Below, in pieces: positions 1-64,000 of a DNA stretch of 64,000 nucleotides (positions are counted from its first letter, which is position 1; every line of letters begins with the position of its first letter). The position numbers and the translations under genes were made by a program. Origin of the DNA: Phormidium tenue FACHB-1050 (lineage in GTDB: Bacteria; Cyanobacteriota; Cyanobacteriia; Pseudanabaenales; Pseudanabaenaceae); assembly GCF_014696925.1 (NCBI RefSeq), contig NZ_JACJQY010000023.1, positions 1 through 64,000 of the forward strand, written 5' to 3'. Under the pieces are notes generated by a model. That model saw only the letters and a list, made by a program, of their open reading frames with translations, was not told where the DNA came from and ran no database searches.

Positions 1-246
1 GCTGAAATTGCGAAAACTCTAATTGAATCTGTCGGTGCTAAGGTTAAGTTCCTACCTCCTTATTCCCCTGATTTATCGCCAATCGAGTTATGTTGGTCAA
101 AGTTGAAAGAAATTATTCGCTCTGCTAAAGCTCGTACAATTGAGGCTCTTGATTCAGCTATCACTATGGCTATTAATGCTATTTCTGATGAGGATGCTCT
201 TAATTGGTTTCATCATTGTGGCATCTGCTTTGAGCCTTTTCGGTAG
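1..246 (+). CDS. IS630-type transposase, C-terminal part (runs off the window)
   Basis: Open from base 1 in frame 1 to a TAG at 244-246. The 81 residues include the block FLPPYSPDLSPIE followed by W and K residues, the hallmark of the DDE (Tc1/mariner, IS630) catalytic core with its last acidic residue in SPIE. The rest of the protein lies upstream of the window. It ends nine bases before the apparent start of a truncated restriction gene, so this insertion probably interrupted that gene. The terminal inverted repeat of the element was not identified. Confidence 0.85.
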   Translation, partial: AEIAKTLIESVGAKVKFLPPYSPDLSPIELCWSKLKEIIRSAKARTIEALDSAITMAINAISDEDALNWFHHCGICFEPFR

Positions 247-254
247 GTTGTTTT

Positions 255-3221
255 GTGGTGGGTTTGATCGGTATTTGCTGTAATAAATCAGTTACGCTCC
301 AAGGCATCAAACTACATCTTTTCTATACCGATGACAGCGTAATTCATGATAGTAATCTCTTCAATCAAAATATATTTTCCGTAGTCCAAGAACTACCCTA
401 CAAATACAAATATCAAAACAAAATCATCTTCTCCTTTCGTCCCGATATTTGCCTATTTGTGAATGGGATCTACCTCGGTTATAGCGAACTAAAATCTAAC
501 CTCAGCAACCAAACCGCAAAAAAGAACGGACGCGGTAAAGTCATCAAAGACTACTTTGAAGCCGTCAGAGTCTATTACGAAAACTTCGATCGCCATCTCT
601 ACCTCAGCGACAAAGAAAAAGAAACTCATCGCAAAGACTTCTTAAAAATATTTGAAAAAGCCATCCATATCACCAGCACCGACCTCGGCGAAACCTACGT
701 GATCCGCACCATCTCTGACTTTTTTGATGAAATCCTCACCACCTGCCGCGATAAAGAGTTTGATCGCGAAGAGTACGAAAAAAATGTCATCAAAGTATTT
801 AAACCCTATCCCCTGCTAAATCCTAACGCCGACAAAAAAGACAAACTCAAAGAAATATTCAAATACCATTACGGCAAAAACTTCATTGAGAAAGAAATTC
901 TCTACTACAACTTCATCGAGCGCGATGTCTATTTTGTCAGTGGCAAAAAAGAACTCAAAGACGAAAAAGGACACCTCATCTCACCGCGTCCCAAACAAAA
1001 ATTTGGAACAGACAAAATTCTCGCCAAAATCGATGAATTTCTCGATCATGAAACTGAAGATGATTATTTCATCAAGCAACTAGAGCGACAACTCGCCCAT
1101 GTCGCCCCTAGCAAACGCGCCGAACTGATCGAAAAGCGCAAAGCCTACGCCAACAACAAAAATATTTATTCGCTCCTACTGCAATACGCCGCAGGGTTTG
1201 GCAAATCCAACATCATCGGCTGGACAGCACTCCAACTCAAAGACCTGCGCCGCAATGGTGAATATGTCTATGACAAAATCATGATCGTCGTCGATCGCCT
1301 GCAACTCCGCAGCCAAATTGATTCCAAAATGCTAAACATGAACATCGACAATCGGATGTATGTTGAAGCAAGCGACAAAAACAGTTTCCAAAAAGCCCTC
1401 GAATCCGACACCCGCTTAGTAATCGTCAATCTCCAAAAATTTGGCGCAGTCAAAACCATACTCGATCCTGACACCCTCGAAAAAATTGCCCAACTCCGCA
1501 TCGTCTTCCTAATCGATGAGATCCACCGCTCCAACAGTGGCGAACAACATGAAGACATGGTCAATATCTTCGATGAACTGCAAACACCCTTTGACACTCA
1601 AACCAGCCTATTCCGTACTAAAAAGAATTTAATTATTGGCTTCACTGCTACCCCAGATGATCATACTCTCGCTCGTTTCGGTGAATTTAGCGGCTATGCC
1701 GAAAGCGAAAAGCTCTGGGTTCCCTTCGATTCCTACACCATGAACGAAGCAATCAAAGACGGCTTTATTCATAACCCTATCGAAAATATTATCCCTGTTG
1801 CTTCCAAAATGCTATTTGACCTTCCTCAAAACAAAATGGAAGGCTTCGAGCAACCTAATTACAAAGATGTCGATAAAAAGCAAATCTATGAGGAACGCGA
1901 ACGAATTAATGCGATCGCCAAATACATCGCCGATCTCCTTGTAAAAGATGTCTATCCTAAAATTCGTGGCACGGCAAAAGCCATGCTTGCTGTGTATTCG
2001 ATTAAAGCAGCGATCGCCTATAAACAAGCCATTACCAAACATTTCCAAGAAATCACCAAACAAAATAAATACGCTAAATATGCCGAAGCGCCTATTCACA
2101 TCGTCTACTCCAGCAACCAAGACGAACAAAGCGCCACAGGGCTAAATGACGGACTCAGCGAGGAGAAAGTCTTAGAAAACTTTGCACTCAAGAAAAATGG
2201 CTTAATTATTGTCGTTGCCAAACTGCAAACAGGCTTCGATGAAAAAAGACTGCATACCCTATTTCTAGACAAAGAAATCAAAGGTATTAGCGCCATTCAA
2301 GCAATTTCTAGAGTCAATCGCACCGCCAAACATAAAAATGAATGCAAAATCGTTGATTTTTCCTACAACAATGTCAACGTTCAAAATATCAAAGAAGCCT
2401 TCGAGCATTTCTCCGATGTTGTCGTCAGTGACTTCGATCCCTTCAGCGACAAACGCATCTTAGAACTACTCTTCCCGATGCTGAAAAAATCTGAGGTGTA
2501 CGAAAAGTTTTTCAATATATTTGTAGCGATCGCTAATGATGTCACTAAACAAAATGATCCCGAAAACCACCTAGATTTAGAAAGTAGCATCGAAAAACAT
2601 ATCGAAGCTAATCCTAAACCCACCGCCGACACCAAAGCCAAAACCGCCCAATATTTCACTATTCTCAATCGCATTGAATATGTAATTGCTCTAGAAGAAA
2701 AGTACAGTGAACCGAATTTTTTAAATTTTCTGCGCCTGTTCAATAAAATCTATAACCAGCTACATCGTACCGATGATATTAAAGATGCGATCGAGGTCTA
2801 TTTTGACAACCAAATCGGCATCATCGAAGTTCAAACCCAACCCAAAGAACCCAAGCCCCCCAAGTCGCCAAAAATAGCTGAGGGCAAACCGCCCTTTACA
2901 GTTCATCAATTTAATATTTTGGCGATTCTCGAAGCGCGTAATGAACAAGAAGAATTAAAAGGCGATCGCATCAAAGAATTTGCCGCTAAAATTGCTGAAT
3001 TCTTCGCTTATGTGCAAAATTGTGAAGACGGTATACGATTAGTTGCCAAGATTAACTCGAATGTCTCAGAAGAAGAGATTTATGAAATTTTTTCCAGAAT
3101 CTATCGCCGATATAAAATCTTTAACCAGAAGACGGTGGGCAATTATTTTTTTAAAGAGATGGAAGATTTAGTCAATAAACTTTGTGATGATTTTGCGGAG
3201 ACAGTGCGTAATGTTATTTAA
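255..3221 (+). CDS. hsdR: Type I restriction enzyme R subunit (HsdR-like), N-terminus missing
   Basis: DNA-translocating nuclease subunit of a type I restriction system. Residues 63-80 carry PD...ELK, the PD-(D/E)XK nuclease site. Residues 313-319 (AGFGKSN) are the P-loop, 421-424 are DEIH (a DEAH variant), 464-467 are TATP, and a motif VI-like stretch with SRVNR follows the TGFD segment. Family members normally have about 100 residues before the PD motif. Here there are 62, the frame opens with GTG, and a transposase tail ends just upstream. The first 10-12 residues may therefore be read from transposon DNA. No hsdM or hsdS is in the window. It may be inactive, or its N-terminal part may lie beyond the insertion. 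Family call is firm; function is doubtful. Confidence 0.8.
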   Translation: MVGLIGICCNKSVTLQGIKLHLFYTDDSVIHDSNLFNQNIFSVVQELPYKYKYQNKIIFSFRPDICLFVNGIYLGYSELKSNLSNQTAKKNGRGKVIKDYFEAVRVYYENFDRHLYLSDKEKETHRKDFLKIFEKAIHITSTDLGETYVIRTISDFFDEILTTCRDKEFDREEYEKNVIKVFKPYPLLNPNADKKDKLKEIFKYHYGKNFIEKEILYYNFIERDVYFVSGKKELKDEKGHLISPRPKQKFGTDKILAKIDEFLDHETEDDYFIKQLERQLAHVAPSKRAELIEKRKAYANNKNIYSLLLQYAAGFGKSNIIGWTALQLKDLRRNGEYVYDKIMIVVDRLQLRSQIDSKMLNMNIDNRMYVEASDKNSFQKALESDTRLVIVNLQKFGAVKTILDPDTLEKIAQLRIVFLIDEIHRSNSGEQHEDMVNIFDELQTPFDTQTSLFRTKKNLIIGFTATPDDHTLARFGEFSGYAESEKLWVPFDSYTMNEAIKDGFIHNPIENIIPVASKMLFDLPQNKMEGFEQPNYKDVDKKQIYEERERINAIAKYIADLLVKDVYPKIRGTAKAMLAVYSIKAAIAYKQAITKHFQEITKQNKYAKYAEAPIHIVYSSNQDEQSATGLNDGLSEEKVLENFALKKNGLIIVVAKLQTGFDEKRLHTLFLDKEIKGISAIQAISRVNRTAKHKNECKIVDFSYNNVNVQNIKEAFEHFSDVVVSDFDPFSDKRILELLFPMLKKSEVYEKFFNIFVAIANDVTKQNDPENHLDLESSIEKHIEANPKPTADTKAKTAQYFTILNRIEYVIALEEKYSEPNFLNFLRLFNKIYNQLHRTDDIKDAIEVYFDNQIGIIEVQTQPKEPKPPKSPKIAEGKPPFTVHQFNILAILEARNEQEELKGDRIKEFAAKIAEFFAYVQNCEDGIRLVAKINSNVSEEEIYEIFSRIYRRYKIFNQKTVGNYFFKEMEDLVNKLCDDFAETVRNVI

Positions 3222-3227
3222 TCCCAC

Positions 3228-3264
3228 AAAAAAAGAGAAACGGCTAAGCCGTTTCTCTTTTTTT
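3228..3264. terminator. Bidirectional terminator hairpin between hsdR and apcE
   Basis: A perfect 18-bp inverted repeat around the apex GGCTAAGCC, with an A-run on one side and a T-run on the other. It lies between two convergent genes (stops at 3221 and 3282). The A/T tracts fit an intrinsic terminator for both. Confidence 0.85.
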
Positions 3265-3281
3265 AAGCTAGAAGCTAGTCT

Positions 3282-6305
<3,024 letters not shown>

Positions 6306-6608
6306 TCATATATTTGTGGCAATCACAAGATCTAACCCACGCTCAAAAATTTCATCGATCGCTAGCATCTCACCGTCAAGAGTCATAAACTTATGATCCT
6401 TAGTAGCTCTAATGCGATCGCCATTTTCTAGCTCATATTCAAAAACTTCTTGATTACCGCGATCGTGCCATTGGGCAATGGGTTGGGTATAGACAAAGCC
6501 ATTCTCATCAACACTATACACACTACATTCGATGTGATGCTCCACAATCTTACCGATAGGCATCACACCATATTCGACAGTTTTTACTAAAGTATCGTAA
6601 CTGAGGCA
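6306..6608 (-). other. Split DnaE intein, N-terminal fragment
   Basis: Begins with Cys after FAEY, reads CLSYDT, and contains the near-invariant stretch QWHDRG...VFEYELE with block [10 protein letters not shown]. It ends with a stop after 100 residues. This closely matches the known fast-splicing DnaE split inteins of filamentous cyanobacteria (about 102 residues). The partner fragment is not in this window. Confidence 0.96.
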
Positions 6609-9344
6609 ATACTCCGCAAAGATTACCATCTGATCGAATAGATCATTAGAAATCTCTGACCTAATACCATTTTTAGCGCAACCATCAAGAAAAATAGAAC
6701 GCTGCTTTTCCATTTCTTCTGGCTTCTTCTTCCCCATCGCCCGACGCAATAAATCCGCAGCACCAAGGGAATATCCTGCCAGATCCTGCGCCATTTTCAT
6801 GATCTGCTCTTGATAGCAATTATGGGTAACAATTCCATTTGCTAAGAAATAGGGAGAATTTTGATCTGCCATTTCAATGTCGAAACATTCGCTAGTTCCC
6901 CAGTCTTCAATAGATGCCACAAATACAGGACGAACATCTTTCAAGGAATTAGAATCTAATTCAAAAAGGAATGATCCGTAAGTGATAGTGTCTCCAGTTT
7001 CATTTAGAGGTTTTAACTCATTGGCAAACTGATCGCCCTGTGGCGTGAGAAAGCGATGTTCTGACGTACAGTAAATCTCTGTACCTGTTGATAGCGTGAT
7101 TTTGACAATGGATTTAATACCGCTTTGCCATTGCTTTGCGACCTTTGCTGACCATACGCGCTTACCATCAGAAGAGAGAATTACATCACCCTTACGAATA
7201 TTCTCAATTGGTGTACTTGTGCCATCAGGTTTTGCAATTAAAGTTCCTTTAGCTAAGCATAATACTCCATAAGTATTATTTAGAATTGGTTCTAAGGTGT
7301 GGTGCTGATACTCGATCGCTTCTCTGCCATGCTTACGATTAATGAACTTTGGAATTAGCCCAGCATCCAATGGACCAGGGCGATAGAGCGCCAGAATCGA
7401 AGAAATATCTTCAATATTGGAAGGCTTAAGATCTTTGACGATCTGCTTCATTCCCGATGATTCTAGTTGGAAGACACCCTCTAGATCGCCTTTTTCTAAT
7501 AGCTTATAGGTTTTTTGATTTGCCTCCGTAGACATGTCGGGGGCGATCGCATCAATATGGAAATTCGGATCTTGATTGTTACGAATTAGCTTACTGGTAT
7601 GCTCAATGGTTGTCAGATTTCGTAGTCCTAAGAAGTCCATTTTCAGCAAACCAAGGGATTCCAAATCCTCCATCGTGTATTGCGTGACAACTTGACCTTC
7701 ATTACTGCGTTGCAATGGTACAACTTCATCCAATGGGAATGGTGAAATCACTACACCTGCTGCATGAACACCTGAACTTTTGTTCACACCCTCAATTCGC
7801 ATCGCCATGTCCAGCCATTCAAACACTTTCGCATCTTGTTTGTAGCGATCGCGAAATTCGGGTGCAGGGGATTCCTCAGAAATCATCACCTTCAACTTGG
7901 CTGGCTTACCGCGAGAAACGGGTATCATCTTTGCCATTTTGTCTGATTCACTGTAAGACACATCTAGCACCCTTGCCACATCCTTGAGGACAGCCTTAGA
8001 AGTTAAGCGGTTAAAAGTCACAATCTGAGCAACTCGTTCTTGTCCATAGCGTTGCGTCACATAATCAATCAATTCACTGCGGTGATCGATACAGAAGTCC
8101 GTATCAATATCAGGCATTGACTTCCGTTCAGGATTGAGAAATCTTTCAAAGAGAAGTCCGTGATGAATGGGATCAATATTGGTAATTCCCAAAGAATAGG
8201 CAACCAAAGAACCTGCGGCACTGCCTCGTCCAGGGCCCACGGGAATCTGCTTGTCTCTTGCATATTTGATGTAGTCCCAAACCACCAAAAAGTAAGTAGA
8301 GAAACCCATCTGCATAATGATGCCTAGCTCAAACCTCAAGCGCTCTTGATATTCGGCAGAAATCTCGGCATGGGTCTTAGCATTAAATCTTTGGAGTAAG
8401 CCTTGCCATGTCACTTCTTCAAAATAAGTATCCGCAGTATGCCCTTCAGGAATGGGATAATCCGCAGCACGGGGATCGCGCATGAGGTCGTAGGGCTTAA
8501 CTTTGGCGGCAGCATGGAGAGTATTAGCGAGAGCTTCTTCGATCACATCATCTTCCAAATGATCTCGAAATAACTGCCGCATCTCATCATAGGATTTGAA
8601 ATATTCCATGCCGCTATAACGCAGGCGTTTCTCATCAGAAATTAATTTACCAGTTTGGATACAGAGCAGTGCATCGTGGGCTTCCACATCCATGCAAGAG
8701 GTAAAGTGGGAGTCGTTTGTGGCAATTACTCTGATCTCTAATTCTTTGGCAATCTTGCAAATTTCCACATTTACAACGCGATCTTCAGGATAGCCGTGAT
8801 CTTGAATTTCTAGATAATAATCATCGCCAAAATGTTCTTTATACCAAGCCGCCACTTCTCTCGCTAGTTTCGGATCGCCATTCATGATTGCTTGAGGAAC
8901 TTCTCCTGCTAAGCAACCAGAAGTGAGCATTAAGCCTTCTTTATATTGCAGTAAATATTCTTTATTAATGCAAGGACGGGCGAAAATCCCTTTGCCTTGA
9001 TAGCCTTGCAAATGGGAAATGGTGGTGAGTTTGACTAGATTGCGATAACCCTGCGTATCTTTAGCGAGAACGCATTGGTGATATTTTTTCTTTTTATCTT
9101 CTCTTTTATACTGTATGGTAATGTCGCCATTGATGACATACATTTCATTACCAATGATTGGCTTAATTCCTTTAGATTTGCAGATCTTGATTAGCTCGAT
9201 CGCTCCATACATCACCCCATGATCGGTTAAGGCGATCGCAGGCATTCCCAGTTCGACGGCGCGATTGACCATATCAGGGATTTGGCTTGCTCCATCGAGC
9301 AAACTATATTCAGTATGAACGTGTAGCCCAACAAATCCAGTCAT
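6306..9344 (-). CDS. dnaE: DNA polymerase III alpha subunit, N-terminal half, with a cis intein and a split-intein N fragment
   Basis: N-terminal part of the replicative polymerase. A PHP domain ([10 protein letters not shown]) occupies about residues 1-210. Polymerase motifs follow: [10 protein letters not shown] at 370-379 and PDIDTDF at 411-417. Two protein-splicing elements interrupt it. A complete 147-residue intein occupies residues 696-842, followed by Cys843 as the +1 residue. The open frame then ends in a 100-residue split-intein N fragment starting at Cys913 (CLSYDT). The C-half of DnaE, carrying the intein C fragment, must be encoded elsewhere and joined by trans-splicing. The start matches the family N-terminus. 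The 212 bases to pyrG hold three palindromes. Confidence 0.97.
6819..7259 (-). other. Contiguous mini-intein within dnaE (147 residues)
   Basis: The insert starts CLAKGTLI after extein ...TYGVL and ends NGIVTHN before extein CYQEQIM. Block A (first Cys), block B (TSEHRFLT), block F and block G (terminal His-Asn followed by Cys) are all visible. At 147 residues there is no room for a homing endonuclease, so this is a mini-intein expected to splice in cis. It sits in the polymerase region 70 residues before the split intein. Confidence 0.95.
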
Positions 9345-9391
9345 AGTGATCTACAAAATCAAATTCAAACAGTCAGGTTAACATGATCCAT

Positions 9392-9440
9392 AATAAATTT
9401 TTTAAAAGTGTGGCTTCGCCACACTTTTAAAAAATTTATT
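9392..9440. repeat. Intergenic hairpin, 23-bp perfect stem, apex GGC-TTC-GCC
   Basis: Arms 9392-9414 and 9418-9440 are exact reverse complements around the trinucleotide TTC. The minus strand reads GCGAAGC at the apex. It lies between dnaE and pyrG, about 50 bases upstream of the dnaE start. It belongs to the GCGAAGC class described in the findings. Confidence 0.9.
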
Positions 9441-9477
9441 GGTTCGGATTTGAACCGCTAATGGTTCTGCAATTTAA

Positions 9478-9534
9478 TCAAGAACCGATTTTTGATGGCG
9501 CGGCTAAGCCGCGCCATCAAAAATCGGTTCTTGA
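9478..9534. repeat. Intergenic hairpin, 28-bp perfect stem, apex GGCTAAGCC
   Basis: Perfect inverted repeat centred on base 9506. The apex CGGCTAAGCCG is the same as in the hairpin at 3228-3264, while the outer arms are unrelated. It lies downstream of pyrG and next to a second palindrome. Confidence 0.9.
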
Positions 9535-9556
9535 AATTAGGGCTTAGCCCTAATTT
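9534..9556. terminator. Short palindrome abutting the pyrG stop codon
   Basis: Two 11-base arms around T9545 (apex GGCTTAGCC) end directly at the pyrG stop. A role in pyrG termination is likely; no long T-run is seen. Confidence 0.6.
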
Positions 9557-11411
<1,855 letters not shown>

Positions 11412-11529
11412 AATCTCACAAATAGATCAGAATTGTAATAGGTATTTCAGGGTACGTAGCGAAATAAGCGTGATATTGTTCTACTTTAATCCCAGAAAAG
11501 CCTCAAGTTTTAGATCAATGAAGATAAAT

Positions 11530-11769
11530 TTATTCATAGAAGTATGGAAATAATTCTGATTCTAGAATATAGCGAGTAGCTTGACGAAATAGAGCTTGAC
11601 AAGTACCAGTTGCTAGTTCGCGATGGTTAGGAATAGTTAAAGTTTCTTTGCCAAGAGAAGTGATACGACGCAGTTTAATATGACTACCTCTTTGACTATG
11701 AACTTCAAATCCAAATCTCTTAAAAATAGCGATCGCATCTGCGCCAGATAGTCGTTTAAGCTTTGACAT
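11530..11769 (-). CDS. HicA-like mRNA interferase toxin
   Basis: Small basic protein of the YcfA/HicA family. It contains FKRFGFEVHSQRGSHIKL, with the conserved glycine-serine-histidine of the double-stranded-RNA-binding-like fold, and a conserved NHRELATGT segment. It overlaps the upstream HicB-like gene by 14 bases, so the two are co-translated. The frame is open six codons earlier (11787), but MSKLKRLSG is the usual N-terminus. The C-terminal stretch after ATRYI is longer than in minimal HicA. Confidence 0.85.
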   Translation of the reverse strand: MSKLKRLSGADAIAIFKRFGFEVHSQRGSHIKLRRITSLGKETLTIPNHRELATGTCQALFRQATRYILESELFPYFYE

Positions 11770-12007
11770 ATTCAGGTTGTAGTTCAAAGGTAACCAAAAT
11801 TGATGGATGAGGAACTAAACCGAAATCTTCAGGATTTTCATCTTCTAAATGTAATCCAACTGCTTCTATGAGATTCTCGACAACTTCATCCAGAGTACTT
11901 CCCTGTGTTACTACTGAGATTCCCAAACATTCCGCGACATAGCCACCTTCTAAATTTGAGCGAATAAAAGAATTAATATTTTGCTGAAGTTTAATATGGC
12001 TTTTCAT
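11756..12007 (-). CDS. HicB-like antitoxin
   Basis: 83 residues with the HicB partial RNase H fold: a GGYVAECLGISVVTQGSTLDEVVENLIEAV segment is clear. It has no C-terminal helix-turn-helix or ribbon-helix-helix, so DNA binding is not evident. It precedes the toxin, the reverse of the classical hicA-hicB order but common in cyanobacterial pairs. It should neutralise the adjacent HicA-like protein. Confidence 0.85.
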   Translation of the reverse strand: MKSHIKLQQNINSFIRSNLEGGYVAECLGISVVTQGSTLDEVVENLIEAVGLHLEDENPEDFGLVPHPSILVTFELQPEYVKA

Positions 12008-12131
12008 TTATCTATGTCTCTTAACCTTTTGGCGGTATTAAATTTAGAAGTTTAGATTAGTTTCATTTCAAGCCCTACACAATTGATTGTAGGCTAACTT
12101 TTTTAATTGTATTACAGCTTTGATGACCAAT

Positions 12132-12236
12132 TATACCCATTCCTAAAAGTGTCGCCCCACTCTTGGGAATTAAAAACCAATTCTAGTGATGGTTTTAAAA
12201 ATACAAAATGGCGTAGCCGTTTTGTATTTTGGGATT
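12132..12236. repeat. About 105-bp tripartite palindromic repeat (copy 1)
   Basis: Within the 403-base gap before the ABC permease gene. Near-complementary ends (TACCCA...TGGGATTA) enclose a degenerate first hairpin, a short AAACC/GGTTT-type hairpin and a strong hairpin at 12198-12230 with apex GGC-GTA-GCC. It matches the copies at 36589-36693 and, inverted, at 45751-45852. Confidence 0.75.
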
Positions 12237-12319
12237 ACCCCAAATACCGCCCAATGGTTGAAGTCAGGATTGAGTTTTGACCATACACTAGAGTTAAGCC
12301 TTGCATTAAATCTAGAGAT

Positions 12320-12356
12320 GTAATGAAGTTCGGCACAGAGCGCAGCACTTCATTAC
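12320..12356. repeat. Hairpin upstream of the ABC permease gene
   Basis: Ten-base arms GTAATGAAGT and ACTTCATTAC with a 17-base GC-rich loop. It lies about 55 bases before the permease start, so it could sit in its leader. No other signal was seen in 12237-12410. Confidence 0.5.
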
Positions 12357-12410
12357 CAAAACTATCGATTTTGCAAAGTTTAAAATCAGATACATCAGGA
12401 AATTTTAAGG

Positions 12411-13637
12411 ATGGATACTTGGGAAAGCTTTCGGATGGCGGGCAAAACCCTTGCGGCTAACCGCTTGCGTAGTACATTAACGATGCTCGGTATCATTATC
12501 GGTAATGCCTCCGTAATTTTGATGGTGGGGATTGGACAAGGGGCGCAAAAGTACGCTTCAGAGCAGTTTCAGTCCCTTGGTACGGATGTAATCTTTGTGA
12601 TCACAGGTACTGACAATGCGCGTCGGAATGTAATCGCACCGCCCAATCGCCTAGTACTAGCCGATGCCGATGCGATCGCCACCCAAGTTCCTACCGTTCG
12701 CAGTGTCGCGCCGCAGATTAACGGCTCCGAGCTAGCGATCGCAGGTAACAATACTAAACGCGCCACATTAATCGGTACGACCGATACCTATGCGATCGTT
12801 CGCAATGCGGAAGTTAGTGTAGGCAGATTTTTTAATGAGGAAGACCTTAAGCGGAATGCAAGGGTAATCACGATTGGGGCGGCGATCGCTAAGGAGTTAT
12901 TTCCACAGGGATCGCCTGTCGGGCAGACAGTGCGAATCCGAGGCACTAGCTATGAAGTAATTGGACTCATGTCAGAAAAAGGCGCGTTTCTAGGCACAAA
13001 CCAAGATGACACAATTTTTCTGCCAATTACGACGATGACTAGCCAACTTACGGGCAAAACTTCTCCCTATGGAGTAGCTGTCGCCGTAATCAATGTGTCA
13101 GCGACTAGCAATGCCAATGTGGACGCGGCGCAATTCCAAATTTCTAACCTATTGCGACTACGTCACCGCACTTCCGATGTGAATGCTGACGATACATTTA
13201 CAGTGCGTACCCAACAGGATGCTCTAGAAATAGTCGGTAATATTACGGGCGCACTGACGATTATGCTTGCCGCGATCGCAGGGATTTCACTGCTAGTTGG
13301 TGGCATTGGCATTATGAATATCATGCTGGTGTCAGTCACCGAGCGCACCAGCGAAATCGGACTCCGCAAAGCGATCGGCGCTTCACCCAGCGATATTCTT
13401 ACCCAGTTCACGATCGAGGCGGTGATTTTGTCGTTGCTAGGAGGAGCGATCGGTACAGGTATTGGGGTTGGCGGCATTTTATTCATCGCCGCAGTTTCAC
13501 CTTTGCAAGCGGGTGTATCGATTGGGGCAATTTGTCTAGCCGTCGGTGTTTCGGGTGGAATTGGTTTGTTCTTTGGGATTTTCCCAGCTCGACAAGCATC
13601 CAGACTTGATCCGATTGTAGCTTTGAGAAGTATTTAG
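12411..13637 (+). CDS. MacB-type ABC transporter permease
   Basis: 408 residues. A first membrane helix lies near residues 22-43 (LTMLGIIIGNASVILMVGIG), followed by a large periplasmic MacB core domain. Three helices close the protein in the FtsX-like part (GGIGIMNIMLVSVTERTSEIGLRKAIGA is diagnostic). Members drive tripartite efflux or lipoprotein extraction together with a cytosolic ATPase, here the next gene. No membrane-fusion partner gene is adjacent. An AGGA ribosome site lies ten bases before the ATG. The substrate cannot be read from sequence. Confidence 0.92.
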   Translation: MDTWESFRMAGKTLAANRLRSTLTMLGIIIGNASVILMVGIGQGAQKYASEQFQSLGTDVIFVITGTDNARRNVIAPPNRLVLADADAIATQVPTVRSVAPQINGSELAIAGNNTKRATLIGTTDTYAIVRNAEVSVGRFFNEEDLKRNARVITIGAAIAKELFPQGSPVGQTVRIRGTSYEVIGLMSEKGAFLGTNQDDTIFLPITTMTSQLTGKTSPYGVAVAVINVSATSNANVDAAQFQISNLLRLRHRTSDVNADDTFTVRTQQDALEIVGNITGALTIMLAAIAGISLLVGGIGIMNIMLVSVTERTSEIGLRKAIGASPSDILTQFTIEAVILSLLGGAIGTGIGVGGILFIAAVSPLQAGVSIGAICLAVGVSGGIGLFFGIFPARQASRLDPIVALRSI

Positions 13638-13689
13638 CAAAAGCATAGGAGGCAGCGCGAAGCGCGGCTTCTCATTAGAAAATAAATTT

Positions 13690-14448
13690 ATGATTACTAC
13701 CAACGCGATCGCATCTATTCCCGAAATATCTGATGATTCCAGACGGGAAATCGTCCGACTGAATAATGTCTGTAAATTCTATGGTCAAGACGACACCCTC
13801 GTAAAAGCCCTAGATGATGTTAGCTTTGTGATTAAAGAAGGCGAATATTGCGCGATTATGGGTGCTTCGGGATCGGGCAAATCCACTTGCATGAATATCA
13901 TTGGCTGTCTGGATAGCAGCACATCGGGGCAATATTTTCTAGACGAACAAGATGTCTCCCATATGGAGGAAGGCGATCTTGCGAGAGTTCGCAATCTCAA
14001 AATTGGCTTTATCTTTCAGCAATATCATCTCTTGCCACAACTCACAGCCATGGAGAATGTGATGTTACCGATGGCGTATGCCAATATTCGTCCTAAGGAA
14101 CAGAAAGAACGGGCGGCTGCCGCGCTGGAACGGGTTGCCATGGGACATCGTTTAAATAATCGACCTAACCAAATGTCGGGTGGACAGCAACAAAGGGTAG
14201 CGATCGCGAGGGCGATCGTGAATAACCCTGTGATGTTGCTTGCCGATGAACCTACAGGGGCGCTAGATTCTCATACTACACAGGAAGTAATGGATTTATT
14301 TGGTGAGTTGAATGCGAGTGGGATTACGGTGGTGATGGTCACCCACGAAGCTGATGTTGCTCGAAATTCGCGACGGATTATTTGGTTTCGTGATGGTCAA
14401 ATCATTCATGACCATCTATCCCCCTCGGATTTAAATCATGTCATTTAG
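13690..14448 (+). CDS. MacB/LolD-type ABC transporter ATPase
   Basis: 252 residues with Walker A GASGSGKST, signature MSGGQQQRV, Walker B LLADEPTGALD and the H-loop THE. An LxQxxLLPQLTAxENVMLP Q-loop region is typical of LolD/MacB ATPases. It follows the permease after 52 bases in the same direction and should form the transporter with it. A terminator follows directly. Confidence 0.95.
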   Translation: MITTNAIASIPEISDDSRREIVRLNNVCKFYGQDDTLVKALDDVSFVIKEGEYCAIMGASGSGKSTCMNIIGCLDSSTSGQYFLDEQDVSHMEEGDLARVRNLKIGFIFQQYHLLPQLTAMENVMLPMAYANIRPKEQKERAAAALERVAMGHRLNNRPNQMSGGQQQRVAIARAIVNNPVMLLADEPTGALDSHTTQEVMDLFGELNASGITVVMVTHEADVARNSRRIIWFRDGQIIHDHLSPSDLNHVI

Positions 14449-14479
14449 TAGAAAGGCGGCACAAAGCGCCGCCTTTCTA
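14449..14479. terminator. Hairpin directly after the ABC ATPase stop
   Basis: Twelve-base perfect arms (TAGAAAGGCGGC and its complement) with a seven-base loop, starting one base after the stop codon. Likely terminator. Confidence 0.7.
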
Positions 14480-14483
14480 TCTA

Positions 14484-14543
14484 CGCAAAACAAGGAAATG
14501 TAGGGGCAATTCATGAATTGCCCCTACATTTCCTTGTTTTGCG
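14484..14543. repeat. 60-base loopless perfect palindrome, centre TTCATGAA
   Basis: The two 30-base halves are exact reverse complements with no spacer. The central part (GTAGGGGCAATTCATGAATTGCCCCTAC read as two halves) has a relative at 19106-19133. It lies between the ABC ATPase and the convergent peptidase gene. Confidence 0.9.
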
Positions 14544-14552
14544 GAATTCCAA

Positions 14553-16511
14553 TTAATGCATGGCGCGAGAATTATTCTCGATCGCGATCGCCTCAATCTC
14601 ATCCGCAGGTTTAAATCCAAAAATTTGAGAATAGAAATAGAATTCACCATCAAGGGCGCGTTTGATATTTTCGGCTTTACGGAAGCCGTGTTGTTCGCCT
14701 TCAAAGGGGACATAGGCTACGGGCAAACCTTTTTTAAGTAAAGCATCCACCATCATTTCTGCTTGGTTCGGTGGCACGACTTTATCCTCTAAACCTTGGA
14801 AAAAGGCGATCGCACAGGATAGCTTATCCGTGAAATGAATTGGCGATCGCTGAATATAGAGTTCCTTTTGTTCAGGATATTTACCAATCAAACTATCGAG
14901 ATAACGTGACTCAAATTTATGGGTATCCGTCGCAAGAGCCTCAAGATCGCAGATTCCATAATGACTTGCACCTGCCTTAAAATCATCGCGAAAGGTCAAA
15001 GCGCAGAGGGTCGTGTAGCCGCCAGCACTGCCTCCTGAAATCGCTAAGCGATCGCCATCCACTAAACCCTTGTCAGCAAGGAATTTCGCACCATTGGCGC
15101 AGTCATCAACATCGACTATGCCCCAATTTCCTTTGAGGCGATCGCGATATTCGCGTCCATAGCCAGTGCTGCCGCCGTAGTTGACATCTAGCACCGCAAA
15201 GCCGCGACTTGTCCAATATTGAATGCCAAGACTCAAACTGCCTGAAGTTGAAGCAGTGGGACCACCATGACTTTTGACCAGCAAAGGTGGTTTTTCAGAA
15301 TCCTCTGCTTGGAAATCTTTGTTTTTAGGAGGATAGAATAATCCATAGGCTGTTTTCCCATTTTCTGTGGGAAATTCGATGGACTGAGCGGCGGAAATAT
15401 AGTCTGGGTCGAGTTGTAAATCTGAGGCAATCCGTACTTTTTGCCAAGTTTTTGTTTGTAAATCTAGCAAGACGATCGCCGTTGGTTCCGTTGCTGAACC
15501 ACCATGAAACACTGCGCGATCGCCTTCACAATGCAATCCTGAGATCGAAGTAAAGGGTGTAGAAATTTCTTGTAAACCTGTTTCCAAATTGGCAGGATCG
15601 AGAATTGCTAAATGGGATTTGCCATGCTCTGTATAGGAGCAGAGGATTTTGCCATCACCCGTAAAGTCATAGGTAGTCATCCCAAACACCCATTGCGGCA
15701 AGCCAAATTCGGCGGATTTAGGACAGAGTGCTTCCATCGCAATAGCTTCTACGGAAGTGCGATATAAATTCCACCAACCTGTGCGATCGTTTACAAAGTA
15801 GAGCTTGCCATCGGGCGACCATTCTGGCTGAAATATTGACTCCTCAGCACCGCCTGCGACCAGTTGCGGATTTTGAATCGTGAGAACTCCAGTTTCAGAT
15901 TCCACAAGATCAGCAACCCAAAGTTCGGTTCCATCCCAAGGCATATTGGGGTGATTCCAGCTAATCCATGCTAGCTTATCACCAGTGGAATTGAGTCTTG
16001 GCGAAGCATAAAAATCTGCACCTGTAACCAATACCTGAATATCTTCGCCATTGCTAGTATTCACTGCCACTAGGGTATTAATCGGTTCGCCGCCCCCTGT
16101 ATGATCTTCGCGCACACAAATCAATTTTCCATAAATCCGATTCCAGACAAAATCGGTGTAACGATAGGCGCTTTCGGTCGTTAAGGGTTTGCATGAACTA
16201 CCACCAACTTTGCGATAAATGCAGCGATCGCTAAAGTTAGAGAAATAAATGCGTCCATCTTCTACTAGATATTCACCGCCGCCGTATTCATGAACTAGCG
16301 ATCGCACGTTGAGCGATGCTGGTGTCATCTCACGATAATTGCCATCCATGTCATAGCGCATGATCACATTGCGTCCACCTTCTGTTGGTCTGCCTTCATT
16401 CCAATAGACATTACCGCCATCAATGGCGATCGCGCCGAGGCGAATACTACTAGAAACGATCAGGTCAGAACTAATTGGTGATTTCCAAGAACCGTAAGGG
16501 GCGGCAAACAT
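14553..16511 (-). CDS. S9-family serine peptidase (dipeptidyl/acylaminoacyl peptidase type)
   Basis: A beta-propeller N-terminal region with WD40-like PD40 repeats (e.g. [23 protein letters not shown]) precedes an alpha/beta-hydrolase domain. The catalytic Ser is in SGGSAGGYT, the Asp in GLEDKVVPP and the His in GEQHGF. It probably trims small peptides in the cytosol, since no signal peptide is visible. The frame is open to 16574 through a GTG lying inside a hairpin. The family N-terminus [10 protein letters not shown] points to the ATG at 16511, giving 652 residues. Confidence 0.93.
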
Positions 16512-16547
16512 AAGTTTATGGTAAGGATTGCAAGCTTGATTATATCG

Positions 16548-16600
16548 CAAGAAAAGATTGGAAAGCGAACCCACAGGGTTCGCTTTCCAATCTTTTCTTG
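16548..16600. repeat. Hairpin upstream of the S9 peptidase, 25-bp perfect stem
   Basis: Arms 16548-16572 and 16576-16600 are exact complements around ACA. It sits 37 bases upstream of the chosen peptidase start, i.e. in its leader or promoter, and only ten bases from the 152-bp element at 16610. Confidence 0.9.
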
Positions 16601-16609
16601 TTACTGATG

Positions 16610-16761
16610 TTACGTGGGACTCAGATGATGAATCTCTTGCTGCTAGCTCGATAGGGCAACCACGGGGGGATTGCCCCTACCCCAATAATTTAGATTTTGT
16701 AGGTGCTGTGCCACAGGGCAAGCCCTAGACTTAGATGATCGTAGGCATTCCATCCACGTAA
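16610..16761. mobile_element. 152-bp MITE-like element, copy A
   Basis: Ends are inverted repeats TTACGTGG...CCACGTAA. The internal sequence contains GTAGGGGCAATCCCCCCGTGG in inverted orientation and matches, reverse-complemented, the element at 23499-23650. Both copies are exactly 152 bases. No coding capacity. It separates the S9 peptidase from the DUF1361 gene. Confidence 0.85.
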
Positions 16762-16775
16762 GATTAGTTAGTAAG

Positions 16776-17408
16776 TTATACAGGAACTCGGTTAGAGCGA
16801 TTTTGCCAGTAGAAGAAGATGGCAATGTTAATCCATTTGAAAATGTAATAGAGACTAGTAAAAATAATGAAAAATATAACCGTACCTAGGAAAAAATTAG
16901 GATTCCCTAAGTTGCGAGTGGCATCTTGGATCACACTTTGAGGGTTGGTGAACACATCCCAACTATTTAAGCGATTCACTCTTCCCCAATACACACCGAT
17001 CGCACAGATAAAGTTTAAGCTTACTTCGAGCAAAGTTATCTTTCTAGTCAGTTTGAGCCAATCTACATATTGAACCAGCTTAATTAAAGAAATCACATAG
17101 CACTGAAAGCCCAGCAGTATAAAAGCGATATATTGAGGAATCAGCACAAAAATAAGCCCATTATCTGAAACGTCAGAGCGCATATCTTTGACAAAATGAA
17201 TTATGTCAGTAATCACATAGGGAGCATTTGGCAGAAATAATATAAAAATTGCTAGCCCGAACCACCACAGAGGATTGAACGGTAATCGCCTTGGCGATCG
17301 CTTGGCAAATAACATAAAACTAAGTACGCAGGGAATCATTGCTAAGAAAAGATTCCAAGCCATAAACCTCTCAATATTTTCCCAGAACAACTCGATTGCT
17401 GCTGCCAT
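16776..17408 (-). CDS. DUF1361 membrane protein
   Basis: 210 residues with about six hydrophobic helices and the conserved segment LPNAPYVITDIIHF that marks DUF1361. Function is unknown. It sits 48 bases from the divergent DUF92 gene and ends just beyond the 152-bp element. Confidence 0.85.
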   Translation of the reverse strand: MAAAIELFWENIERFMAWNLFLAMIPCVLSFMLFAKRSPRRLPFNPLWWFGLAIFILFLPNAPYVITDIIHFVKDMRSDVSDNGLIFVLIPQYIAFILLGFQCYVISLIKLVQYVDWLKLTRKITLLEVSLNFICAIGVYWGRVNRLNSWDVFTNPQSVIQDATRNLGNPNFFLGTVIFFIIFTSLYYIFKWINIAIFFYWQNRSNRVPV

Positions 17409-17456
17409 TGTTTTTACTCCGTAGTATGTTGATTAAGTTACCTAAGATTAACTTCT

Positions 17457-18221
17457 ATGATAAATAGTTTCCCAATTTCACAGGGCTGGTTAATAGCGAT
17501 CGCCCTCAATACGATCCTTGGGGCGATCGCTTTACTATTACCTCGCAAAGTCTTAACCACCGCAGGTATTTTCCATGCATGGGCGTTAGGAATAACGGTT
17601 TGGGGTTGTCTGGGATGGCAAGGTTATCTTGTCATTTTAAGCTATCTCATTGTCGGTTCGGGGGTAACTCGCATTGGGAAGGACATCAAAGAAGCGAAAG
17701 GCATAGCCGAGAAACGTGATGGCGCAAGAGGACCTGAAAATCTGTGGGGTTCGGCTGCTACAGGTGCGGTTTGCGCCATCGGTCAGGCGATCGCACCCAA
17801 TCCTCTGTGGTTATTAGCCTATGTCGCTAGTCTCAGCACCAAGCTTGCGGATACGACTGCCAGTGAAATTGGCAAGGCTTATGGTAAAAGCACATTTTTG
17901 ATCACCACACTCAAGCCTGTTGCCGCAGGTACAGAGGGTGCTGTCAGTCTCGAAGGTACGATCGCAGGAATTATTGGTTCACTGGTAATCGCCGCCATTG
18001 GTTGGGCGGTAGGTCTATTAACTAGTCCTTGGGATCTGCTTTGGTGTGCGATCGCTGCTTTCATTGCCACCAATATCGAAAGTCTGATTGGCGCAACTTT
18101 ACAAGAGAAATATGAATGGCTCACCAATGAACTCGTCAATGGAATTAATACAACAATTGGTGCGGCGATCGCGGTGCTAATTGTACAGTTGTTACAGATA
18201 TTTAACCTTAAGTTAATTTAG
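17457..18221 (+). CDS. DUF92 membrane protein, candidate phytyl-phosphate kinase
   Basis: 254 residues and about six membrane helices, with the DUF92 signature KRDGARGPENLWGSAATGAVCA and a conserved LADTTASEIGKAYG block. From established work, the plant VTE6 proteins and a Synechocystis homologue in this family phosphorylate phytyl phosphate in the chlorophyll-phytol to tocopherol salvage route. That role is inferred here from the family only. The downstream gap 18222-18417 is AT-rich with no clear feature. Confidence 0.88.
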   Translation: MINSFPISQGWLIAIALNTILGAIALLLPRKVLTTAGIFHAWALGITVWGCLGWQGYLVILSYLIVGSGVTRIGKDIKEAKGIAEKRDGARGPENLWGSAATGAVCAIGQAIAPNPLWLLAYVASLSTKLADTTASEIGKAYGKSTFLITTLKPVAAGTEGAVSLEGTIAGIIGSLVIAAIGWAVGLLTSPWDLLWCAIAAFIATNIESLIGATLQEKYEWLTNELVNGINTTIGAAIAVLIVQLLQIFNLKLI

Positions 18222-18417
18222 ATTTAACCTTATTAGTTAAATTACAAATTTGATTTATTAAGTTTAATTTGATTCTCGAAATCCTTTTTGTTAGCGGATG
18301 TAGACGATTATTTTCAAGATTTTAACTAATGGCTAAAATTTCTCACTTTACAATTACAATAAATAACATATTCCCATTTATTGTTTAATTTGATTTTGTA
18401 TAAAGTGGAGTTTGATC

Positions 18418-18786
18418 TTGACTACAATTGACTTGTTTAATAACGCCAAAGACTTTGTGATCATCCCCGCAGGGCAAGTGATCTTTGAAAAGGGTGGAGT
18501 CGCTGATCACATGTATGCGATCGTGGAAGGGGAAGTAGAAATTACGATCGATGGTAAGTTACTAGACACCACAGCTGCTGGCGGAATCGTTGGGGAAATG
18601 GCGCTGATTAGCTCCAGCCCTAGAAGCGCCACGGCGATCGCGAAAACTGAATGTAAGCTAGTACCTGTTGATCACAAGCGATTTACCTTTTTAGTGCAAC
18701 AAACTCCTAATTTTGCAATTAACGTGATGAAAATCATGGTTGAAAGAATCAGAAAACTAGATGCTCTTGTTTTATCGATGCAATAA
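18418..18786 (+). CDS. Cyclic-nucleotide-binding domain protein
   Basis: A single cNMP-binding beta-roll of 122 residues: PAGQVIFEKGG, the phosphate-binding cassette GEMALISSSPRSATAIA with its conserved Arg, and a C-terminal helix. No DNA-binding domain follows, so it is a stand-alone sensor, perhaps acting on a partner. No ATG fits. A TTG at 18418 lies seven bases after GGAG (18407-18410); another TTG at 18412 is too close to that site. Confidence 0.9.
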   Translation: MTTIDLFNNAKDFVIIPAGQVIFEKGGVADHMYAIVEGEVEITIDGKLLDTTAAGGIVGEMALISSSPRSATAIAKTECKLVPVDHKRFTFLVQQTPNFAINVMKIMVERIRKLDALVLSMQ

Positions 18787-18829
18787 TATCGATTCAATTA
18801 AATTCAATTAAAATTAAGAACTTTTTAGA

Positions 18830-18960
18830 CAGCAATTCTCTTTATAAAAATCGGTTTTTTGAAAGCCCGCCATTGGCAGGCTTTCAAAAAACCGATTTTA
18901 GTGTTTCCACTGCCTTCGGTGCTGGAAACACTAAAATCGGTTTCATAATGAGAATTGCTG
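18830..18960. repeat. Three-arm composite palindrome (copy 1)
   Basis: Outer arms CAGCAATTCTC and GAGAATTGCTG enclose two hairpins. The first has arms AAAATCGG(T)...GGCTTTC. The second has the apex GCC-TTCG-GTGC with arms AGTGTTTCCA. The word AAAATCGGTTT occurs left, inverted in the middle and right again, so the middle copy can pair with either flank. A second copy lies at 46619-46744. Confidence 0.85.
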
Positions 18961-18997
18961 CTTTTTATAGCAAAAAAAGAGTTAGCTAGTATAAACC

Positions 18998-19052
18998 AAA
19001 ACCCCAGAATCGAGTGGCGGCGCGAAGCGCCGCCACTCGATTCTGGGGTTTT
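18998..19052. repeat. Hairpin, 26-bp perfect stem, apex GCGAAGC
   Basis: Arms 18998-19023 and 19027-19052 are exact complements around GAA. The inner arm (GTGGCGGCGC) is shared with 23661-23703 and 27300-27340. The outer arm (ACCCCAGAATCGA) is unique but perfectly paired. Confidence 0.92.
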
Positions 19053-19105
19053 ATGTCCTAAACAAAACTTGCTTTGCTATAGAAGGAATAAAAAGAAATA
19101 AAGAT

Positions 19106-19133
19106 GTAGGAGCCATTCATGAATGGCTCCTAC
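19106..19133. repeat. 28-base loopless palindrome, centre TTCATGAA
   Basis: Exact palindrome GTAGGAGCCATTCA plus its complement. It is related to the core of 14484-14543, with two paired substitutions in each arm that keep complementarity. It lies about 65 bases upstream of the CheB-CheR gene. Confidence 0.85.
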
Positions 19134-19198
19134 GATAAAATTTAGCTTATGAGGTTTCTGCGGTAAGATTAGCTGGAACAATAAACACACAAAAACTA

Positions 19199-22100
19199 GT
19201 GAACTCTGAATCCGCCTCAAGTCCAGATGAAACTCGGTTTTCTGATTTATTACCCCCTTCTGAGCAGTCATCCCAGAAATGCTTGAAAATCGTTGGAATT
19301 GGTGCATCGGCGGGGGGACTAGAAGCATTCACACAGATTCTCCAAAATTTACCAAATAATACGGGGATGGGCTTTGTGCTGATCCAGCATTTAGCGCCTC
19401 AACATGATAGTCAGTTAAGTGAGATTTTGCGAAATGTCGCGCAGATGCCTGTCAATGAAGCCAGAGAAGGCATGAAAATCTCGCCAAATCATGTCTATAT
19501 AATTCCGCCTAATACCTTGATGACTCTAGAGCAGGGTGTTTTGAGGCTCGAACCGCGACGACGGGTCAAGGGGCGCTACATGGTGATTGATGGATTTTTT
19601 AAATCCCTCGCTAATCTTGGTGAGGAGGCGATCGCGGTCATTCTATCGGGAAACAATGAGGATGGCACAGCAGGCTTAGGAGCAATTAAGGCAGCAGGTG
19701 GAGTTACTTTCGCTCAAGATCTTGCCTCGGCAGAATTTCCCACCATGCCGATGATTGCGATCGCTTCGGGCTATGTGGATTTTGTATTATCCCCTGAGGA
19801 AATTGCCGCAGAACTAGTAAATATCAGCACTGGCAGTGAGTCCGAAGCCTCCGTAAGTACGGCGATTACTGTCTATGAACCTGATGAGCAATCTGCATTA
19901 GTTTTTACAGAAAGTTGGGAAAGTAGAGAAGCTTTACCAATTATTTTTCGGCTTTTACAGAACGCAATGGGGACTGACTTTAGCCATTATAAGCAAGGCA
20001 CAATCAGGCGGCGAATCTTGCGGAGAATGGGTTTACTGAAGATCCAAACAGTAGAAGATTATACCGTCCATTTGCAAGAGCATCCTATTGAAGTTGAAAG
20101 ACTATACAATGACATTTTGATTAGTGTGACCAGCTTTTTTCGCGATCCTGATTCTTTCGCTGCTTTACAGAAGTTAGTATTTCCTGTAATCAGTCAGAAT
20201 AAGTCACTGGATTTACCGATTCGGATCTGGGTAGCGGGCTGTGCTACAGGGGAGGAAGTTTATTCGATCGCCATTAGTCTATTAGAGTTTCTCGATGATC
20301 GACCTGTCAAACCTGCAATTCAGATTTTTGCGACGGATATTAGTGAAGGTGCTATCGAAAAGGCAAGACTAGGAATTTATCATCAGAGTTTGCTGGTTGA
20401 TGTGTCACCAGATCGACTGCGACGTTTTTTTACACCAGTGGAAGGCGGTTATCAAATTGGTAAGTCCGTCAGAGAGTTATGTGTATTTGCCCGCCAAAAT
20501 CTGACTAGTGACCCCCCATTTTCGCGGCTAGATCTGATTAGTTGCCGCAATATGCTGATTTATCTAGAACCAGTGCTGCAAAAAAAGGTGATGCCGATTT
20601 TTCACTATGCCCTTAATGCCAATGGGTTTTTAATGTTGGGCAGTTCTGAAGGAATTGGGAAGGCAGGTGTTTTATTCGAGATCGTCGATAAAAAGAATCG
20701 TATCTACAAGAGCAAAATAACTGCATCATCACGGATAAACTTTAACTTTATCAAAAGTACACATGTAAGCGAGCCTATGTATCTCGCAAAACGCCCTGAA
20801 GTTAGTGAAGTTTCTGTGGAAGTCAATTTAGAACAGATAGCTGATCAAGTGGTATTGAGTCGATATGCACCTGCGGGTGTGATAATTAACTCTGAGCTAG
20901 AGATTTTGCAATTTCGGGGAAATACTAGCCCTTATTTGGAGCCATCTCCTGGTAAGGCAAGCCTAAATTTGTTGAAGATGACACGTCTAGAATTGCGTCT
21001 AGAATTGCGATTGGCGATCTATAGTGCCAAAGAAAAAGATTTGCCGATTACTAAAGACGGAATTGAGGTGTCGCAAAGTATTCTGGTGAAGCTGGATGTG
21101 ATTCCCTTAAGAGCCAATGGCGATCAATATTTTTTAGTGCTATTTGAGAATCGTCCAATGCCAATTTTGCTGGCTTCTGCTCCCACATCATCCACAAAAC
21201 CTCGCAAAGAACGATCAAATAGTGCTGATATAGAAGTAGTTCGGCTTACCCATGAGTTAGAGAAAACCAAAGAGTATTTGCGATCGATCATTGAAACTCA
21301 AGATGTGAATAATCAGGATCTCAAAGTAGCTGGGGAAGAAATCCTGTCAAGTAATGAGGAATTGCAAAGCGCCAATGAGGAGTTGGAAACAGCTAAAGAG
21401 GAAATCCAAGCTACTAATGAAGAATTAAGTACGATTAATGAGGAGTTGCGTAGTCGGAATATCCAGTTGCATCAAGTTAATAACGATATGCAAAATCTGC
21501 TCAGCAGTGTGAATATCCCTATCTTGATGTTGTCGGGTGATTTGCGGATTAGACGCTTTACTCCTACGACTGAGCAACTGTTTAATCTAATTTCTAGTGA
21601 TGTCGGGCGACCCTTTAGCGATATTCAAAATAATCTAAATGTAGAGAACCTCAGGCAATTGTTGACAACGGTAATTGATACTCTGATTCCCTATGAACAG
21701 GATGTGCAGGATCATTCTGGGCATTGGTTTAGTATGAGAATCCGTCCCTATCGAACTACGGACAATCGCATTGATGGTGTGGTGATCAGTCTATTTGATA
21801 TCGATCACCTTAAACGCAATGCTCTGGAGTTAGAATCTTCGCGCAATTATGCTACGGCGATCATTGAAACTTTACGTCAGCCTTTAGTAGTGCTAAATGC
21901 TGATCTGCAAGTGATTACAGCCAACTCAGCCTTTTACCAAATCTTTCAAATACATCCCCATCATACGGAACAAAAATCAATTTTTGCTCTAGGACATGGG
22001 GATTGGGATATTCCTAAACTGCGATCGCTCTTGCATGAGATTCTACTTTTGGATATTTCTGTCCAAGATTATGAAGTTACGCAGGACTTTACGCATTTAG

Positions 22101-23461
22101 GCAGACGCACGATGTTGCTGAATGCTTGCCAAATCGATCAAGGTAATGTCGGCAAGATGATTTTGCTGGCGATCGAAGATATCACTGAACGTAATCTCCA
22201 AAAGCAACAACTAGTTACTCGAAACCAGACGTTATCGGAAACGATGATAGCTTATGAACGTGCAAATCGCGCTAAGAGTGAATTTTTGGGCAATATCAGC
22301 CATGAATTACGCACTCCGCTCAATTCAATTATGGGCTTCACCCAAATTCTCCAAGATGCTCCTCATCTAGATGCAGAATCTCAGGAATATCTAGGAATTA
22401 TTAGTCAGTCTAGTGAACATCTGCTGTTGCTAATTGAAGATCTACTCGATATTTCTAGAATTGAAGCTAACAAAATCAAGATTGAGCCAAATATATTGTC
22501 TCTATCTAATTTTTTAGAAATTACCGTGTCAATGGTTTATACCAAGGCGATCCAAAAAAATATCGTCTTTATCCCTCAGTTTGCCTCTGATCTGCCTGAA
22601 ACCATCTATGCAGACGAAAAACGCCTCAGACAAGTCCTCCTCAATCTGCTCAGTAATGCCATCAAGTTTACCGATGCGGGTGAGATTACGTTTTCAGTCA
22701 CCCAAAGCTCTAATCAGCTCATTCAATTTGCGATCGCTGATACAGGTATAGGGATCGCCCAAGCAGAGCTTAAGAAAATATTTTTACCCTTTGAGCAGGT
22801 CAGCAAAGCTGATCTAAATCCCAGTGGTGCAGGTTTAGGCTTAGCGATTAGCCAAAGTCTCGTAACCAAAATGGGAGGTGAAATCAAGGTGGTGAGTGAA
22901 ATTGGAGTGGGTAGTACCTTTAGCTTTGAACTGGACTTAAGGGGAAATCAAGGTCAATCCCTGATCATGCCATCACAGGTGGCGATCGCTCTATTACCTG
23001 CTCAATCTGAATCTCCGCAAATTGCTCGTCTTTTTGAAGAATCTGCGGCGATCGTTAATATTGTTAATAACGAAGAATTAGCATCACCAAGGTCATTAAG
23101 TATTCTGGTTGCCGAGGATGTTGAATATAATCAATTGCTACTACAAAAATTTTTACAACGATTAGGCTATAGCCCTGATATGGCTCGCAATGGATTAGAG
23201 GTGCTAACCAAGCTAAGGGAAAAGCATTACGATGTCATTTTGATGGATATTTATATGCCTGAACTAGATGGAATTGAAACCACCAAAAGAATTGTTGCAG
23301 AATTAGAGCAAGGCTCTCGTCCTTACATTATTGCAGTGACCGCTAATGTAACGACAGAAGATCGAGAGCAATATGCAGCTATAGGTATCGATACATGCAT
23401 CAGTAAACCCATTGACCTTGCTCAGTTAGAGAGAACTTTATCCCAATTTAGAAAAGTGTGA
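19199..23461 (+). CDS. CheB-CheR fusion hybrid histidine kinase with receiver domain
   Basis: 1420 residues. The CheB methylesterase domain (about 30-215) keeps Ser37 in GASAGG, His64 in QHLAPQH and Asp155 in NNEDG. A CheR methyltransferase follows (about 245-500; AGCATGEE, SCRNMLIYL). A coiled coil rich in NEEL repeats lies near 715-760, then PAS-like domains. HisKA follows with the phospho-His in NISHELRTPL, then a HATPase with GAGLGLAIS. A C-terminal receiver has Asp in DVILMDIYMPELDG and Lys in CISKPI. It is probably a sensor whose input involves methylation. The start is a GTG; no chemoreceptor gene is nearby. Confidence 0.93.
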   Translation: MNSESASSPDETRFSDLLPPSEQSSQKCLKIVGIGASAGGLEAFTQILQNLPNNTGMGFVLIQHLAPQHDSQLSEILRNVAQMPVNEAREGMKISPNHVYIIPPNTLMTLEQGVLRLEPRRRVKGRYMVIDGFFKSLANLGEEAIAVILSGNNEDGTAGLGAIKAAGGVTFAQDLASAEFPTMPMIAIASGYVDFVLSPEEIAAELVNISTGSESEASVSTAITVYEPDEQSALVFTESWESREALPIIFRLLQNAMGTDFSHYKQGTIRRRILRRMGLLKIQTVEDYTVHLQEHPIEVERLYNDILISVTSFFRDPDSFAALQKLVFPVISQNKSLDLPIRIWVAGCATGEEVYSIAISLLEFLDDRPVKPAIQIFATDISEGAIEKARLGIYHQSLLVDVSPDRLRRFFTPVEGGYQIGKSVRELCVFARQNLTSDPPFSRLDLISCRNMLIYLEPVLQKKVMPIFHYALNANGFLMLGSSEGIGKAGVLFEIVDKKNRIYKSKITASSRINFNFIKSTHVSEPMYLAKRPEVSEVSVEVNLEQIADQVVLSRYAPAGVIINSELEILQFRGNTSPYLEPSPGKASLNLLKMTRLELRLELRLAIYSAKEKDLPITKDGIEVSQSILVKLDVIPLRANGDQYFLVLFENRPMPILLASAPTSSTKPRKERSNSADIEVVRLTHELEKTKEYLRSIIETQDVNNQDLKVAGEEILSSNEELQSANEELETAKEEIQATNEELSTINEELRSRNIQLHQVNNDMQNLLSSVNIPILMLSGDLRIRRFTPTTEQLFNLISSDVGRPFSDIQNNLNVENLRQLLTTVIDTLIPYEQDVQDHSGHWFSMRIRPYRTTDNRIDGVVISLFDIDHLKRNALELESSRNYATAIIETLRQPLVVLNADLQVITANSAFYQIFQIHPHHTEQKSIFALGHGDWDIPKLRSLLHEILLLDISVQDYEVTQDFTHLGRRTMLLNACQIDQGNVGKMILLAIEDITERNLQKQQLVTRNQTLSETMIAYERANRAKSEFLGNISHELRTPLNSIMGFTQILQDAPHLDAESQEYLGIISQSSEHLLLLIEDLLDISRIEANKIKIEPNILSLSNFLEITVSMVYTKAIQKNIVFIPQFASDLPETIYADEKRLRQVLLNLLSNAIKFTDAGEITFSVTQSSNQLIQFAIADTGIGIAQAELKKIFLPFEQVSKADLNPSGAGLGLAISQSLVTKMGGEIKVVSEIGVGSTFSFELDLRGNQGQSLIMPSQVAIALLPAQSESPQIARLFEESAAIVNIVNNEELASPRSLSILVAEDVEYNQLLLQKFLQRLGYSPDMARNGLEVLTKLREKHYDVILMDIYMPELDGIETTKRIVAELEQGSRPYIIAVTANVTTEDREQYAAIGIDTCISKPIDLAQLERTLSQFRKV

Positions 23462-23473
23462 CGACACTTTTCT
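23450..23473. terminator. Hairpin over the CheB-CheR stop codon
   Basis: Ten-base perfect arms AGAAAAGTGT/ACACTTTTCT around GACG. The stop codon is in the loop. Outer bases pair partly. Likely contributes to termination. Confidence 0.6.
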
Positions 23474-23498
23474 GAATTTATAGCTATAGTCACTGATG

Positions 23499-23650
23499 TT
23501 ACGTGGATGGAATTCCTGCAATCATCTAAGTCTAGGGCTGGCACGGGGGCGCAGCCCCTACAAAATCTAAATTATTAGGGTAGGGGCAATCCCCCCGTGG
23601 TTGCCCTGTCATGCTCGTAGCAAGAGATTCATCATCTGAGTTCCACGTAA
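23499..23650. mobile_element. 152-bp MITE-like element, copy B
   Basis: Same length and ends (TTACGTGG...CCACGTAA) as the element at 16610-16761, in the opposite orientation. The 5' third diverges (GGCACGGGGGCGCAGCC against GGCTTGCCCTGTGGCACAGC) while the remainder is nearly identical. It lies in the convergent gap between the CheB-CheR and kinase genes. Confidence 0.85.
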
Positions 23651-23660
23651 AAATCAAAAC

Positions 23661-23703
23661 GAGAAGACGAGTGGCGGCGCGAAGCGCCGCCACTCGTCTT
23701 CTC
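23661..23703. repeat. Hairpin, 20-bp perfect stem, apex GCGAAGC
   Basis: Arms 23661-23680 and 23684-23703 around GAA. The inner arm is shared with 18998-19052; the outer arm GAGAAGACGA is copy-specific. Confidence 0.92.
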
Positions 23704-23706
23704 AAT

Positions 23707-23729
23707 ACAAAATGGCTACGCCATTTTGT
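23707..23729. repeat. Hairpin, apex GGC-TAC-GCC
   Basis: Ten-base arms ACAAAATGGC and GCCATTTTGT around TAC, directly after the previous hairpin. The arm is the one used in the strong hairpin of the tripartite repeats. It ends ten bases before the stop of the kinase gene. Confidence 0.8.
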
Positions 23730-23738
23730 GGTTTGCGA

Positions 23739-25634
23739 TTATTGCGTGGCTAAAGTGACGGCAATGCGAAAGCCAGTGCAGCGATCGCCTTGATTGGCGG
23801 CATTCTTAAGCCGCTTGGCTGAGCGACAACAATGGGCCGGATCGCGCCATGAGCCGCCACGCACTACCCGACAACTGCGATCGCCTCCCTGCGTCCATGC
23901 CGTAGCGTCCCTCGGCAAAAGGTCATAGTCATCATGCCAATAATCAGCGCACCATTCCCACACATTGCCATGCATATCATGCAGCCCAAAGACATTGGCT
24001 GGATAAGTACCGACTTCAGTAGTTGACGAGTTACTGATTCCTTTAGGCGCGTACTTATAAGGACTTGCCCCATTGTAATTTGCTAGATTTGCAGCGATCG
24101 TTTCGCCAAAGCCAAAAGCGGTTAATGTCCCCGCCCGACAGGCATATTCCCATTCCGATTCGCTCGGTAATCGATAGGGTTTCCCAGTTCTCTCTACTAA
24201 TTTCTGACAAAAGGATTGCGTATCCTCCCATGACACCATTTCTACGGGGCGATCGCCATTCCCAATAAACATCGCAGGATTATTATCCATTACGACTTTC
24301 CATTGTCTCTGAGTAATGGGAAAGCGCGACATAAAGAAAGCAGGAACATTCACAATATGGCGGGGAGATTCTTCTTCGCCACGTTCTACCTCGCTAATTG
24401 GTGAACCAATTTGAAATCTTCCTGCGGGAATGAATACCATTTCTAAGCCAATCGGTTTACCTTGGACATTACCTAGTGTCTCGATATAGATTCTTCCTGT
24501 TTTCTGTCTAGTACTAATTTGCAATTGATGCTTGGTGAGTTTGCCAATCCCTAACCGATGAACTGTGACGATCGCCGTCTCAAAGGAAAATTGTGATAAC
24601 GGCGGTGCGATCGCCTGAATTGGTTGAGCTTTAGGTGTGGCGATCGGTGTAATCTGAGTTTTGGCAGTAGCCTTGGCATAACCCGATCTTTGGAATCTTG
24701 GGGTGTAGGCTTGATGGGATGGAGAAGTTAAATTTTTAAGATCATTTAAAACTGCTTGAGCAGTCTGATAGCGCTGACTTGGAGCCACCGCAATCATGCG
24801 ATCGAGAATCTGACCAAGTGCGACACTAATAGAAGTGTTTTCTAAAAAATTGCGCCATATCCAAGATCCATCCATATCCATTAGCTCAAAAGGTGAGACA
24901 CTCGTGAGCAGATGAATGCAGGTTACACCCAAACTATAAATATCACTGGCAAATATGGCTTTGCCGCGAACTTGCTCTGGTGCAACATATACCGCGCTTC
25001 CGATGCGAGTGCCTGTCTCCATCAACGCCGCCGCCGTCACAAATTTTGCGGCTCCAAAATCAACTAATACATGACTCCCCACTACCGCAGCACTAGATAA
25101 ATAGCCAGAGATATTTGGCGATCGCCGACGGATAATATTTTCGGGTTTGATGTCGCGATGGATGACATTGCGTTCATGAATAAACTGCAAAACTGGTAGT
25201 AAATCCCCCAGCAATATCCGAATCTTGGCTTCACTAAAAGCCCCTTGTTCTTGGAGTTCCTTTAACAGATCCTGACCATCAATAAATTCCTGAATCAAAT
25301 ATTGACAACCATCATGTTCTAGATGGGCAAATAATGTCGGTATTTGCGGATGTTTTCCCAAATCATCAAGTCGAATAGCCTCCTGCTGAAATAACTCAGC
25401 AGCCTTTACAGCACTACTAAGATCAGCAGGAAAGAACTGTTTAATCACACAGTGGGGATGGGAAGGAAGTGCTTCGTCAATACCGATAAACGCTCTACCA
25501 AAACCACCTTGCCCAAGAATTTTAATCGTCCGATAGCGATCGCCAATCTTCAGTTTTGACCCACATTGACTACAAAAAATCAGCGCGGGATCTGGATTTT
25601 GATAATTGCAGTTAGGGTTGAGGCACTGACTCAT
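23739..25634 (-). CDS. Ser/Thr protein kinase fused to a formylglycine-generating-enzyme-like domain
   Basis: 631 residues. An N-terminal zinc ribbon (CxxxxC...CSQCG) precedes a Hanks-type kinase domain (about 30-310): GQGGFG glycine loop, HRDIKPENI catalytic loop and DFGAAK in place of DFG-x-x. The C-terminal part (about 385-630) is a sulfatase-modifying-factor (FGE/EgtB-like) domain: PVEMVSWEDTQSFC, LPSESEWEYACRAG, GLHDMHGNVWEWC, VVRGGSW. The domain pair is known in cyanobacteria. It could sense or modify a target in response to phosphorylation, but no substrate is evident. Confidence 0.93.
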   Translation of the reverse strand: MSQCLNPNCNYQNPDPALIFCSQCGSKLKIGDRYRTIKILGQGGFGRAFIGIDEALPSHPHCVIKQFFPADLSSAVKAAELFQQEAIRLDDLGKHPQIPTLFAHLEHDGCQYLIQEFIDGQDLLKELQEQGAFSEAKIRILLGDLLPVLQFIHERNVIHRDIKPENIIRRRSPNISGYLSSAAVVGSHVLVDFGAAKFVTAAALMETGTRIGSAVYVAPEQVRGKAIFASDIYSLGVTCIHLLTSVSPFELMDMDGSWIWRNFLENTSISVALGQILDRMIAVAPSQRYQTAQAVLNDLKNLTSPSHQAYTPRFQRSGYAKATAKTQITPIATPKAQPIQAIAPPLSQFSFETAIVTVHRLGIGKLTKHQLQISTRQKTGRIYIETLGNVQGKPIGLEMVFIPAGRFQIGSPISEVERGEEESPRHIVNVPAFFMSRFPITQRQWKVVMDNNPAMFIGNGDRPVEMVSWEDTQSFCQKLVERTGKPYRLPSESEWEYACRAGTLTAFGFGETIAANLANYNGASPYKYAPKGISNSSTTEVGTYPANVFGLHDMHGNVWEWCADYWHDDYDLLPRDATAWTQGGDRSCRVVRGGSWRDPAHCCRSAKRLKNAANQGDRCTGFRIAVTLATQ

Positions 25635-25660
25635 AAAGTCTATCTAGATATTATGTAGTA

Positions 25661-25709
25661 CAGAGAAGTGTTAAAAAGCTTGCGAAGCAAGCTTTTTAAC
25701 ACTTCTCTG
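25661..25709. repeat. Hairpin, 23-bp perfect stem, apex TGC-GAA-GCA
   Basis: Arms 25661-25683 and 25687-25709 around GAA, heptamer GCGAAGC on the plus strand. It sits between the DUF2993 stop and the kinase start, so it is at once downstream of one gene and in the leader region of the next. Confidence 0.9.
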
Positions 25710-25724
25710 GGTTTTGAGTTGCAA

Positions 25725-26522
25725 CTATTGTTCGGGCAGAGCATCCATTTTGGCAAAACCAATGACCTGCATTTTCCCTTCCGTAAGTTCCAATCTGATC
25801 ACTCGCGCCGTAATGCCTTTACTTTCCAATTGACGCAAATCTAGAACTTTATTCAATCCTTCGGTAAAAGCTTTAGCAATTCGCTCAGGTACTGGTGTGC
25901 CTGACAGTTCAATTCTAGGATTGATAATTTGCAGTTTTGTACCACCGATAGTTTTGAGTTCTGCATTTATAGAAACATCAAGTTTGCTGGGGTTAGGCTT
26001 AGCAGGAGTCGGTTTTGACTGGAGAGAAGCGGACAGACGGAGGCGATCGCCTTCCAAAAAAGTTATTTCAGGATCGATCAAATCCAAAATTTCGGGATTT
26101 TTATTAGTTCCTGTAATGTCAATGCTGAGATTTTTAAAGGAAGTTTGCACATTAGGCGATCGCAGGGCTGTATTCACATCTTCAGAGCGCATGACGACGC
26201 GCACAGCCGCCTGTAATGGACGACGTAAGACTACTTTGCCCGATTGCAACACGTTGGGATCGATGCTAATCGGATCGGTTTCTAGGTCAATCTGATCAAT
26301 TCGCAAAAATTCTAAGATGTAAACACCACGACCTGCTACACGAACGCGATCGACGTTACCTAAAAGGACTTGATAGTTAGGAGCGTTATCAACGCGCACT
26401 TCTAGGACATCCGCTCGTACAATTTGCCCACGCAAAAAATCGGTTGCAATTTTATCGATCGCAATTCCTGGCGAGCCTGCCAAACCTAAAACCGTCGTAA
26501 GTAAGCCAGCAAATAATTCCAT
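25725..26522 (-). CDS. DUF2993 (LmeA-like) phospholipid-binding protein
   Basis: 265 residues. An N-terminal hydrophobic stretch is followed by alternating strand patterns typical of DUF2993 (VEVLEVRVDNAPNYQVLLGNVDRVRVAGRGV; GVYILEFLRIDQIDLETDPI). Related mycobacterial LmeA binds phospholipid in the periplasm. Cyanobacterial members are uncharacterised. The gap upstream contains two hairpins. Confidence 0.85.
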   Translation of the reverse strand: MELFAGLLTTVLGLAGSPGIAIDKIATDFLRGQIVRADVLEVRVDNAPNYQVLLGNVDRVRVAGRGVYILEFLRIDQIDLETDPISIDPNVLQSGKVVLRRPLQAAVRVVMRSEDVNTALRSPNVQTSFKNLSIDITGTNKNPEILDLIDPEITFLEGDRLRLSASLQSKPTPAKPNPSKLDVSINAELKTIGGTKLQIINPRIELSGTPVPERIAKAFTEGLNKVLDLRQLESKGITARVIRLELTEGKMQVIGFAKMDALPEQ

Positions 26523-26570
26523 AAAAAGGAGATAACTACCTTACTCATCATAAACCAAAACCCAGAAATT

Positions 26571-26595
26571 AAAAGCAGCGCTACATGCTGCTTTT
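26571..26595. repeat. Short hairpin AAAAGCAGC/GCTGCTTTT
   Basis: Nine-base perfect arms with a seven-base loop, in the divergent gap between the DUF2993 and GNAT genes. Confidence 0.6.
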
Positions 26596-26621
26596 GTCGC
26601 ATTTTGAACTGAAATAGAAAC

Positions 26622-26672
26622 CAACATTTTTGTTAAAAGTGTTGCTTGGTAACACTTTTAACAAAAATGTTG
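26622..26672. repeat. Hairpin, 24-bp stem, apex GTTGCTTGGTAAC
   Basis: Arms 26622-26645 and 26649-26672 pair throughout with one wobble. The arm AACATTTTTGTTAAAAGTGTT is copy-specific. It precedes the GNAT gene in a divergent promoter region, so a purely terminator role is unlikely. Confidence 0.85.
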
Positions 26673-26787
26673 TAATTTACTTAGTTGCAAATTACGGTAA
26701 TGTATGAGTTTTACTGACACAATTTTGTGTAGCGCGGCTTTGCAGCCCAAAACGATTTTGGTAGGACTATTAGGGAGTATTTGTTTT

Positions 26788-27300
26788 ATGCAAATTCGGT
26801 TGGCAGTAGAGGCTGATTTACCCGCAATTATTGAAATTTATAATGCTGCTATTCCTAGCCGTCTTGCCACTGCTGATTTGGAACCTATCTCTGTCGAGAG
26901 CCGCCGTGCTTGGTTTCGATCGCATGGCGATCGTTATCCTGTCTGGGTGATAGCTATTGGTAGTCACGATATTCAGAGCGATCAAAACGAGCAGATTCTG
27001 GGCTGGCTCAGTTTACAGATGTTTTATGGTCGTCCCGCCTATCATAAAACCGCCGAAGTAAGTATCTATATAGATCCCAAATCTCAAGGTAAGGGTATTG
27101 GCAAAAAATTGCTTGGTCATGCGATCGCCCAATGCTCCAAGCTCAATATTTCTAAGCTAGTCGGCTTTATATTTGCTCACAATATGGCAAGTCGTAGGTT
27201 ATTTGAAAATTTTGGTTTTACAGAATGGGGATTTTTGCCTGAAGTTGCCGAATTAGACGGACAAGAGCAAAGTTTAGTAATTTTTGGCAAAATTATTTAA
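26788..27300 (+). CDS. GNAT-family N-acetyltransferase (phosphinothricin acetyltransferase-like)
   Basis: 170 residues from the ATG at 26788: MQIRLAVEADLPAIIEIYN at the N-terminus, a GWLSLQMFYGR strand, and the acetyl-CoA loop SQGKGIGKKLL. This pattern resembles the PAT/BAR subgroup that acetylates amines of amino-acid-like substrates. The frame is open 28 codons upstream (26704), but the GGAG at 26774-26777 and the family N-terminus favour 26788. The hairpin at 27300 follows at once. Confidence 0.9.
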   Translation: MQIRLAVEADLPAIIEIYNAAIPSRLATADLEPISVESRRAWFRSHGDRYPVWVIAIGSHDIQSDQNEQILGWLSLQMFYGRPAYHKTAEVSIYIDPKSQGKGIGKKLLGHAIAQCSKLNISKLVGFIFAHNMASRRLFENFGFTEWGFLPEVAELDGQEQSLVIFGKII

Positions 27301-27340
27301 AAAGATGAGTGGCGGCGCTTCGCGCCGCCACTCATCTTTT
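27300..27340. repeat. Hairpin, 19-bp perfect stem, apex GGCGC-TTC-GCGCC
   Basis: Arms 27300-27318 and 27322-27340 around TTC. The inner arm GAGTGGCGGCGC is the same as at 18998 and 23661, with the apex in reverse complement. It lies between the convergent GNAT and thiD genes and may end both. Confidence 0.9.
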
Positions 27341-27345
27341 GGGTT

Positions 27346-28161
27346 TTATTTTAACAATGGAAAGAAATGTCCAACTGGCCCCTGTCCTTTGCCGATCGCT
27401 AGAGCATATTTCAAAGCTTCGGTCACATAGTTCTTTGCTTCCTGTACTGATTGAAAACGTGGTTTTCCTAATGCTAGATTGGCAGCGATCGCGGCTGAGA
27501 GTGTGCAACCTGTGCCATGAGTATGGTTTGTATCAATCACCTCGGTCTGCAAAACCTCAAGGCGATCGCCATCAAACCAAACATCAACAGCCTTAAGATC
27601 ACCTGTCATCCCTCCGCCTTTCACTAAAACCGATCGCGCTCCTAATTTGTAAATGTTTTGGGCAGCCGTTTGCATATCTTCAAGAGAGTGAATATCCATA
27701 TCAGCAAGAATTTGCGCCTCGTAGCGATTGGGTGTGGCGATCGCCGCAAGGGGAATTAATACATCCCGCATCGTTTTTATCGCCTCGTCATCAATTAGCT
27801 GCGCCCCAGTCCGCGACACCATCACAGGATCGACCACCACATTCCCAAAGCCAAAGGCAACTAGCTTCTTCGCCACAGTTTTAATAATCTCTTGATTGAG
27901 CAACATTCCCGTTTTGATGGCTCCAATTCGCATATCAATCATTACGGCTTCAAATTGTGCGGTTACGGATTCAGGCAACATCGCATCTACCCGCGTTACT
28001 CCCTGTGTATTTTGGGCGGTGATGCAGGTGAGGACACTAGTTCCATGGACACAATGAAAAGCAAAGGTGCGTAAGTCAGCCTGTATGCCTGCGCCACCGC
28101 CACTATCAGAACCAGCGATCGTCATAGCGATCGGAATTTGGGAACTATGGAAATTGGTCAT
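27346..28161 (-). CDS. thiD: Hydroxymethylpyrimidine/phosphomethylpyrimidine kinase
   Basis: 271 residues of the ribokinase fold. It phosphorylates HMP and HMP-P in thiamine synthesis. The N-terminal AMTIAGSDSGGGAGIQADLR is diagnostic, and the C-terminal anion hole and catalytic Asp are in NHTHGTGCTLSAAIA. It is stand-alone here, without thiE or thiC nearby. Confidence 0.95.
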   Translation of the reverse strand: MTNFHSSQIPIAMTIAGSDSGGGAGIQADLRTFAFHCVHGTSVLTCITAQNTQGVTRVDAMLPESVTAQFEAVMIDMRIGAIKTGMLLNQEIIKTVAKKLVAFGFGNVVVDPVMVSRTGAQLIDDEAIKTMRDVLIPLAAIATPNRYEAQILADMDIHSLEDMQTAAQNIYKLGARSVLVKGGGMTGDLKAVDVWFDGDRLEVLQTEVIDTNHTHGTGCTLSAAIAANLALGKPRFQSVQEAKNYVTEALKYALAIGKGQGPVGHFFPLLK

Positions 28162-28212
28162 AATATGAGTTAATTCTAAAAACAGGTTTTGCTTTGCCCA
28201 AATTTTAGCTCA

Positions 28213-28252
28213 TCCCAAAACACAAAACGGCGTAACTGCTTTGTGTTTTGGG
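28213..28252. repeat. Hairpin related to the strong arm of the tripartite repeats
   Basis: Thirteen-base arms CCCAAAACACAAA and TTTGTGTTTTGGG pair perfectly. The apex (CGGCGTAACTGC) has decayed from GGC-GTA-GCC. It lies upstream of thiD. Confidence 0.7.
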
Positions 28253-28308
28253 ATTATTCGACCGACTCGAACCGATACCACCATCTTAATCCCAACGAAG
28301 AGGTGGAG

Positions 28309-28406
28309 GGCACTGGTCAGCTAATGTGGGATGGGTTCTGAAACGTCCATTTCATAACGACAAAAAAGACTCAAATACGTCGATCACGATTTAGCTGATC
28401 AGTGCC
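28309..28406. mobile_element. 98-bp element with 16-base terminal inverted repeats
   Basis: Ends GGCACTGGTCAGCTAA and TTAGCTGATCAGTGCC match as inverted repeats with one mismatch. The interior shows no coding potential. It looks like a small non-autonomous transposon derivative. No second copy was seen in the window and no target duplication was identified. Confidence 0.55.
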
Positions 28407-28427
28407 GCTATCTCAATAACAAGAGTC

Positions 28428-29030
28428 TCAGTGATTTAAAAGTTTAGACTGACAATCCGCAAATAAATAATTTAAAATTCCGAGGATATCGGCTAGCTGG
28501 GTTTCTGAATAAGCTAGACTCTCGTAGCATTCTTCTCCGCTTAATTTATAAAATCTCCATATTGTTGCATTAGTGATAATGCCATATATAGGAAATGAAT
28601 ATTGTGGTTGATTCAATGTTAGACAGGCATACATTTCCGTTAAGCATTGTGCTAAGCCTTGTTCAAAATCATCTTTTTTAGCTTCGACAATACATAATAG
28701 AGGTGATCGATATACTTTCCCCTGTCCAGCGATTAAATAATCAACCACTCCAGTTAATTTTTCAGTTTGTAATTTTGCTTCCTTCCAGATTTTTAATGCA
28801 GAATAACTATCAATTGCTTCGAGCAAAATAGCATCAATTAATAATGATTTAGCGGATTCAGATAAGGATAAGTCAAAATGTGCTTTTAATTTTTGGGCGC
28901 TTGTCAAATAATATTCTGAAGCTTGTTTAGGCGTAAAGTTTATTTGCCATTCTTTTAATTCATTAATCCCGATGATTTGCAACGCACTACGCAAATCAAT
29001 CTGTGAGAAACGTTGTTTTTTGCTAGACAT
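28428..29030 (-). CDS. PD-(D/E)XK nuclease-like protein
   Basis: 200 residues with D97 in GVVDYLIAG and E116-x-K118 in CIVEAKKDD, followed by FEQGLAQCL. This is the arrangement of the PD-(D/E)XK fold seen in the N-terminal domain of HsdR and in related cyanobacterial orphan proteins. The acidic and lysine residues are intact, so nuclease activity is possible. It sits at the edge of the island with the HEATH-motif protein and TA cassettes. Specific role unknown. Confidence 0.7.
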   Translation of the reverse strand: MSSKKQRFSQIDLRSALQIIGINELKEWQINFTPKQASEYYLTSAQKLKAHFDLSLSESAKSLLIDAILLEAIDSYSALKIWKEAKLQTEKLTGVVDYLIAGQGKVYRSPLLCIVEAKKDDFEQGLAQCLTEMYACLTLNQPQYSFPIYGIITNATIWRFYKLSGEECYESLAYSETQLADILGILNYLFADCQSKLLNH

Positions 29031-29158
29031 AATACATAATAAGGTTGCATCGGATTTGTTAAATATTTATCTTTTGAAATATGGCTTAAAGAGTAGATCG
29101 CATACCTATTTCGATAAGTTAAGTCTAAAAATACAACTAGGTTACTGTCGAGTTATCT

Positions 29159-30895
29159 CTAGACCAAAAACAAGGTTACACCATCTTTCTCAAATAGCAA
29201 TTTCATTCCCGTTTCTTCCTGTCGTTTGTGCAGTTGGAGCAATACCGAATCAAGTTCAATGCCCTCACGAGAAGTGATTTTATAGACAGCTTCCCGATTG
29301 GAAGCACCCAGCATCGGGGCAACGAGAGTAATCTTTGCAAGGGCGTTTAGTAGATCTCCATTCTTGCCGAGAATTTGATATAGCCCTTTTTGACTCATCA
29401 TTACCTCTACTTCGGCTACATGCTCCTCAGACACAAGATTTAAAGCATAGAACGTGTAGATCTGACGCACATGCTCAGAAAATTCTTTCAGCGGGGTATT
29501 ATAGTAAATATCGTCTAATCTTTCGAGTTGTTCATATCCAAGTCTTGTCAACTCACGGCGAGTACTTTCTGTTGACACAACCTTAGCTACTGCAAAACGG
29601 AGCATATCTAACTTATCGTTGGGAATCCCTGTAGATGGGACTGAAAGCATCGGTTGGTTTTCACGCAAAGCCAGCACTACGACTGACAAGTATTCTGGAA
29701 GGAAGTATACTGTCATCCATCCAGGTGTCACACCTAGCTCAGCATCAATAGGTGCAGGAGCAGACAAGTATATATCTAAAATTTCCCCAATGGAATCATT
29801 TTTGCGTTCAGTTGAGACAGTTTTGCGTACAATTAGACGATTATACTCATTCGTCTCAATTTCTACCAATTCCAATGAAAGTCGCATCATTGTCTGGCGA
29901 TGCGTCAAAGTAAGCATGTCAGAGAAATACCAATTATTATGTTCTCCACCATCTACACCCACTATGACTTCGTTTAAGATTATCTGAAGACGTTCTTGCC
30001 CTTGTAGAACTTCTTCCTGTAATAAACGTAAACTCCAAAGTAATCTTGTTGGATCAGATTGTTTAGTATCTGACTCCTCTTCATAAACTGTAACTTCTTT
30101 AGTCAGATTTGTGGTTGAAAGTTGAATTAGGCGCGTTTGTATTCTTTCTGATACCAAGTAGCAAACCGTTTCACACTCTAGAATAGGGTCTGTAAGGTAG
30201 TCAATCAATACCCAATCCTGAAATATCCAATCTTTAAGGAAACATAGGAAAAGATCTCGATCTATGAAGGCAGGAGTATTCCTAGAGGCACTTAACCAGA
30301 TCTGTTTTACTGATAGGTAACCCGTCAGATAATGATGCGTGTCATTAGAGATTGAGCGCATTAGCACATCTACTTTTCGGTGTAATGCCTTCTCACTAGT
30401 TCGATATTGAATAAGAATATTCCTAACTCTGCTAGTCCAACATTCAGAATCTGCCACTGCATCGCTCAACTGCTGTGGATCTTCCTCTAGAGGGCGAAAC
30501 AAAAATGATGCCCAGAATGCTGGTGTTGAAAGAACACGAGAGCCGCCAGGAAAAGCATCAAATTCCTGAAAGAGTGCCATACCCTCAAGCAAAGGAAGCA
30601 AAATCTGCTGGGTCATTTTTGTACTTCCCAAATCATGCAACACAGAGTCGTTATATTGTGCAAGACCAATTTGATGTTGCGCACGCATCTCTAACAATGC
30701 CAGAGTGGCTCCTAAATCTGAAGCCATGCACCAAAAATGCGTAGCCTCATGCAAGAATGAAGGGAGAAAGATGGATGGCAGTTTTCCTTGAAGCACATAC
30801 TTGGTTAAAGCTTGTGCGGGGATGTCCAACAACTTCGTTGATCCAGTAAGAAAGTCAGTGTAGCCTCGTCGGGAAACAGACTCAAATAAAGACAT
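29159..30895 (-). CDS. Unknown protein with HEATH (HExxH) motif, putative zinc metallopeptidase-like effector
   Basis: 578 residues not recognised as a whole. Residues 49-53 are HEATH in a helix (FLPSFLHEATHFWCM), and Glu104 lies in LLPLLEGMALFQEFD. HExxH plus a downstream EGxA resembles gluzincin metallopeptidases, with two His and one Glu binding zinc. The remainder is helical, without signal peptide or membrane segment. The gene starts 24 bases after a small EACC1-like membrane protein on the same strand, so the two form an operon. By analogy with EACC1-effector pairs this would be the effector. The motif is seen; the function is inferred. Confidence 0.55.
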   Translation of the reverse strand: MSLFESVSRRGYTDFLTGSTKLLDIPAQALTKYVLQGKLPSIFLPSFLHEATHFWCMASDLGATLALLEMRAQHQIGLAQYNDSVLHDLGSTKMTQQILLPLLEGMALFQEFDAFPGGSRVLSTPAFWASFLFRPLEEDPQQLSDAVADSECWTSRVRNILIQYRTSEKALHRKVDVLMRSISNDTHHYLTGYLSVKQIWLSASRNTPAFIDRDLFLCFLKDWIFQDWVLIDYLTDPILECETVCYLVSERIQTRLIQLSTTNLTKEVTVYEEESDTKQSDPTRLLWSLRLLQEEVLQGQERLQIILNEVIVGVDGGEHNNWYFSDMLTLTHRQTMMRLSLELVEIETNEYNRLIVRKTVSTERKNDSIGEILDIYLSAPAPIDAELGVTPGWMTVYFLPEYLSVVVLALRENQPMLSVPSTGIPNDKLDMLRFAVAKVVSTESTRRELTRLGYEQLERLDDIYYNTPLKEFSEHVRQIYTFYALNLVSEEHVAEVEVMMSQKGLYQILGKNGDLLNALAKITLVAPMLGASNREAVYKITSREGIELDSVLLQLHKRQEETGMKLLFEKDGVTLFLV

Positions 30896-30919
30896 AACAG
30901 TTATTTGGGTATTTGGAAT

Positions 30920-31270
30920 TCAGGAAGATGGAAGCAGAAACTTTGAAAGTTCGGCTAATATCTGAGCATTTGCCTCATCCTCTGAGTTTGCCTGAATATT
31001 TAAAATGTGCTCCTCAATGCGCCCGTCAGGGTGAATAATACGAATTTTTCTCTCCAGTATATATCTACGACGACTTTTACTGAGATAGATAGCGAGTGCT
31101 GTGATAGCAAGTGATCCAAGAGTTACTATTGCTGCAATCGTAGCTGGCTCTGCCAAAGAACCTTCTGGAACCTTAGGTTCCTCAAACTCAACTTCCTCTC
31201 CCAATACTTCACGTAGTTCTTCTTCGTCAAGACTATTAAGCCCAGAAATAATTAGTTTCGGTGATTCCAT
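30920..31270 (-). CDS. Small single-pass membrane protein, EACC1-like
   Basis: 116 residues. An acidic N-terminal part (DEEELREVLGEEVEFEEP) precedes a PEGSLAEP turn, one hydrophobic helix (about 49-67, IAAIVTLGSLAITALAIYL), a basic SKSRRR patch and a C-terminal strand-rich region (RIIHPDGRIEEHIL). This order resembles effector-associated constant component 1 (EACC1) proteins of NTP-dependent conflict systems. The match is by eye. It is the first gene of an operon with the HEATH-motif protein. Confidence 0.5.
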   Translation of the reverse strand: MESPKLIISGLNSLDEEELREVLGEEVEFEEPKVPEGSLAEPATIAAIVTLGSLAITALAIYLSKSRRRYILERKIRIIHPDGRIEEHILNIQANSEDEANAQILAELSKFLLPSS

Positions 31271-31395
31271 AAACGATTCTCCATAGTCTAGTAATAAAGA
31301 TTTAGATGCCCATAGGTAAGATATTTAGGGCATTTTGGATACATTTTATTATACAGAAGGTTTAGTTAAAAAAATCTCTGGATTGGGGGGGACAT

Positions 31396-31665
31396 TTTTA
31401 GACATTATTTACCCGTCAATACTTCGGACAGTTTTTTAACTAGGCTATAACGCTTGTAGGGCAGTATTTTGATTTAATTGGTTGTCCGCTCAAAAGCTAA
31501 CGGTAATTTAAATAAAGCCCAAAATACTAGCTCTATACGGTATCGGTGATACAAGGTTTTGAAACTGTCCGAAGTATTGACCCGTTATAATTGCTCTTAA
31601 GCGATCGCCAAAATTCAAAAAACTAATAGCCACCTTAACAATTACATTTTTTATTGAAGTAAAAC
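31396..31665 (-). pseudogene. Degenerate copy of the lepB 3' end, split by a 167-bp element
   Basis: With the insert at 31415-31581 removed, the minus strand reads KNVIVKVAISFLNFGDRLRAIIT then GK and a stop. This parallels the lepB C-terminus (ENVIGKATIRFFPFGDRLGEITTSK, stop). Similarity continues a few bases past the stop (TTTAG then ATTATTTAC). It is the second such copy downstream of lepB and bounds the DUF433/DUF5615 cassette. Confidence 0.8.
31415..31581. mobile_element. 167-bp MITE-like element inside the lepB remnant
   Basis: Exact 20-base terminal inverted repeats: GTCAATACTTCGGACAGTTT and its complement at 31562-31581. Removing the element rejoins TTTACCC to GTTATAATTG, restoring the lepB-like reading, with CC present on both sides (possible 2-base target duplication). 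No coding capacity. Confidence 0.85.
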
Positions 31666-31772
31666 GACTCATTTGTTTTACACCCACTCTAGCGATAACT
31701 TTTTCTGCGATCGCATACAGTCACGAAGGTAAAGATTGATGAGACTCTGATAAGGGATTAACATTTCTAATT

Positions 31773-32120
31773 TTAGCTTCTACGAATCCGAATTTTTTGT
31801 TTTGACGCAATTACAACGGCTCCAGCTTCTAAATCTTGCCCCCAACTAGACAATACATCTTGCAATAGAGATATTCTTTCTAAACGAGGTAAATTTTCCA
31901 ATCTTAAAACTCCACAATGTTGCCTTGCCTGTAGCCAAATCATTTGCTCAAAATCAGAATCCGTAGTAATGATAATGCGCTCTTCTCTTACCGCCCAATT
32001 CAAAATCTCACTATCACTCATTTTGCGATCAACATCACGCACACAAACAACATCATGACCAGAATCTAGTAATAAAACCAATAAAGCACCACTTGCATTC
32101 ATATCAAGTAAAAATCTCAT
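31773..32120 (-). CDS. DUF5615 PIN-like toxin
   Basis: 115 residues: MRFLLDMN (first acidic residue), DSGHDVVCVRDV, a second acidic cluster DSEIL, and TTDSDF carrying the third. This is the DUF5615 family with a PIN-like nuclease fold. It follows a DUF433 antitoxin by two bases. It should cleave RNA when released. The 5' end of the transcript begins at the antitoxin. Confidence 0.85.
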   Translation of the reverse strand: MRFLLDMNASGALLVLLLDSGHDVVCVRDVDRKMSDSEILNWAVREERIIITTDSDFEQMIWLQARQHCGVLRLENLPRLERISLLQDVLSSWGQDLEAGAVVIASKQKIRIRRS

Positions 32121-32122
32121 GA

Positions 32123-32374
32123 CTATGATGCAACCGTCCTTTCAAAAATATCCTCATTAGCTACTAGGCGATAAGCATAGAGCAACGCTGCATAAATATC
32201 AGCAATTTCTAAATCTGGATAATCCTCCAAAATTTCCTGCATTGCCGCTCCCTTAGACAAAAGCTCCAAAATCATCGCCACCGAAATTCTCATACCGCGA
32301 ATTATTGGCTTACCACCCAAAATATTACGGTCAAAAGTAATTCTTGATAGCAATGATTCATTAGTAACTGACAT
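32123..32374 (-). CDS. DUF433 antitoxin
   Basis: 83 residues. ITFDRNILGGKPIIRGMRISV is the DUF433 signature, followed by a helix-turn-helix-like part (ILEDYPDLEIADIYAAL) that probably binds DNA and autoregulates. Pairs with the DUF5615 toxin immediately downstream. The cassette is flanked on both sides by degenerate lepB tails. Confidence 0.88.
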   Translation of the reverse strand: MSVTNESLLSRITFDRNILGGKPIIRGMRISVAMILELLSKGAAMQEILEDYPDLEIADIYAALLYAYRLVANEDIFERTVAS

Positions 32375-32407
32375 AAATCTATCCTCTACTGTTCTGTCTC
32401 TTGCGTT

Positions 32408-32470
32408 TTAGATATTACTTACTCGTTGTAATTGCCCCTAATCGATCACCCAAGGGGAAAATCTTAAATC
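32408..32470 (-). pseudogene. Degenerate copy of the lepB 3' end (first repeat)
   Basis: The minus strand reads FKIFPLGDRLGAITTSK followed by TAA, almost identical to the last residues of lepB at 33294. Base-level similarity covers about 60 bases, including a few beyond the stop. It lies between the PIN cassette (32485-33218) and the DUF433/DUF5615 cassette (31773-32374). Confidence 0.88.
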
Positions 32471-32484
32471 TAACTGATTGAAGC

Positions 32485-32940
32485 TCAATCAATAGTGATA
32501 TTTTGCCATAACTCGGCGGCAATAAATCTTGATAGATGTCCCACATTCGTTGTCGCAATTACAACATCTGTAGCGCCAAGCGTCATAGCTTGAGCTACCA
32601 AAATCATATCGCCATCAATCGTTTTATCACCCGATGTGGGTTGCCCTTGCTGACGAGCTTGCGCCCAAAGTTGTGCAGCTTGACGCATTGCAACCGTTTT
32701 AATCGGTAAATACTCAATCAACTTTGCTAAATCATCTAGACGAGAAAGCCCTTTAGTCTTGTTTGCTCGTAACAACTCACGACGAACCTCATAATCTGCA
32801 ATCTCTGGAATGATAATTCGACTTGCTGCCGTGATGTGAGCTTGTAACCACTGGGCGCAAGCTACACTTTCTGGAGATAGCTTTGGATTTGTTACTAGAC
32901 CAAGTAGTCCAGAATCCAATATTATGACGCGATTCACCAA
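32485..32940 (-). CDS. PIN-domain toxin
   Basis: 151 residues: ILDSGLLGLV with the first Asp, EVRRELLR with the Glu, and DKTIDGDMILVAQA with later acidic residues, fitting a VapC-like PIN ribonuclease. It overlaps its antitoxin gene by seven bases. Target RNA unknown. Confidence 0.85.
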   Translation of the reverse strand: MVNRVIILDSGLLGLVTNPKLSPESVACAQWLQAHITAASRIIIPEIADYEVRRELLRANKTKGLSRLDDLAKLIEYLPIKTVAMRQAAQLWAQARQQGQPTSGDKTIDGDMILVAQAMTLGATDVVIATTNVGHLSRFIAAELWQNITID

Positions 32941-33218
32941 GTTACACCCTTCATCTCAACTGGGAATAGTTTGCGATCGCTGAGACGATCCTTATCTAAT
33001 GCACAGATCAAATATTGACCTGTTTCTTGCTGTTCATCACTATCTTCCTCATCTATCCAAGACTGGATTAAATCAACCGCTTTAGTTTGTTTTTGTCTTA
33101 AAAGAATAAAGCTTGTTAATAAATCCAATGTCACAGATTCAATGGAAAGCCCTTTTTGATTGGCTTCTTGCAAGAGATACTCCTCAACTTCTGATGGTAG
33201 GTTAAGGGTTAGAGTCAT
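32934..33218 (-). CDS. Antitoxin partner of the PIN toxin
   Basis: 94 residues beginning MTLTLNLPSEVEEYLLQEANQKG, a ribbon-helix-helix-like N-terminus as in many antitoxins. An acidic hinge (DEEDSDEQQE) and a short tail that would wrap the toxin follow. It overlaps the toxin start and lies 75 bases downstream of lepB. Confidence 0.8.
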   Translation of the reverse strand: MTLTLNLPSEVEEYLLQEANQKGLSIESVTLDLLTSFILLRQKQTKAVDLIQSWIDEEDSDEQQETGQYLICALDKDRLSDRKLFPVEMKGVTW

Positions 33219-33293
33219 GTATTTTCTTAAGTATATTTATTAGTAGTTTAACATTCAGATTTTCCAGCGGTTATCCTAATACAAATTTAGGCG

Positions 33294-33872
33294 TTATTTA
33301 CTCGTTGTAATTTCACCTAAACGATCGCCAAAAGGAAAAAACCTAATAGTCGCTTTACCGATGACATTTTCCTTTGGCAAAAATCCCCAAATATGTGAAT
33401 CATTACTGTGATTGCGATTGTCACCCATCATCCAATAATGACCTTTGGGAACAGTCACAGTACGCATCATGTATTTAGGAGATTCCGCAATATATGGCTC
33501 ATCAAGAGGTTCATCATTGCGATAGACCTTGCCACCACGTACTCCAATGCGATCGCCTTCGATGCCAATCAAGCGCTTGATATATGCCTTACTCGTATCA
33601 TCGATCGCAGGAGACTTTGGTGGATAGAAAATCAAAATATCGCCACGTTGGGGTTCTTGCCATTGCATTGAGATTTTATCAACCAAGATGCGATCGCCCA
33701 CTTGCAAAGTTGGCTCCATTGAGCCAGAGGGTATGAAGCGCGGCTCGACTATAAACGCACGCAGAAATAAAGCGATCGCAAGAGCCACAACAAAAATCCG
33801 AATGGTTTCACCATGTTGTTGCCACCAAGGCTTAATGGGAACTTGCGGATCGAGCTTAATTTCTGTGGACAT
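33294..33872 (-). CDS. lepB: Signal peptidase I (copy 1)
   Basis: 192 residues: short cytosolic N-terminus, one membrane helix (IRIFVVALAIALFLRAFIV), catalytic Ser in PSGSMEPTL and Lys in YIKRLIGIEGD, and the conserved GDNRNHSNDSHIWGF. It removes signal peptides at the membrane. It lies 72 bases downstream of a second lepB paralogue. Its last codons are the parent of two degenerate tail copies downstream. Confidence 0.96.
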   Translation of the reverse strand: MSTEIKLDPQVPIKPWWQQHGETIRIFVVALAIALFLRAFIVEPRFIPSGSMEPTLQVGDRILVDKISMQWQEPQRGDILIFYPPKSPAIDDTSKAYIKRLIGIEGDRIGVRGGKVYRNDEPLDEPYIAESPKYMMRTVTVPKGHYWMMGDNRNHSNDSHIWGFLPKENVIGKATIRFFPFGDRLGEITTSK

Positions 33873-33904
33873 GTATCAATTTCTGTGAGAGGACAAATCT
33901 TTGT

Positions 33905-33929
33905 CCCCCTCTCCTTTTGGGAGAGGGGG
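33905..33929. terminator. GC-rich hairpin between the two lepB genes
   Basis: Ten-base perfect arms CCCCCTCTCC/GGAGAGGGGG with a five-base loop. It lies in the 72-base gap and may limit readthrough from the upstream copy. Confidence 0.55.
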
Positions 33930-33944
33930 CTGGGGGGTAAGGGT

Positions 33945-34637
33945 CTAGTATTTAGGAACGTTTAAATTACCAGCACGATTGTCAAAGGGCCAGTAGCGAA
34001 ACATCGCCCTGCCAACTAGATTCTCTTCGGGCATAAATCCCCATGCGTGAGAATCCAAACTGTTATTGCGGTTATCACCCATTACCCAATATTTACCATT
34101 TGGCACAGTGAAAAATGGATGCCCTTTACCCGACTGCACATTGTCAGGGCGGAAGCAGTTAGGACAGAGCGCGTCATCTTGGGTTGGCAGAGTGTAAGTT
34201 GGCGGTGATGCAATGTATGGCTCATTGAGAGGCACATCATTTATAAAGACTTTGCCATCATGAATGCTGATGCGATCGCCTGGCAACCCAATCACCCGCT
34301 TGATATAGACCTTAGACGCATCGGGAACAACAGGATTAACGGGTGGATTAAAGACGATAATTTCGCCGCGTTCGGGCTTGCGCCAACGTATTGAAAGCTT
34401 ATCGATAATTAAGCGATCGTCAATTAATAAAGTCGGCTCCATCGAGCTAGAAGGAATATAACGTGGCTCAGCAATAAATATTCTTACGCCAACTGCTAAC
34501 AAAATGGCCACTGTGACAGTGGGCAAGTTATCAGCCAAGAAATTTTTAAATGAATTTTCTTGTTTATGAACAGGTGGCGCTGGCTTAGGATCGGTGGGCG
34601 GATTGCTGGGGCGATCGCTAGATTTATCAGATGACAT
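33945..34637 (-). CDS. lepB: Signal peptidase I (copy 2)
   Basis: 230 residues with catalytic Ser in PSSSMEPTL and Lys in YIKRVIGLPGD. A longer proline-rich cytosolic N-terminus and an extra insertion with a CxxC pair (DALCPNCFRPDN) distinguish it from copy 1. Two or more signal peptidases are usual in cyanobacteria, where they may divide thylakoid and plasma-membrane work. That division is not readable here. Confidence 0.96.
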   Translation of the reverse strand: MSSDKSSDRPSNPPTDPKPAPPVHKQENSFKNFLADNLPTVTVAILLAVGVRIFIAEPRYIPSSSMEPTLLIDDRLIIDKLSIRWRKPERGEIIVFNPPVNPVVPDASKVYIKRVIGLPGDRISIHDGKVFINDVPLNEPYIASPPTYTLPTQDDALCPNCFRPDNVQSGKGHPFFTVPNGKYWVMGDNRNNSLDSHAWGFMPEENLVGRAMFRYWPFDNRAGNLNVPKY

Positions 34638-34712
34638 AGAAATGCTCGCGGGATATGTACTTATCTTAAAGCGTATTTAGATAGTAAGTGTGGCGCAAAA
34701 TTGCCATACTTG

Positions 34713-36542
34713 CTACTTTTTCAAGGCACTGGGAACTTCGATCTCGTGATCACCAGATAGGTTAAATTCTTGATGAATGACTTTCAGTGCTTGTTCCGCT
34801 TGGTGATCGCGCACTACGCAGCTTACTTTAATTTCAGATGTGGCGATCATCTCAATATTAATATCTGAATTAGCGAGAGCGCTAAACATGCGGGCGGCAA
34901 TCCCCGACTGATGGATCATATTTGCGCCCACAATACTGACTTTACTAATATCAGCGTCGCAAGTTACTTCGCCGTAGCCAAGTGCTTTTGTATATTGTTT
35001 GAGGGCAGTTTCAGCTTTAGCAAGATCAGCGATCGCTACAGTAAAGGCGATTTCGTTAACATCGCGATCGGACTGCGATTGGACGATCATATCCAAACTA
35101 ATATTTTGCTCAACAAGCTGCTCAAGGATTTTTGCCGCCATCCCTGGGCGATCGGGGACTTGCTGCACGGCAATTCTGGCACGATTTCGATCTAGCGCGA
35201 CCCCACGCACAGGCGAAATATTGGCGTTAGCTTCCGATGTAATCTCACAGGCTTGATGAGATTGCACGGGTACGTCGAAGGTTTTTTGGATCGCCGCGAT
35301 CGCTGCCTCACCATCAGTCGATGCTATCACGCAACTGATTTTAATTTCAGAAGTGGAAATCATTTGAATATTGATCCCTGATTCTGCCAGAGCCGTGAAC
35401 ATTTGTGCGGCGACACCTGGTTGTCCGATCATGCCCACACCCATAATGCTGATTTTGGCAATGGCTGAGTCAACGGTGACTAAACTCGCGCCAATTTCTA
35501 AACTACGGGTGACCACTTCAGCAAGTTGCAGTTGCTTTTGAGGAATCGTAAAGGCAATGTCATTTACGCCTTCGGTTTCTTGCACCGCTTGGATAATTAA
35601 GTCAACATTGATCCCTTGATCAGCGAGAGATTTAAATAGCTGTGAGGCGATCCCAGGGCGATCAGGAATTTGTAACAGTGCAATTTTGACTTGATCATAA
35701 TCAATTGAAACTGTCTCGACGAAACGATTCACTTCTAAGGCTTTCAGGTTACCTGTGCCGAAGCGAGGCGAAGTGATCACCGTACCCGCATCATCTAGCC
35801 AACTCGATCGCACACACATTTTTACGCCAAAGTTACGTGCAATTTCCACAGAACGCGGATGCAAAACTTTTGCGCCTAAACTGGCTAGTTCTAGCATTTC
35901 ATCGCAAGTAATTTCTGCTAGCATTTGCGCCTTGGGGACAATGCGCGGGTCAGTGGTCAAAATTCCGGGGACATCAGTATATATTTCGCAAATGTCAGCA
36001 TTGATCGCGGCGGCGATCGCTACTGCCGAGGTGTCAGAACCTCCGCGCCCTAAAGTGGTAATTTCATTGCTCGGTAAGCCAGTGGCTGGATCAATAGCTA
36101 CACCTTGAAATCCTGCGATCACCACGACCTTACCAAGATCCAGCGCCGCTCTGATTTGTTCTGGTTCTACATATAAAATTCTGGCGCGGGTATGGTTTGG
36201 CTCCGTGACCACCCTGACTTGAGATCCATTCATAGCGATCGCAGGTTGCCCTACTGCTTGCAACGCCATACTTAAGGCCGCGATCGTGATCTGCTCCCCT
36301 GTTGCCAAGAGCAAATCCATTTCTCTCTCTTTTGCAGCAATTTCGGCAAGGGTCGGGTCAGGAGTTGCTGAAACTAATTCGGCGAGAGCCACCAAACCAT
36401 CTGTGGTTTTGCCCATCGCTGAAACCACGACTACAACTTGATTGCTAGCATCAACTGTCCGCTTAATGCGATCGCGGACTGCCTTAATGCGATCGGCATC
36501 GGCTACGGAGGAGCCACCATATTTCTGAACTATTAACGCCAT
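34713..36542 (-). CDS. lysC: Aspartate kinase with tandem ACT domains
   Basis: 609 residues from MALIVQKYGGSSVAD. The kinase domain (about 1-250) has the KxGGxS start and GRGGSDTSAVA. It is followed by two pairs of ACT domains, as in cyanobacterial enzymes, which bind lysine and threonine for feedback control. First step of the aspartate family of amino acids. The open frame extends 25 codons upstream to 36617, but the conserved N-terminus sets the start at 36542. Confidence 0.95.
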   Translation of the reverse strand: MALIVQKYGGSSVADADRIKAVRDRIKRTVDASNQVVVVVSAMGKTTDGLVALAELVSATPDPTLAEIAAKEREMDLLLATGEQITIAALSMALQAVGQPAIAMNGSQVRVVTEPNHTRARILYVEPEQIRAALDLGKVVVIAGFQGVAIDPATGLPSNEITTLGRGGSDTSAVAIAAAINADICEIYTDVPGILTTDPRIVPKAQMLAEITCDEMLELASLGAKVLHPRSVEIARNFGVKMCVRSSWLDDAGTVITSPRFGTGNLKALEVNRFVETVSIDYDQVKIALLQIPDRPGIASQLFKSLADQGINVDLIIQAVQETEGVNDIAFTIPQKQLQLAEVVTRSLEIGASLVTVDSAIAKISIMGVGMIGQPGVAAQMFTALAESGINIQMISTSEIKISCVIASTDGEAAIAAIQKTFDVPVQSHQACEITSEANANISPVRGVALDRNRARIAVQQVPDRPGMAAKILEQLVEQNISLDMIVQSQSDRDVNEIAFTVAIADLAKAETALKQYTKALGYGEVTCDADISKVSIVGANMIHQSGIAARMFSALANSDINIEMIATSEIKVSCVVRDHQAEQALKVIHQEFNLSGDHEIEVPSALKK

Positions 36543-36588
36543 TCGTGAGGGGAATTTTTTTAACCGATGAAAGAATTTATTGCAGAGT

Positions 36589-36693
36589 AATACCAATTCA
36601 CAAAAGTGTTGACACACTTTCGTGAATTAAAAACCAAACCCTGTAAGGGTTTTAAAATCACAAAATGGCGTAGCCATTTTGTGATTTGGTATA
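36589..36693. repeat. About 105-bp tripartite palindromic repeat (copy 2, best preserved)
   Basis: Ends AATACCAA and TTGGTATA are inverted repeats. Inside are three hairpins: AATTCACAAAAGTGT with its near complement, AAACCC-TGTA-GGGTTT, and the 15-bp stem at 36655-36687 with apex GGC-GTA-GCC. It lies upstream of the aspartate kinase gene. The remaining 36700-36986 shows only a short AGGTGA/TCACCT inverted repeat. Confidence 0.85.
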
Positions 36694-36986
36694 ATCATCA
36701 TACATTCGTTAGCGATCGGCAAAATAGAATGAGGTGATTCACCTTAGCTATTCTCATGATGAAATCAATTTTGGGGTTAGCCGCACCCACGGCGCGGATT
36801 GGTTTTGAACCCAGAAATTCAGCAATTGAAACAAAGCACCACAAATTTGGGAATAATTAAAAGTTTTTTACGATACATTGCGATCGCGCAAATTGCCAAG
36901 TATTGTTAAGATAATCCGTAAATTTGCTCCGATGGTATGATTGCCTAGTGAGGAGTAAACATGTACTTAACAAGGAACTGTCTTTT

Positions 36987-38591
36987 ATGCAAACGGGGTC
37001 TGTTTCTCCACTGGTTCTGATCATTTTAGACGGCTGGGGACATAGGGAAGAAACCGAGGGCAATGCGATCGCCGCAGCAAATACTCCCGTCATGGATAGT
37101 CTGTGGAGTACCTACCCCAAAACTCTCCTCCAAGCCTCTGGCAAAGATGTTGGCTTACCAAAAGGTCAAATGGGCAACTCTGAAGTTGGACATTTAAATA
37201 TTGGTGCAGGTCGAGTTGTCCCTCAAGAATTAGTAAGAATTTCTGATGCCGTCGATGATGGCTCATTATTGTCAAATTCTGTACTAGTCCAAGTTTGTGA
37301 AAAAGTCAAAGCGAATCGTAGTAAATTGCATCTGATCGGACTTTGCTCCGATGGTGGCGTACATTCACATATTGATCATCTATTGGGATTACTAGATTTA
37401 GCCAAGTCTCAAGGAATTGAAGATGTCTGTATTCATGTGATTACCGATGGTCGCGACACCTTGCCCCATTCAGGGATCAACTTTATTCGGCTTTTACAAG
37501 CACATATTAAAAAGATTGGTGTTGGGCGCATTGTCACGATCAGTGGACGTTACTTTGTCATGGATCGTGATAAGCGCTGGGATCGCGTCCAAAAAGCCTA
37601 TGAAGTTTTGACAAGTGATCAAATTACTACTGAGCTAACTGAGCCAACAGACTTACTGGAATCCGCCTACAAAGAAAAAATTACCGACGAATTTTTACCA
37701 CCTACTCGCGTCGCCCATGGCGCGATCGCCTCAGGTGATGGCGTAATTTGCTTTAATTTCCGTCCTGATCGCTCCCGTGAAATCACCCAAGCTCTAGTTG
37801 CCAAAAACTTTACAGGTTTTGAACGCGAACCTATTGAGCATCTTGCCTATGCAACTTTTACACAGTACGACAGTGCTTTACCTGTACCTGTTGCCTTTCT
37901 GCCACAAAATTTAACTAATTTGCTGGGGCCAGTTGTCGCACAGCATGGACTAAAACAGTTACGCCTCGCCGAAACTGAGAAATATGCCCATGTCACCTAT
38001 TTCTTTGATGGTGGACTGGAAGAAGCTAGTGAAGGCGATGATCGGGTGCTGGTCAATAGTCCGCGTGTGTCTACCTATGATCAAGAGCCAGCCATGTCGG
38101 CTGCCGAGGTAACGCGCATTGCTGCGGAGGCGATCGCCAAGCGGATTTACTCGCTAATCGTGATTAACTACGCTAACCCTGACATGGTCGGTCACACTGG
38201 CAATTTTGAAGCGACAGTTAAGGCTCTCGAACATGTTGATCGATGTTTAGGCAAGCTATTGTCTAGCATCGCCAATGCTGGCGGTACGGCTTTAATCACC
38301 GCCGATCATGGCAATGCCGAATATATGTGGGATGAGCATGGCAATCCTTGGACGGCTCATTCCAGCAATCCTGTGCCATTTATTTTGGTCGAGGGCGAAG
38401 GTCGCAAGATTTATGGTCATGGTGCTGATGTAAGACTCAAACAGTCTGGCGGTCGTCTCGCAGACATTGCCCCTACGATTTTAGAAATTCTGCAAGTTCC
38501 CCAACCAGAAGAAATGACAGGAGTTTCTTTATTAGAAACCGCAATTTATGAGATCAAAGCCACTAAAACTCCAGTCAAAATTGGCAAATAG
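36987..38591 (+). CDS. gpmI: 2,3-bisphosphoglycerate-independent phosphoglycerate mutase
   Basis: 534 residues, converting 3- and 2-phosphoglycerate in glycolysis. Metal-binding Asp in LIILDGWGHRE, the phosphorylated Ser in GNSEVGHLNIGAGR, and late metal ligands in TADHGNAEYMWDE. The open frame begins at 36924, but the AAGGA at 36972-36976 and the family N-terminus select the ATG at 36987. Confidence 0.96.
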   Translation: MQTGSVSPLVLIILDGWGHREETEGNAIAAANTPVMDSLWSTYPKTLLQASGKDVGLPKGQMGNSEVGHLNIGAGRVVPQELVRISDAVDDGSLLSNSVLVQVCEKVKANRSKLHLIGLCSDGGVHSHIDHLLGLLDLAKSQGIEDVCIHVITDGRDTLPHSGINFIRLLQAHIKKIGVGRIVTISGRYFVMDRDKRWDRVQKAYEVLTSDQITTELTEPTDLLESAYKEKITDEFLPPTRVAHGAIASGDGVICFNFRPDRSREITQALVAKNFTGFEREPIEHLAYATFTQYDSALPVPVAFLPQNLTNLLGPVVAQHGLKQLRLAETEKYAHVTYFFDGGLEEASEGDDRVLVNSPRVSTYDQEPAMSAAEVTRIAAEAIAKRIYSLIVINYANPDMVGHTGNFEATVKALEHVDRCLGKLLSSIANAGGTALITADHGNAEYMWDEHGNPWTAHSSNPVPFILVEGEGRKIYGHGADVRLKQSGGRLADIAPTILEILQVPQPEEMTGVSLLETAIYEIKATKTPVKIGK

Positions 38592-38644
38592 TTTAGTGAA
38601 GCCTACTTACTTCACCTTGTAGGGTGTTAGTGCAGCGTAACGCA

Positions 38645-38689
38645 CCATATAAATGAAGGCGGCGCTTCGCGCCGCCTTCATTTATATGG
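38645..38689. repeat. Hairpin, 21-bp perfect stem, apex GGCGC-TTC-GCGCC
   Basis: Arms 38645-38665 and 38669-38689 around TTC. The minus strand carries GCGAAGC. It lies 53 bases after the gpmI stop. Confidence 0.9.
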
Positions 38690-38788
38690 GTTTTGAGGTA
38701 ACACTCATTTTTAGTTTTAGGTTGCAAAATATAGAGGGTGGTAAGCCTAGCTTGTCACCCTCTATATTTTTGTAAAAGGTTCACTTGC

Positions 38789-39622
38789 ATGTCAAAACTT
38801 ACCAGACGCGAATTCATCGCCGTTACTAGTCTCACGGCTGGCTTTGCGATCGCTGTGCAGCCAATTTCCGCGAAAGTAATTACCACTGACAACAAAGGGA
38901 TCGTTGCAGGCGAAGTCAAAATTCCTACGAAAGATGGCGTAATTCCAGCCTATCGGGCTAGACCAACTTTGGGCAAAGACTTTCCTGTGATCTTAGTTAT
39001 TCAAGAAATCTTTGGCGTTCATGCTTATATCCAAGATGTATGCCGTCGCCTCGCTAAATTAGGTTATCTAGCGATCGCCCCTGAAATGTTTTATCGACAG
39101 GGTGATGTGTCAAAACTGACGGATATTGCTGAGATTCGCAAAGTGGTTAGTAAAGTACCTGACGAGCAGGTAATGTCTGACCTTGATGCAACTGTGGCAT
39201 GGGCGATGAAATCTGCGAAGGGAGATCCAACCAAACTGGGAATTACAGGTTTTTGCTGGGGTGGTCGAATCACTTGGCTTTATGCTGCTCATAACCCTAA
39301 AGTCAAGGCTGGTGTCGCATGGTATGGCAGACTTGTGGGCGAATCAACTGCACTCACGCCCAAACATCCAGTTGACATCGCCACGAGTTTACAAGTACCG
39401 ATTTTAGGACTCTATGGTGGCAAAGATACGGGTATTCCTTTAGATACGGTTGAGCAAATGCGCGATCGCCTCAAAGGTTGCAGTACCAAATCCGAAATAG
39501 TTGTTTATCCTGACGCACCTCATGCTTTTCACGCCGATTATCGACCTTCCTACCGTCAATCAGATGCCGAGGATGGCTGGAAACGATTACAGGTTTGGTT
39601 TAAAGTAAATGGAGTTGTTTAA
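38789..39622 (+). CDS. Dienelactone hydrolase family protein, Tat-exported
   Basis: 277 residues. The N-terminus [20 protein letters not shown] is a twin-arginine signal, so export is likely. The alpha/beta-hydrolase domain has the nucleophile Cys in TGFCWGGR, Asp in YGGKDTGIP and His in [11 protein letters not shown], the dienelactone hydrolase triad. The substrate is unknown. The frame opens at 38738, but AAAAGGT just upstream and the Tat motif point to 38789. Confidence 0.9.
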
Positions 39623-39639
39623 TCAAAAAACAAAATAAC

Positions 39640-39686
39640 GCTTTGCAAGAAAAAAGAGCGCAATGCGCTCTTTTTTCTTGCAAAGC
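39640..39686. terminator. Hairpin with A/T tracts after the dienelactone hydrolase gene
   Basis: Twenty-two-base perfect arms around AAT, with GAGCGC/GCGCTC at the apex flanked by A-run and T-run. It lies 17 bases after the stop; likely terminator. Confidence 0.8.
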
Positions 39687-39736
39687 TCTATCATGTAAAG
39701 GAGTGTAAAGTATTGTAAACAAATCGTATTTTTAAG

Positions 39737-40453
39737 ATGCAAAGTAAAGTTGTTGTCGTTATCGGTGCAACAGGCGGAATTGGTGCAGCACTTGTACCTA
39801 AACTAGCTGAAGCAGGAGCAAAGTTAGTTCTTGTGGCTAGAGATGCTGATAAGTTAGAAGAGCTAGTCAACAATCTCGAAGATGACTATGATATTGAGGC
39901 GATCGCAGTTCCTACAGATATTACTAAATACGAGCAAGTTGAAGGAATGGTACAACAAGCGATCGCTCAGTTTGGACAGATTGATGTCCTAGTGAATGCC
40001 GCTGGTGCGGGTGTGATGAAGCAATTCCTTCGCATTGAACCGCAAGAACTCGACCAGATGCTTGATCTCAATCTCAAGGGAAATTTTTATACCAGTCAAG
40101 CTGTGGCAAATGTCATGAAGGATCGCAAGGTTGGTCATATCTGTAATGTCATTGGCATTCTTGGCAAACATCCCATGGCTATGGCTTCAGCTTATTGTGC
40201 ATCAAAGTTTGGGGCGATCGGATTTAGTAAATGTATGGCTGATGAAGTTCGACGTTTGGGGATTAAGGTGACTCTATTCTATTTTGGCGGAATTGATTCG
40301 CCATTTTGGGATAACGTCAGCCTGAAGGTTGATCGCAGTAAAATGCTAACGACCGAGACTGCGGCAAATGCAATTATGTTTGCTCTTTCCGCCGATCCAC
40401 AAGCCGTGCCGATGGAAATCAATATTCAACCCGAAAGCCATTTATTCTTTTAA
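39737..40453 (+). CDS. Short-chain dehydrogenase/reductase
   Basis: 238 residues with the Rossmann motif GATGGIGAAL, the NAAGAG strand and active-site Ser/Tyr/Lys (YCASKFG). A bound Asp after LVARDADK points to possible NAD(H) or NADP(H) ambiguity. The substrate is not identifiable. It is flanked by hairpins on both sides, so probably monocistronic. Confidence 0.92.
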   Translation: MQSKVVVVIGATGGIGAALVPKLAEAGAKLVLVARDADKLEELVNNLEDDYDIEAIAVPTDITKYEQVEGMVQQAIAQFGQIDVLVNAAGAGVMKQFLRIEPQELDQMLDLNLKGNFYTSQAVANVMKDRKVGHICNVIGILGKHPMAMASAYCASKFGAIGFSKCMADEVRRLGIKVTLFYFGGIDSPFWDNVSLKVDRSKMLTTETAANAIMFALSADPQAVPMEINIQPESHLFF

Positions 40454-40455
40454 TA

Positions 40456-40510
40456 CAATCCTCAAAAAGAAAAGGCAGCCCAAAGGGCTGCCTTTTCTTT
40501 TTGAGGATTG
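40456..40510. terminator. Hairpin, 26-bp perfect stem, after the SDR gene
   Basis: Arms 40456-40481 and 40485-40510 around AAA, beginning two bases after the stop. The apex GGCAGCCC-AAA-GGGCTGCC is followed by a T-rich arm. Confidence 0.85.
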
Positions 40511-40611
40511 TTTACTGAGAAGTATTTCTATCTCACCAAAATCAAGTTTAATGATAAGAAAGCAAATTCTTATCTAGCCTTCTGTCAGCTTGCCTAAATT
40601 TGGAGATCAAA

Positions 40612-42963
40612 ATGCAAAAGCGATATCTATATATATTGACTATAGTCGCCACGATCTTCTCGTTTGGCATAGCACTTAAAGCGACAGAAGTATTTCAATC
40701 TCGGACAGTTAAAATACCTAGTCCATCGGAAATGTCAAAACTGGCTGACTCTTTCAGTCCTCAAGAAATATCTCAATTGGAAATTGATGATGTCCTGCGC
40801 GATCGCCTTCGCTTCGATCCCCAATGGCAAGAAATCGCTCAAGCAGTCCGCCAAGATATCATTGTTGCGAAATGGGGACGCGATCGTGTTGAGAATCCAG
40901 TCTGGAAAAAATATGGAGCCAAGGCTTATCCATTACTGAGTTATTATGCTCGCTCCCGTGATGAAACCAGACAAAAGTATGGTATTGAAGGTATTCGCAG
41001 TCTTGGTAAGCCCTATACAACTTTATGGCTAAGGGGACAGATTCAGCGACGGATGACTTATCCCAGTTTTTATGAAATTGCTTCCTATCTGTCAGAGGCT
41101 CAGAGCAAAGACTGGGAGAAAGAATTTGGCTTGGATGATCCTCAAGTGCGTAAAGAGTTAATCAGTCTTGCCAAAGCCAATCTTGAGCCGAGAAATTCAC
41201 CGCGATATTACGACCAGTTCAATCTAGATTTTTTAACTCGCTTACTGGGTTATGAAGCTGTACATGGCAAAAATTCCTATGACAAAGGCAAGAACTTTGT
41301 CGGTCTATCTGAATGGTTGTCCTACGAGCAATTACAAAAACCGACAGATATCCAAGTCAAAGAAGCGATCGCCCTCTATCAAAAATTGTCTAGTGATGCC
41401 CAAGAGCATATTTTAGTTGAGCGACTAGGTGCTATTAAAGCAGGACAAATTACACCCTTCGCTCGCTCTTTCTTTCTTGCTTTGGCTAACGATCGCTCGG
41501 CAAGCGATCGCATGTGGGCGATCGCTGAACTTGATCGACATGGAGATAGCCAAGGGACAGAACTCCTCAAGCATATTTTAAATAATGATCTATCCCAGCT
41601 TCATTCCCTCTCAAAGATAGTTAGTTACGAAAATTTTGGGCAAAAGGGGAATCTTGCCTATTATCTGCTGTTGGGAATGGTAGAGAAATATCCACAATCA
41701 AAATTTGCGATCGCCTGTCGTGAATATGGCGATTTGACAGGACGCTCATATTTCAATGCTGAGCCACGCGAACCAGCCATCCTTGCACGTAATGCTAAAC
41801 GCACTGAGAAAGAAAGACTCAATGCATGGAAAGAGTGGCTCCAGCAATATCCTAATCACTCTGGAGCCGATGATGCTAATTATTTTCTGGCGCTAAGTTT
41901 GCAAGATAACAATGATATTGTCGGAGCGATGCGCCTCTGGATCAAAATTATGGTGCAACCAATGGGCGATCGCGATGCTGTTTATCTTGCCTTTCCCCAT
42001 GTTCGGACTCTCCTTGATGTTGGATTGTCCATCGACCAGATGCAAACCCTCTTACAAGAGCCAGAAAATCAAGTTCTTGCACCACTCTTGCAATATGCGA
42101 TCGCAGTCCAATATGCGCGATCGCAGGATTACGCTAAAGCCCTAGAGATAGCATCAGATGTACAATTAGCATCTCTTCCTGACCAGATTCTCGAAGCTTA
42201 CTACTATCCGCAAGGACGTTGGTGGCAACAGGATAATCAAGTGGCAAGCTTTAAGAGAGAAGCTCAATCACTATTGGGTGAACAAAAACTACGTTGGCAA
42301 AAGCTTCACCAATGGCAAATCGAAAATACACCTGAATCACGGTATCAGATCGCCTCCGATTGGGCAGGTATGGGCGGATGGAAAAACGGTTATTTAGCAA
42401 TTTGGGATGGATTTCGCGCTTATTACTTGCCAACAGATTGGAATTGTCGCGAATGGTGGGTATGCGATCCATCTAAACGCAGTGAAGCTGATATTCTCGC
42501 TAAATATCAAGCTGGCAGTCAAAATGCGATCGCTATTTCGCTCTATCAAAAATTACTCGAAGATAATCAGCTTTCAACGGCTCTGCGAGAAAAGTCCCTG
42601 TACATGGTAGCAATGACACTTCTTTACCAGTGGGAAAACCACACTTTCTCAGAAACCCAACGTATCCATCCACCTGTAGGTGTGTCTGCGAGTAAGCCCT
42701 ATCAGCTAACAAGTAGAAATAGTTATTCTTATCAAGACTATGAACAGCGCGAAAAGAGTATGCGCGTTGACTATCAACGACGTATTGATAGCATCATCAC
42801 TGAATTACAGGTAAAGTTTCCTCAAAGCCAATATATTGATGATTTGCTGTTTTCTAGCTTCTTTCTCAGCGAGCAGTCCAATTATTTACAAAGACTGGTA
42901 GATCGATATCCCAACAGCGATCGGGCGACCGAAGCCAAATTTCTCCTAGACTTAAAAAAATAG
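40612..42963 (+). CDS. Large unknown protein with N-terminal membrane anchor and helical repeats
   Basis: 783 residues. An N-terminal hydrophobic segment (YLYILTIVATIFSFGIAL) looks like a signal anchor. The rest is helical, with TPR/HEAT-like pieces (WLQQYPNHSGADDANYFLALSLQDNNDIVGA resembles an outer-membrane-lipoprotein or Sel1-type TPR). It is probably periplasmic. The ATG at 40612 has TGGAG six bases upstream; the frame also opens at a TTG at 40600. No specific function recognised. Confidence 0.75.
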   Translation: MQKRYLYILTIVATIFSFGIALKATEVFQSRTVKIPSPSEMSKLADSFSPQEISQLEIDDVLRDRLRFDPQWQEIAQAVRQDIIVAKWGRDRVENPVWKKYGAKAYPLLSYYARSRDETRQKYGIEGIRSLGKPYTTLWLRGQIQRRMTYPSFYEIASYLSEAQSKDWEKEFGLDDPQVRKELISLAKANLEPRNSPRYYDQFNLDFLTRLLGYEAVHGKNSYDKGKNFVGLSEWLSYEQLQKPTDIQVKEAIALYQKLSSDAQEHILVERLGAIKAGQITPFARSFFLALANDRSASDRMWAIAELDRHGDSQGTELLKHILNNDLSQLHSLSKIVSYENFGQKGNLAYYLLLGMVEKYPQSKFAIACREYGDLTGRSYFNAEPREPAILARNAKRTEKERLNAWKEWLQQYPNHSGADDANYFLALSLQDNNDIVGAMRLWIKIMVQPMGDRDAVYLAFPHVRTLLDVGLSIDQMQTLLQEPENQVLAPLLQYAIAVQYARSQDYAKALEIASDVQLASLPDQILEAYYYPQGRWWQQDNQVASFKREAQSLLGEQKLRWQKLHQWQIENTPESRYQIASDWAGMGGWKNGYLAIWDGFRAYYLPTDWNCREWWVCDPSKRSEADILAKYQAGSQNAIAISLYQKLLEDNQLSTALREKSLYMVAMTLLYQWENHTFSETQRIHPPVGVSASKPYQLTSRNSYSYQDYEQREKSMRVDYQRRIDSIITELQVKFPQSQYIDDLLFSSFFLSEQSNYLQRLVDRYPNSDRATEAKFLLDLKK

Positions 42964-43041
42964 CAACGTTGTGCAATTTTCAAATTACCCTCGACAATTT
43001 AAAACCCACAAAACTTTATTTAAAGACAATTTGGGTTGAAT

Positions 43042-43100
43042 TCTCAGAATCAAAAAGCAAAAGCTTCACAGTGTGAAGCTTTTGCTTTTTGATTCTGAGA
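43042..43100. repeat. Hairpin, 29-bp perfect stem
   Basis: Arms 43042-43070 and 43072-43100 are exact complements around G43071, apex CTTCACAGTGTGAAG. It lies 80 bases after the preceding gene. The rest of the gap 43101-43403 is AT-rich, without a recognisable signal, and must hold the promoter of the next gene. Confidence 0.88.
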
Positions 43101-43403
43101 GAGTATTATTCACGCTAACTCCATCTCAGAGCTGGTTTTACATCATCCCGAACCAACTTTATTTAGCTTAACTTTAGATGCTTTCTCATGAATTGAGACC
43201 TATTCAATAAGGGAAAAGGGACAATGTATAACCCTCTTTCTTCTAAAAAAAATAGATAATGGTGAGAATTCTTTCTAAACTATTGCGAGTTCTCTCAAAA
43301 CATGATAGAACGAAATGATGAGTTTCTTCCATCATAAGCAAAAGTATGAGGAAACAAACTAATCAAATCAATCAATCATTACTATCTCTTTGGTTTCCCT
43401 AAT

Positions 43404-44555
43404 ATGACTATAGATCTACCTGTAACTTTGCAGCCAGACGGATTTGGCGCGTCTTTACAAGCTTTGCAAACCCATTTGCAAGGCTTCCTCTCTGAATATG
43501 AAGATAAAGTTGCCCAAGCCCGCGCCCAACTTGCTCATGTCGAAGCACTCCTAGGAAGCTTGCCTGCTGAAGCTCCTAAAGCTAAAGGTAAAAAGAAAGA
43601 AGTTGTAGCTGCTGCTCCTGTTGTAGCTGCTCCTGTTGTAGCTGAAGTTCCACCCGCCCCCACTAAAGGTCGCAAGCCCAAAGCCGTCGTTGAACCTGAA
43701 GCAGCCCCTGCCGCTACACCTGCTGCTAAAGGAAGAGGAAGAGGACATCGTCGTGGTTCTTTGACAACTCGTCCTGCTTACGAAGGGCTGACCCTTACAG
43801 AAGCGATCGAAAAGATTTTGAATGAACGCCAAGGACAAGCTGTAAATGCTGATGATGTAGTCAATATTCTTTATGGTGATTTGACAGAGACCGTATTCCG
43901 AGTTGCTAAGGAGCGTGTAACCAAGAATCTATCCAAGGGCAAAGGCGAAAATAGATGGAAGCGTGTTCCTAACCAACTTGGTTACTACACGCTATCTCTA
44001 GAAACCTTGAAAACAGTTCCTACCTCAACTATCAAGAGAGGCAGGGCTGCATCTGTAAAAGCTGAAGCTCCTGCTCCTAAGGCAACTAAAGCTCCTAAGG
44101 CAACTAAAGCTCCTAAAGCTGCTGCTAAAGTTGCTCCTGCTCCTAAGACAACCAAGGCAACTAAAGCGCCTAAGGCTCCTAAAGCTGCTCCTAAAGCTGC
44201 TCCTAAAGCTGCAAAGGCTGCTCCTAAGGTCTCCAAAAAAGCTGAAGCAGAGGCAGCAAAAGCTTCACAGCCGAAGAAGTCTGGTCGCATGAGTTCTCTG
44301 GTAATGCGTCCTCTCTATCAGGGTAATACTTTAACTGATGCGATCGAGAAGGTTTTGCAAGAGCGCAAAGGTGAGTTTGTCAATGCAGATAGCGTTGTCA
44401 AAGCTCTGTATGGTGATCTCTCGGTAGAAAATTTCCGTCAAGCGAAGGATCGCGTTACCAAGAACTTGTCTAAGGGCAAGCTTGATGGTAAGTGGGAGAG
44501 AGTTCCTAACCAGTTGGGTTATTACACCTTGTCAATGTCTGCTGTCAAAGCATAG
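43404..44555 (+). CDS. Histone-H1-like protein with two winged-helix-like repeats
   Basis: 383 residues. An N-terminal coiled coil (about 15-52) and an Ala/Pro/Lys linker lead to a domain at 117-200. A very basic AKAPKA-type linker (220-290) like histone H1 tails precedes a second copy of the domain at 294-378. The copies share (T/V)xRPxYxGxTLTxAIEK(I/V)L, VNAD, LYGDL, RVTKNLSKGK and RVPNQLGYYTLS. The fold resembles HARE-HTH winged helices. A nucleoid-associated DNA-binding role is inferred. Confidence 0.7.
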   Translation: MTIDLPVTLQPDGFGASLQALQTHLQGFLSEYEDKVAQARAQLAHVEALLGSLPAEAPKAKGKKKEVVAAAPVVAAPVVAEVPPAPTKGRKPKAVVEPEAAPAATPAAKGRGRGHRRGSLTTRPAYEGLTLTEAIEKILNERQGQAVNADDVVNILYGDLTETVFRVAKERVTKNLSKGKGENRWKRVPNQLGYYTLSLETLKTVPTSTIKRGRAASVKAEAPAPKATKAPKATKAPKAAAKVAPAPKTTKATKAPKAPKAAPKAAPKAAKAAPKVSKKAEAEAAKASQPKKSGRMSSLVMRPLYQGNTLTDAIEKVLQERKGEFVNADSVVKALYGDLSVENFRQAKDRVTKNLSKGKLDGKWERVPNQLGYYTLSMSAVKA

Positions 44556-44576
44556 GTTCTGGGCTAGGTAGCCTGT

Positions 44577-44617
44577 CAAAAAAATAAAGACTCGCAAAGC
44601 GAGTCTTTATTTTTTTG
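44577..44617. terminator. Intrinsic terminator after the H1-like gene
   Basis: A 19-bp stem with apex CTCGC-AAA-GCGAG and an outer A-run/T-run of seven, 21 bases after the stop. Confidence 0.88.
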
Positions 44618-44655
44618 CTTGTGTTAGGTGTAATCATGCTTTAGAATATCCAACG

Positions 44656-44740
44656 GGAGAGATGGCAGAGTGGTCGAATGCGTTCGACTTGAAATCGAAT
44701 GTTGTGAAAGCAACCGAGGGTTCGAATCCCTCTCTCTCCG
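44656..44740 (+). tRNA. tRNA-Ser (UGA)
   Basis: 85 bases. Acceptor stem GGAGAGA pairs with TCTCTCC, discriminator G, no encoded CCA. The anticodon arm TTCGA-CTTGAAA-TCGAA gives anticodon TGA. A long variable arm (TTGTGAAAGCAA) is typical of tRNA-Ser. T-arm GAGGGTTCGAATCCCTC. A strong terminator follows. Confidence 0.97.
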
Positions 44741-44747
44741 TAACTAT

Positions 44748-44786
44748 AAAAAGAAGGGCTACCCCATCGGGTAGCCCTTCTTTTTT
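44748..44786. terminator. Intrinsic terminator after tRNA-Ser
   Basis: A 17-bp stem AAAAAGAAGGGCTACCC with loop CATC, followed by a T-run, eight bases after the tRNA. Confidence 0.9.
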
Positions 44787-44796
44787 GTTATATGGG

Positions 44797-44866
44797 GATT
44801 AAAACCCAAACCTAGTAAAGATTTTAAAAACGCAAAATGGCGTAGCCATTTTATGTTTTGGTATTA
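44797..44866. repeat. Tripartite palindromic repeat, partial (copy 3)
   Basis: Contains the AAACCC-type and GGC-GTA-GCC hairpins and the TTGGTAT end, but lacks the first hairpin. The stem carries one unpaired change (GCAAAATGGC against GCCATTTTAT). It ends just before the DedA stop. Confidence 0.7.
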
Positions 44867-45613
44867 ATAATCCTTTTCGATCTTCACCATCACTTTATCT
44901 TCTGCGATTGGAAATATTACAGATGGCTCATGTGCAGACTGTAACTTCGACTGGCTAGGGTTAGAAGAATGAGGCTTTTTAGCATTGCGCCAAGTGATAA
45001 ATCTTTCTTTGAGCCAACGGAATGCTGGTGGGGTGGCAAACCATAACACTACACCACTTAAAATGATGGAACTAATCCTCACAACTCCAGAGACTAAGGT
45101 CTCTAAAGGAATCAAAGTACCAGCATAGTAGGCAACGCCTGTGGTCACTGCTCCCCAAACTAATGCACCTGTGGCATTAAAAAAGAGAAATCGGGGATAA
45201 GACATTCCTGATAAGCCCGCCATTGGCCCTGCAAAAATTCGCAAGATGGCAATGAATCGTCCAAAAAAGACGGCGCGATCGGCACTACCGCGAAATTTTT
45301 CACGGGCGATCGCAATTTCATCACTGGGCATCCGAAATACTTTACCAATTTTCTCTAATGCTGGTAAGCCACCCCAACGACCTAACCAATATCCCGCACT
45401 GTCCCCTAAAATCGCTCCTGCAACTGTACAGAGCAGAACTAATGGATAACGCAACTCACCATTGCCAGCTAAAAATCCACCAACTAGGGTGATCGTTTCG
45501 CCTGGCAAGGGGATACCTGCATTCTCAAGCATGATGCCAAAGAAGACAATCCAGTATCCATACTGCTGCGTCCATTCTTGAATAATTTCTAGCGAAAAAA
45601 ACTCAAAATGCAT
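44864..45613 (-). CDS. DedA-family membrane protein
   Basis: 249 residues, with about five to six hydrophobic segments. The VTT-domain motif GIMLENAGIPLPGETITLVGG and the conserved GDSAGYWLGRWGG and FFGRF(I)AILR are present. DedA proteins are linked to lipid scrambling and membrane homeostasis. The C-terminus is a longer polar tail. Confidence 0.93.
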   Translation of the reverse strand: MHFEFFSLEIIQEWTQQYGYWIVFFGIMLENAGIPLPGETITLVGGFLAGNGELRYPLVLLCTVAGAILGDSAGYWLGRWGGLPALEKIGKVFRMPSDEIAIAREKFRGSADRAVFFGRFIAILRIFAGPMAGLSGMSYPRFLFFNATGALVWGAVTTGVAYYAGTLIPLETLVSGVVRISSIILSGVVLWFATPPAFRWLKERFITWRNAKKPHSSNPSQSKLQSAHEPSVIFPIAEDKVMVKIEKDY

Positions 45614-45750
45614 GAGTTATAACTCAAAGTTTGATGGGTTAAATTGTTTGTGAAAAATTGTTACTTTTTGTATCATTATAGGCGGTTATTGCGCTCGCAT
45701 ACCAGTTGTTGAACATTTGTATCGCGCACCTATACAAACAATGCAGTCTG

Positions 45751-45852
45751 ATGCCAAAACACAAAATGGCGTAGCTATTTTGTGTTTTAAAACCCTTGCT
45801 GGGGTTAGTTTTTAATTCACAAAAGTATGACGATGCTTGTGTGAATTGGTCT
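45751..45852. repeat. Tripartite palindromic repeat, inverted (copy 4)
   Basis: Reverse complement of the copy at 36589: the GGC-GTA-GC(T/C) hairpin first, then the AAACCC/GGGTT hairpin, then TTAATTCACAAAAGTATG with its near complement GTGTGAATT. Ends ATGCCAA and TTGGTC. It fills most of the gap between DedA and the ferredoxin. Confidence 0.8.
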
Positions 45853-45889
45853 TAAGCAGTAAAGAGGCAAGAGTTGTCCGATCGCTTTG

Positions 45890-46294
45890 CTATAGGTTAA
45901 TAGATATAGCGTTGACTGGACAAGCAGTAATACATTGCTCACATACCACACAGCGCGATCGCAGAAAGTTGAGTTGAAAGGTTTTTGGATCAAGAGTCAG
46001 GGCTTCAGTGGGGCAAACACCTGTACACAAGCCACAATCAACACAGGTCGTATCGTCAATTACAATTTCGCGACCATGTAATGAAACCTCGATATCTTGC
46101 GATCGCATCCAGTCCATCGCCTCTTCGAGTTGGTCAATATCGCCTGATAACTCTAGTACCATCTTGCCCATTTTGTTGGGGGCGACTTGGGCGCGGATGA
46201 TATTAGCAGCAATATTAAAATCTTTGGCAAGCCGATAGGTGATCGGAATGCTGATTGCTCGCTTGGGAAAGGTAAGATTAACTCTTTTTTTCAT
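45890..46294 (-). CDS. NIL-domain ferredoxin (2 x 4Fe-4S)
   Basis: 134 residues. The N-terminal NIL domain (about 1-75), as in methionine ABC transporters, is joined to a bacterial-type ferredoxin with CVDCGLCTGVCP and CVVCEQCITACP, each binding a 4Fe-4S cluster. Widely conserved in cyanobacteria as a small electron carrier of unclear partner. Confidence 0.93.
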   Translation of the reverse strand: MKKRVNLTFPKRAISIPITYRLAKDFNIAANIIRAQVAPNKMGKMVLELSGDIDQLEEAMDWMRSQDIEVSLHGREIVIDDTTCVDCGLCTGVCPTEALTLDPKTFQLNFLRSRCVVCEQCITACPVNAISINL

Positions 46295-46342
46295 AATTGG
46301 TGTTTTTGGAAGATTCCCGCCCTAATAAACCAGCAATACATC

Positions 46343-46375
46343 ACTTTGGATTTTGCCGTAGGCAAAATCCAAAGT
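46343..46375. repeat. Hairpin, 15-bp perfect stem, apex GCC-GTA-GGC
   Basis: Arms 46343-46357 and 46361-46375 around GTA. It is one of three palindromes in the 542-base gap between the divergent ferredoxin and amidase genes. Confidence 0.88.
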
Positions 46376-46521
46376 CAAAAACCTTACTGAGATTGATTTT
46401 TGCTTTACGGATGCGTAATGAACTCATCCATAGAGTGTTGTATTAATTATGAAACCAATTTTGATGTTTTTACCATCGAATCTTAATCCTGTAGCTATTG
46501 CTAATCATGTTAGGAAAAAAA

Positions 46522-46573
46522 CAAGCCCAAAAGTTAGTGGCGGCGCTTTCGCCGCCACTAACTTTTGGGCTTG
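46522..46573. repeat. Hairpin, 24-bp perfect stem, apex GCGGCG-CTTT-CGCCGC
   Basis: Arms 46522-46545 and 46550-46573. The inner arm GTGGCGGCG is shared with the GCGAAGC-class copies at 18998, 23661 and 27300, but the apex has become CTTT. Outer arm CAAGCCCAAAAGTTA is unique. Confidence 0.9.
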
Positions 46574-46618
46574 GGGTTTGATTTACTTGGCGATAAAGCC
46601 ACCATTCAGTTTTTAACA

Positions 46619-46744
46619 GCAATTCTCATTATAAAAATCGTTTTTTTGAAAGCCTGCCAACGGCGGGCTTTCAAAAAACGATTTGGGTGTTTCCAGTGCC
46701 TTCGGCGCTGGAAACACCCAAATCGTTTTCATAATGAGAATTGC
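46619..46744. repeat. Three-arm composite palindrome (copy 2)
   Basis: Outer arms GCAATTCTCATTAT and ATAATGAGAATTGC pair perfectly. Inner hairpins match copy 1 at 18830 in layout. The triplicated word is AAATCGTTT here instead of AAATCGGTTT, changed in all three places. Inner apices are GCCTGCCAACGGCGGGC and GTGCC-TTCG-GCGC. Confidence 0.88.
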
Positions 46745-46836
46745 GGTGTTTTTAATAATAAAAAGTCAAACAGGACAAAAGCTGATAGACTTACGAAGAC
46801 TTTTTTGCTTGCTGAAATGGACTGGCAGATAGGAAT

Positions 46837-48225
46837 ATGGGCAAAATATTTATTTCCGCAGGTCACGGTAGTTTTGAAGGCTCATTTCGCGATCTAAGCG
46901 AGATGACAGGTGGAACGACGGAAACTTCTGAATTAGTCGCTACAAGGGACTTGGTAATTGCCGAGCTGAGATCGCGTGGGATTATGATCTCCATACCTAG
47001 CGACGACTTGAATTTAGCTGAGGCGATCGCATGGATTAATACAAGGTCAGATCAGCAGGATGTGGCTTTATCGTTGCAACTAAATATTGCCAATGCTCCT
47101 GAATTACGTGGCACAACCGCCTATTACATTACTAATAATGCTCTGCGTAAAAGACAAGCAGAAATACTCACCAATGCCTTAACTAAGCGTGTACCTGAAA
47201 TCACCAATCGTGGCGCAAAAGCCGATACGATCGCTAGTATTGGCAGTTTAAGTTTTTGCCGCCAAATTTCAGTTCCTTCTATTTTGCTGGAATTAGTTTT
47301 TTCTAATAGTTCGCAAGATCGGCTGCTGATGCAAACAAGAAGGCGTGACTATGCGATCGGTATTGCCGATGGTTTGCAAGCTTGGATTAACGAAACAGCC
47401 ACCACAATTCCTGTATATACTCCAGCCAATCGCCCAACTAATCCAAAGCCAATAACTTATCCAGAGATTAATATCAATCTTAATGGGCAGAGTTATGCCG
47501 AGAAAGGGATTATTGTATCAGGAAATGTATTTGTACCAGCAGATTTAGTTGATCGCCTTGGCTTCGATCTTAATCAGATTCCTCTAAATTGTCGGTTGCG
47601 CTATCAGAGCATTGTCTATGTACAGGCGATCGCCTTACGCGAGTTGAATACTTCTGTCTCTTGGGATAGCACAACTCGCACACTTCATTTGAAAACAATT
47701 TTCAAAGTTTTTACGGGTCAAATTGATCAGATCATGGGTGTGGGTAATGCTTCGGAAGTGCAGTTACTGATGTTTCTGAAAAATAATTATGAAGCGGCTC
47801 TGACTAACTATGGAGATCTTCCACATTTATATCGTGAAGAAGCAGAGATTGAAGGGGTCAATCACGATATTGCTTTTTGTCAAATGTGTATTGAAACCAA
47901 TTTTTTAAGATTCGGGAAAGGTATAGAGCCTGAGCAAAATAATTTTGCTAGTTTAGGAGCCGTAGCAAGTTCGACTGCAAAGACAACGGGTGCAAGTTTT
48001 GCCGATCAGCGTACAGGTGTAAGAGCGCATATCCAACATCTCAAAGCTTATGCCAGCAATGCTCCACTATTTCAAACTGTAGTTGCACCCAGATTCCATT
48101 TAGTTGCGCGAGGTGTTGCCCCAGTCTTAAGTCAACTCACTGGACGTTGGGCGATCGATCCTCTCTACGATCGCAAAATCCTCGCTCTCATCCGCCGCCT
48201 CTACGAATCCGCAGGCATTTTTTAA
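46837..48225 (+). CDS. N-acetylmuramoyl-L-alanine amidase / glucosaminidase-type cell-wall hydrolase
   Basis: 462 residues. The N-terminal Amidase_3 domain (about 1-185) starts IFISAGHG, with a late Glu in ILLELVF. A middle segment resembles copper-amine-oxidase-N/stalk domains (residues 200-285; VFVPADLVDRLGFD). The C-terminal domain (about 300-460) resembles endo-beta-N-acetylglucosaminidase (FCQMCIETNFLRFGKG..NNFASLGA..GVRAHIQHLKAYAS). It would cut both peptide and glycan bonds of peptidoglycan. No signal peptide is visible, which is odd for a wall enzyme. Confidence 0.85.
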   Translation: MGKIFISAGHGSFEGSFRDLSEMTGGTTETSELVATRDLVIAELRSRGIMISIPSDDLNLAEAIAWINTRSDQQDVALSLQLNIANAPELRGTTAYYITNNALRKRQAEILTNALTKRVPEITNRGAKADTIASIGSLSFCRQISVPSILLELVFSNSSQDRLLMQTRRRDYAIGIADGLQAWINETATTIPVYTPANRPTNPKPITYPEININLNGQSYAEKGIIVSGNVFVPADLVDRLGFDLNQIPLNCRLRYQSIVYVQAIALRELNTSVSWDSTTRTLHLKTIFKVFTGQIDQIMGVGNASEVQLLMFLKNNYEAALTNYGDLPHLYREEAEIEGVNHDIAFCQMCIETNFLRFGKGIEPEQNNFASLGAVASSTAKTTGASFADQRTGVRAHIQHLKAYASNAPLFQTVVAPRFHLVARGVAPVLSQLTGRWAIDPLYDRKILALIRRLYESAGIF

Positions 48226-48268
48226 AAATTGCCATAAGCTAAGATTAGTCTAGGCTCATAGGTTTTAT

Positions 48269-48916
48269 ATGACAGTTCAATTAGCTTTACGTCAGTTAGA
48301 GATTCCCGAAGGGCAAAGATTGCGCTTGCATGATCTTAGTTGGCAAGAATTTGAAGCGATTTTGGGCGAGATGGGTGAACATCGTGCTTCTCGGATCGCT
48401 TATTTTGATGGGATATTAGAGGTGCGAATGCCTTTGCCAGAACATGAAGTTGACAAGGAATTGATTGGGGATATTGTCAAACTAATTTTAGATACTTTTG
48501 GGATGGAGTTTGAATGCTTTGGCTCAACGACATTTAAACGTCAGGAGATGAAAAGCGGTATTGAACCAGATACTTGTTTTTATATTGATAATCATCACAG
48601 GATGGTTGGTAAACGGAGGCTCAATCTCGCTATCGATCCACCACCTGATTTATCTATAGAGATAGATGTCACTTCATTTACTCAACTAAAAGCTTATGAA
48701 GCTTTACAGGTTCGTGAGTTATGGTGCTACAGCGATCGCCAATTATCAATTTACATTTTGCAAGGCGATCGCTATATTCAGACAGAAATTAGCCCTACCT
48801 TTCCAAGTCTAAAAATTACCGAAGCAATACCCAAATTTGTCGCGATCGCTATCAATCAAGGTAGAAGCGCCGCAATGAAAGCTTGTCGTCAATGGTTAAT
48901 CCAAGAGACTATTTGA
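48269..48916 (+). CDS. Uma2-family PD-(D/E)XK protein
   Basis: 215 residues: the ILEVRMPLPEHE segment, GIEPDTCFYI, PPDLSIEIDVTS and ELWCYSDRQLSIY follow the Uma2 pattern, with the catalytic Asp, Glu and related residues kept. Uma2 proteins are hugely expanded in cyanobacteria. A nuclease fold is predicted but the role is unknown. It begins 43 bases after the amidase. Confidence 0.88.
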   Translation: MTVQLALRQLEIPEGQRLRLHDLSWQEFEAILGEMGEHRASRIAYFDGILEVRMPLPEHEVDKELIGDIVKLILDTFGMEFECFGSTTFKRQEMKSGIEPDTCFYIDNHHRMVGKRRLNLAIDPPPDLSIEIDVTSFTQLKAYEALQVRELWCYSDRQLSIYILQGDRYIQTEISPTFPSLKITEAIPKFVAIAINQGRSAAMKACRQWLIQETI

Positions 48917-48933
48917 ATGCAGGAAAAACATGT

Positions 48934-49308
48934 TTAATCTAGCAACCATGCAAACAAGTCTTTCACCGTAAGTTGTAAACTATTCGCAAAATCGGGGACA
49001 GGAAGAACTGCATCTGGGTCATCAAATACTGCGATTTCCTGTTTTTGTTGATAGACAAATACAGTTTTTTCCTCTGGATCAATTAGCCAACCCATTTGGG
49101 TGACCTGTTTTAGGCAATGCAGAATATTTTTGGTTATTTTAGTTTGGCTTTGATCGGGTGAGAGAATTTCGATTGTCCAATCTGGCGCGATCGCACAGGT
49201 ATTCGCAATTTCACCATTAGCCTCACGGGGAATTCTCTCCCACTGAAACACCGTAATGTCAGGCACTGTCGAACGTCCGCCAGTTACAAGAGAGATTGTG
49301 CTACGCAC
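48934..49308 (-). pseudogene. Uma2-family protein, 5'-truncated
   Basis: 124 residues covering only the C-terminal two thirds of a Uma2 protein (VPDITVFQW, APDWTIEILSPDQS, MGWLIDPEEKTVFVY). About 60-70 N-terminal residues are missing. The frame opens at a GTG inside the hairpin at 49288, right beside the sdhB stop. It retains part of the active site but is probably a remnant. Confidence 0.65.
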
Positions 49309-49318
49309 AATCTCTCTT
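49288..49318. terminator. Hairpin after sdhB, apex TGC-TAC-GCA
   Basis: Fourteen-base perfect arms around TAC, overlapping the sdhB stop and the apparent start of the truncated Uma2 gene. Confidence 0.7.
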
Positions 49319-50291
49319 ATTTGTCTTTTGCAGAGGCGATCGCCTCAATTAAAGCTTTAGCTTCGACTGCTCCTTCTGATTTTTGGAATTGCCAAGGGTA
49401 GGGCATTTTACCGCTTAAAATCATGCGAATACCGAGTGGGAAAATGCTTAGTAATCCTTTTAAATCTCGGAAGTTATCGCCAACAACTCGCACCCCAAAT
49501 TTACTTTCATCGATCCAACCGTCTTCTTTGACTAATTCCACCATTGTGTGACGATGACGTTGAGCAGTGGATTCTGGTAGATCGGTATTAGCAAGAATTT
49601 CATGCTTAATTTGGGAAATCCGATCTAGGGGTTGCACTTCCACTGGGCAGACTTCATTGCAGTTATAGCAGCGCGTGCAGTCCCAGACAAAACCTGATTC
49701 ATTATATTTGGCGACTCTCTCCTCCGTCTGATCATCGCGGTTGTCTGCCATAACTCGATATGCCTTTGCTAAAGCATGGGGACCTACAAAGCGATCGCTT
49801 ACAGCCGCCGCATTACATTCGGAATAGCAAGAACCGCAAAGGATGCAGTTAGCAGCAGCTTGAAGTTTAGCGCGTTGTTCAGGGGATTGCAGAAATTCGG
49901 TTTTGCTAATTTTTCGTGATGAAGTGGAGACATAGGGATCGACTTTGTGGAGGTTATCCCAAAACTTAGCCATGTCTACGATTAAGTCCTTAATCACAGG
50001 CAGATTTTGCATCGGTTCGATCACCAGTTCCATATCATGATCTCCCATTACTTCGCTGATATGCTTCTGACAAGCTAAGCCTGATCGCCCATTAATTCGC
50101 ATCGAGCAAGATCCACAAATAGCATTACGACAATTACGCCGAAAACTAACGGAGCCATCCTGTTCGCTTTGAATCTTGATTAATGCATCTAATACTGTTG
50201 TGCGATCGGGGTCGGCTTCGATTTGAAAGGTTTGATAGGTGGGTTCGCTAGTGCGCGATGTTTGGCGGCGAAGCTTGACGGTAATATTCAT
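49317..50291 (-). CDS. sdhB: Succinate dehydrogenase/fumarate reductase iron-sulfur subunit
   Basis: 324 residues. The N-terminal plant-type 2Fe-2S domain has RRNCRNAICGSCSMRINGR. C-terminal 4Fe-4S and 3Fe-4S ligands are in CILCGSCYSECNA and CTRCYNCNEVCPVEV. It links succinate oxidation to the quinone pool. The open frame runs to 50393, but MNITVKLRRQ is the normal start. No flavoprotein subunit is adjacent, as is common in cyanobacteria where sdh genes are scattered. Confidence 0.94.
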   Translation of the reverse strand: MNITVKLRRQTSRTSEPTYQTFQIEADPDRTTVLDALIKIQSEQDGSVSFRRNCRNAICGSCSMRINGRSGLACQKHISEVMGDHDMELVIEPMQNLPVIKDLIVDMAKFWDNLHKVDPYVSTSSRKISKTEFLQSPEQRAKLQAAANCILCGSCYSECNAAAVSDRFVGPHALAKAYRVMADNRDDQTEERVAKYNESGFVWDCTRCYNCNEVCPVEVQPLDRISQIKHEILANTDLPESTAQRHRHTMVELVKEDGWIDESKFGVRVVGDNFRDLKGLLSIFPLGIRMILSGKMPYPWQFQKSEGAVEAKALIEAIASAKDK

Positions 50292-50455
50292 GGGTGATAT
50301 TGGCGATCGGGCTTTGTGCATTAAGTTTAACTTTAACGCAATGTTTGATTGATGGAGAGATCGCTTTAATCGCGACGTTTTACTGAAGATCAAGTTTTTA
50401 GCTGATATAATTCGCAGTAATCGAGTAAATAATGTGAAAAACTCGTTGAATCAGT

Positions 50456-50830
50456 ATGGCTTCTAACTCCAGCATTAAATTTACGATCGCTTTTAACGAT
50501 CCTGACCTTGACTCAGAGGAACTAGATGAACAGGCGCAACGCCTTGTATCTGAGTTAAAGCAAATGGATGAAGTCGATGAGGTAAATCGCGTAATTGACC
50601 CAAATCCGCCAGAGGGTAATAAATCAATGGGTGGGGTTTTGGTGGGTTTGCTGACGGCTGAGGTGAGTACATCTAATGCGAAAAAGCTTTTGGGTTTTCT
50701 AGGCGATCGCCTTGGTGGTAAGGCGATCGAGTTTTCGGTTGAGGGCAATGGTAAGAAGTTGTCGGTGAAGGCAAATAGCCGTGAAGAATTAGAATTTGCG
50801 ATTAAGGCGGCTCAAGACTTTTTGGAGTAG
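50456..50830 (+). CDS. EACC1-like conflict-system component
   Basis: 124 soluble residues: FTIAFNDPDLDSEELDEQAQRL, a PNPPEG-x4-GG turn (NPPEGNKSMGG), a helical middle (VSTSNAKKLLGFLGDRLGG) and a C-terminal strand pair (IEFSVEGNGKKLSVKA) with an acidic helix. This order fits effector-associated constant component 1 (EACC1), which accompanies caspases and other effectors in NTP-dependent biological conflict systems. It is followed after 25 bases by a caspase gene, the classic partner. Assignment by pattern. Confidence 0.75.
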   Translation: MASNSSIKFTIAFNDPDLDSEELDEQAQRLVSELKQMDEVDEVNRVIDPNPPEGNKSMGGVLVGLLTAEVSTSNAKKLLGFLGDRLGGKAIEFSVEGNGKKLSVKANSREELEFAIKAAQDFLE

Positions 50831-50855
50831 GTAACTCTAATTTAGGCAGAAAGTC

Positions 50856-52712
50856 ATGGCTAAGGTTGCATTGTTGATTGGGGTTAGTGAGTATGAGGTT
50901 GGGTTAAATCCTTTACCTGCGGCAGTGAAGGATGTTGTGGCTTTTGAGCGCATCCTCAAAGACTCAGAGATGGGTGACTTTGATGAGGTGAAGATTTTAA
51001 CTAACCCTGAGCCTCAAACAATGCAATATGAAATTGAGTCTTTATTCTCAGGGCGTAGCAAGGATGATTTTGTGCTGCTGTTCTTTTCTGGACATGGGAT
51101 TAAGGATGCTAACTACAATCTATACTTTGCTACCTGTATTACCAAAAAATCAGCAAATGGCGATTTGATTCGATCCACGGCTGTTCCTGCAAGGTTTGTG
51201 CATGAGGTGATGAATAACAGCCGTGCGAAGCGACAAGTGATTATTTTAGACTGTTGTTATAGTGGCGCTTTCGATCCAAATTTGCTGTCTAAGGATGATG
51301 GATCTGTTGATTTGCAGGGACAGTTAGGGGCTGAAGGTCGGGTGGTGTTGACTTCCTCTAGTTCTACGCAATATTCCTTTGAGCAGCAAGGTTCAGATCT
51401 ATCGCTTTATACTCGTTATTTGATTGAGGGCATCGAGACGGGGGCGGGCGATCGCGATGAGGATGGTAGAGTCTCAGTGCGAGAGTTGCATGATTATGCA
51501 ACGAGTAAGGTTCAGGAAACTGCACCTACTATGACCCCAAAGTTAATCACGCTCAAAGATATGGGCTTTGATTTAGTGTTAGCGAAGGCAAAAGTCACCG
51601 ATCCTAAGCTAAGATACCGTAGACAAGTTGAGAAATATAGTAGTCGTGGTGCTATTTCTTCGATTGGGCGGACTATTCTCGACAGGCTTCAAATTCAGTT
51701 AGGGTTATCGGCAGCAATTGCTAAAGCGATTGAAATTGAGGTTTTACGTCCGTATCAAGAGCGATTGGACAATTTACAGCGCTATCAACAAGCATTTGAA
51801 GAAGCTGTTAAAAATGAATATCCATTAAGCAGTTATGTTAAGTCTGAGTTAGAAGATTTATTAGAAATCTTGGGTTTAAGGCGCGAAGATATAGACTCAG
51901 TTGAACAAGAGATTATTACTGATTTTCAGGCTGCACGTGAGGAATATCAGCAAAATCTAGAACGACAAAGGCTTGCGGAGCTAGAACGACAAAGGCAACG
52001 TGATGCTGAACGAGAAAAGCTCAATGCTGAAGCCAAACTTCAATCTGCACGAGAAGCTGAACAACAAAGACAAGAACGGCAAAATATACAGTCAAGGACA
52101 GAAAGACCAAATTCTCCTAAATTGCCTTTTCGTTTATCTAGAAGGAATTTTATGCTAGTCGCTGGCTTTTTGGGAGTAAGTGCTGTAGCTTTTACTGCTA
52201 TTCGGGGCAATACCTCAGTATCTCCTAGTGCCTCAGTATCTCCTAGTACCTCAGTATCTCTTAGCGACTTAGTATCTCCTAGTACCTCAGTATCCCCTAG
52301 AGCCTCAGTATCTCCTAGCGCTAATCCCTCGACAAGTCCAACTATATCCACTACTACGAAGGCAAACCCTCTAAGCCTTGATAATCTCGCTGGTGAGTAC
52401 AAAGCTTTTTTAGATCCCAAAGTTTTGGCGGACGCTGAAAAAGATGGCGTTAAGTCAGTTACTGGTATATGGAAGATTAAACCTGAAGGCACTTTTGAAG
52501 TTACCCTCAAAGCAGTCTCTACTAAAGACGAAGTGAAAGAAATAAAAACCAGTGGCAAAATTACGATCAGAGATGGCAAAGTTGTCTCTCAAGTCGAGAC
52601 TGTTAACGGAGAGAAGCCACCTCAAGCTGTACCAGAACAAACATATACTTTGTCTGTTGATGGCAAAGAATTGCAAGCTGACGGTCAGCCTTTTAAGTTG
52701 GTCAAACAATAA
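50856..52712 (+). CDS. Caspase-family (metacaspase-type) membrane protein
   Basis: 618 residues. The caspase domain (about 1-245) starts VALLIGVSEY, with catalytic His80 in FFSGHG and Cys134 in DCCYSG. A long charged coiled coil (about 355-430, repeated RQRLAELERQ) precedes one membrane helix (FMLVAGFLGVSAVAFTA). Next is a Ser/Pro stalk of seven six-residue repeats such as SVSPST, encoded by an 18-base tandem repeat near 52214-52323. A small C-terminal domain follows that would lie outside the membrane. It forms an operon with the EACC1-like gene. Confidence 0.92.
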   Translation: MAKVALLIGVSEYEVGLNPLPAAVKDVVAFERILKDSEMGDFDEVKILTNPEPQTMQYEIESLFSGRSKDDFVLLFFSGHGIKDANYNLYFATCITKKSANGDLIRSTAVPARFVHEVMNNSRAKRQVIILDCCYSGAFDPNLLSKDDGSVDLQGQLGAEGRVVLTSSSSTQYSFEQQGSDLSLYTRYLIEGIETGAGDRDEDGRVSVRELHDYATSKVQETAPTMTPKLITLKDMGFDLVLAKAKVTDPKLRYRRQVEKYSSRGAISSIGRTILDRLQIQLGLSAAIAKAIEIEVLRPYQERLDNLQRYQQAFEEAVKNEYPLSSYVKSELEDLLEILGLRREDIDSVEQEIITDFQAAREEYQQNLERQRLAELERQRQRDAEREKLNAEAKLQSAREAEQQRQERQNIQSRTERPNSPKLPFRLSRRNFMLVAGFLGVSAVAFTAIRGNTSVSPSASVSPSTSVSLSDLVSPSTSVSPRASVSPSANPSTSPTISTTTKANPLSLDNLAGEYKAFLDPKVLADAEKDGVKSVTGIWKIKPEGTFEVTLKAVSTKDEVKEIKTSGKITIRDGKVVSQVETVNGEKPPQAVPEQTYTLSVDGKELQADGQPFKLVKQ

Positions 52713-52847
52713 TTCTCTTCGCCACTCTTTGTGACCATTGGAATTTAGATATGGTCTATATCCCTAGCGACAAATTCACAACGGGTTCGTAGAAAAAGTC
52801 AATGAATCTCAATCTCAGTATTGATAAATCGCATTGTAGAATAAACT

Positions 52848-52970
52848 ATTGTCAAATTACAGCTATTTTTCGATCCACTTTTACAAGAAATAGCCGACTT
52901 CATTGATTTTGTCATCCACAAACATCAAACTCAAATAAAAGCCATGCGATATAATGACATCGTAGTATAG
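52848..52970 (+). pseudogene. DUF2281-type antitoxin remnant
   Basis: Reads FFDPLLQEIADFIDFVIHKHQTQ to a TAG, matching the C-terminal helix of DUF2281-like antitoxins, but has no start codon and a stop just upstream. It precedes a fuller relative at 52981. The rest of 52713-52847 is featureless. Confidence 0.55.
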
Positions 52971-52980
52971 GTAAATAACT

Positions 52981-53208
52981 ATGCAAGCAAACACAATTCA
53001 ATCCGATGCGAAATCCGAACAAAGAATACTAGAAAAAATCCGCAAGCTTCCATTCGATAAAATTGTTGAATTAGAAAACTTTATCGACCTTCTCTATCAA
53101 CGCCCAAACCCTTCTCAAGCCCTAGTAACCACATCCGCTAAACTCTCAGAAGCTAGTTTTGCCAAAGTATGGGACAACCCCGAAGATGCCGCCTATGACA
53201 ACCTATAG
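52981..53208 (+). CDS. Antitoxin-like protein (DUF2281/MazE-partner type)
   Basis: 75 residues: QRILEKIRKLPFDKIVELENFIDLLYQR is a short helix pair common in antitoxins of cyanobacterial PemK/MazF modules, followed by an acidic tail (FAKVWDNPEDAAYDNL). It overlaps the start of a truncated PemK-like toxin by 14 bases, so it may be an antitoxin left without its toxin. Confidence 0.65.
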   Translation: MQANTIQSDAKSEQRILEKIRKLPFDKIVELENFIDLLYQRPNPSQALVTTSAKLSEASFAKVWDNPEDAAYDNL

Positions 53209-53266
53209 CTTTGGTGATGTGCTTTTACTCCCATTTCCATTTACCGAACAAGCAAACACAAGCTAA
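53195..53266 (+). pseudogene. Truncated MazF/PemK toxin start
   Basis: ATG then MTTYSFGDVLLLPFPFTEQ, the N-terminal strand and loop of PemK/MazF RNases, then a stop after 23 residues. The rest of the toxin is gone. It overlaps the antitoxin gene in the +2 frame. Confidence 0.7.
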
Positions 53267-53282
53267 TCGTTGAGAAACAACA

Positions 53283-53480
53283 ATGAAAACTATAGGATTA
53301 GATCGAATCATCATTAAATCAGATGTCTGTCTTGGACAGCCTACCATAAGAGGACTGAGGATTACCGTAGCCTTTGTCCTTAAACTATTAGCCAGCAACC
53401 TATCCGTTCCAGAAATTTTAGAATCCTATCCTGAGCTAGAACTTGAAGACATTCGACAAGTACTCCACTATGAAGCTTAA
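53283..53480 (+). CDS. DUF433 antitoxin, toxin missing
   Basis: 65 residues: IIIKSDVCLGQPTIRGLRITVAFVLKLL is the DUF433 signature, then ILESYPELELEDIRQVL. There is no DUF5615 partner: a DUF29 gene follows instead. Related to the DUF433 protein at 32123. Confidence 0.8.
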   Translation: MKTIGLDRIIIKSDVCLGQPTIRGLRITVAFVLKLLASNLSVPEILESYPELELEDIRQVLHYEA

Positions 53481-53510
53481 AATAGAAATATTGCCAAAGG
53501 AGAAGATACA

Positions 53511-53969
53511 ATGACAGTCATAAATGCAAAACCCTCTTTGAAGACAGTCTACGAACAAGACTACCTAATGTGGTTGGAAATGACTAGCGAACAACTCCGC
53601 ACAGGGAAACTAGAAAACTTAGACATTGAGAACCTTTTAGAAGAAATTGAAGCAATGGCGCGAAAAGAAAAAGTCGCTTTAGAAAGTAACTTAGAAATTT
53701 TATTGATGCACTTACTCAAATATCAATATCAAGTCAATAAACGCACTTCAAGTTGGCGATATACCATTGACGAACATCGTAGCCGCATTGTCAAAGCCAT
53801 AAAAGTAAGCCCTAGCCTAAAACCATACCTAAAACAAGTCTTTGATGACTGTTATCAAGAAGGTCGCAGAAAAGCCGCCATTGAAACAGAATTAAATATC
53901 TCTACTTTCCCAATGCGATCGCCTTTTAGCCAAGAAGAGACTCTAAATCCCGATTTTTTACCTGAATAA
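53511..53969 (+). CDS. DUF29 family protein
   Basis: 152 residues: YEQDYLMWLEMTSEQLRTGKLENLDIENLLEEIEAMARKEK is the DUF29 signature; the rest is helical. Function unknown; the family is abundant in cyanobacteria near TA genes. Its last 47 bases recur at 54781-54826, beyond a TA cassette. A purine-rich AAAGGAGAAG ribosome site precedes the ATG. Confidence 0.85.
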   Translation: MTVINAKPSLKTVYEQDYLMWLEMTSEQLRTGKLENLDIENLLEEIEAMARKEKVALESNLEILLMHLLKYQYQVNKRTSSWRYTIDEHRSRIVKAIKVSPSLKPYLKQVFDDCYQEGRRKAAIETELNISTFPMRSPFSQEETLNPDFLPE

Positions 53970-54060
53970 ATTAAACTCTCATCATTGGCTCAGGCTTTTT
54001 GTTTTATCGGATTAGCGATCAGGATAGCTTTGCGATTATCCAAGTTTAATGTTTTTGTAA

Positions 54061-54477
54061 TTAAGTGATTGTGAAAAACTGCTCAACAGTTACTATTGGA
54101 CAGGTAAACCTATCAACAAGACAGAGCAAATCGCGATCGCCTGTTACTAGATAATCAGCATTCCCAACCATTGCCAAAACTAGAAAAGGTTCATCAAAAG
54201 GATCGCGACATTCAGGAATAGTGGGTAATTGTTCTGGCAACAACACCGTGTCGCAAAACGGCAAATAATCCGCTAATAAATCCTCTTGTTCTACCTTTGT
54301 CAATTTGAACTTCGGATAAGAAAGCACCCTGATTAGTTCCGTAATTGTTGCTTTGGAAACCAATGGAATAAGGCGATCGCTCTGCCATGCTAGACGTAAT
54401 CTTGCTGTACTTCCACCAAATACCAACGCTGATAATACTAAATTAGTATCAATTACTACTCTTAGCTGATCGCTCAT
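54061..54477 (-). CDS. PIN-family toxin
   Basis: 138 residues: VVIDTNLVLSALVFGGSTARLRLA with first Asp, ELIRVLSYPKF with Glu, EPFLVLAMVGNADYLVTGDRDLL with later Asp residues. This is the PIN subgroup described as putative TA toxin component. It overlaps the antitoxin stop by four bases (ATGA). Confidence 0.88.
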   Translation of the reverse strand: MSDQLRVVIDTNLVLSALVFGGSTARLRLAWQSDRLIPLVSKATITELIRVLSYPKFKLTKVEQEDLLADYLPFCDTVLLPEQLPTIPECRDPFDEPFLVLAMVGNADYLVTGDRDLLCLVDRFTCPIVTVEQFFTIT

Positions 54478-54695
54478 CCCTTACGCGCCCAAGCTACAGC
54501 ATCCGCAATATCCTGTTCGCTTAAATCCAAAGCAGCAAGCTTAGAACGTACTGCATCAGCACGCTGAATCTTTACAGGCGTAAGAATAATTTGCCCACCT
54601 TCCACCTTCACATCAAAGTATTCTGAGTTTCCAATTGCCTTAGTAATACTTTTAGGAAGAGTAAGCTGATTTTTGGAGGTTAACTTAGCCAGCAT
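54474..54695 (-). CDS. AbrB/MazE-like antitoxin
   Basis: 73 residues: MLAKLTSKNQLTLPKSITKAIG is the swapped-hairpin SpoVT/AbrB DNA-binding fold. The C-terminal LAALDLSEQDIADAVAWAR helix would bind the toxin. It is the promoter-proximal gene of the cassette. Confidence 0.88.
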   Translation of the reverse strand: MLAKLTSKNQLTLPKSITKAIGNSEYFDVKVEGGQIILTPVKIQRADAVRSKLAALDLSEQDIADAVAWARKG

Positions 54696-54780
54696 AGTAA
54701 ATTACCTATGTTTGCAAAAGGTAGAATGTAAGATTTCATTACTTTAGCATGATCTTACTTGTGCTTGGACTGTAAAGCAT

Positions 54781-54826
54781 CTTTTAGCCCAAAAGAGACT
54801 CTAAATCCTATTTTTTACCTGAATAA
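54781..54826 (+). pseudogene. Copy of the DUF29 gene 3' end
   Basis: CTTTTAGCCCAAAAGAGACT and the following bases to GAATAA align with 53923-53969 (end of the DUF29 gene) with about four substitutions and one missing base. The same stop codon is kept. It forms, with the gene end, direct repeats around the PIN/AbrB cassette (53970-54780). Confidence 0.85.
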
Positions 54827-54832
54827 GTCAAA

Positions 54833-54884
54833 GTAAGAGTTTTCAAAATACAAAACGGCTACGTCGTTTTGTATTTTGGGATCA
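54833..54884. repeat. Tripartite palindromic repeat, partial (copy 5)
   Basis: Retains the TAAGAGTTTT piece and the strong hairpin with arms CAAAATACAAAACG and CGTTTTGTATTTTG around GCTACGT, then GGGATCAG. Lies 7 bases beyond the DUF29 tail copy. Confidence 0.7.
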
Positions 54885-54913
54885 GTCCTACAGAGCTTTG
54901 AGCTCAACCCCAA

Positions 54914-54966
54914 ACAAGAGATTTTTTGAAAGTGTTGCGAAGCAACACTTTCAAAAAATCTCTTGT
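54914..54966. repeat. Hairpin, 25-bp perfect stem, apex TGC-GAA-GCA
   Basis: Arms 54914-54938 and 54942-54966 around GAA; heptamer GCGAAGC on the plus strand. Located 11 bases downstream of the epimerase stop. Confidence 0.9.
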
Positions 54967-54977
54967 GATGCATAGGA

Positions 54978-55919
54978 CTATTTCAAGATTTGCTCATCCG
55001 TGGAGAAATCAATATCGGCGTGCTGACGATTAGAAGGAATATAGTCATACTCAAACGATGTTTTCAAGCCAGACAAGAGATCGTACTTAGGATTCCAGTT
55101 TAGATCTTGCTGGGCTTTGGTGACGGTCGCAAAGAAATGCTGCAAGCGGAAGGGGAAAGCTTTCTTTTTGCCAAAGTCAAAATCTTTGGGATTGTAATAA
55201 ACAAAGTTGAGTTGACTCGGATCTTTACCTGCGGCGATCGCGCATTGTTTGGCAAGTCCGATAAAAGTCACATAGCGGGTATCGGAAATATTGTATATTT
55301 CGCCGATTGCCTTTTGATTACCCAAAACTGCTGCCATCGCGGAAGCGAGATCTTCGACATGACCAAGTTGAGTAATAAACTTGCCATTCCCTGGAATCGG
55401 AATCGGGCGATCGCGCACAATTCGATCAAAAAACCAAGCTTCTACATCGTTATAGTTTTGTGGTCCATATATATAAGTAGGACGAATGGAAGTATAGGGA
55501 AATCCCGACTCAGTACGAACCTTTTGCAAATATGCCTCAGTATCCAACTTGCCCTTATGTCGGCTTTTCGGATCAGTGGCATCGGCTTCGTGATAGGGCA
55601 GAATATCGCTATCGAGATATACACCTGCGGAACTCATGTACACAAAGTGCTGAAGGCGATCGCGAAAGATTTCGACAAGGGGCTGGGTGTCACTCAGTTC
55701 CCGACCATTGTTATCAAAAATCGCATCGAAGGATTCACCACCAAGCTTGTCTTGCAATTGCTGTGAATCAGTGCGATCGCCAATAATTGTTCTCAGTCCA
55801 GCAACGGGTGATGGCTTTTTACCACGATTAAATAGAGTTACTTCATGTCCCTGAGACACCAATAATTTGACTAACGACACACCAATAAATCTTGTGCCGC
55901 CCATTACTAAAATTTTCAT
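54978..55919 (-). CDS. NAD-dependent epimerase/CSP41-like protein
   Basis: 313 residues: Rossmann motif MGGTRFIGVSLVKLL, NRG binding loop, and SSAGVYLDSDILPYHE with the Tyr-based active region degenerate. The sequence resembles the CSP41 family of chloroplast stem-loop RNA-binding proteins, an atypical SDR group in cyanobacteria and plants. A sugar-nucleotide epimerase role is also possible. Confidence 0.85.
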   Translation of the reverse strand: MKILVMGGTRFIGVSLVKLLVSQGHEVTLFNRGKKPSPVAGLRTIIGDRTDSQQLQDKLGGESFDAIFDNNGRELSDTQPLVEIFRDRLQHFVYMSSAGVYLDSDILPYHEADATDPKSRHKGKLDTEAYLQKVRTESGFPYTSIRPTYIYGPQNYNDVEAWFFDRIVRDRPIPIPGNGKFITQLGHVEDLASAMAAVLGNQKAIGEIYNISDTRYVTFIGLAKQCAIAAGKDPSQLNFVYYNPKDFDFGKKKAFPFRLQHFFATVTKAQQDLNWNPKYDLLSGLKTSFEYDYIPSNRQHADIDFSTDEQILK

Positions 55920-55945
55920 TTTTAACTAATTTTAATTGCATTTAC

Positions 55946-56035
55946 TAAGTAGCTAGGTAAAACCAAAATCTGTACCGCCCGCTTCGCGGGCGGTACAGAT
56001 TTTGGTTTTGTTTTTTAACTATATCTAGCTACTTA
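55946..56035. repeat. Nested palindrome in a divergent promoter region, apex GCTTCGC
   Basis: The inner hairpin 55959-56009 has 24-base perfect arms around TTC (minus strand GCGAAGC). An outer pair TAAGTAGCTAG (55946-55956) and CTAGCTACTTA (56025-56035) brackets it. It lies between the divergent epimerase and amidase start codons, so it cannot be just a terminator. Confidence 0.88.
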
Positions 56036-56131
56036 ATCTCAGAATATATCGTTTTGCGCTGTAGATTCCGCGATGACGCTAGTATTAAATGGTGCTGTTT
56101 GTATTGCTAATCTAAGTAAGTAATTGGAATT

Positions 56132-57991
56132 ATGCGGCGACTGATTGGAATTTTTGTAATTGGGATGTTGAGCTTTTTCCTTGCTACTGCAACAGGCGCT
56201 CAAAACTTTGTTCCCCCCACACAACTACATCTCACCTATCCCCCTCTACAACATAAAACCACCAGCGATCGCCTATTTTTTATTGGTACGGCTCCCAAAG
56301 ATGGCAAGGTCAGTATTAATGGCAATGCCATCGAACGTAGTGATGCTGGACATTTTGCCCCAAGTTTGCCGCTTGCTTTTGGAGAAAACAAGTTTGAGAT
56401 CAAGTATGTCGATGCAACAGGCGATCGCCGTAATGAACGCCAGATCAATGTCAAGGTCTTACGAGAGTCCCGTATCACCTTACCTCCTAAGGGTATTGGT
56501 TTTATCCAAGAATCTCTATTTCCCACTGTCGATATTGCGCGACAACCCAATGAAAGAATCTGCTTCGATGCGATCGCCACACCCAACGCCACGGCTCTAG
56601 TCAGAATCGGCGATCGCGAAATTCCCTTATTACCTCGTCGCCGCAATATCCAATTACCGCCGAATTCTTCAGTATTAACAGGCAATAACGAAGCGACTAG
56701 CGAATCGCCTTCAGGATATTTTCGCGGCTGTACTACCTTTGAAACTGCCAGTAAACTCGGTCAACCTGAGTATGAAATGCGGATCAAGGATCAATCTGGC
56801 GATCGCGTGGTCAAGCAAAAAGCTACAGGTAAAGTGGAGATTCTCTCTGCTCAAAATATTCAAGTTGCCGAAGTAACCGCGATCGCGGCGGATGCTAGAA
56901 CTGGTGCAAGTACTGATTTCTCACGACTTACGCCTTTACCTAAAGGAGTCAAAGCTGTAGTCACAGGGCTTCAAGGCGATTGGCTAAGGCTTGACTATGG
57001 TGGCTGGGTACGCAAGAGTATGACAAAGCTCCATCCAGCCGAGACTCCGCCCCCTTCAATTGTGAGAAGCATTAATACTAAACGAGTTGTCAATAAAGCT
57101 AATCAAAAAGACAATCTTAATAATGCATGGACAGAAGTAACAATTCCCCTAGAAGTGCCAGTCCCAATTGCCATTAACCAAGGCGATCGCGTATTGACGC
57201 TGACACTCTATAATGTGACGGCTCAAACTGATACGATTTTGATCGATCCAGAATCGATTATTAATAAGTTAGACTGGGCACAAACTGAACCCAATAAAGT
57301 TACCTATACGATTAGTCTTAAACCCAAGCAGCAATGGGGATATAAAGTTCGCTACCAAGGTACAAACCTGATTTTATCCCTAAAGCATCCACCGATTCTT
57401 ACATCTAATACATCAGTCAATTCTCAACCACTTCAAGGTGTGAAGATTCTGGTTGACGCAGGACATGGAAGCTCTGAAGACTTAGGAGCGCGAGGTCCCA
57501 CAGGCTACCCCGAAAAAGATGTCACACTGATCACATCAAAACTATTCCAAACTGAGCTACAAAATCGTGGTGCTATTGTTATTATGACCCGCACTGATGA
57601 TTCAGATGTTCTTTTAGAACCAAGGGTCGATAAAATTAATCAAGAAGAACCAACTCTAGCGATTAGTATTCATTACAATGCTTTACCTGATAATGGGGAT
57701 GCAATTAATACGTCAGGGGTGGCAAGCTTTTGGTACAATCCACAAGCGCAAGATTTTGCCAAATTTATTAATACCTATGTCGTTAAAAATCTGAATCGGG
57801 CTGATTATGGAGTTTACTGGAACAATCTTGCTCTCGTCCGTCCCACCGTTGCTCCATCCGTCCTTTTGGAATTAGGTTTTATGATCAATCCTGTCGAGTT
57901 TGAATGGATAATCGATCCACAACAGCAAAAGCTACTTGCTAAGACCCTTGCCGATGGCGTTACCGAATGGATTCTGAATGCTGCTAAGTGA
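56132..57991 (+). CDS. N-acetylmuramoyl-L-alanine amidase, exported
   Basis: 619 residues. An N-terminal signal peptide (IGIFVIGMLSFFLATATGA) precedes two beta-rich segments that resemble bacterial SH3 and AMIN-type domains. The C-terminal Amidase_3 domain (about 430-615) has zinc ligands in VDAGHGSSED, a later Glu and His in AISIHYNA, and Glu in LLELGFMINP. It cleaves the amide between MurNAc and the peptide in daughter-cell separation. The gene overlaps the downstream transporter by 14 bases. Confidence 0.92.
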   Translation: MRRLIGIFVIGMLSFFLATATGAQNFVPPTQLHLTYPPLQHKTTSDRLFFIGTAPKDGKVSINGNAIERSDAGHFAPSLPLAFGENKFEIKYVDATGDRRNERQINVKVLRESRITLPPKGIGFIQESLFPTVDIARQPNERICFDAIATPNATALVRIGDREIPLLPRRRNIQLPPNSSVLTGNNEATSESPSGYFRGCTTFETASKLGQPEYEMRIKDQSGDRVVKQKATGKVEILSAQNIQVAEVTAIAADARTGASTDFSRLTPLPKGVKAVVTGLQGDWLRLDYGGWVRKSMTKLHPAETPPPSIVRSINTKRVVNKANQKDNLNNAWTEVTIPLEVPVPIAINQGDRVLTLTLYNVTAQTDTILIDPESIINKLDWAQTEPNKVTYTISLKPKQQWGYKVRYQGTNLILSLKHPPILTSNTSVNSQPLQGVKILVDAGHGSSEDLGARGPTGYPEKDVTLITSKLFQTELQNRGAIVIMTRTDDSDVLLEPRVDKINQEEPTLAISIHYNALPDNGDAINTSGVASFWYNPQAQDFAKFINTYVVKNLNRADYGVYWNNLALVRPTVAPSVLLELGFMINPVEFEWIIDPQQQKLLAKTLADGVTEWILNAAK

Positions 57992-58934
57992 TCCCAACCA
58001 ATTTTGGTCTATCTTCCATTTTGGCGAACTGATCAATGCTTATATCCCACTGATGGTATGGACAGGTGTTGGCTTGCTAGCATCTAGATTTGCACCGATT
58101 AATACCTCCAAATTTATGGGGATAACTCTGTATTGGGTGGGAGTGCCATTGCAACTATTTGTCCTTGCTAGACATACCCAATTTTCGGATACTCCCTACA
58201 TTCCCTATGTGGCGATCGCCACGCTGATTCTCAGTTGGCTATTGGCTTTAGTCGGTTGGCAGTTTGCAAAACAGGAAGATAGCGATCGCTCTAGTTTGGG
58301 TAGCTTTATTTTGGCGACGATGCTGGGCAATACAGGATTTGTGGGCTTGACGCTGACAACTTCTCTGGCTAGTTCTATCTATGCAGATTGGGCAGTACTA
58401 TACAGTATTGCCAGTAATGTCGCTGGTAACTATGGAATTGCAGTTTTTATTGCCAGCTACTTTGGTAAGAGCGATGTGAAGCCACCTTGGTGGAAGTTAT
58501 TGCTGGATGTCGTTACTGTGCCAAGTCTATGGGCTTTTGCGATCGGTTGGTATACGCGCCCGATCGGTTTACCTGATGCGATCGAGTCGAGTCTGGATTT
58601 AGGGGTATGGGTAACGATCGCCTTTGCGTTGTCTCTAGTGGGATTACGATTAGGCAAAATCGAGAAGTGGGACAGCCTGAAACCTGCGGCGATCGCTGCT
58701 TTTTTGCGTGTGGGAATTGTGCCTTTAGCGATCGGGTTGGGAGCGACAATGTTTGGGCTGCGCCATGATCCGCGACTAATTCTTACTTTGATGTCGGGTA
58801 CGCCCACGGGTTTGTCGGTGCTAATTCTTGCGGAAGTTTACAACCTTGATCGCGATTTACTAATTAGCACGATCGCCTTCTCTTTTATCGGACTAATTTT
58901 TATGCTGCCGATCTGGATCGTATTTTTTGGCTAA
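57978..58934 (+). CDS. AEC-family transporter
   Basis: 318 residues, about ten hydrophobic helices. Contains LGNTGFVGLTL and the late MSGTPTGLSVLILAEVYNLD that mark the auxin efflux carrier (AEC) family. The substrate in bacteria is usually an organic anion or malonate-like; not determined here. It starts inside the amidase gene and is co-transcribed. Confidence 0.9.
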   Translation: MLLSDPNQFWSIFHFGELINAYIPLMVWTGVGLLASRFAPINTSKFMGITLYWVGVPLQLFVLARHTQFSDTPYIPYVAIATLILSWLLALVGWQFAKQEDSDRSSLGSFILATMLGNTGFVGLTLTTSLASSIYADWAVLYSIASNVAGNYGIAVFIASYFGKSDVKPPWWKLLLDVVTVPSLWAFAIGWYTRPIGLPDAIESSLDLGVWVTIAFALSLVGLRLGKIEKWDSLKPAAIAAFLRVGIVPLAIGLGATMFGLRHDPRLILTLMSGTPTGLSVLILAEVYNLDRDLLISTIAFSFIGLIFMLPIWIVFFG

Positions 58935-58978
58935 AGAATAATTGCTCAACCTAGAGCACAATCACACATAGGTATTAA

Positions 58979-59119
58979 GAACGGGAGGGAATGCTAATTA
59001 GAGCCAATGATTTGCTGATTGCGGCGCATGGCTTAGCTTTGAATTCAACTGTTATTACGGCAAATGTGTGTGAGTTTTCGCGCGTGCCAAATTTGCTTAT
59101 GGAAAATTGGCTGGTTTAA
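58979..59119 (+). pseudogene. VapC toxin C-terminal remnant
   Basis: Reads EREGMLIRANDLLIAAHGLAL...VITANVCEFSRVPNLLMENWLV to a stop. The NDLLIAAH and T-x-N-x-x-EFSRV segments are the C-terminal half of VapC PIN toxins. The N-terminal half and the antitoxin are missing. It lies between the transporter and the HNH gene. Confidence 0.8.
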
Positions 59120-59177
59120 AATAAACTATACAAGTCGCGATTGGAGATGTTAAAAATCTCTTCACTTTATATCGTTG

Positions 59178-60077
59178 TTAGCCATCAAGTTTAGACAGAA
59201 GATCTTGAAATGTCTCACATCTTCTCTGAAGCCACTCAATTGAGAAACCTTTTTGTCGCAATATGCTCAAATAAGCCGCAGTATATGGTTGACTACCTTT
59301 AAAGACACTAATCAACTCTTCAGAGCATTTGATTATTTCTTGATAAGCCTGCCTTTCTGGGTAGGTTGGATCAGCAATTTTTTTCATTGCTTCATTGAGT
59401 TCTGTAATCATTGTGTTAGTAATTCTGCGTATCTTTTTTCGTTCGTCAACTAACTGATCTCGCTCATTAAGCTTAAAAAGCTTGATACACATCCTTCCCC
59501 GAAGACTTTCATCCACAGCATACATAATCCCAGTATTTGGATCAACAGATAAATGGTGCTCTGGATTATCCTCTTCTAATTCGCTGATTGGATTAATCAG
59601 TAGGGGTTTTTCGTTGGCTTCTTCGTTAGGAACTTGAGCATGTTGTCCAACAACGGGGAAGAGTGTGCTTTTAGGCTGATTACATATTGCACAAGAAGGA
59701 AGGAGATTTCGCCAATCGTAGGCTAACCAGTAATAGCCAAGATGTGGGTTTCCTGTATCAATTCCATTCTCATCCTTGAAATTAATCACTTTGCCCTTCT
59801 CATCTTTAACTCCTGCTTTGGGACGAAAGTGCTCAACTTGAATATATTGAGTGTCGGCAATCGGGCTTTCACAATAGGCACAGCGACCATAAAATGGCGC
59901 GTCTCTACTAACAAAATAGCTCTTTTTAATACTATCCCTCTTGTATAGATTCTCGTTAACTATTGGTTTTTCACCTCTGGCAACTGAATCTATTGCCTTT
60001 TTGGTTTCTTCTTGGCAGTCACGAATCCATTTTTTCCAGATGTCACTATCTGGTTCTTGAACGAATATCTTCCTCAC
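59178..60077 (-). CDS. HNH endonuclease, PtuB/TIGR02646-like
   Basis: 299 residues. CAYCE (66-70) and CAICN (129-133) form the two zinc-binding pairs. VEHFRPK (81-87) carries the catalytic His and a basic run; LAYDWRNLLPSC supplies the Asn. This pattern fits the HNH family found beside retrons and in Septu (PtuB). It starts two bases after the stop of the ATPase gene, so both form an operon. It should cleave DNA when released by the ATPase. Confidence 0.85.
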   Translation of the reverse strand: MRKIFVQEPDSDIWKKWIRDCQEETKKAIDSVARGEKPIVNENLYKRDSIKKSYFVSRDAPFYGRCAYCESPIADTQYIQVEHFRPKAGVKDEKGKVINFKDENGIDTGNPHLGYYWLAYDWRNLLPSCAICNQPKSTLFPVVGQHAQVPNEEANEKPLLINPISELEEDNPEHHLSVDPNTGIMYAVDESLRGRMCIKLFKLNERDQLVDERKKIRRITNTMITELNEAMKKIADPTYPERQAYQEIIKCSEELISVFKGSQPYTAAYLSILRQKGFSIEWLQRRCETFQDLLSKLDG

Positions 60078-60079
60078 CT

Positions 60080-63000
60080 CTAAGCCCCCTGATTAGAAAG
60101 CTGTTGTAAGTGTTTGGTGATCTCTAGCTCTAGCAATTCAGGAGTAATATCGCTTGCTGTTTTCTCAATAGCTGATTCCACTTCTCTCCTGACGAGTCTT
60201 TCTGTAGCATTTTCACCATCTTGAAGGCTTTCTTGCAACTTTTCTCGTAATTCCTGTAATTCGTCGTCTTCTTTTTCTGTTAGATCAGTATGACCAAGTA
60301 GTTCAGAGTAGCGATCAATATCAGTCAAACTACCCTGATTGCGGCTGGTAAATAAACCAAAAGCCTCTGAAGTCAGTACCTGATCAGCGCGTTTGCCATA
60401 TAGTTCTTCTTTGTCGATCAGCTTAGCTTGAACTCCATTCTCAGGGCTACGATCTAGTTTTACTAGAAGACCAGTATCAATATCAGCAACTCCCGAAGCT
60501 GCTAATGGTGTATGTGTGGAGGCAATAATTTGAGTATTAGGGAACATTTCATGCAAACGTTGCACAAAGTAACGCTGCCAGAGAGGATGTAAATGCTGTT
60601 CAATTTCATCAATGAGTAGAATACCGCCAATATTACCGTTTTCCGTTAGTCGATTGGCATGAACTGCCCAGCCAATAAAATCTAGCAACCATTGGCTAGT
60701 GCTGCGATAGCCATCACTGAGGGCGGCAAGGGGCTGTCTACCCCAAGGACCATCGACTTCGATACCGCGATCGCTGTAATGAAACTGATATTCGGCATGG
60801 TCATCAAGCATTAGTACTTTGAGTAATTGTTGCTCGATTTGCTTGCGAACTTCTTCACTGCGTCGCCGTAAAACTACTTCTGGATCTTGGAAAGAGACTT
60901 GGGAGGTAAACAAGGATTGCACAGCGTCAAGAGTGCTATAGCCTTCATGGTTTGTATAAGTTTGGGTAGTACGATTGGCTCCGTAACCACATACAAAAAT
61001 ATCTGACCACAGAAAATCAATTTCTGGCTCAATTTTTTGAGTAAGAGTTTCACTTTTCTCTGACTGCTTCGTAATCGTAGTTGTAATCGTATAAGTGTTT
61101 GTTTGGTTATTTGAGTCTAGATTTTGCAAGGATCGATTATCTGGACTTTGTTGACGGGCGATCGCTATTAACTCGTCAAGCTTGTCCTCAGTATTTGCTC
61201 GCTCAATCATTTCAACGATCTGTTCAGAAAGACTAGGATATGGTGAGGGTTGACCTAATTCTTCTGGTAAAGCATTTTTGAGAGCTTTAAGTTTAGAGAT
61301 AGTTGGAAAGGCGCTTAGTAATGCTCGGTGTATTTGTTGCGATCTTAAAAGTGGTATTTGTGATGCATCTTTGTTACACAACACTATCTTGATATAGCCT
61401 TCATCTGCTCCATCTCTTACCAAATCTCCAGAAAGAAATGACTTTAAAGCAGCCGCATCACTTTGATCGCATAGTCCGAGGGCAATGCTTCTAAGCAAAG
61501 TAGTTTTGCCTGCGGCATTTTCACCTAAAATCATAAACCAATCGGAAAGTTTATCACCTTCAGTAAAGCTTATTTTCAAACCCTCAAAACATCTAATGTT
61601 TTCAATTTCAATTTCTGCAATAACTAAGTTTCTCCAAGAATACTCTGGCTTATCATTTCCTAAAGTTTTTGATGTTGGCAACACAATATCTTCTAATTCA
61701 CGAATAGCTTTTTTAAATTTATCTATTCGTGTAATTATAGGATGCGGAAAGAACCAATCTCTTTTGTTATCACGATATTGTAAAAGTAAACCTATTTTTA
61801 AAGCTATAAATCCATTGTTACCTTCTGGTAGAGATTTATTATAGAATGATTTAGCAAGGTCTTGACAAAATTTCTCCGATATACTGTCAACTCCAAAATA
61901 AATTTGCAGTTGTTCGATTGCATAACTAACGTCTAACGCATTAATTTTTTTTCTACTTCTTCCAATTGCAGATAGACAAGCTTGACGTGTCAACATCATT
62001 AAATGAGTTAAATTACCTCCACTAGATAGAATTAGATTATATATAAATTGCTGTGAATCAAACAAAGCATCAATATTAATTCGTTGGCTTAAGACATCAG
62101 TAAACTTTTTGATTGACAATTCATTTATCTCTAGATCAACTTGTAAATCATTGAATTTATAAATATTTGATAGTGGGACAAGAAAAGATTTTTGATAATT
62201 TCTATTCAGCATTTGCAAATGAGTTAGATAGTAAATAGGTGCAGTATAGATTACATTACAATTAAGCTCAAAAAGCTTACTCACCTCATCCTTAAAGAGA
62301 AATTTACTATCTTCTATATGGCAACGATCCAGATTGTCAAATATAAAAAGAATTCCTTTACAAGTGTTTTGTGAGTCCTGAATTAACTGATTTATGTTTT
62401 TTAAAAATAATTCAAACAAGCACTTAAATTCTTTTTCATGATTGATAAATGACCCTCTACATGTTGGATCATTGTAATATTTACCGTTCCTAAAAGAACG
62501 TATAAATCTATCAACAGTTCCAACCTTGTTTATTTCAAGTAAAAGCCCCATTAAAATCAATGAAAAATCTGTTGATAAGTTTATATCTTTGAGATTTCTA
62601 TCTTGTGCTATAGATTTTATCAATAAGATTTTTTCATCAGTCGCTAATTTGTTCAACGATGGCTCTACAGTAAGATCAACAATCTTGACAAGTGTAGATT
62701 CAAATTCTTTAATAATACTCTCATCAATATTGATTTCATGCTTGTGCAAGTGATCATTCAAATAAAACAAGGCAAGTAAATAAATATCAATATAATCAAT
62801 ATTGTTAATATTTAATATATTGTCAAATTCAATATAAATTACATGATAGTCAGTACACCAATTTTTAATCAGCAAATTTAATTGCGTAGTCTTGCCACAA
62901 CCACGATGCCCCGCCAGAAAAAAAGTCTTGTGTTCTCCCAATTCCTGCACAAATAGAGAAGCCCCGATCGCTTTTACTGCATCAAAATCATCTTCATCCA

Positions 63001-63109
63001 ATAGAGGCTCATAATATTTTTCAAAATCTTCTCCGCTTAAAGGCTTTGGCTCACACACACGGTAAGCTTCGCGCAAATCAGTTGCAGGTTGTGATGGAGA
63101 AGATGACAT
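60080..63109 (-). CDS. Septu-like ATPase with an added N-terminal P-loop domain
   Basis: 1009 residues with two NTPase modules. The N-terminal one (about 30-410) has Walker A GHRGCGKTT at 67-75 and a Walker B-like FIFDNLD near 256-262, then a helical region, resembling STAND/KAP-type ATPases. The C-terminal one (about 495-880) is an SMC/ABC-type AAA domain: Walker A GENAAGKTT (529-537), signature LSDGYRS (797-803), Walker B LLIDEIEQHLH (831-841) and H-loop STHTP. That half matches PtuA of Septu defence. Bases 61700-62870, encoding the N-terminal module, are much richer in A/T than the rest, suggesting a chimera. Confidence 0.85.
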   Translation of the reverse strand: MSSSPSQPATDLREAYRVCEPKPLSGEDFEKYYEPLLDEDDFDAVKAIGASLFVQELGEHKTFFLAGHRGCGKTTQLNLLIKNWCTDYHVIYIEFDNILNINNIDYIDIYLLALFYLNDHLHKHEINIDESIIKEFESTLVKIVDLTVEPSLNKLATDEKILLIKSIAQDRNLKDINLSTDFSLILMGLLLEINKVGTVDRFIRSFRNGKYYNDPTCRGSFINHEKEFKCLFELFLKNINQLIQDSQNTCKGILFIFDNLDRCHIEDSKFLFKDEVSKLFELNCNVIYTAPIYYLTHLQMLNRNYQKSFLVPLSNIYKFNDLQVDLEINELSIKKFTDVLSQRINIDALFDSQQFIYNLILSSGGNLTHLMMLTRQACLSAIGRSRKKINALDVSYAIEQLQIYFGVDSISEKFCQDLAKSFYNKSLPEGNNGFIALKIGLLLQYRDNKRDWFFPHPIITRIDKFKKAIRELEDIVLPTSKTLGNDKPEYSWRNLVIAEIEIENIRCFEGLKISFTEGDKLSDWFMILGENAAGKTTLLRSIALGLCDQSDAAALKSFLSGDLVRDGADEGYIKIVLCNKDASQIPLLRSQQIHRALLSAFPTISKLKALKNALPEELGQPSPYPSLSEQIVEMIERANTEDKLDELIAIARQQSPDNRSLQNLDSNNQTNTYTITTTITKQSEKSETLTQKIEPEIDFLWSDIFVCGYGANRTTQTYTNHEGYSTLDAVQSLFTSQVSFQDPEVVLRRRSEEVRKQIEQQLLKVLMLDDHAEYQFHYSDRGIEVDGPWGRQPLAALSDGYRSTSQWLLDFIGWAVHANRLTENGNIGGILLIDEIEQHLHPLWQRYFVQRLHEMFPNTQIIASTHTPLAASGVADIDTGLLVKLDRSPENGVQAKLIDKEELYGKRADQVLTSEAFGLFTSRNQGSLTDIDRYSELLGHTDLTEKEDDELQELREKLQESLQDGENATERLVRREVESAIEKTASDITPELLELEITKHLQQLSNQGA

Positions 63110-63189
63110 AGCTTTACTTGTTTAGATCTAAATTTTGGCGATTAAACCTATTGTAAAGTTTTTGGCTAACAATTACACAGCCAAAAGAT

Positions 63190-63533
63190 TTGACGGCATT
63201 TATAATAACACTCTCGACAGCAAATCAACTTTACACAGACTGCTGTTCAGACCACCAATATAGATCTGGCTAAGCTGATCCAAAACAAGATTATCAACGC
63301 GATTGCGAAGATAGGAGATCTGACTCCTGCTGTCTCTAGATGGGGGTATCGTTATCGATGATTTTCTCAGTCAGACAGGAAAAGAAACTTTTAGAGGTAA
63401 AAACTATATCTTGCAAAGGAATGAAGATGGCGATATCGCTAACGATCTAGGGGGAAATGTTCTAAGTACTTACAAAGGACAAGTTACTCATCATCCCCAG
63501 AAATTGAAGACAAAATATTCAAAATTTCGATAG
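63190..63533 (+). pseudogene. Degenerate unidentified gene
   Basis: Sequence shows coding-like pieces in different frames: QINFTQTAVQTTNIDLAKL... then a shift to SLDGGIVIDDFLSQTGKETFRGKNYILQRNEDGD... ending at a TAG at 63531-63533. No start codon and no family recognised; the second part looks like a small beta-rich domain. Frameshifts make this a relic. Bases 63534-63738 show no feature. Confidence 0.35.
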
Positions 63534-63738
63534 AGCTAATGTCCTCTCATACGCAATATGCTCATTAAAATAAAAACGCCGACATTTCCCCTAATAACCT
63601 AGACCTGTAAAGACACAGATCCCCAACTTAATTCTAAGCAAGCAAAGACAATTAGCAAACTCACCAAAAAAGTCGGGGACTTAACCTGTGCTTTTTAAGT
63701 TATCTTGCGCCTAGGCACTTAACTTTTTCTGGTTTATC

Positions 63739-63773
63739 TTGCTATATGATCGATGATGTCAGTCATATAGCAA
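63739..63773. promoter_or_regulatory. Hairpin just upstream of purS
   Basis: Eleven-base perfect arms TTGCTATATGA/TCATATAGCAA with a 13-base loop, ending about 35 bases before the purS start (2 bases before the earlier in-frame ATG at 63776). Placement suggests a leader or operator role; no known riboswitch was recognised. Confidence 0.4.
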
Positions 63774-63808
63774 ATATGGCGATCGCATCTCACCATTTCA
63801 CAGCAAGC

Positions 63809-64000
63809 ATGAAGTATCAAGCCCGTATATTTGTTACCCTACGTCCCTCTGTTCTCGACCCCGCAGGTACTGCTGTCCAGTCTGCACTCAAACAAATGGA
63901 CTACCACGTTGACTCAGTTCGCATTGGCAAATATGTCGAAATCACCCTAGATGCAGCAGATGAAGCCGAAGCATCTCAACAGCTAAATGAAACCTGCGAT
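63809..64000 (+). CDS. purS: Phosphoribosylformylglycinamidine synthase subunit PurS (runs off the window)
   Basis: 64 residues seen: MKYQARIFVTLRPSVLDPAG is the family N-terminus, followed by VRIGKYVEITLDA. PurS is the small subunit of the three-part enzyme (PurL, PurQ, PurS) for the fourth step of purine synthesis. An in-frame ATG lies 11 codons upstream (63776), but the family start fits 63809. Continues past the end. Confidence 0.93.
   Translation, partial: MKYQARIFVTLRPSVLDPAGTAVQSALKQMDYHVDSVRIGKYVEITLDAADEAEASQQLNETCD

Follow-up and report, generated by a model that had tools for sequence, protein, structure and literature searches.

Introduction

Characterised PtuAB, the ATPase-nuclease pair of Septu, cleaves tRNA-Tyr and brings about abortive infection (PMC11555353, PMC13096335), and the type I-A retron provides a precedent for PtuAB acting under a foreign controller (PMC11555353). 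The operon described here lies in a 64,000-nucleotide stretch of DNA from the filamentous cyanobacterium Phormidium tenue FACHB-1050, here counted with Pseudanabaena; we refer to the whole stretch as the window. The operon joins a PtuA-like ATPase in cis to a further NTPase. To our knowledge, how Septu senses infection is not settled.

Results

Layout of the operon

The ATPase gene runs for 1009 codons without interruption (60080-63109, minus strand), and the HNH gene (59178-60077, same strand, 299 residues, start codon GTG) lies downstream, beginning 2 bases after the ATPase stop, an arrangement shared with P. cinerea. Both reading frames agree with an earlier note on this DNA, and the five motifs listed there (GHRGCGKTT, GENAAGKTT, LSDGYRS, LLIDEIEQHLH and STHTP) are all present in the sequence. 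The features of the locus, with the evidence for each, are as follows.

63110-63210, minus strand: presumed promoter, a stretch of roughly 100 bases ahead of the ATPase gene that is carried along with the operon (homology to P. cinerea DNA)
60080-63109, minus strand: fused ATPase, 1009 residues, a STAND/KAP-type AAA+ module plus a PtuA-like ABC ATPase with an EAD1 insert (ORF, Pfam, PADLOC; full-length relative in P. cinerea)
61670-63109, minus strand: N-terminal AAA+ module, about residues 1-480 (KAP_NTPase/AAA_14 profiles, stand-alone homologues, AF2 model)
62885-62911, minus strand: first Walker A, GHRGCGKTT, residues 67-75 (sequence, homologue conservation)
61595-62809, minus strand: residues 101-505, the A/T-rich stretch, comprising the fast-evolving centre of the N-module together with the linker (divergence, GC, dN/dS)
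62324-62338, minus strand: Walker B/DNLDR motif of the N-module, residues 258-262 (invariant among 26 homologues)
60083-61621, minus strand: PtuA-like ABC/SMC-type ATPase half, residues 497-1009 (PADLOC, PDB, Foldseek)
61499-61525, minus strand: second Walker A, GENAAGKTT, residues 529-537 (sequence, alignment A1)
61118-61339, minus strand: EAD1 (effector-associated domain 1) inside the PtuA half, residues 591-664 (PF19955)
60701-60721, minus strand: ABC signature, LSDGYRS (sequence)
60587-60619, minus strand: Walker B/D-loop, LLIDEIEQHLH (sequence)
60506-60520, minus strand: switch histidine motif, STHTP (sequence)
59178-60077, minus strand: PtuB-like HNH nuclease, 299 residues, GTG start (PADLOC, conserved residues)
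59000-59119, plus strand: C-terminal relic of VapC bordering the 3' edge of the operon (protein identity to an intact ORF)

DNA homology between the window and P. cinerea spans 59171-63210 and ends at either edge. The VapC relic, also recognised in the earlier note, shares 79% identity over 38 residues with an intact ORF of 139 residues elsewhere in the same genome. No reverse transcriptase was found among the ORFs of the window between the flanking genes Mem_trans and purS, so that the type I-A retron arrangement, an RT and msr-msd beside PtuAB, does not apply.

A PtuA-type ATPase and its HNH partner

By Pfam and PADLOC, the N-terminal half of the ATPase is AAA_14/KAP and the C-terminal half is PtuA. 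The latter matches PtuA in PADLOC (4.5e-67), in the PDB (8ee4, 8e-18) and in Foldseek, where PtuA and retron I-A proteins were retrieved. As in Septu, it is an ABC ATPase with Walker A (G39, N41, G44 and K45 in the numbering of alignment A1 are invariant), signature, Walker B and switch histidine, and the adjacent gene encodes a PtuB-type HNH protein (PADLOC 1.9e-42) whose catalytic and zinc residues are intact, with C66, C69, E82, H83, N124 and C129 invariant in 15 homologues. The HNH protein scores below NCBIfam cut-offs that were set for the PtuB of retron Ec78, and a sequence search of the PDB with it found nothing. PtuA in Septu consists of the ABC-type domain alone; because an AAA+ module and EAD1 are added here, we class the system as a variant of Septu.

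EAD1, which the earlier note did not report, scores 29.9 bits against PF19955 (gathering cut-off 24.2; 2.0e-7 in the genome search) and is restricted to the fused form, being missing from plain PtuA relatives. A Pfam search of the HNH protein gave no second EAD1, and the locus therefore differs from EAD-coupled ternary systems, in which the same EAD is repeated in an adjacent gene. The two halves of the ATPase were folded separately, and a joint alignment of full- and half-length proteins (A2), in which the plain PtuA rows fell on the N-terminal half, was not used for folding. The model of the PtuA half is of middling confidence (pLDDT 64, with 40-55 in the EAD1 region).

The N-terminal AAA+ module and its relatives

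The KAP_NTPase/AAA_14 profile matches bear out the proposal of a STAND/KAP-like ATPase at the N terminus. Residues G67, H68, G70, G72, K73 and T75 of the first Walker A are unchanged in 26 homologues, and the AF2 model (pLDDT 80) has an ORC/Cdc6-, TnsC- and CED-4-like fold, superposing on ORC/Cdc6 with Z 16.0 (3.1 Å over 246 residues), on TnsC with Z 14.9 and on the apoptosome STAND protein CED-4 with Z 12.7. All three of these proteins act as oligomers. The P-loop, the DNLDR Walker B, an AAA+ lid with a GG motif and, in the modelled fold, a winged-helix-like region are features of STAND/KAP-type NTPases; the superstructure-forming repeats that follow them at the C terminus in such NTPases are missing, as a Pfam search found no repeat family anywhere in the fused ATPase.

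Plain PtuA relatives do not have the N-module, in keeping with the statement in the earlier note that known PtuA proteins have only the ABC-type domain. Its suggestion that the module is a new unit fares less well, as homologues make up a family of stand-alone cyanobacterial NTPase genes (about 450 residues, 30-32% identity). These relatives appear, from their partners, to occupy conflict-type contexts: some adjoin genes for TPR proteins, elsewhere the partner is an nSTAND1-WD40 protein with TIR and NB-ARC genes nearby, and in Nostoc there is a fusion to SAV_2336 beside MoxR. The fused ATPase has no match up to E 1 with the Sll1717 family (NF047389, NCBIfam cut-off 75 bits), and its stand-alone relatives reach 24-30 bits, which makes them only distant kin of that family. 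On the sequences compared, it is the fusion with PtuA that is new, the N-module already existing as a separate gene.

A fast-evolving centre

Among the fused copies, residues 101-505 are 3-9 times more divergent than the N-terminal 100 residues, and dN/dS is 0.32-0.36 there vs 0.05-0.09 in the flanks in all three fused pairs, a pattern that is missing from stand-alone relatives of the N-module. The same part of the gene is A/T-rich, equally so in all three species. The low GC content that had been noted does hold (27-31% vs 42% for the window), but the tract does not mark the extent of the module, since it starts past the Walker A region and residues 1-95 have 40% GC. We therefore rejected recent acquisition of the whole module as its origin: the tract begins after residue 95, which closes a segment of normal composition, and is shared by three species. 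A recombination swap as sole cause of the central divergence was likewise rejected. Between the window and the third fused copy (in genome G310) dS is similar in flank (1.36) and centre (1.14) but dN is fourfold higher, so that faster amino-acid change is also needed. Recombination nonetheless occurs among the fused copies as well: over residues 506-850 the copy in the window is close to that of P. cinerea (dS 0.38), and in the HNH gene it is P. cinerea and G310 that are close (dS 0.46, vs 1.4-1.5 for the other pairs). Because dN/dS of residues 101-505 stays below 1, the excess change could result from relaxed constraint, without any selection for new recognition.

Distribution and mobility

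Fusions beside HNH genes, which the earlier note had proposed looking for, recur in two further Pseudanabaena, giving 3 of 26 Pseudanabaena genomes, and none was found in the other cyanobacteria searched, the group that the deep search covered. The P. cinerea copy is full length (1020 uninterrupted codons, 71-72% identical); that of G310 has an in-frame stop and is spread over two contigs, with both ends present. The three copies occupy three different genomic sites; at the site used in the window, one relative has no insert and another has different defence-type cargo. The operon thus behaves as mobile cargo. Conserved housekeeping synteny does not describe its position, and plain PtuA lacks the module, so that neither outcome named in the earlier note as refuting its reading was observed. 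Viral contigs and phage records yielded no fused relative, and plasmids yielded no fusion, only relatives of the PtuA half and distant relatives of the N-module.

Discussion

The domain content, the intact ATPase and HNH motifs, the operon structure, the mobility and the accelerated change in the switch module can be read from the sequence or the models, and from these we predict that the locus probably encodes a nuclease system of the Septu type (PtuAB), with PtuA controlled by a fused STAND/KAP-type AAA+ switch. At rest the N-module would be in a closed, nucleotide-bound state. Recognition of an infection cue by its fast-evolving part would lead to oligomerisation, aided by EAD1 contacts between subunits, which would arrange the PtuA cores as a PtuAB assembly and activate the HNH subunit; this might then cut nucleic acid, tRNA or DNA by analogy with characterised PtuAB, and halt phage growth or the cell. 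Typical STAND sensors have a fused target-binding repeat domain, and the lack of one in this protein argues against such gating. Whether the locus constitutes a distinct defence class is more doubtful: we would only tentatively describe an apoptosome-like AAA+/STAND module, with a fast-diversifying recognition region and, for assembly, the small adaptor domain EAD1 of bacterial cell-death systems, gating PtuAB as a 'resistosome' version of Septu, with sensor alleles that diversify and a constant effector.

The N-module may instead be an ATP-dependent platform for oligomerisation or DNA loading and no sensor, the PtuA core reading the trigger and residues 101-505 changing under relaxed constraint. 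Its top structural neighbours are indeed DNA-bound AAA+ loaders (ORC/Cdc6, TnsC), dN/dS is below 1 and plain PtuA functions without the module; yet Walker A, DNLDR and the other motifs are kept in all three copies, unexpected for a decaying module, and stand-alone relatives do not share the acceleration, so we regard this account as rather improbable. Also unlikely is that the PtuAB pair serves as an auxiliary effector of a VMAP/MoxR ternary system, recruited through EAD1-EAD1 contact, and that the N-module is a co-regulator only. It has been suggested that EADs bring in effectors whose genes lie at other places in the genome (PMC7159879), and the only other EAD1 copies in the genome of the window are two proteins of a canonical VMAP locus on contig C48 (EAD1-trypsin and EAD1-VMAP, with MoxR and an FGE protein). 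P. cinerea, however, retains EAD1 in its fused protein at 91% identity, yet has no other EAD1 protein above the cut-off, and the trypsin of its VMAP protein is without EAD1. This disfavours recruitment as the main role and points to self-association of EAD1.

A toxin-like PtuAB restrained by the N-module could also serve mainly its own persistence, as an addiction or MGE-competition module. The operon is mobile and sporadic with toxin-antitoxin debris alongside, its site carries RelE-like and YhcG genes elsewhere, and PtuAB of Eco7 and Eco4 halts growth when expressed alone (PMC11555353). There is, on the other hand, no separate antitoxin gene, and context does not decide the matter because defence islands and such modules have common neighbours; we give this explanation a small chance. 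That the fusion is an artefact of assembly or annotation hardly merits belief: only three copies are known and one is split over contigs, but the ORF is unbroken over 1009 codons here and 1020 in P. cinerea, an independent full-length copy that contradicts it, and the third genome has both ends.

A fast-changing switch ATPase naturally fused in cis with PtuA offers a testable handle on infection sensing by Septu. EAD1 and the KAP/STAND module link Septu to ternary systems of the cell-death-like kind in multicellular bacteria, and the locus suggests how defence systems may exchange sensors yet retain the same effector.

Comparison with known systems

In ptuXYZ operons (PMC11980606) a PtuA-like ATPase is likewise incorporated in another defence operon, but the effectors are DUF262 and PIN-YoeB and an AAA+ fusion is not described there. 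The VMAP/MoxR ternary systems (PMC7159879) share EAD1, and the Nostoc relative of the N-module is fused to SAV_2336 beside MoxR; here there is no VMAP, vWA or MoxR gene, and EAD1 is internal instead of terminal. The Sll1717 family of P-loop ATPases and the cyanobacterial KAP NTPases include stand-alone members homologous to the N-module, which adjoin TPR or WD40 genes, whereas this is the sole case of fusion to PtuA that we found. An N-terminal extension on PtuA is also seen in HNH-PtuA fusions (Priestia plasmid, L106; PADLOC PDLC00292), where it is a second HNH-like domain and not an NTPase. Type I-A retrons (Ec78/Eco7, Ec83/Eco4) similarly have a PtuAB effector governed by a non-Septu controller, there RT-msDNA and here an ATPase fused in cis with no reverse transcriptase between the flanking genes; together with them, the locus supports the idea that the controllers to which defence effectors are coupled can be exchanged. 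Septu itself (PtuA/PtuB; PDB 8ee4, 8eea) shares the ABC/SMC-type ATPase, the HNH partner directly downstream and the intact motifs, and the difference lies in the N-terminal 480-residue AAA+ module and EAD1, neither of which is present in the plain Pseudanabaena PtuA of about 465-500 residues.

The operon and its nuclease half

Contig C16 is part of a 5.6 Mb genome, and the window is the first 64 kb of this contig. Among the named genomes compared, the closest kin are Pseudanabaena, and the genome is taken to belong to that genus. The operon lies between a membrane-transport gene and purS, as follows.

57978-58934, membrane-transport gene (Mem_trans), one flank of the operon
59178-60077, minus strand, HNH protein of 299 residues, GTG start
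60080-63109, minus strand, fused ATPase of 1009 residues
63746 onward, purS, the other flank

The GTG start of the HNH gene falls 2 bases past the ATPase stop, and this spacing is identical in P. cinerea. A VapC remnant borders the operon, as the earlier note had proposed. An intact PIN_3 toxin and MazE-like antitoxin pair is found about 4.5 kb away (54061-54695), and the intergenic DNA between operon and purS at 63240-63570, judged by eye, resembles broken coding sequence, the debris of an older gene.

In PADLOC, the C-terminal half of the ATPase is recognised as PtuA (best profile 4.5e-67) and its HNH partner as PtuB (1.9e-42). Sequence searches with this half returned E. coli PtuA (PDB 8ee4) at 8e-18 together with retron I-A PtuA chains, and the top structural matches of its AlphaFold model, which is of middling confidence (pLDDT 63.6), are all PtuA. 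The ABC motifs of the PtuA half and the HNH/zinc residues of the partner are all retained. Plain PtuA-like (465–500 residues) and HNH (about 261 residues) pairs that lack the N-terminal module occur in at least 10 of 26 Pseudanabaena genomes; the module is thus not usual in PtuA, as the earlier note supposed. A Priestia plasmid (L106:3140-6081) encodes a PtuA whose N-terminal domain is HNH-like; a further HNH gene stands next to it, and the other strand bears the gene of a retron reverse transcriptase.

The N-terminal module and its relatives

Residues 1–480 match KAP_NTPase and AAA_14 of Pfam, weakly yet over the cut-off. The predicted structure (pLDDT 80, pTM 0.80) is nearest to ORC/Cdc6 (Z 16.0, rmsd 3.1, 246 residues), TnsC (Z 14.9) and the STAND protein CED-4 (Z 12.7), groups that are all nucleotide-switched oligomers; on this model the likeness is one of shared fold and no proof of function.

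Relatives of the module occur in 18 of 292 cyanobacterial genomes, the host included, and are mostly stand-alone proteins of about 450 residues (30–32% identity), which are distantly related to the NCBIfam "P-loop ATPase Sll1717" family. The earlier description of a Septu-like operon with an extra P-loop module stands as to its PtuA and PtuB matches and the module being extra, but the module itself is known as a stand-alone cyanobacterial protein. At 16 loci from Pseudanabaena and related genomes, examined by Pfam or BLAST, the stand-alone gene abuts or overlaps a gene for a TPR protein, which has a conserved 200-residue N-terminal domain followed by the TPRs. This two-gene unit is found in many cyanobacteria (L041-L059, e.g. 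L043:5659-8509); PADLOC gave no clear match to it at these loci, and it is possibly a conflict system in its own right. In G302, another genome compared, a stand-alone gene for the module appears frame-shifted near its 5' end, and 80 bases spanning its start codon are 82% identical to the fused gene (L098:6430-6640).

Plasmids carry more distant members: ahead of an nSTAND1-WD40 protein in Acaryochloris, with TIR and NB-ARC genes close by; ahead of a WD40-type protein in Nostoc UHCC 0302 and Calothrix; and, in Nostoc C057, fused behind a SAV_2336 domain, with MoxR adjoining. Such settings are contexts of NTP-dependent conflict systems (PMC7159879).

A rare fusion in a mobile operon

The earlier note had asked whether the fusion recurs, and it does, full or split, in two further Pseudanabaena, making three genomes with the host: P. 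cinerea FACHB-1277 (71–72% identical; taken as one assembly with GTDB genome G294 and counted once) and the MAG CAN_BIN31 (G310). The latter copy is interrupted by contig ends and may be decaying or misassembled; an in-frame TAA stands shortly ahead of its ORF restart (L115:1-112). No fusion was found in the remainder of the 390 genomes of the class searched, nor in the plasmids, phages or viral contigs searched. A scan of 84,980 species' contigs by short peptide patterns, informative for close relatives only, confined these to Pseudanabaena. The fused ATPase with its HNH partner is a real, recurrent yet rare architecture, a variant of Septu and not a separate category.

The operon is mobile. 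Its site is the Mem_trans/purS gap in the window, the end of recQ in P. cinerea and another place in CAN_BIN31, and DNA homology between window and P. cinerea comprises the operon and about 100 bases upstream, ending at both edges. In P. cinerea the 3' end of recQ is directly repeated on either side of it (168 bases, 98% identical; L034:5709-5876 and 9957-10124), the second copy reaching the contig end; this may reflect an insertion that duplicated its target, or else a circular intermediate. The gap in Pseudanabaena is itself variable (window 58935-63745; L100, L101, L102, L105): in G193 Mem_trans is directly beside purS, an empty site, in G302 about 1 kb separates them, and in G306 the intervening stretch is about 6.7 kb long and includes RelE-like and YhcG nuclease (DUF1016/PDDEXK) genes. 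Cargo of this last type also stands beside purS in another genome.

A fast-changing centre

Between window and P. cinerea, identity is 94% over residues 1–100, 45% over 101–505 and 93% over 506–850, with dN/dS of 0.34 in the centre against 0.07 and 0.09 in the conserved blocks to either side. The other two fused pairs give 0.32 and 0.36 for the centre against 0.06 and 0.05 for the conserved part. Window–CAN_BIN31 dS is alike in conserved block (1.36) and centre (1.14), so the centre is faster in amino acids and not merely older. Relative to the N-terminal part, the centre has diverged 9.2, 3.4 and 5.3 times as much in the three fused pairs, against a median of 0.88 (range 0.43–2.22; 239 non-independent pairs) in stand-alone relatives, so the acceleration goes with fusion. 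The A/T-rich stretch that the earlier note equated with the extra module is real and present in all three species, but coincides with this centre and not with the whole module. Judged by dS, the fused operons are also mosaics: the PtuA core of the window is near P. cinerea (0.38), whereas the HNH gene of P. cinerea is near that of CAN_BIN31 (0.46; other pairs 1.4–1.5).

The EAD1 insert and a proposed control of PtuAB

Pfam EAD1 (PF19955) is matched at residues 591–664 (29.9 bits, cut-off 24.2), after the second Walker A and before the remainder of the PtuA ATPase. Aligning the segment with two unambiguous EAD1 domains from this genome backs the assignment, the P. cinerea fused protein likewise matches, and the segment is absent from the plain PtuA relatives aligned. 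EADs are thought to link proteins through homotypic contact (PMC7159879).

One rival reading is that EAD1 recruits the operon products to a VMAP system. The host does have a canonical EAD1 VMAP ternary conflict system on contig C48 (L060:2915-9744; EAD1-trypsin, EAD1-VMAP-C, a MoxR-type ATPase and a SAV_2336-FGE protein), which holds its only other EAD1 proteins. P. cinerea (99% complete), however, keeps EAD1 in the fused ATPase, has no other EAD1 protein that passes the cut-off, and in its VMAP system the trypsin is fused directly, without EAD1; self-association inside the PtuA assembly would thus be the simpler reading. Alternatively, the N-terminal module could be a non-sensing platform for oligomerisation or DNA loading, its centre under relaxed constraint, with which the central dN/dS below 1, from three alleles, is compatible. 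The operon might also be an addiction-type module.

We somewhat favour control of PtuAB by the fused AAA+/STAND module, and infer a trigger, an oligomer and a nuclease target for it. The diversifying part of the module would recognise a cue, nucleotide-driven oligomerisation would follow with EAD1 assisting, and the PtuA cores would assemble and then activate the HNH protein. Characterised PtuAB systems cleave tRNA-Tyr or DNA, halting infection (PMC11555353, PMC13096335). Type I-A retrons keep the same PtuAB under the control of RT-msDNA (PMC11555353), a role that in the operon described here would fall to the fused module.
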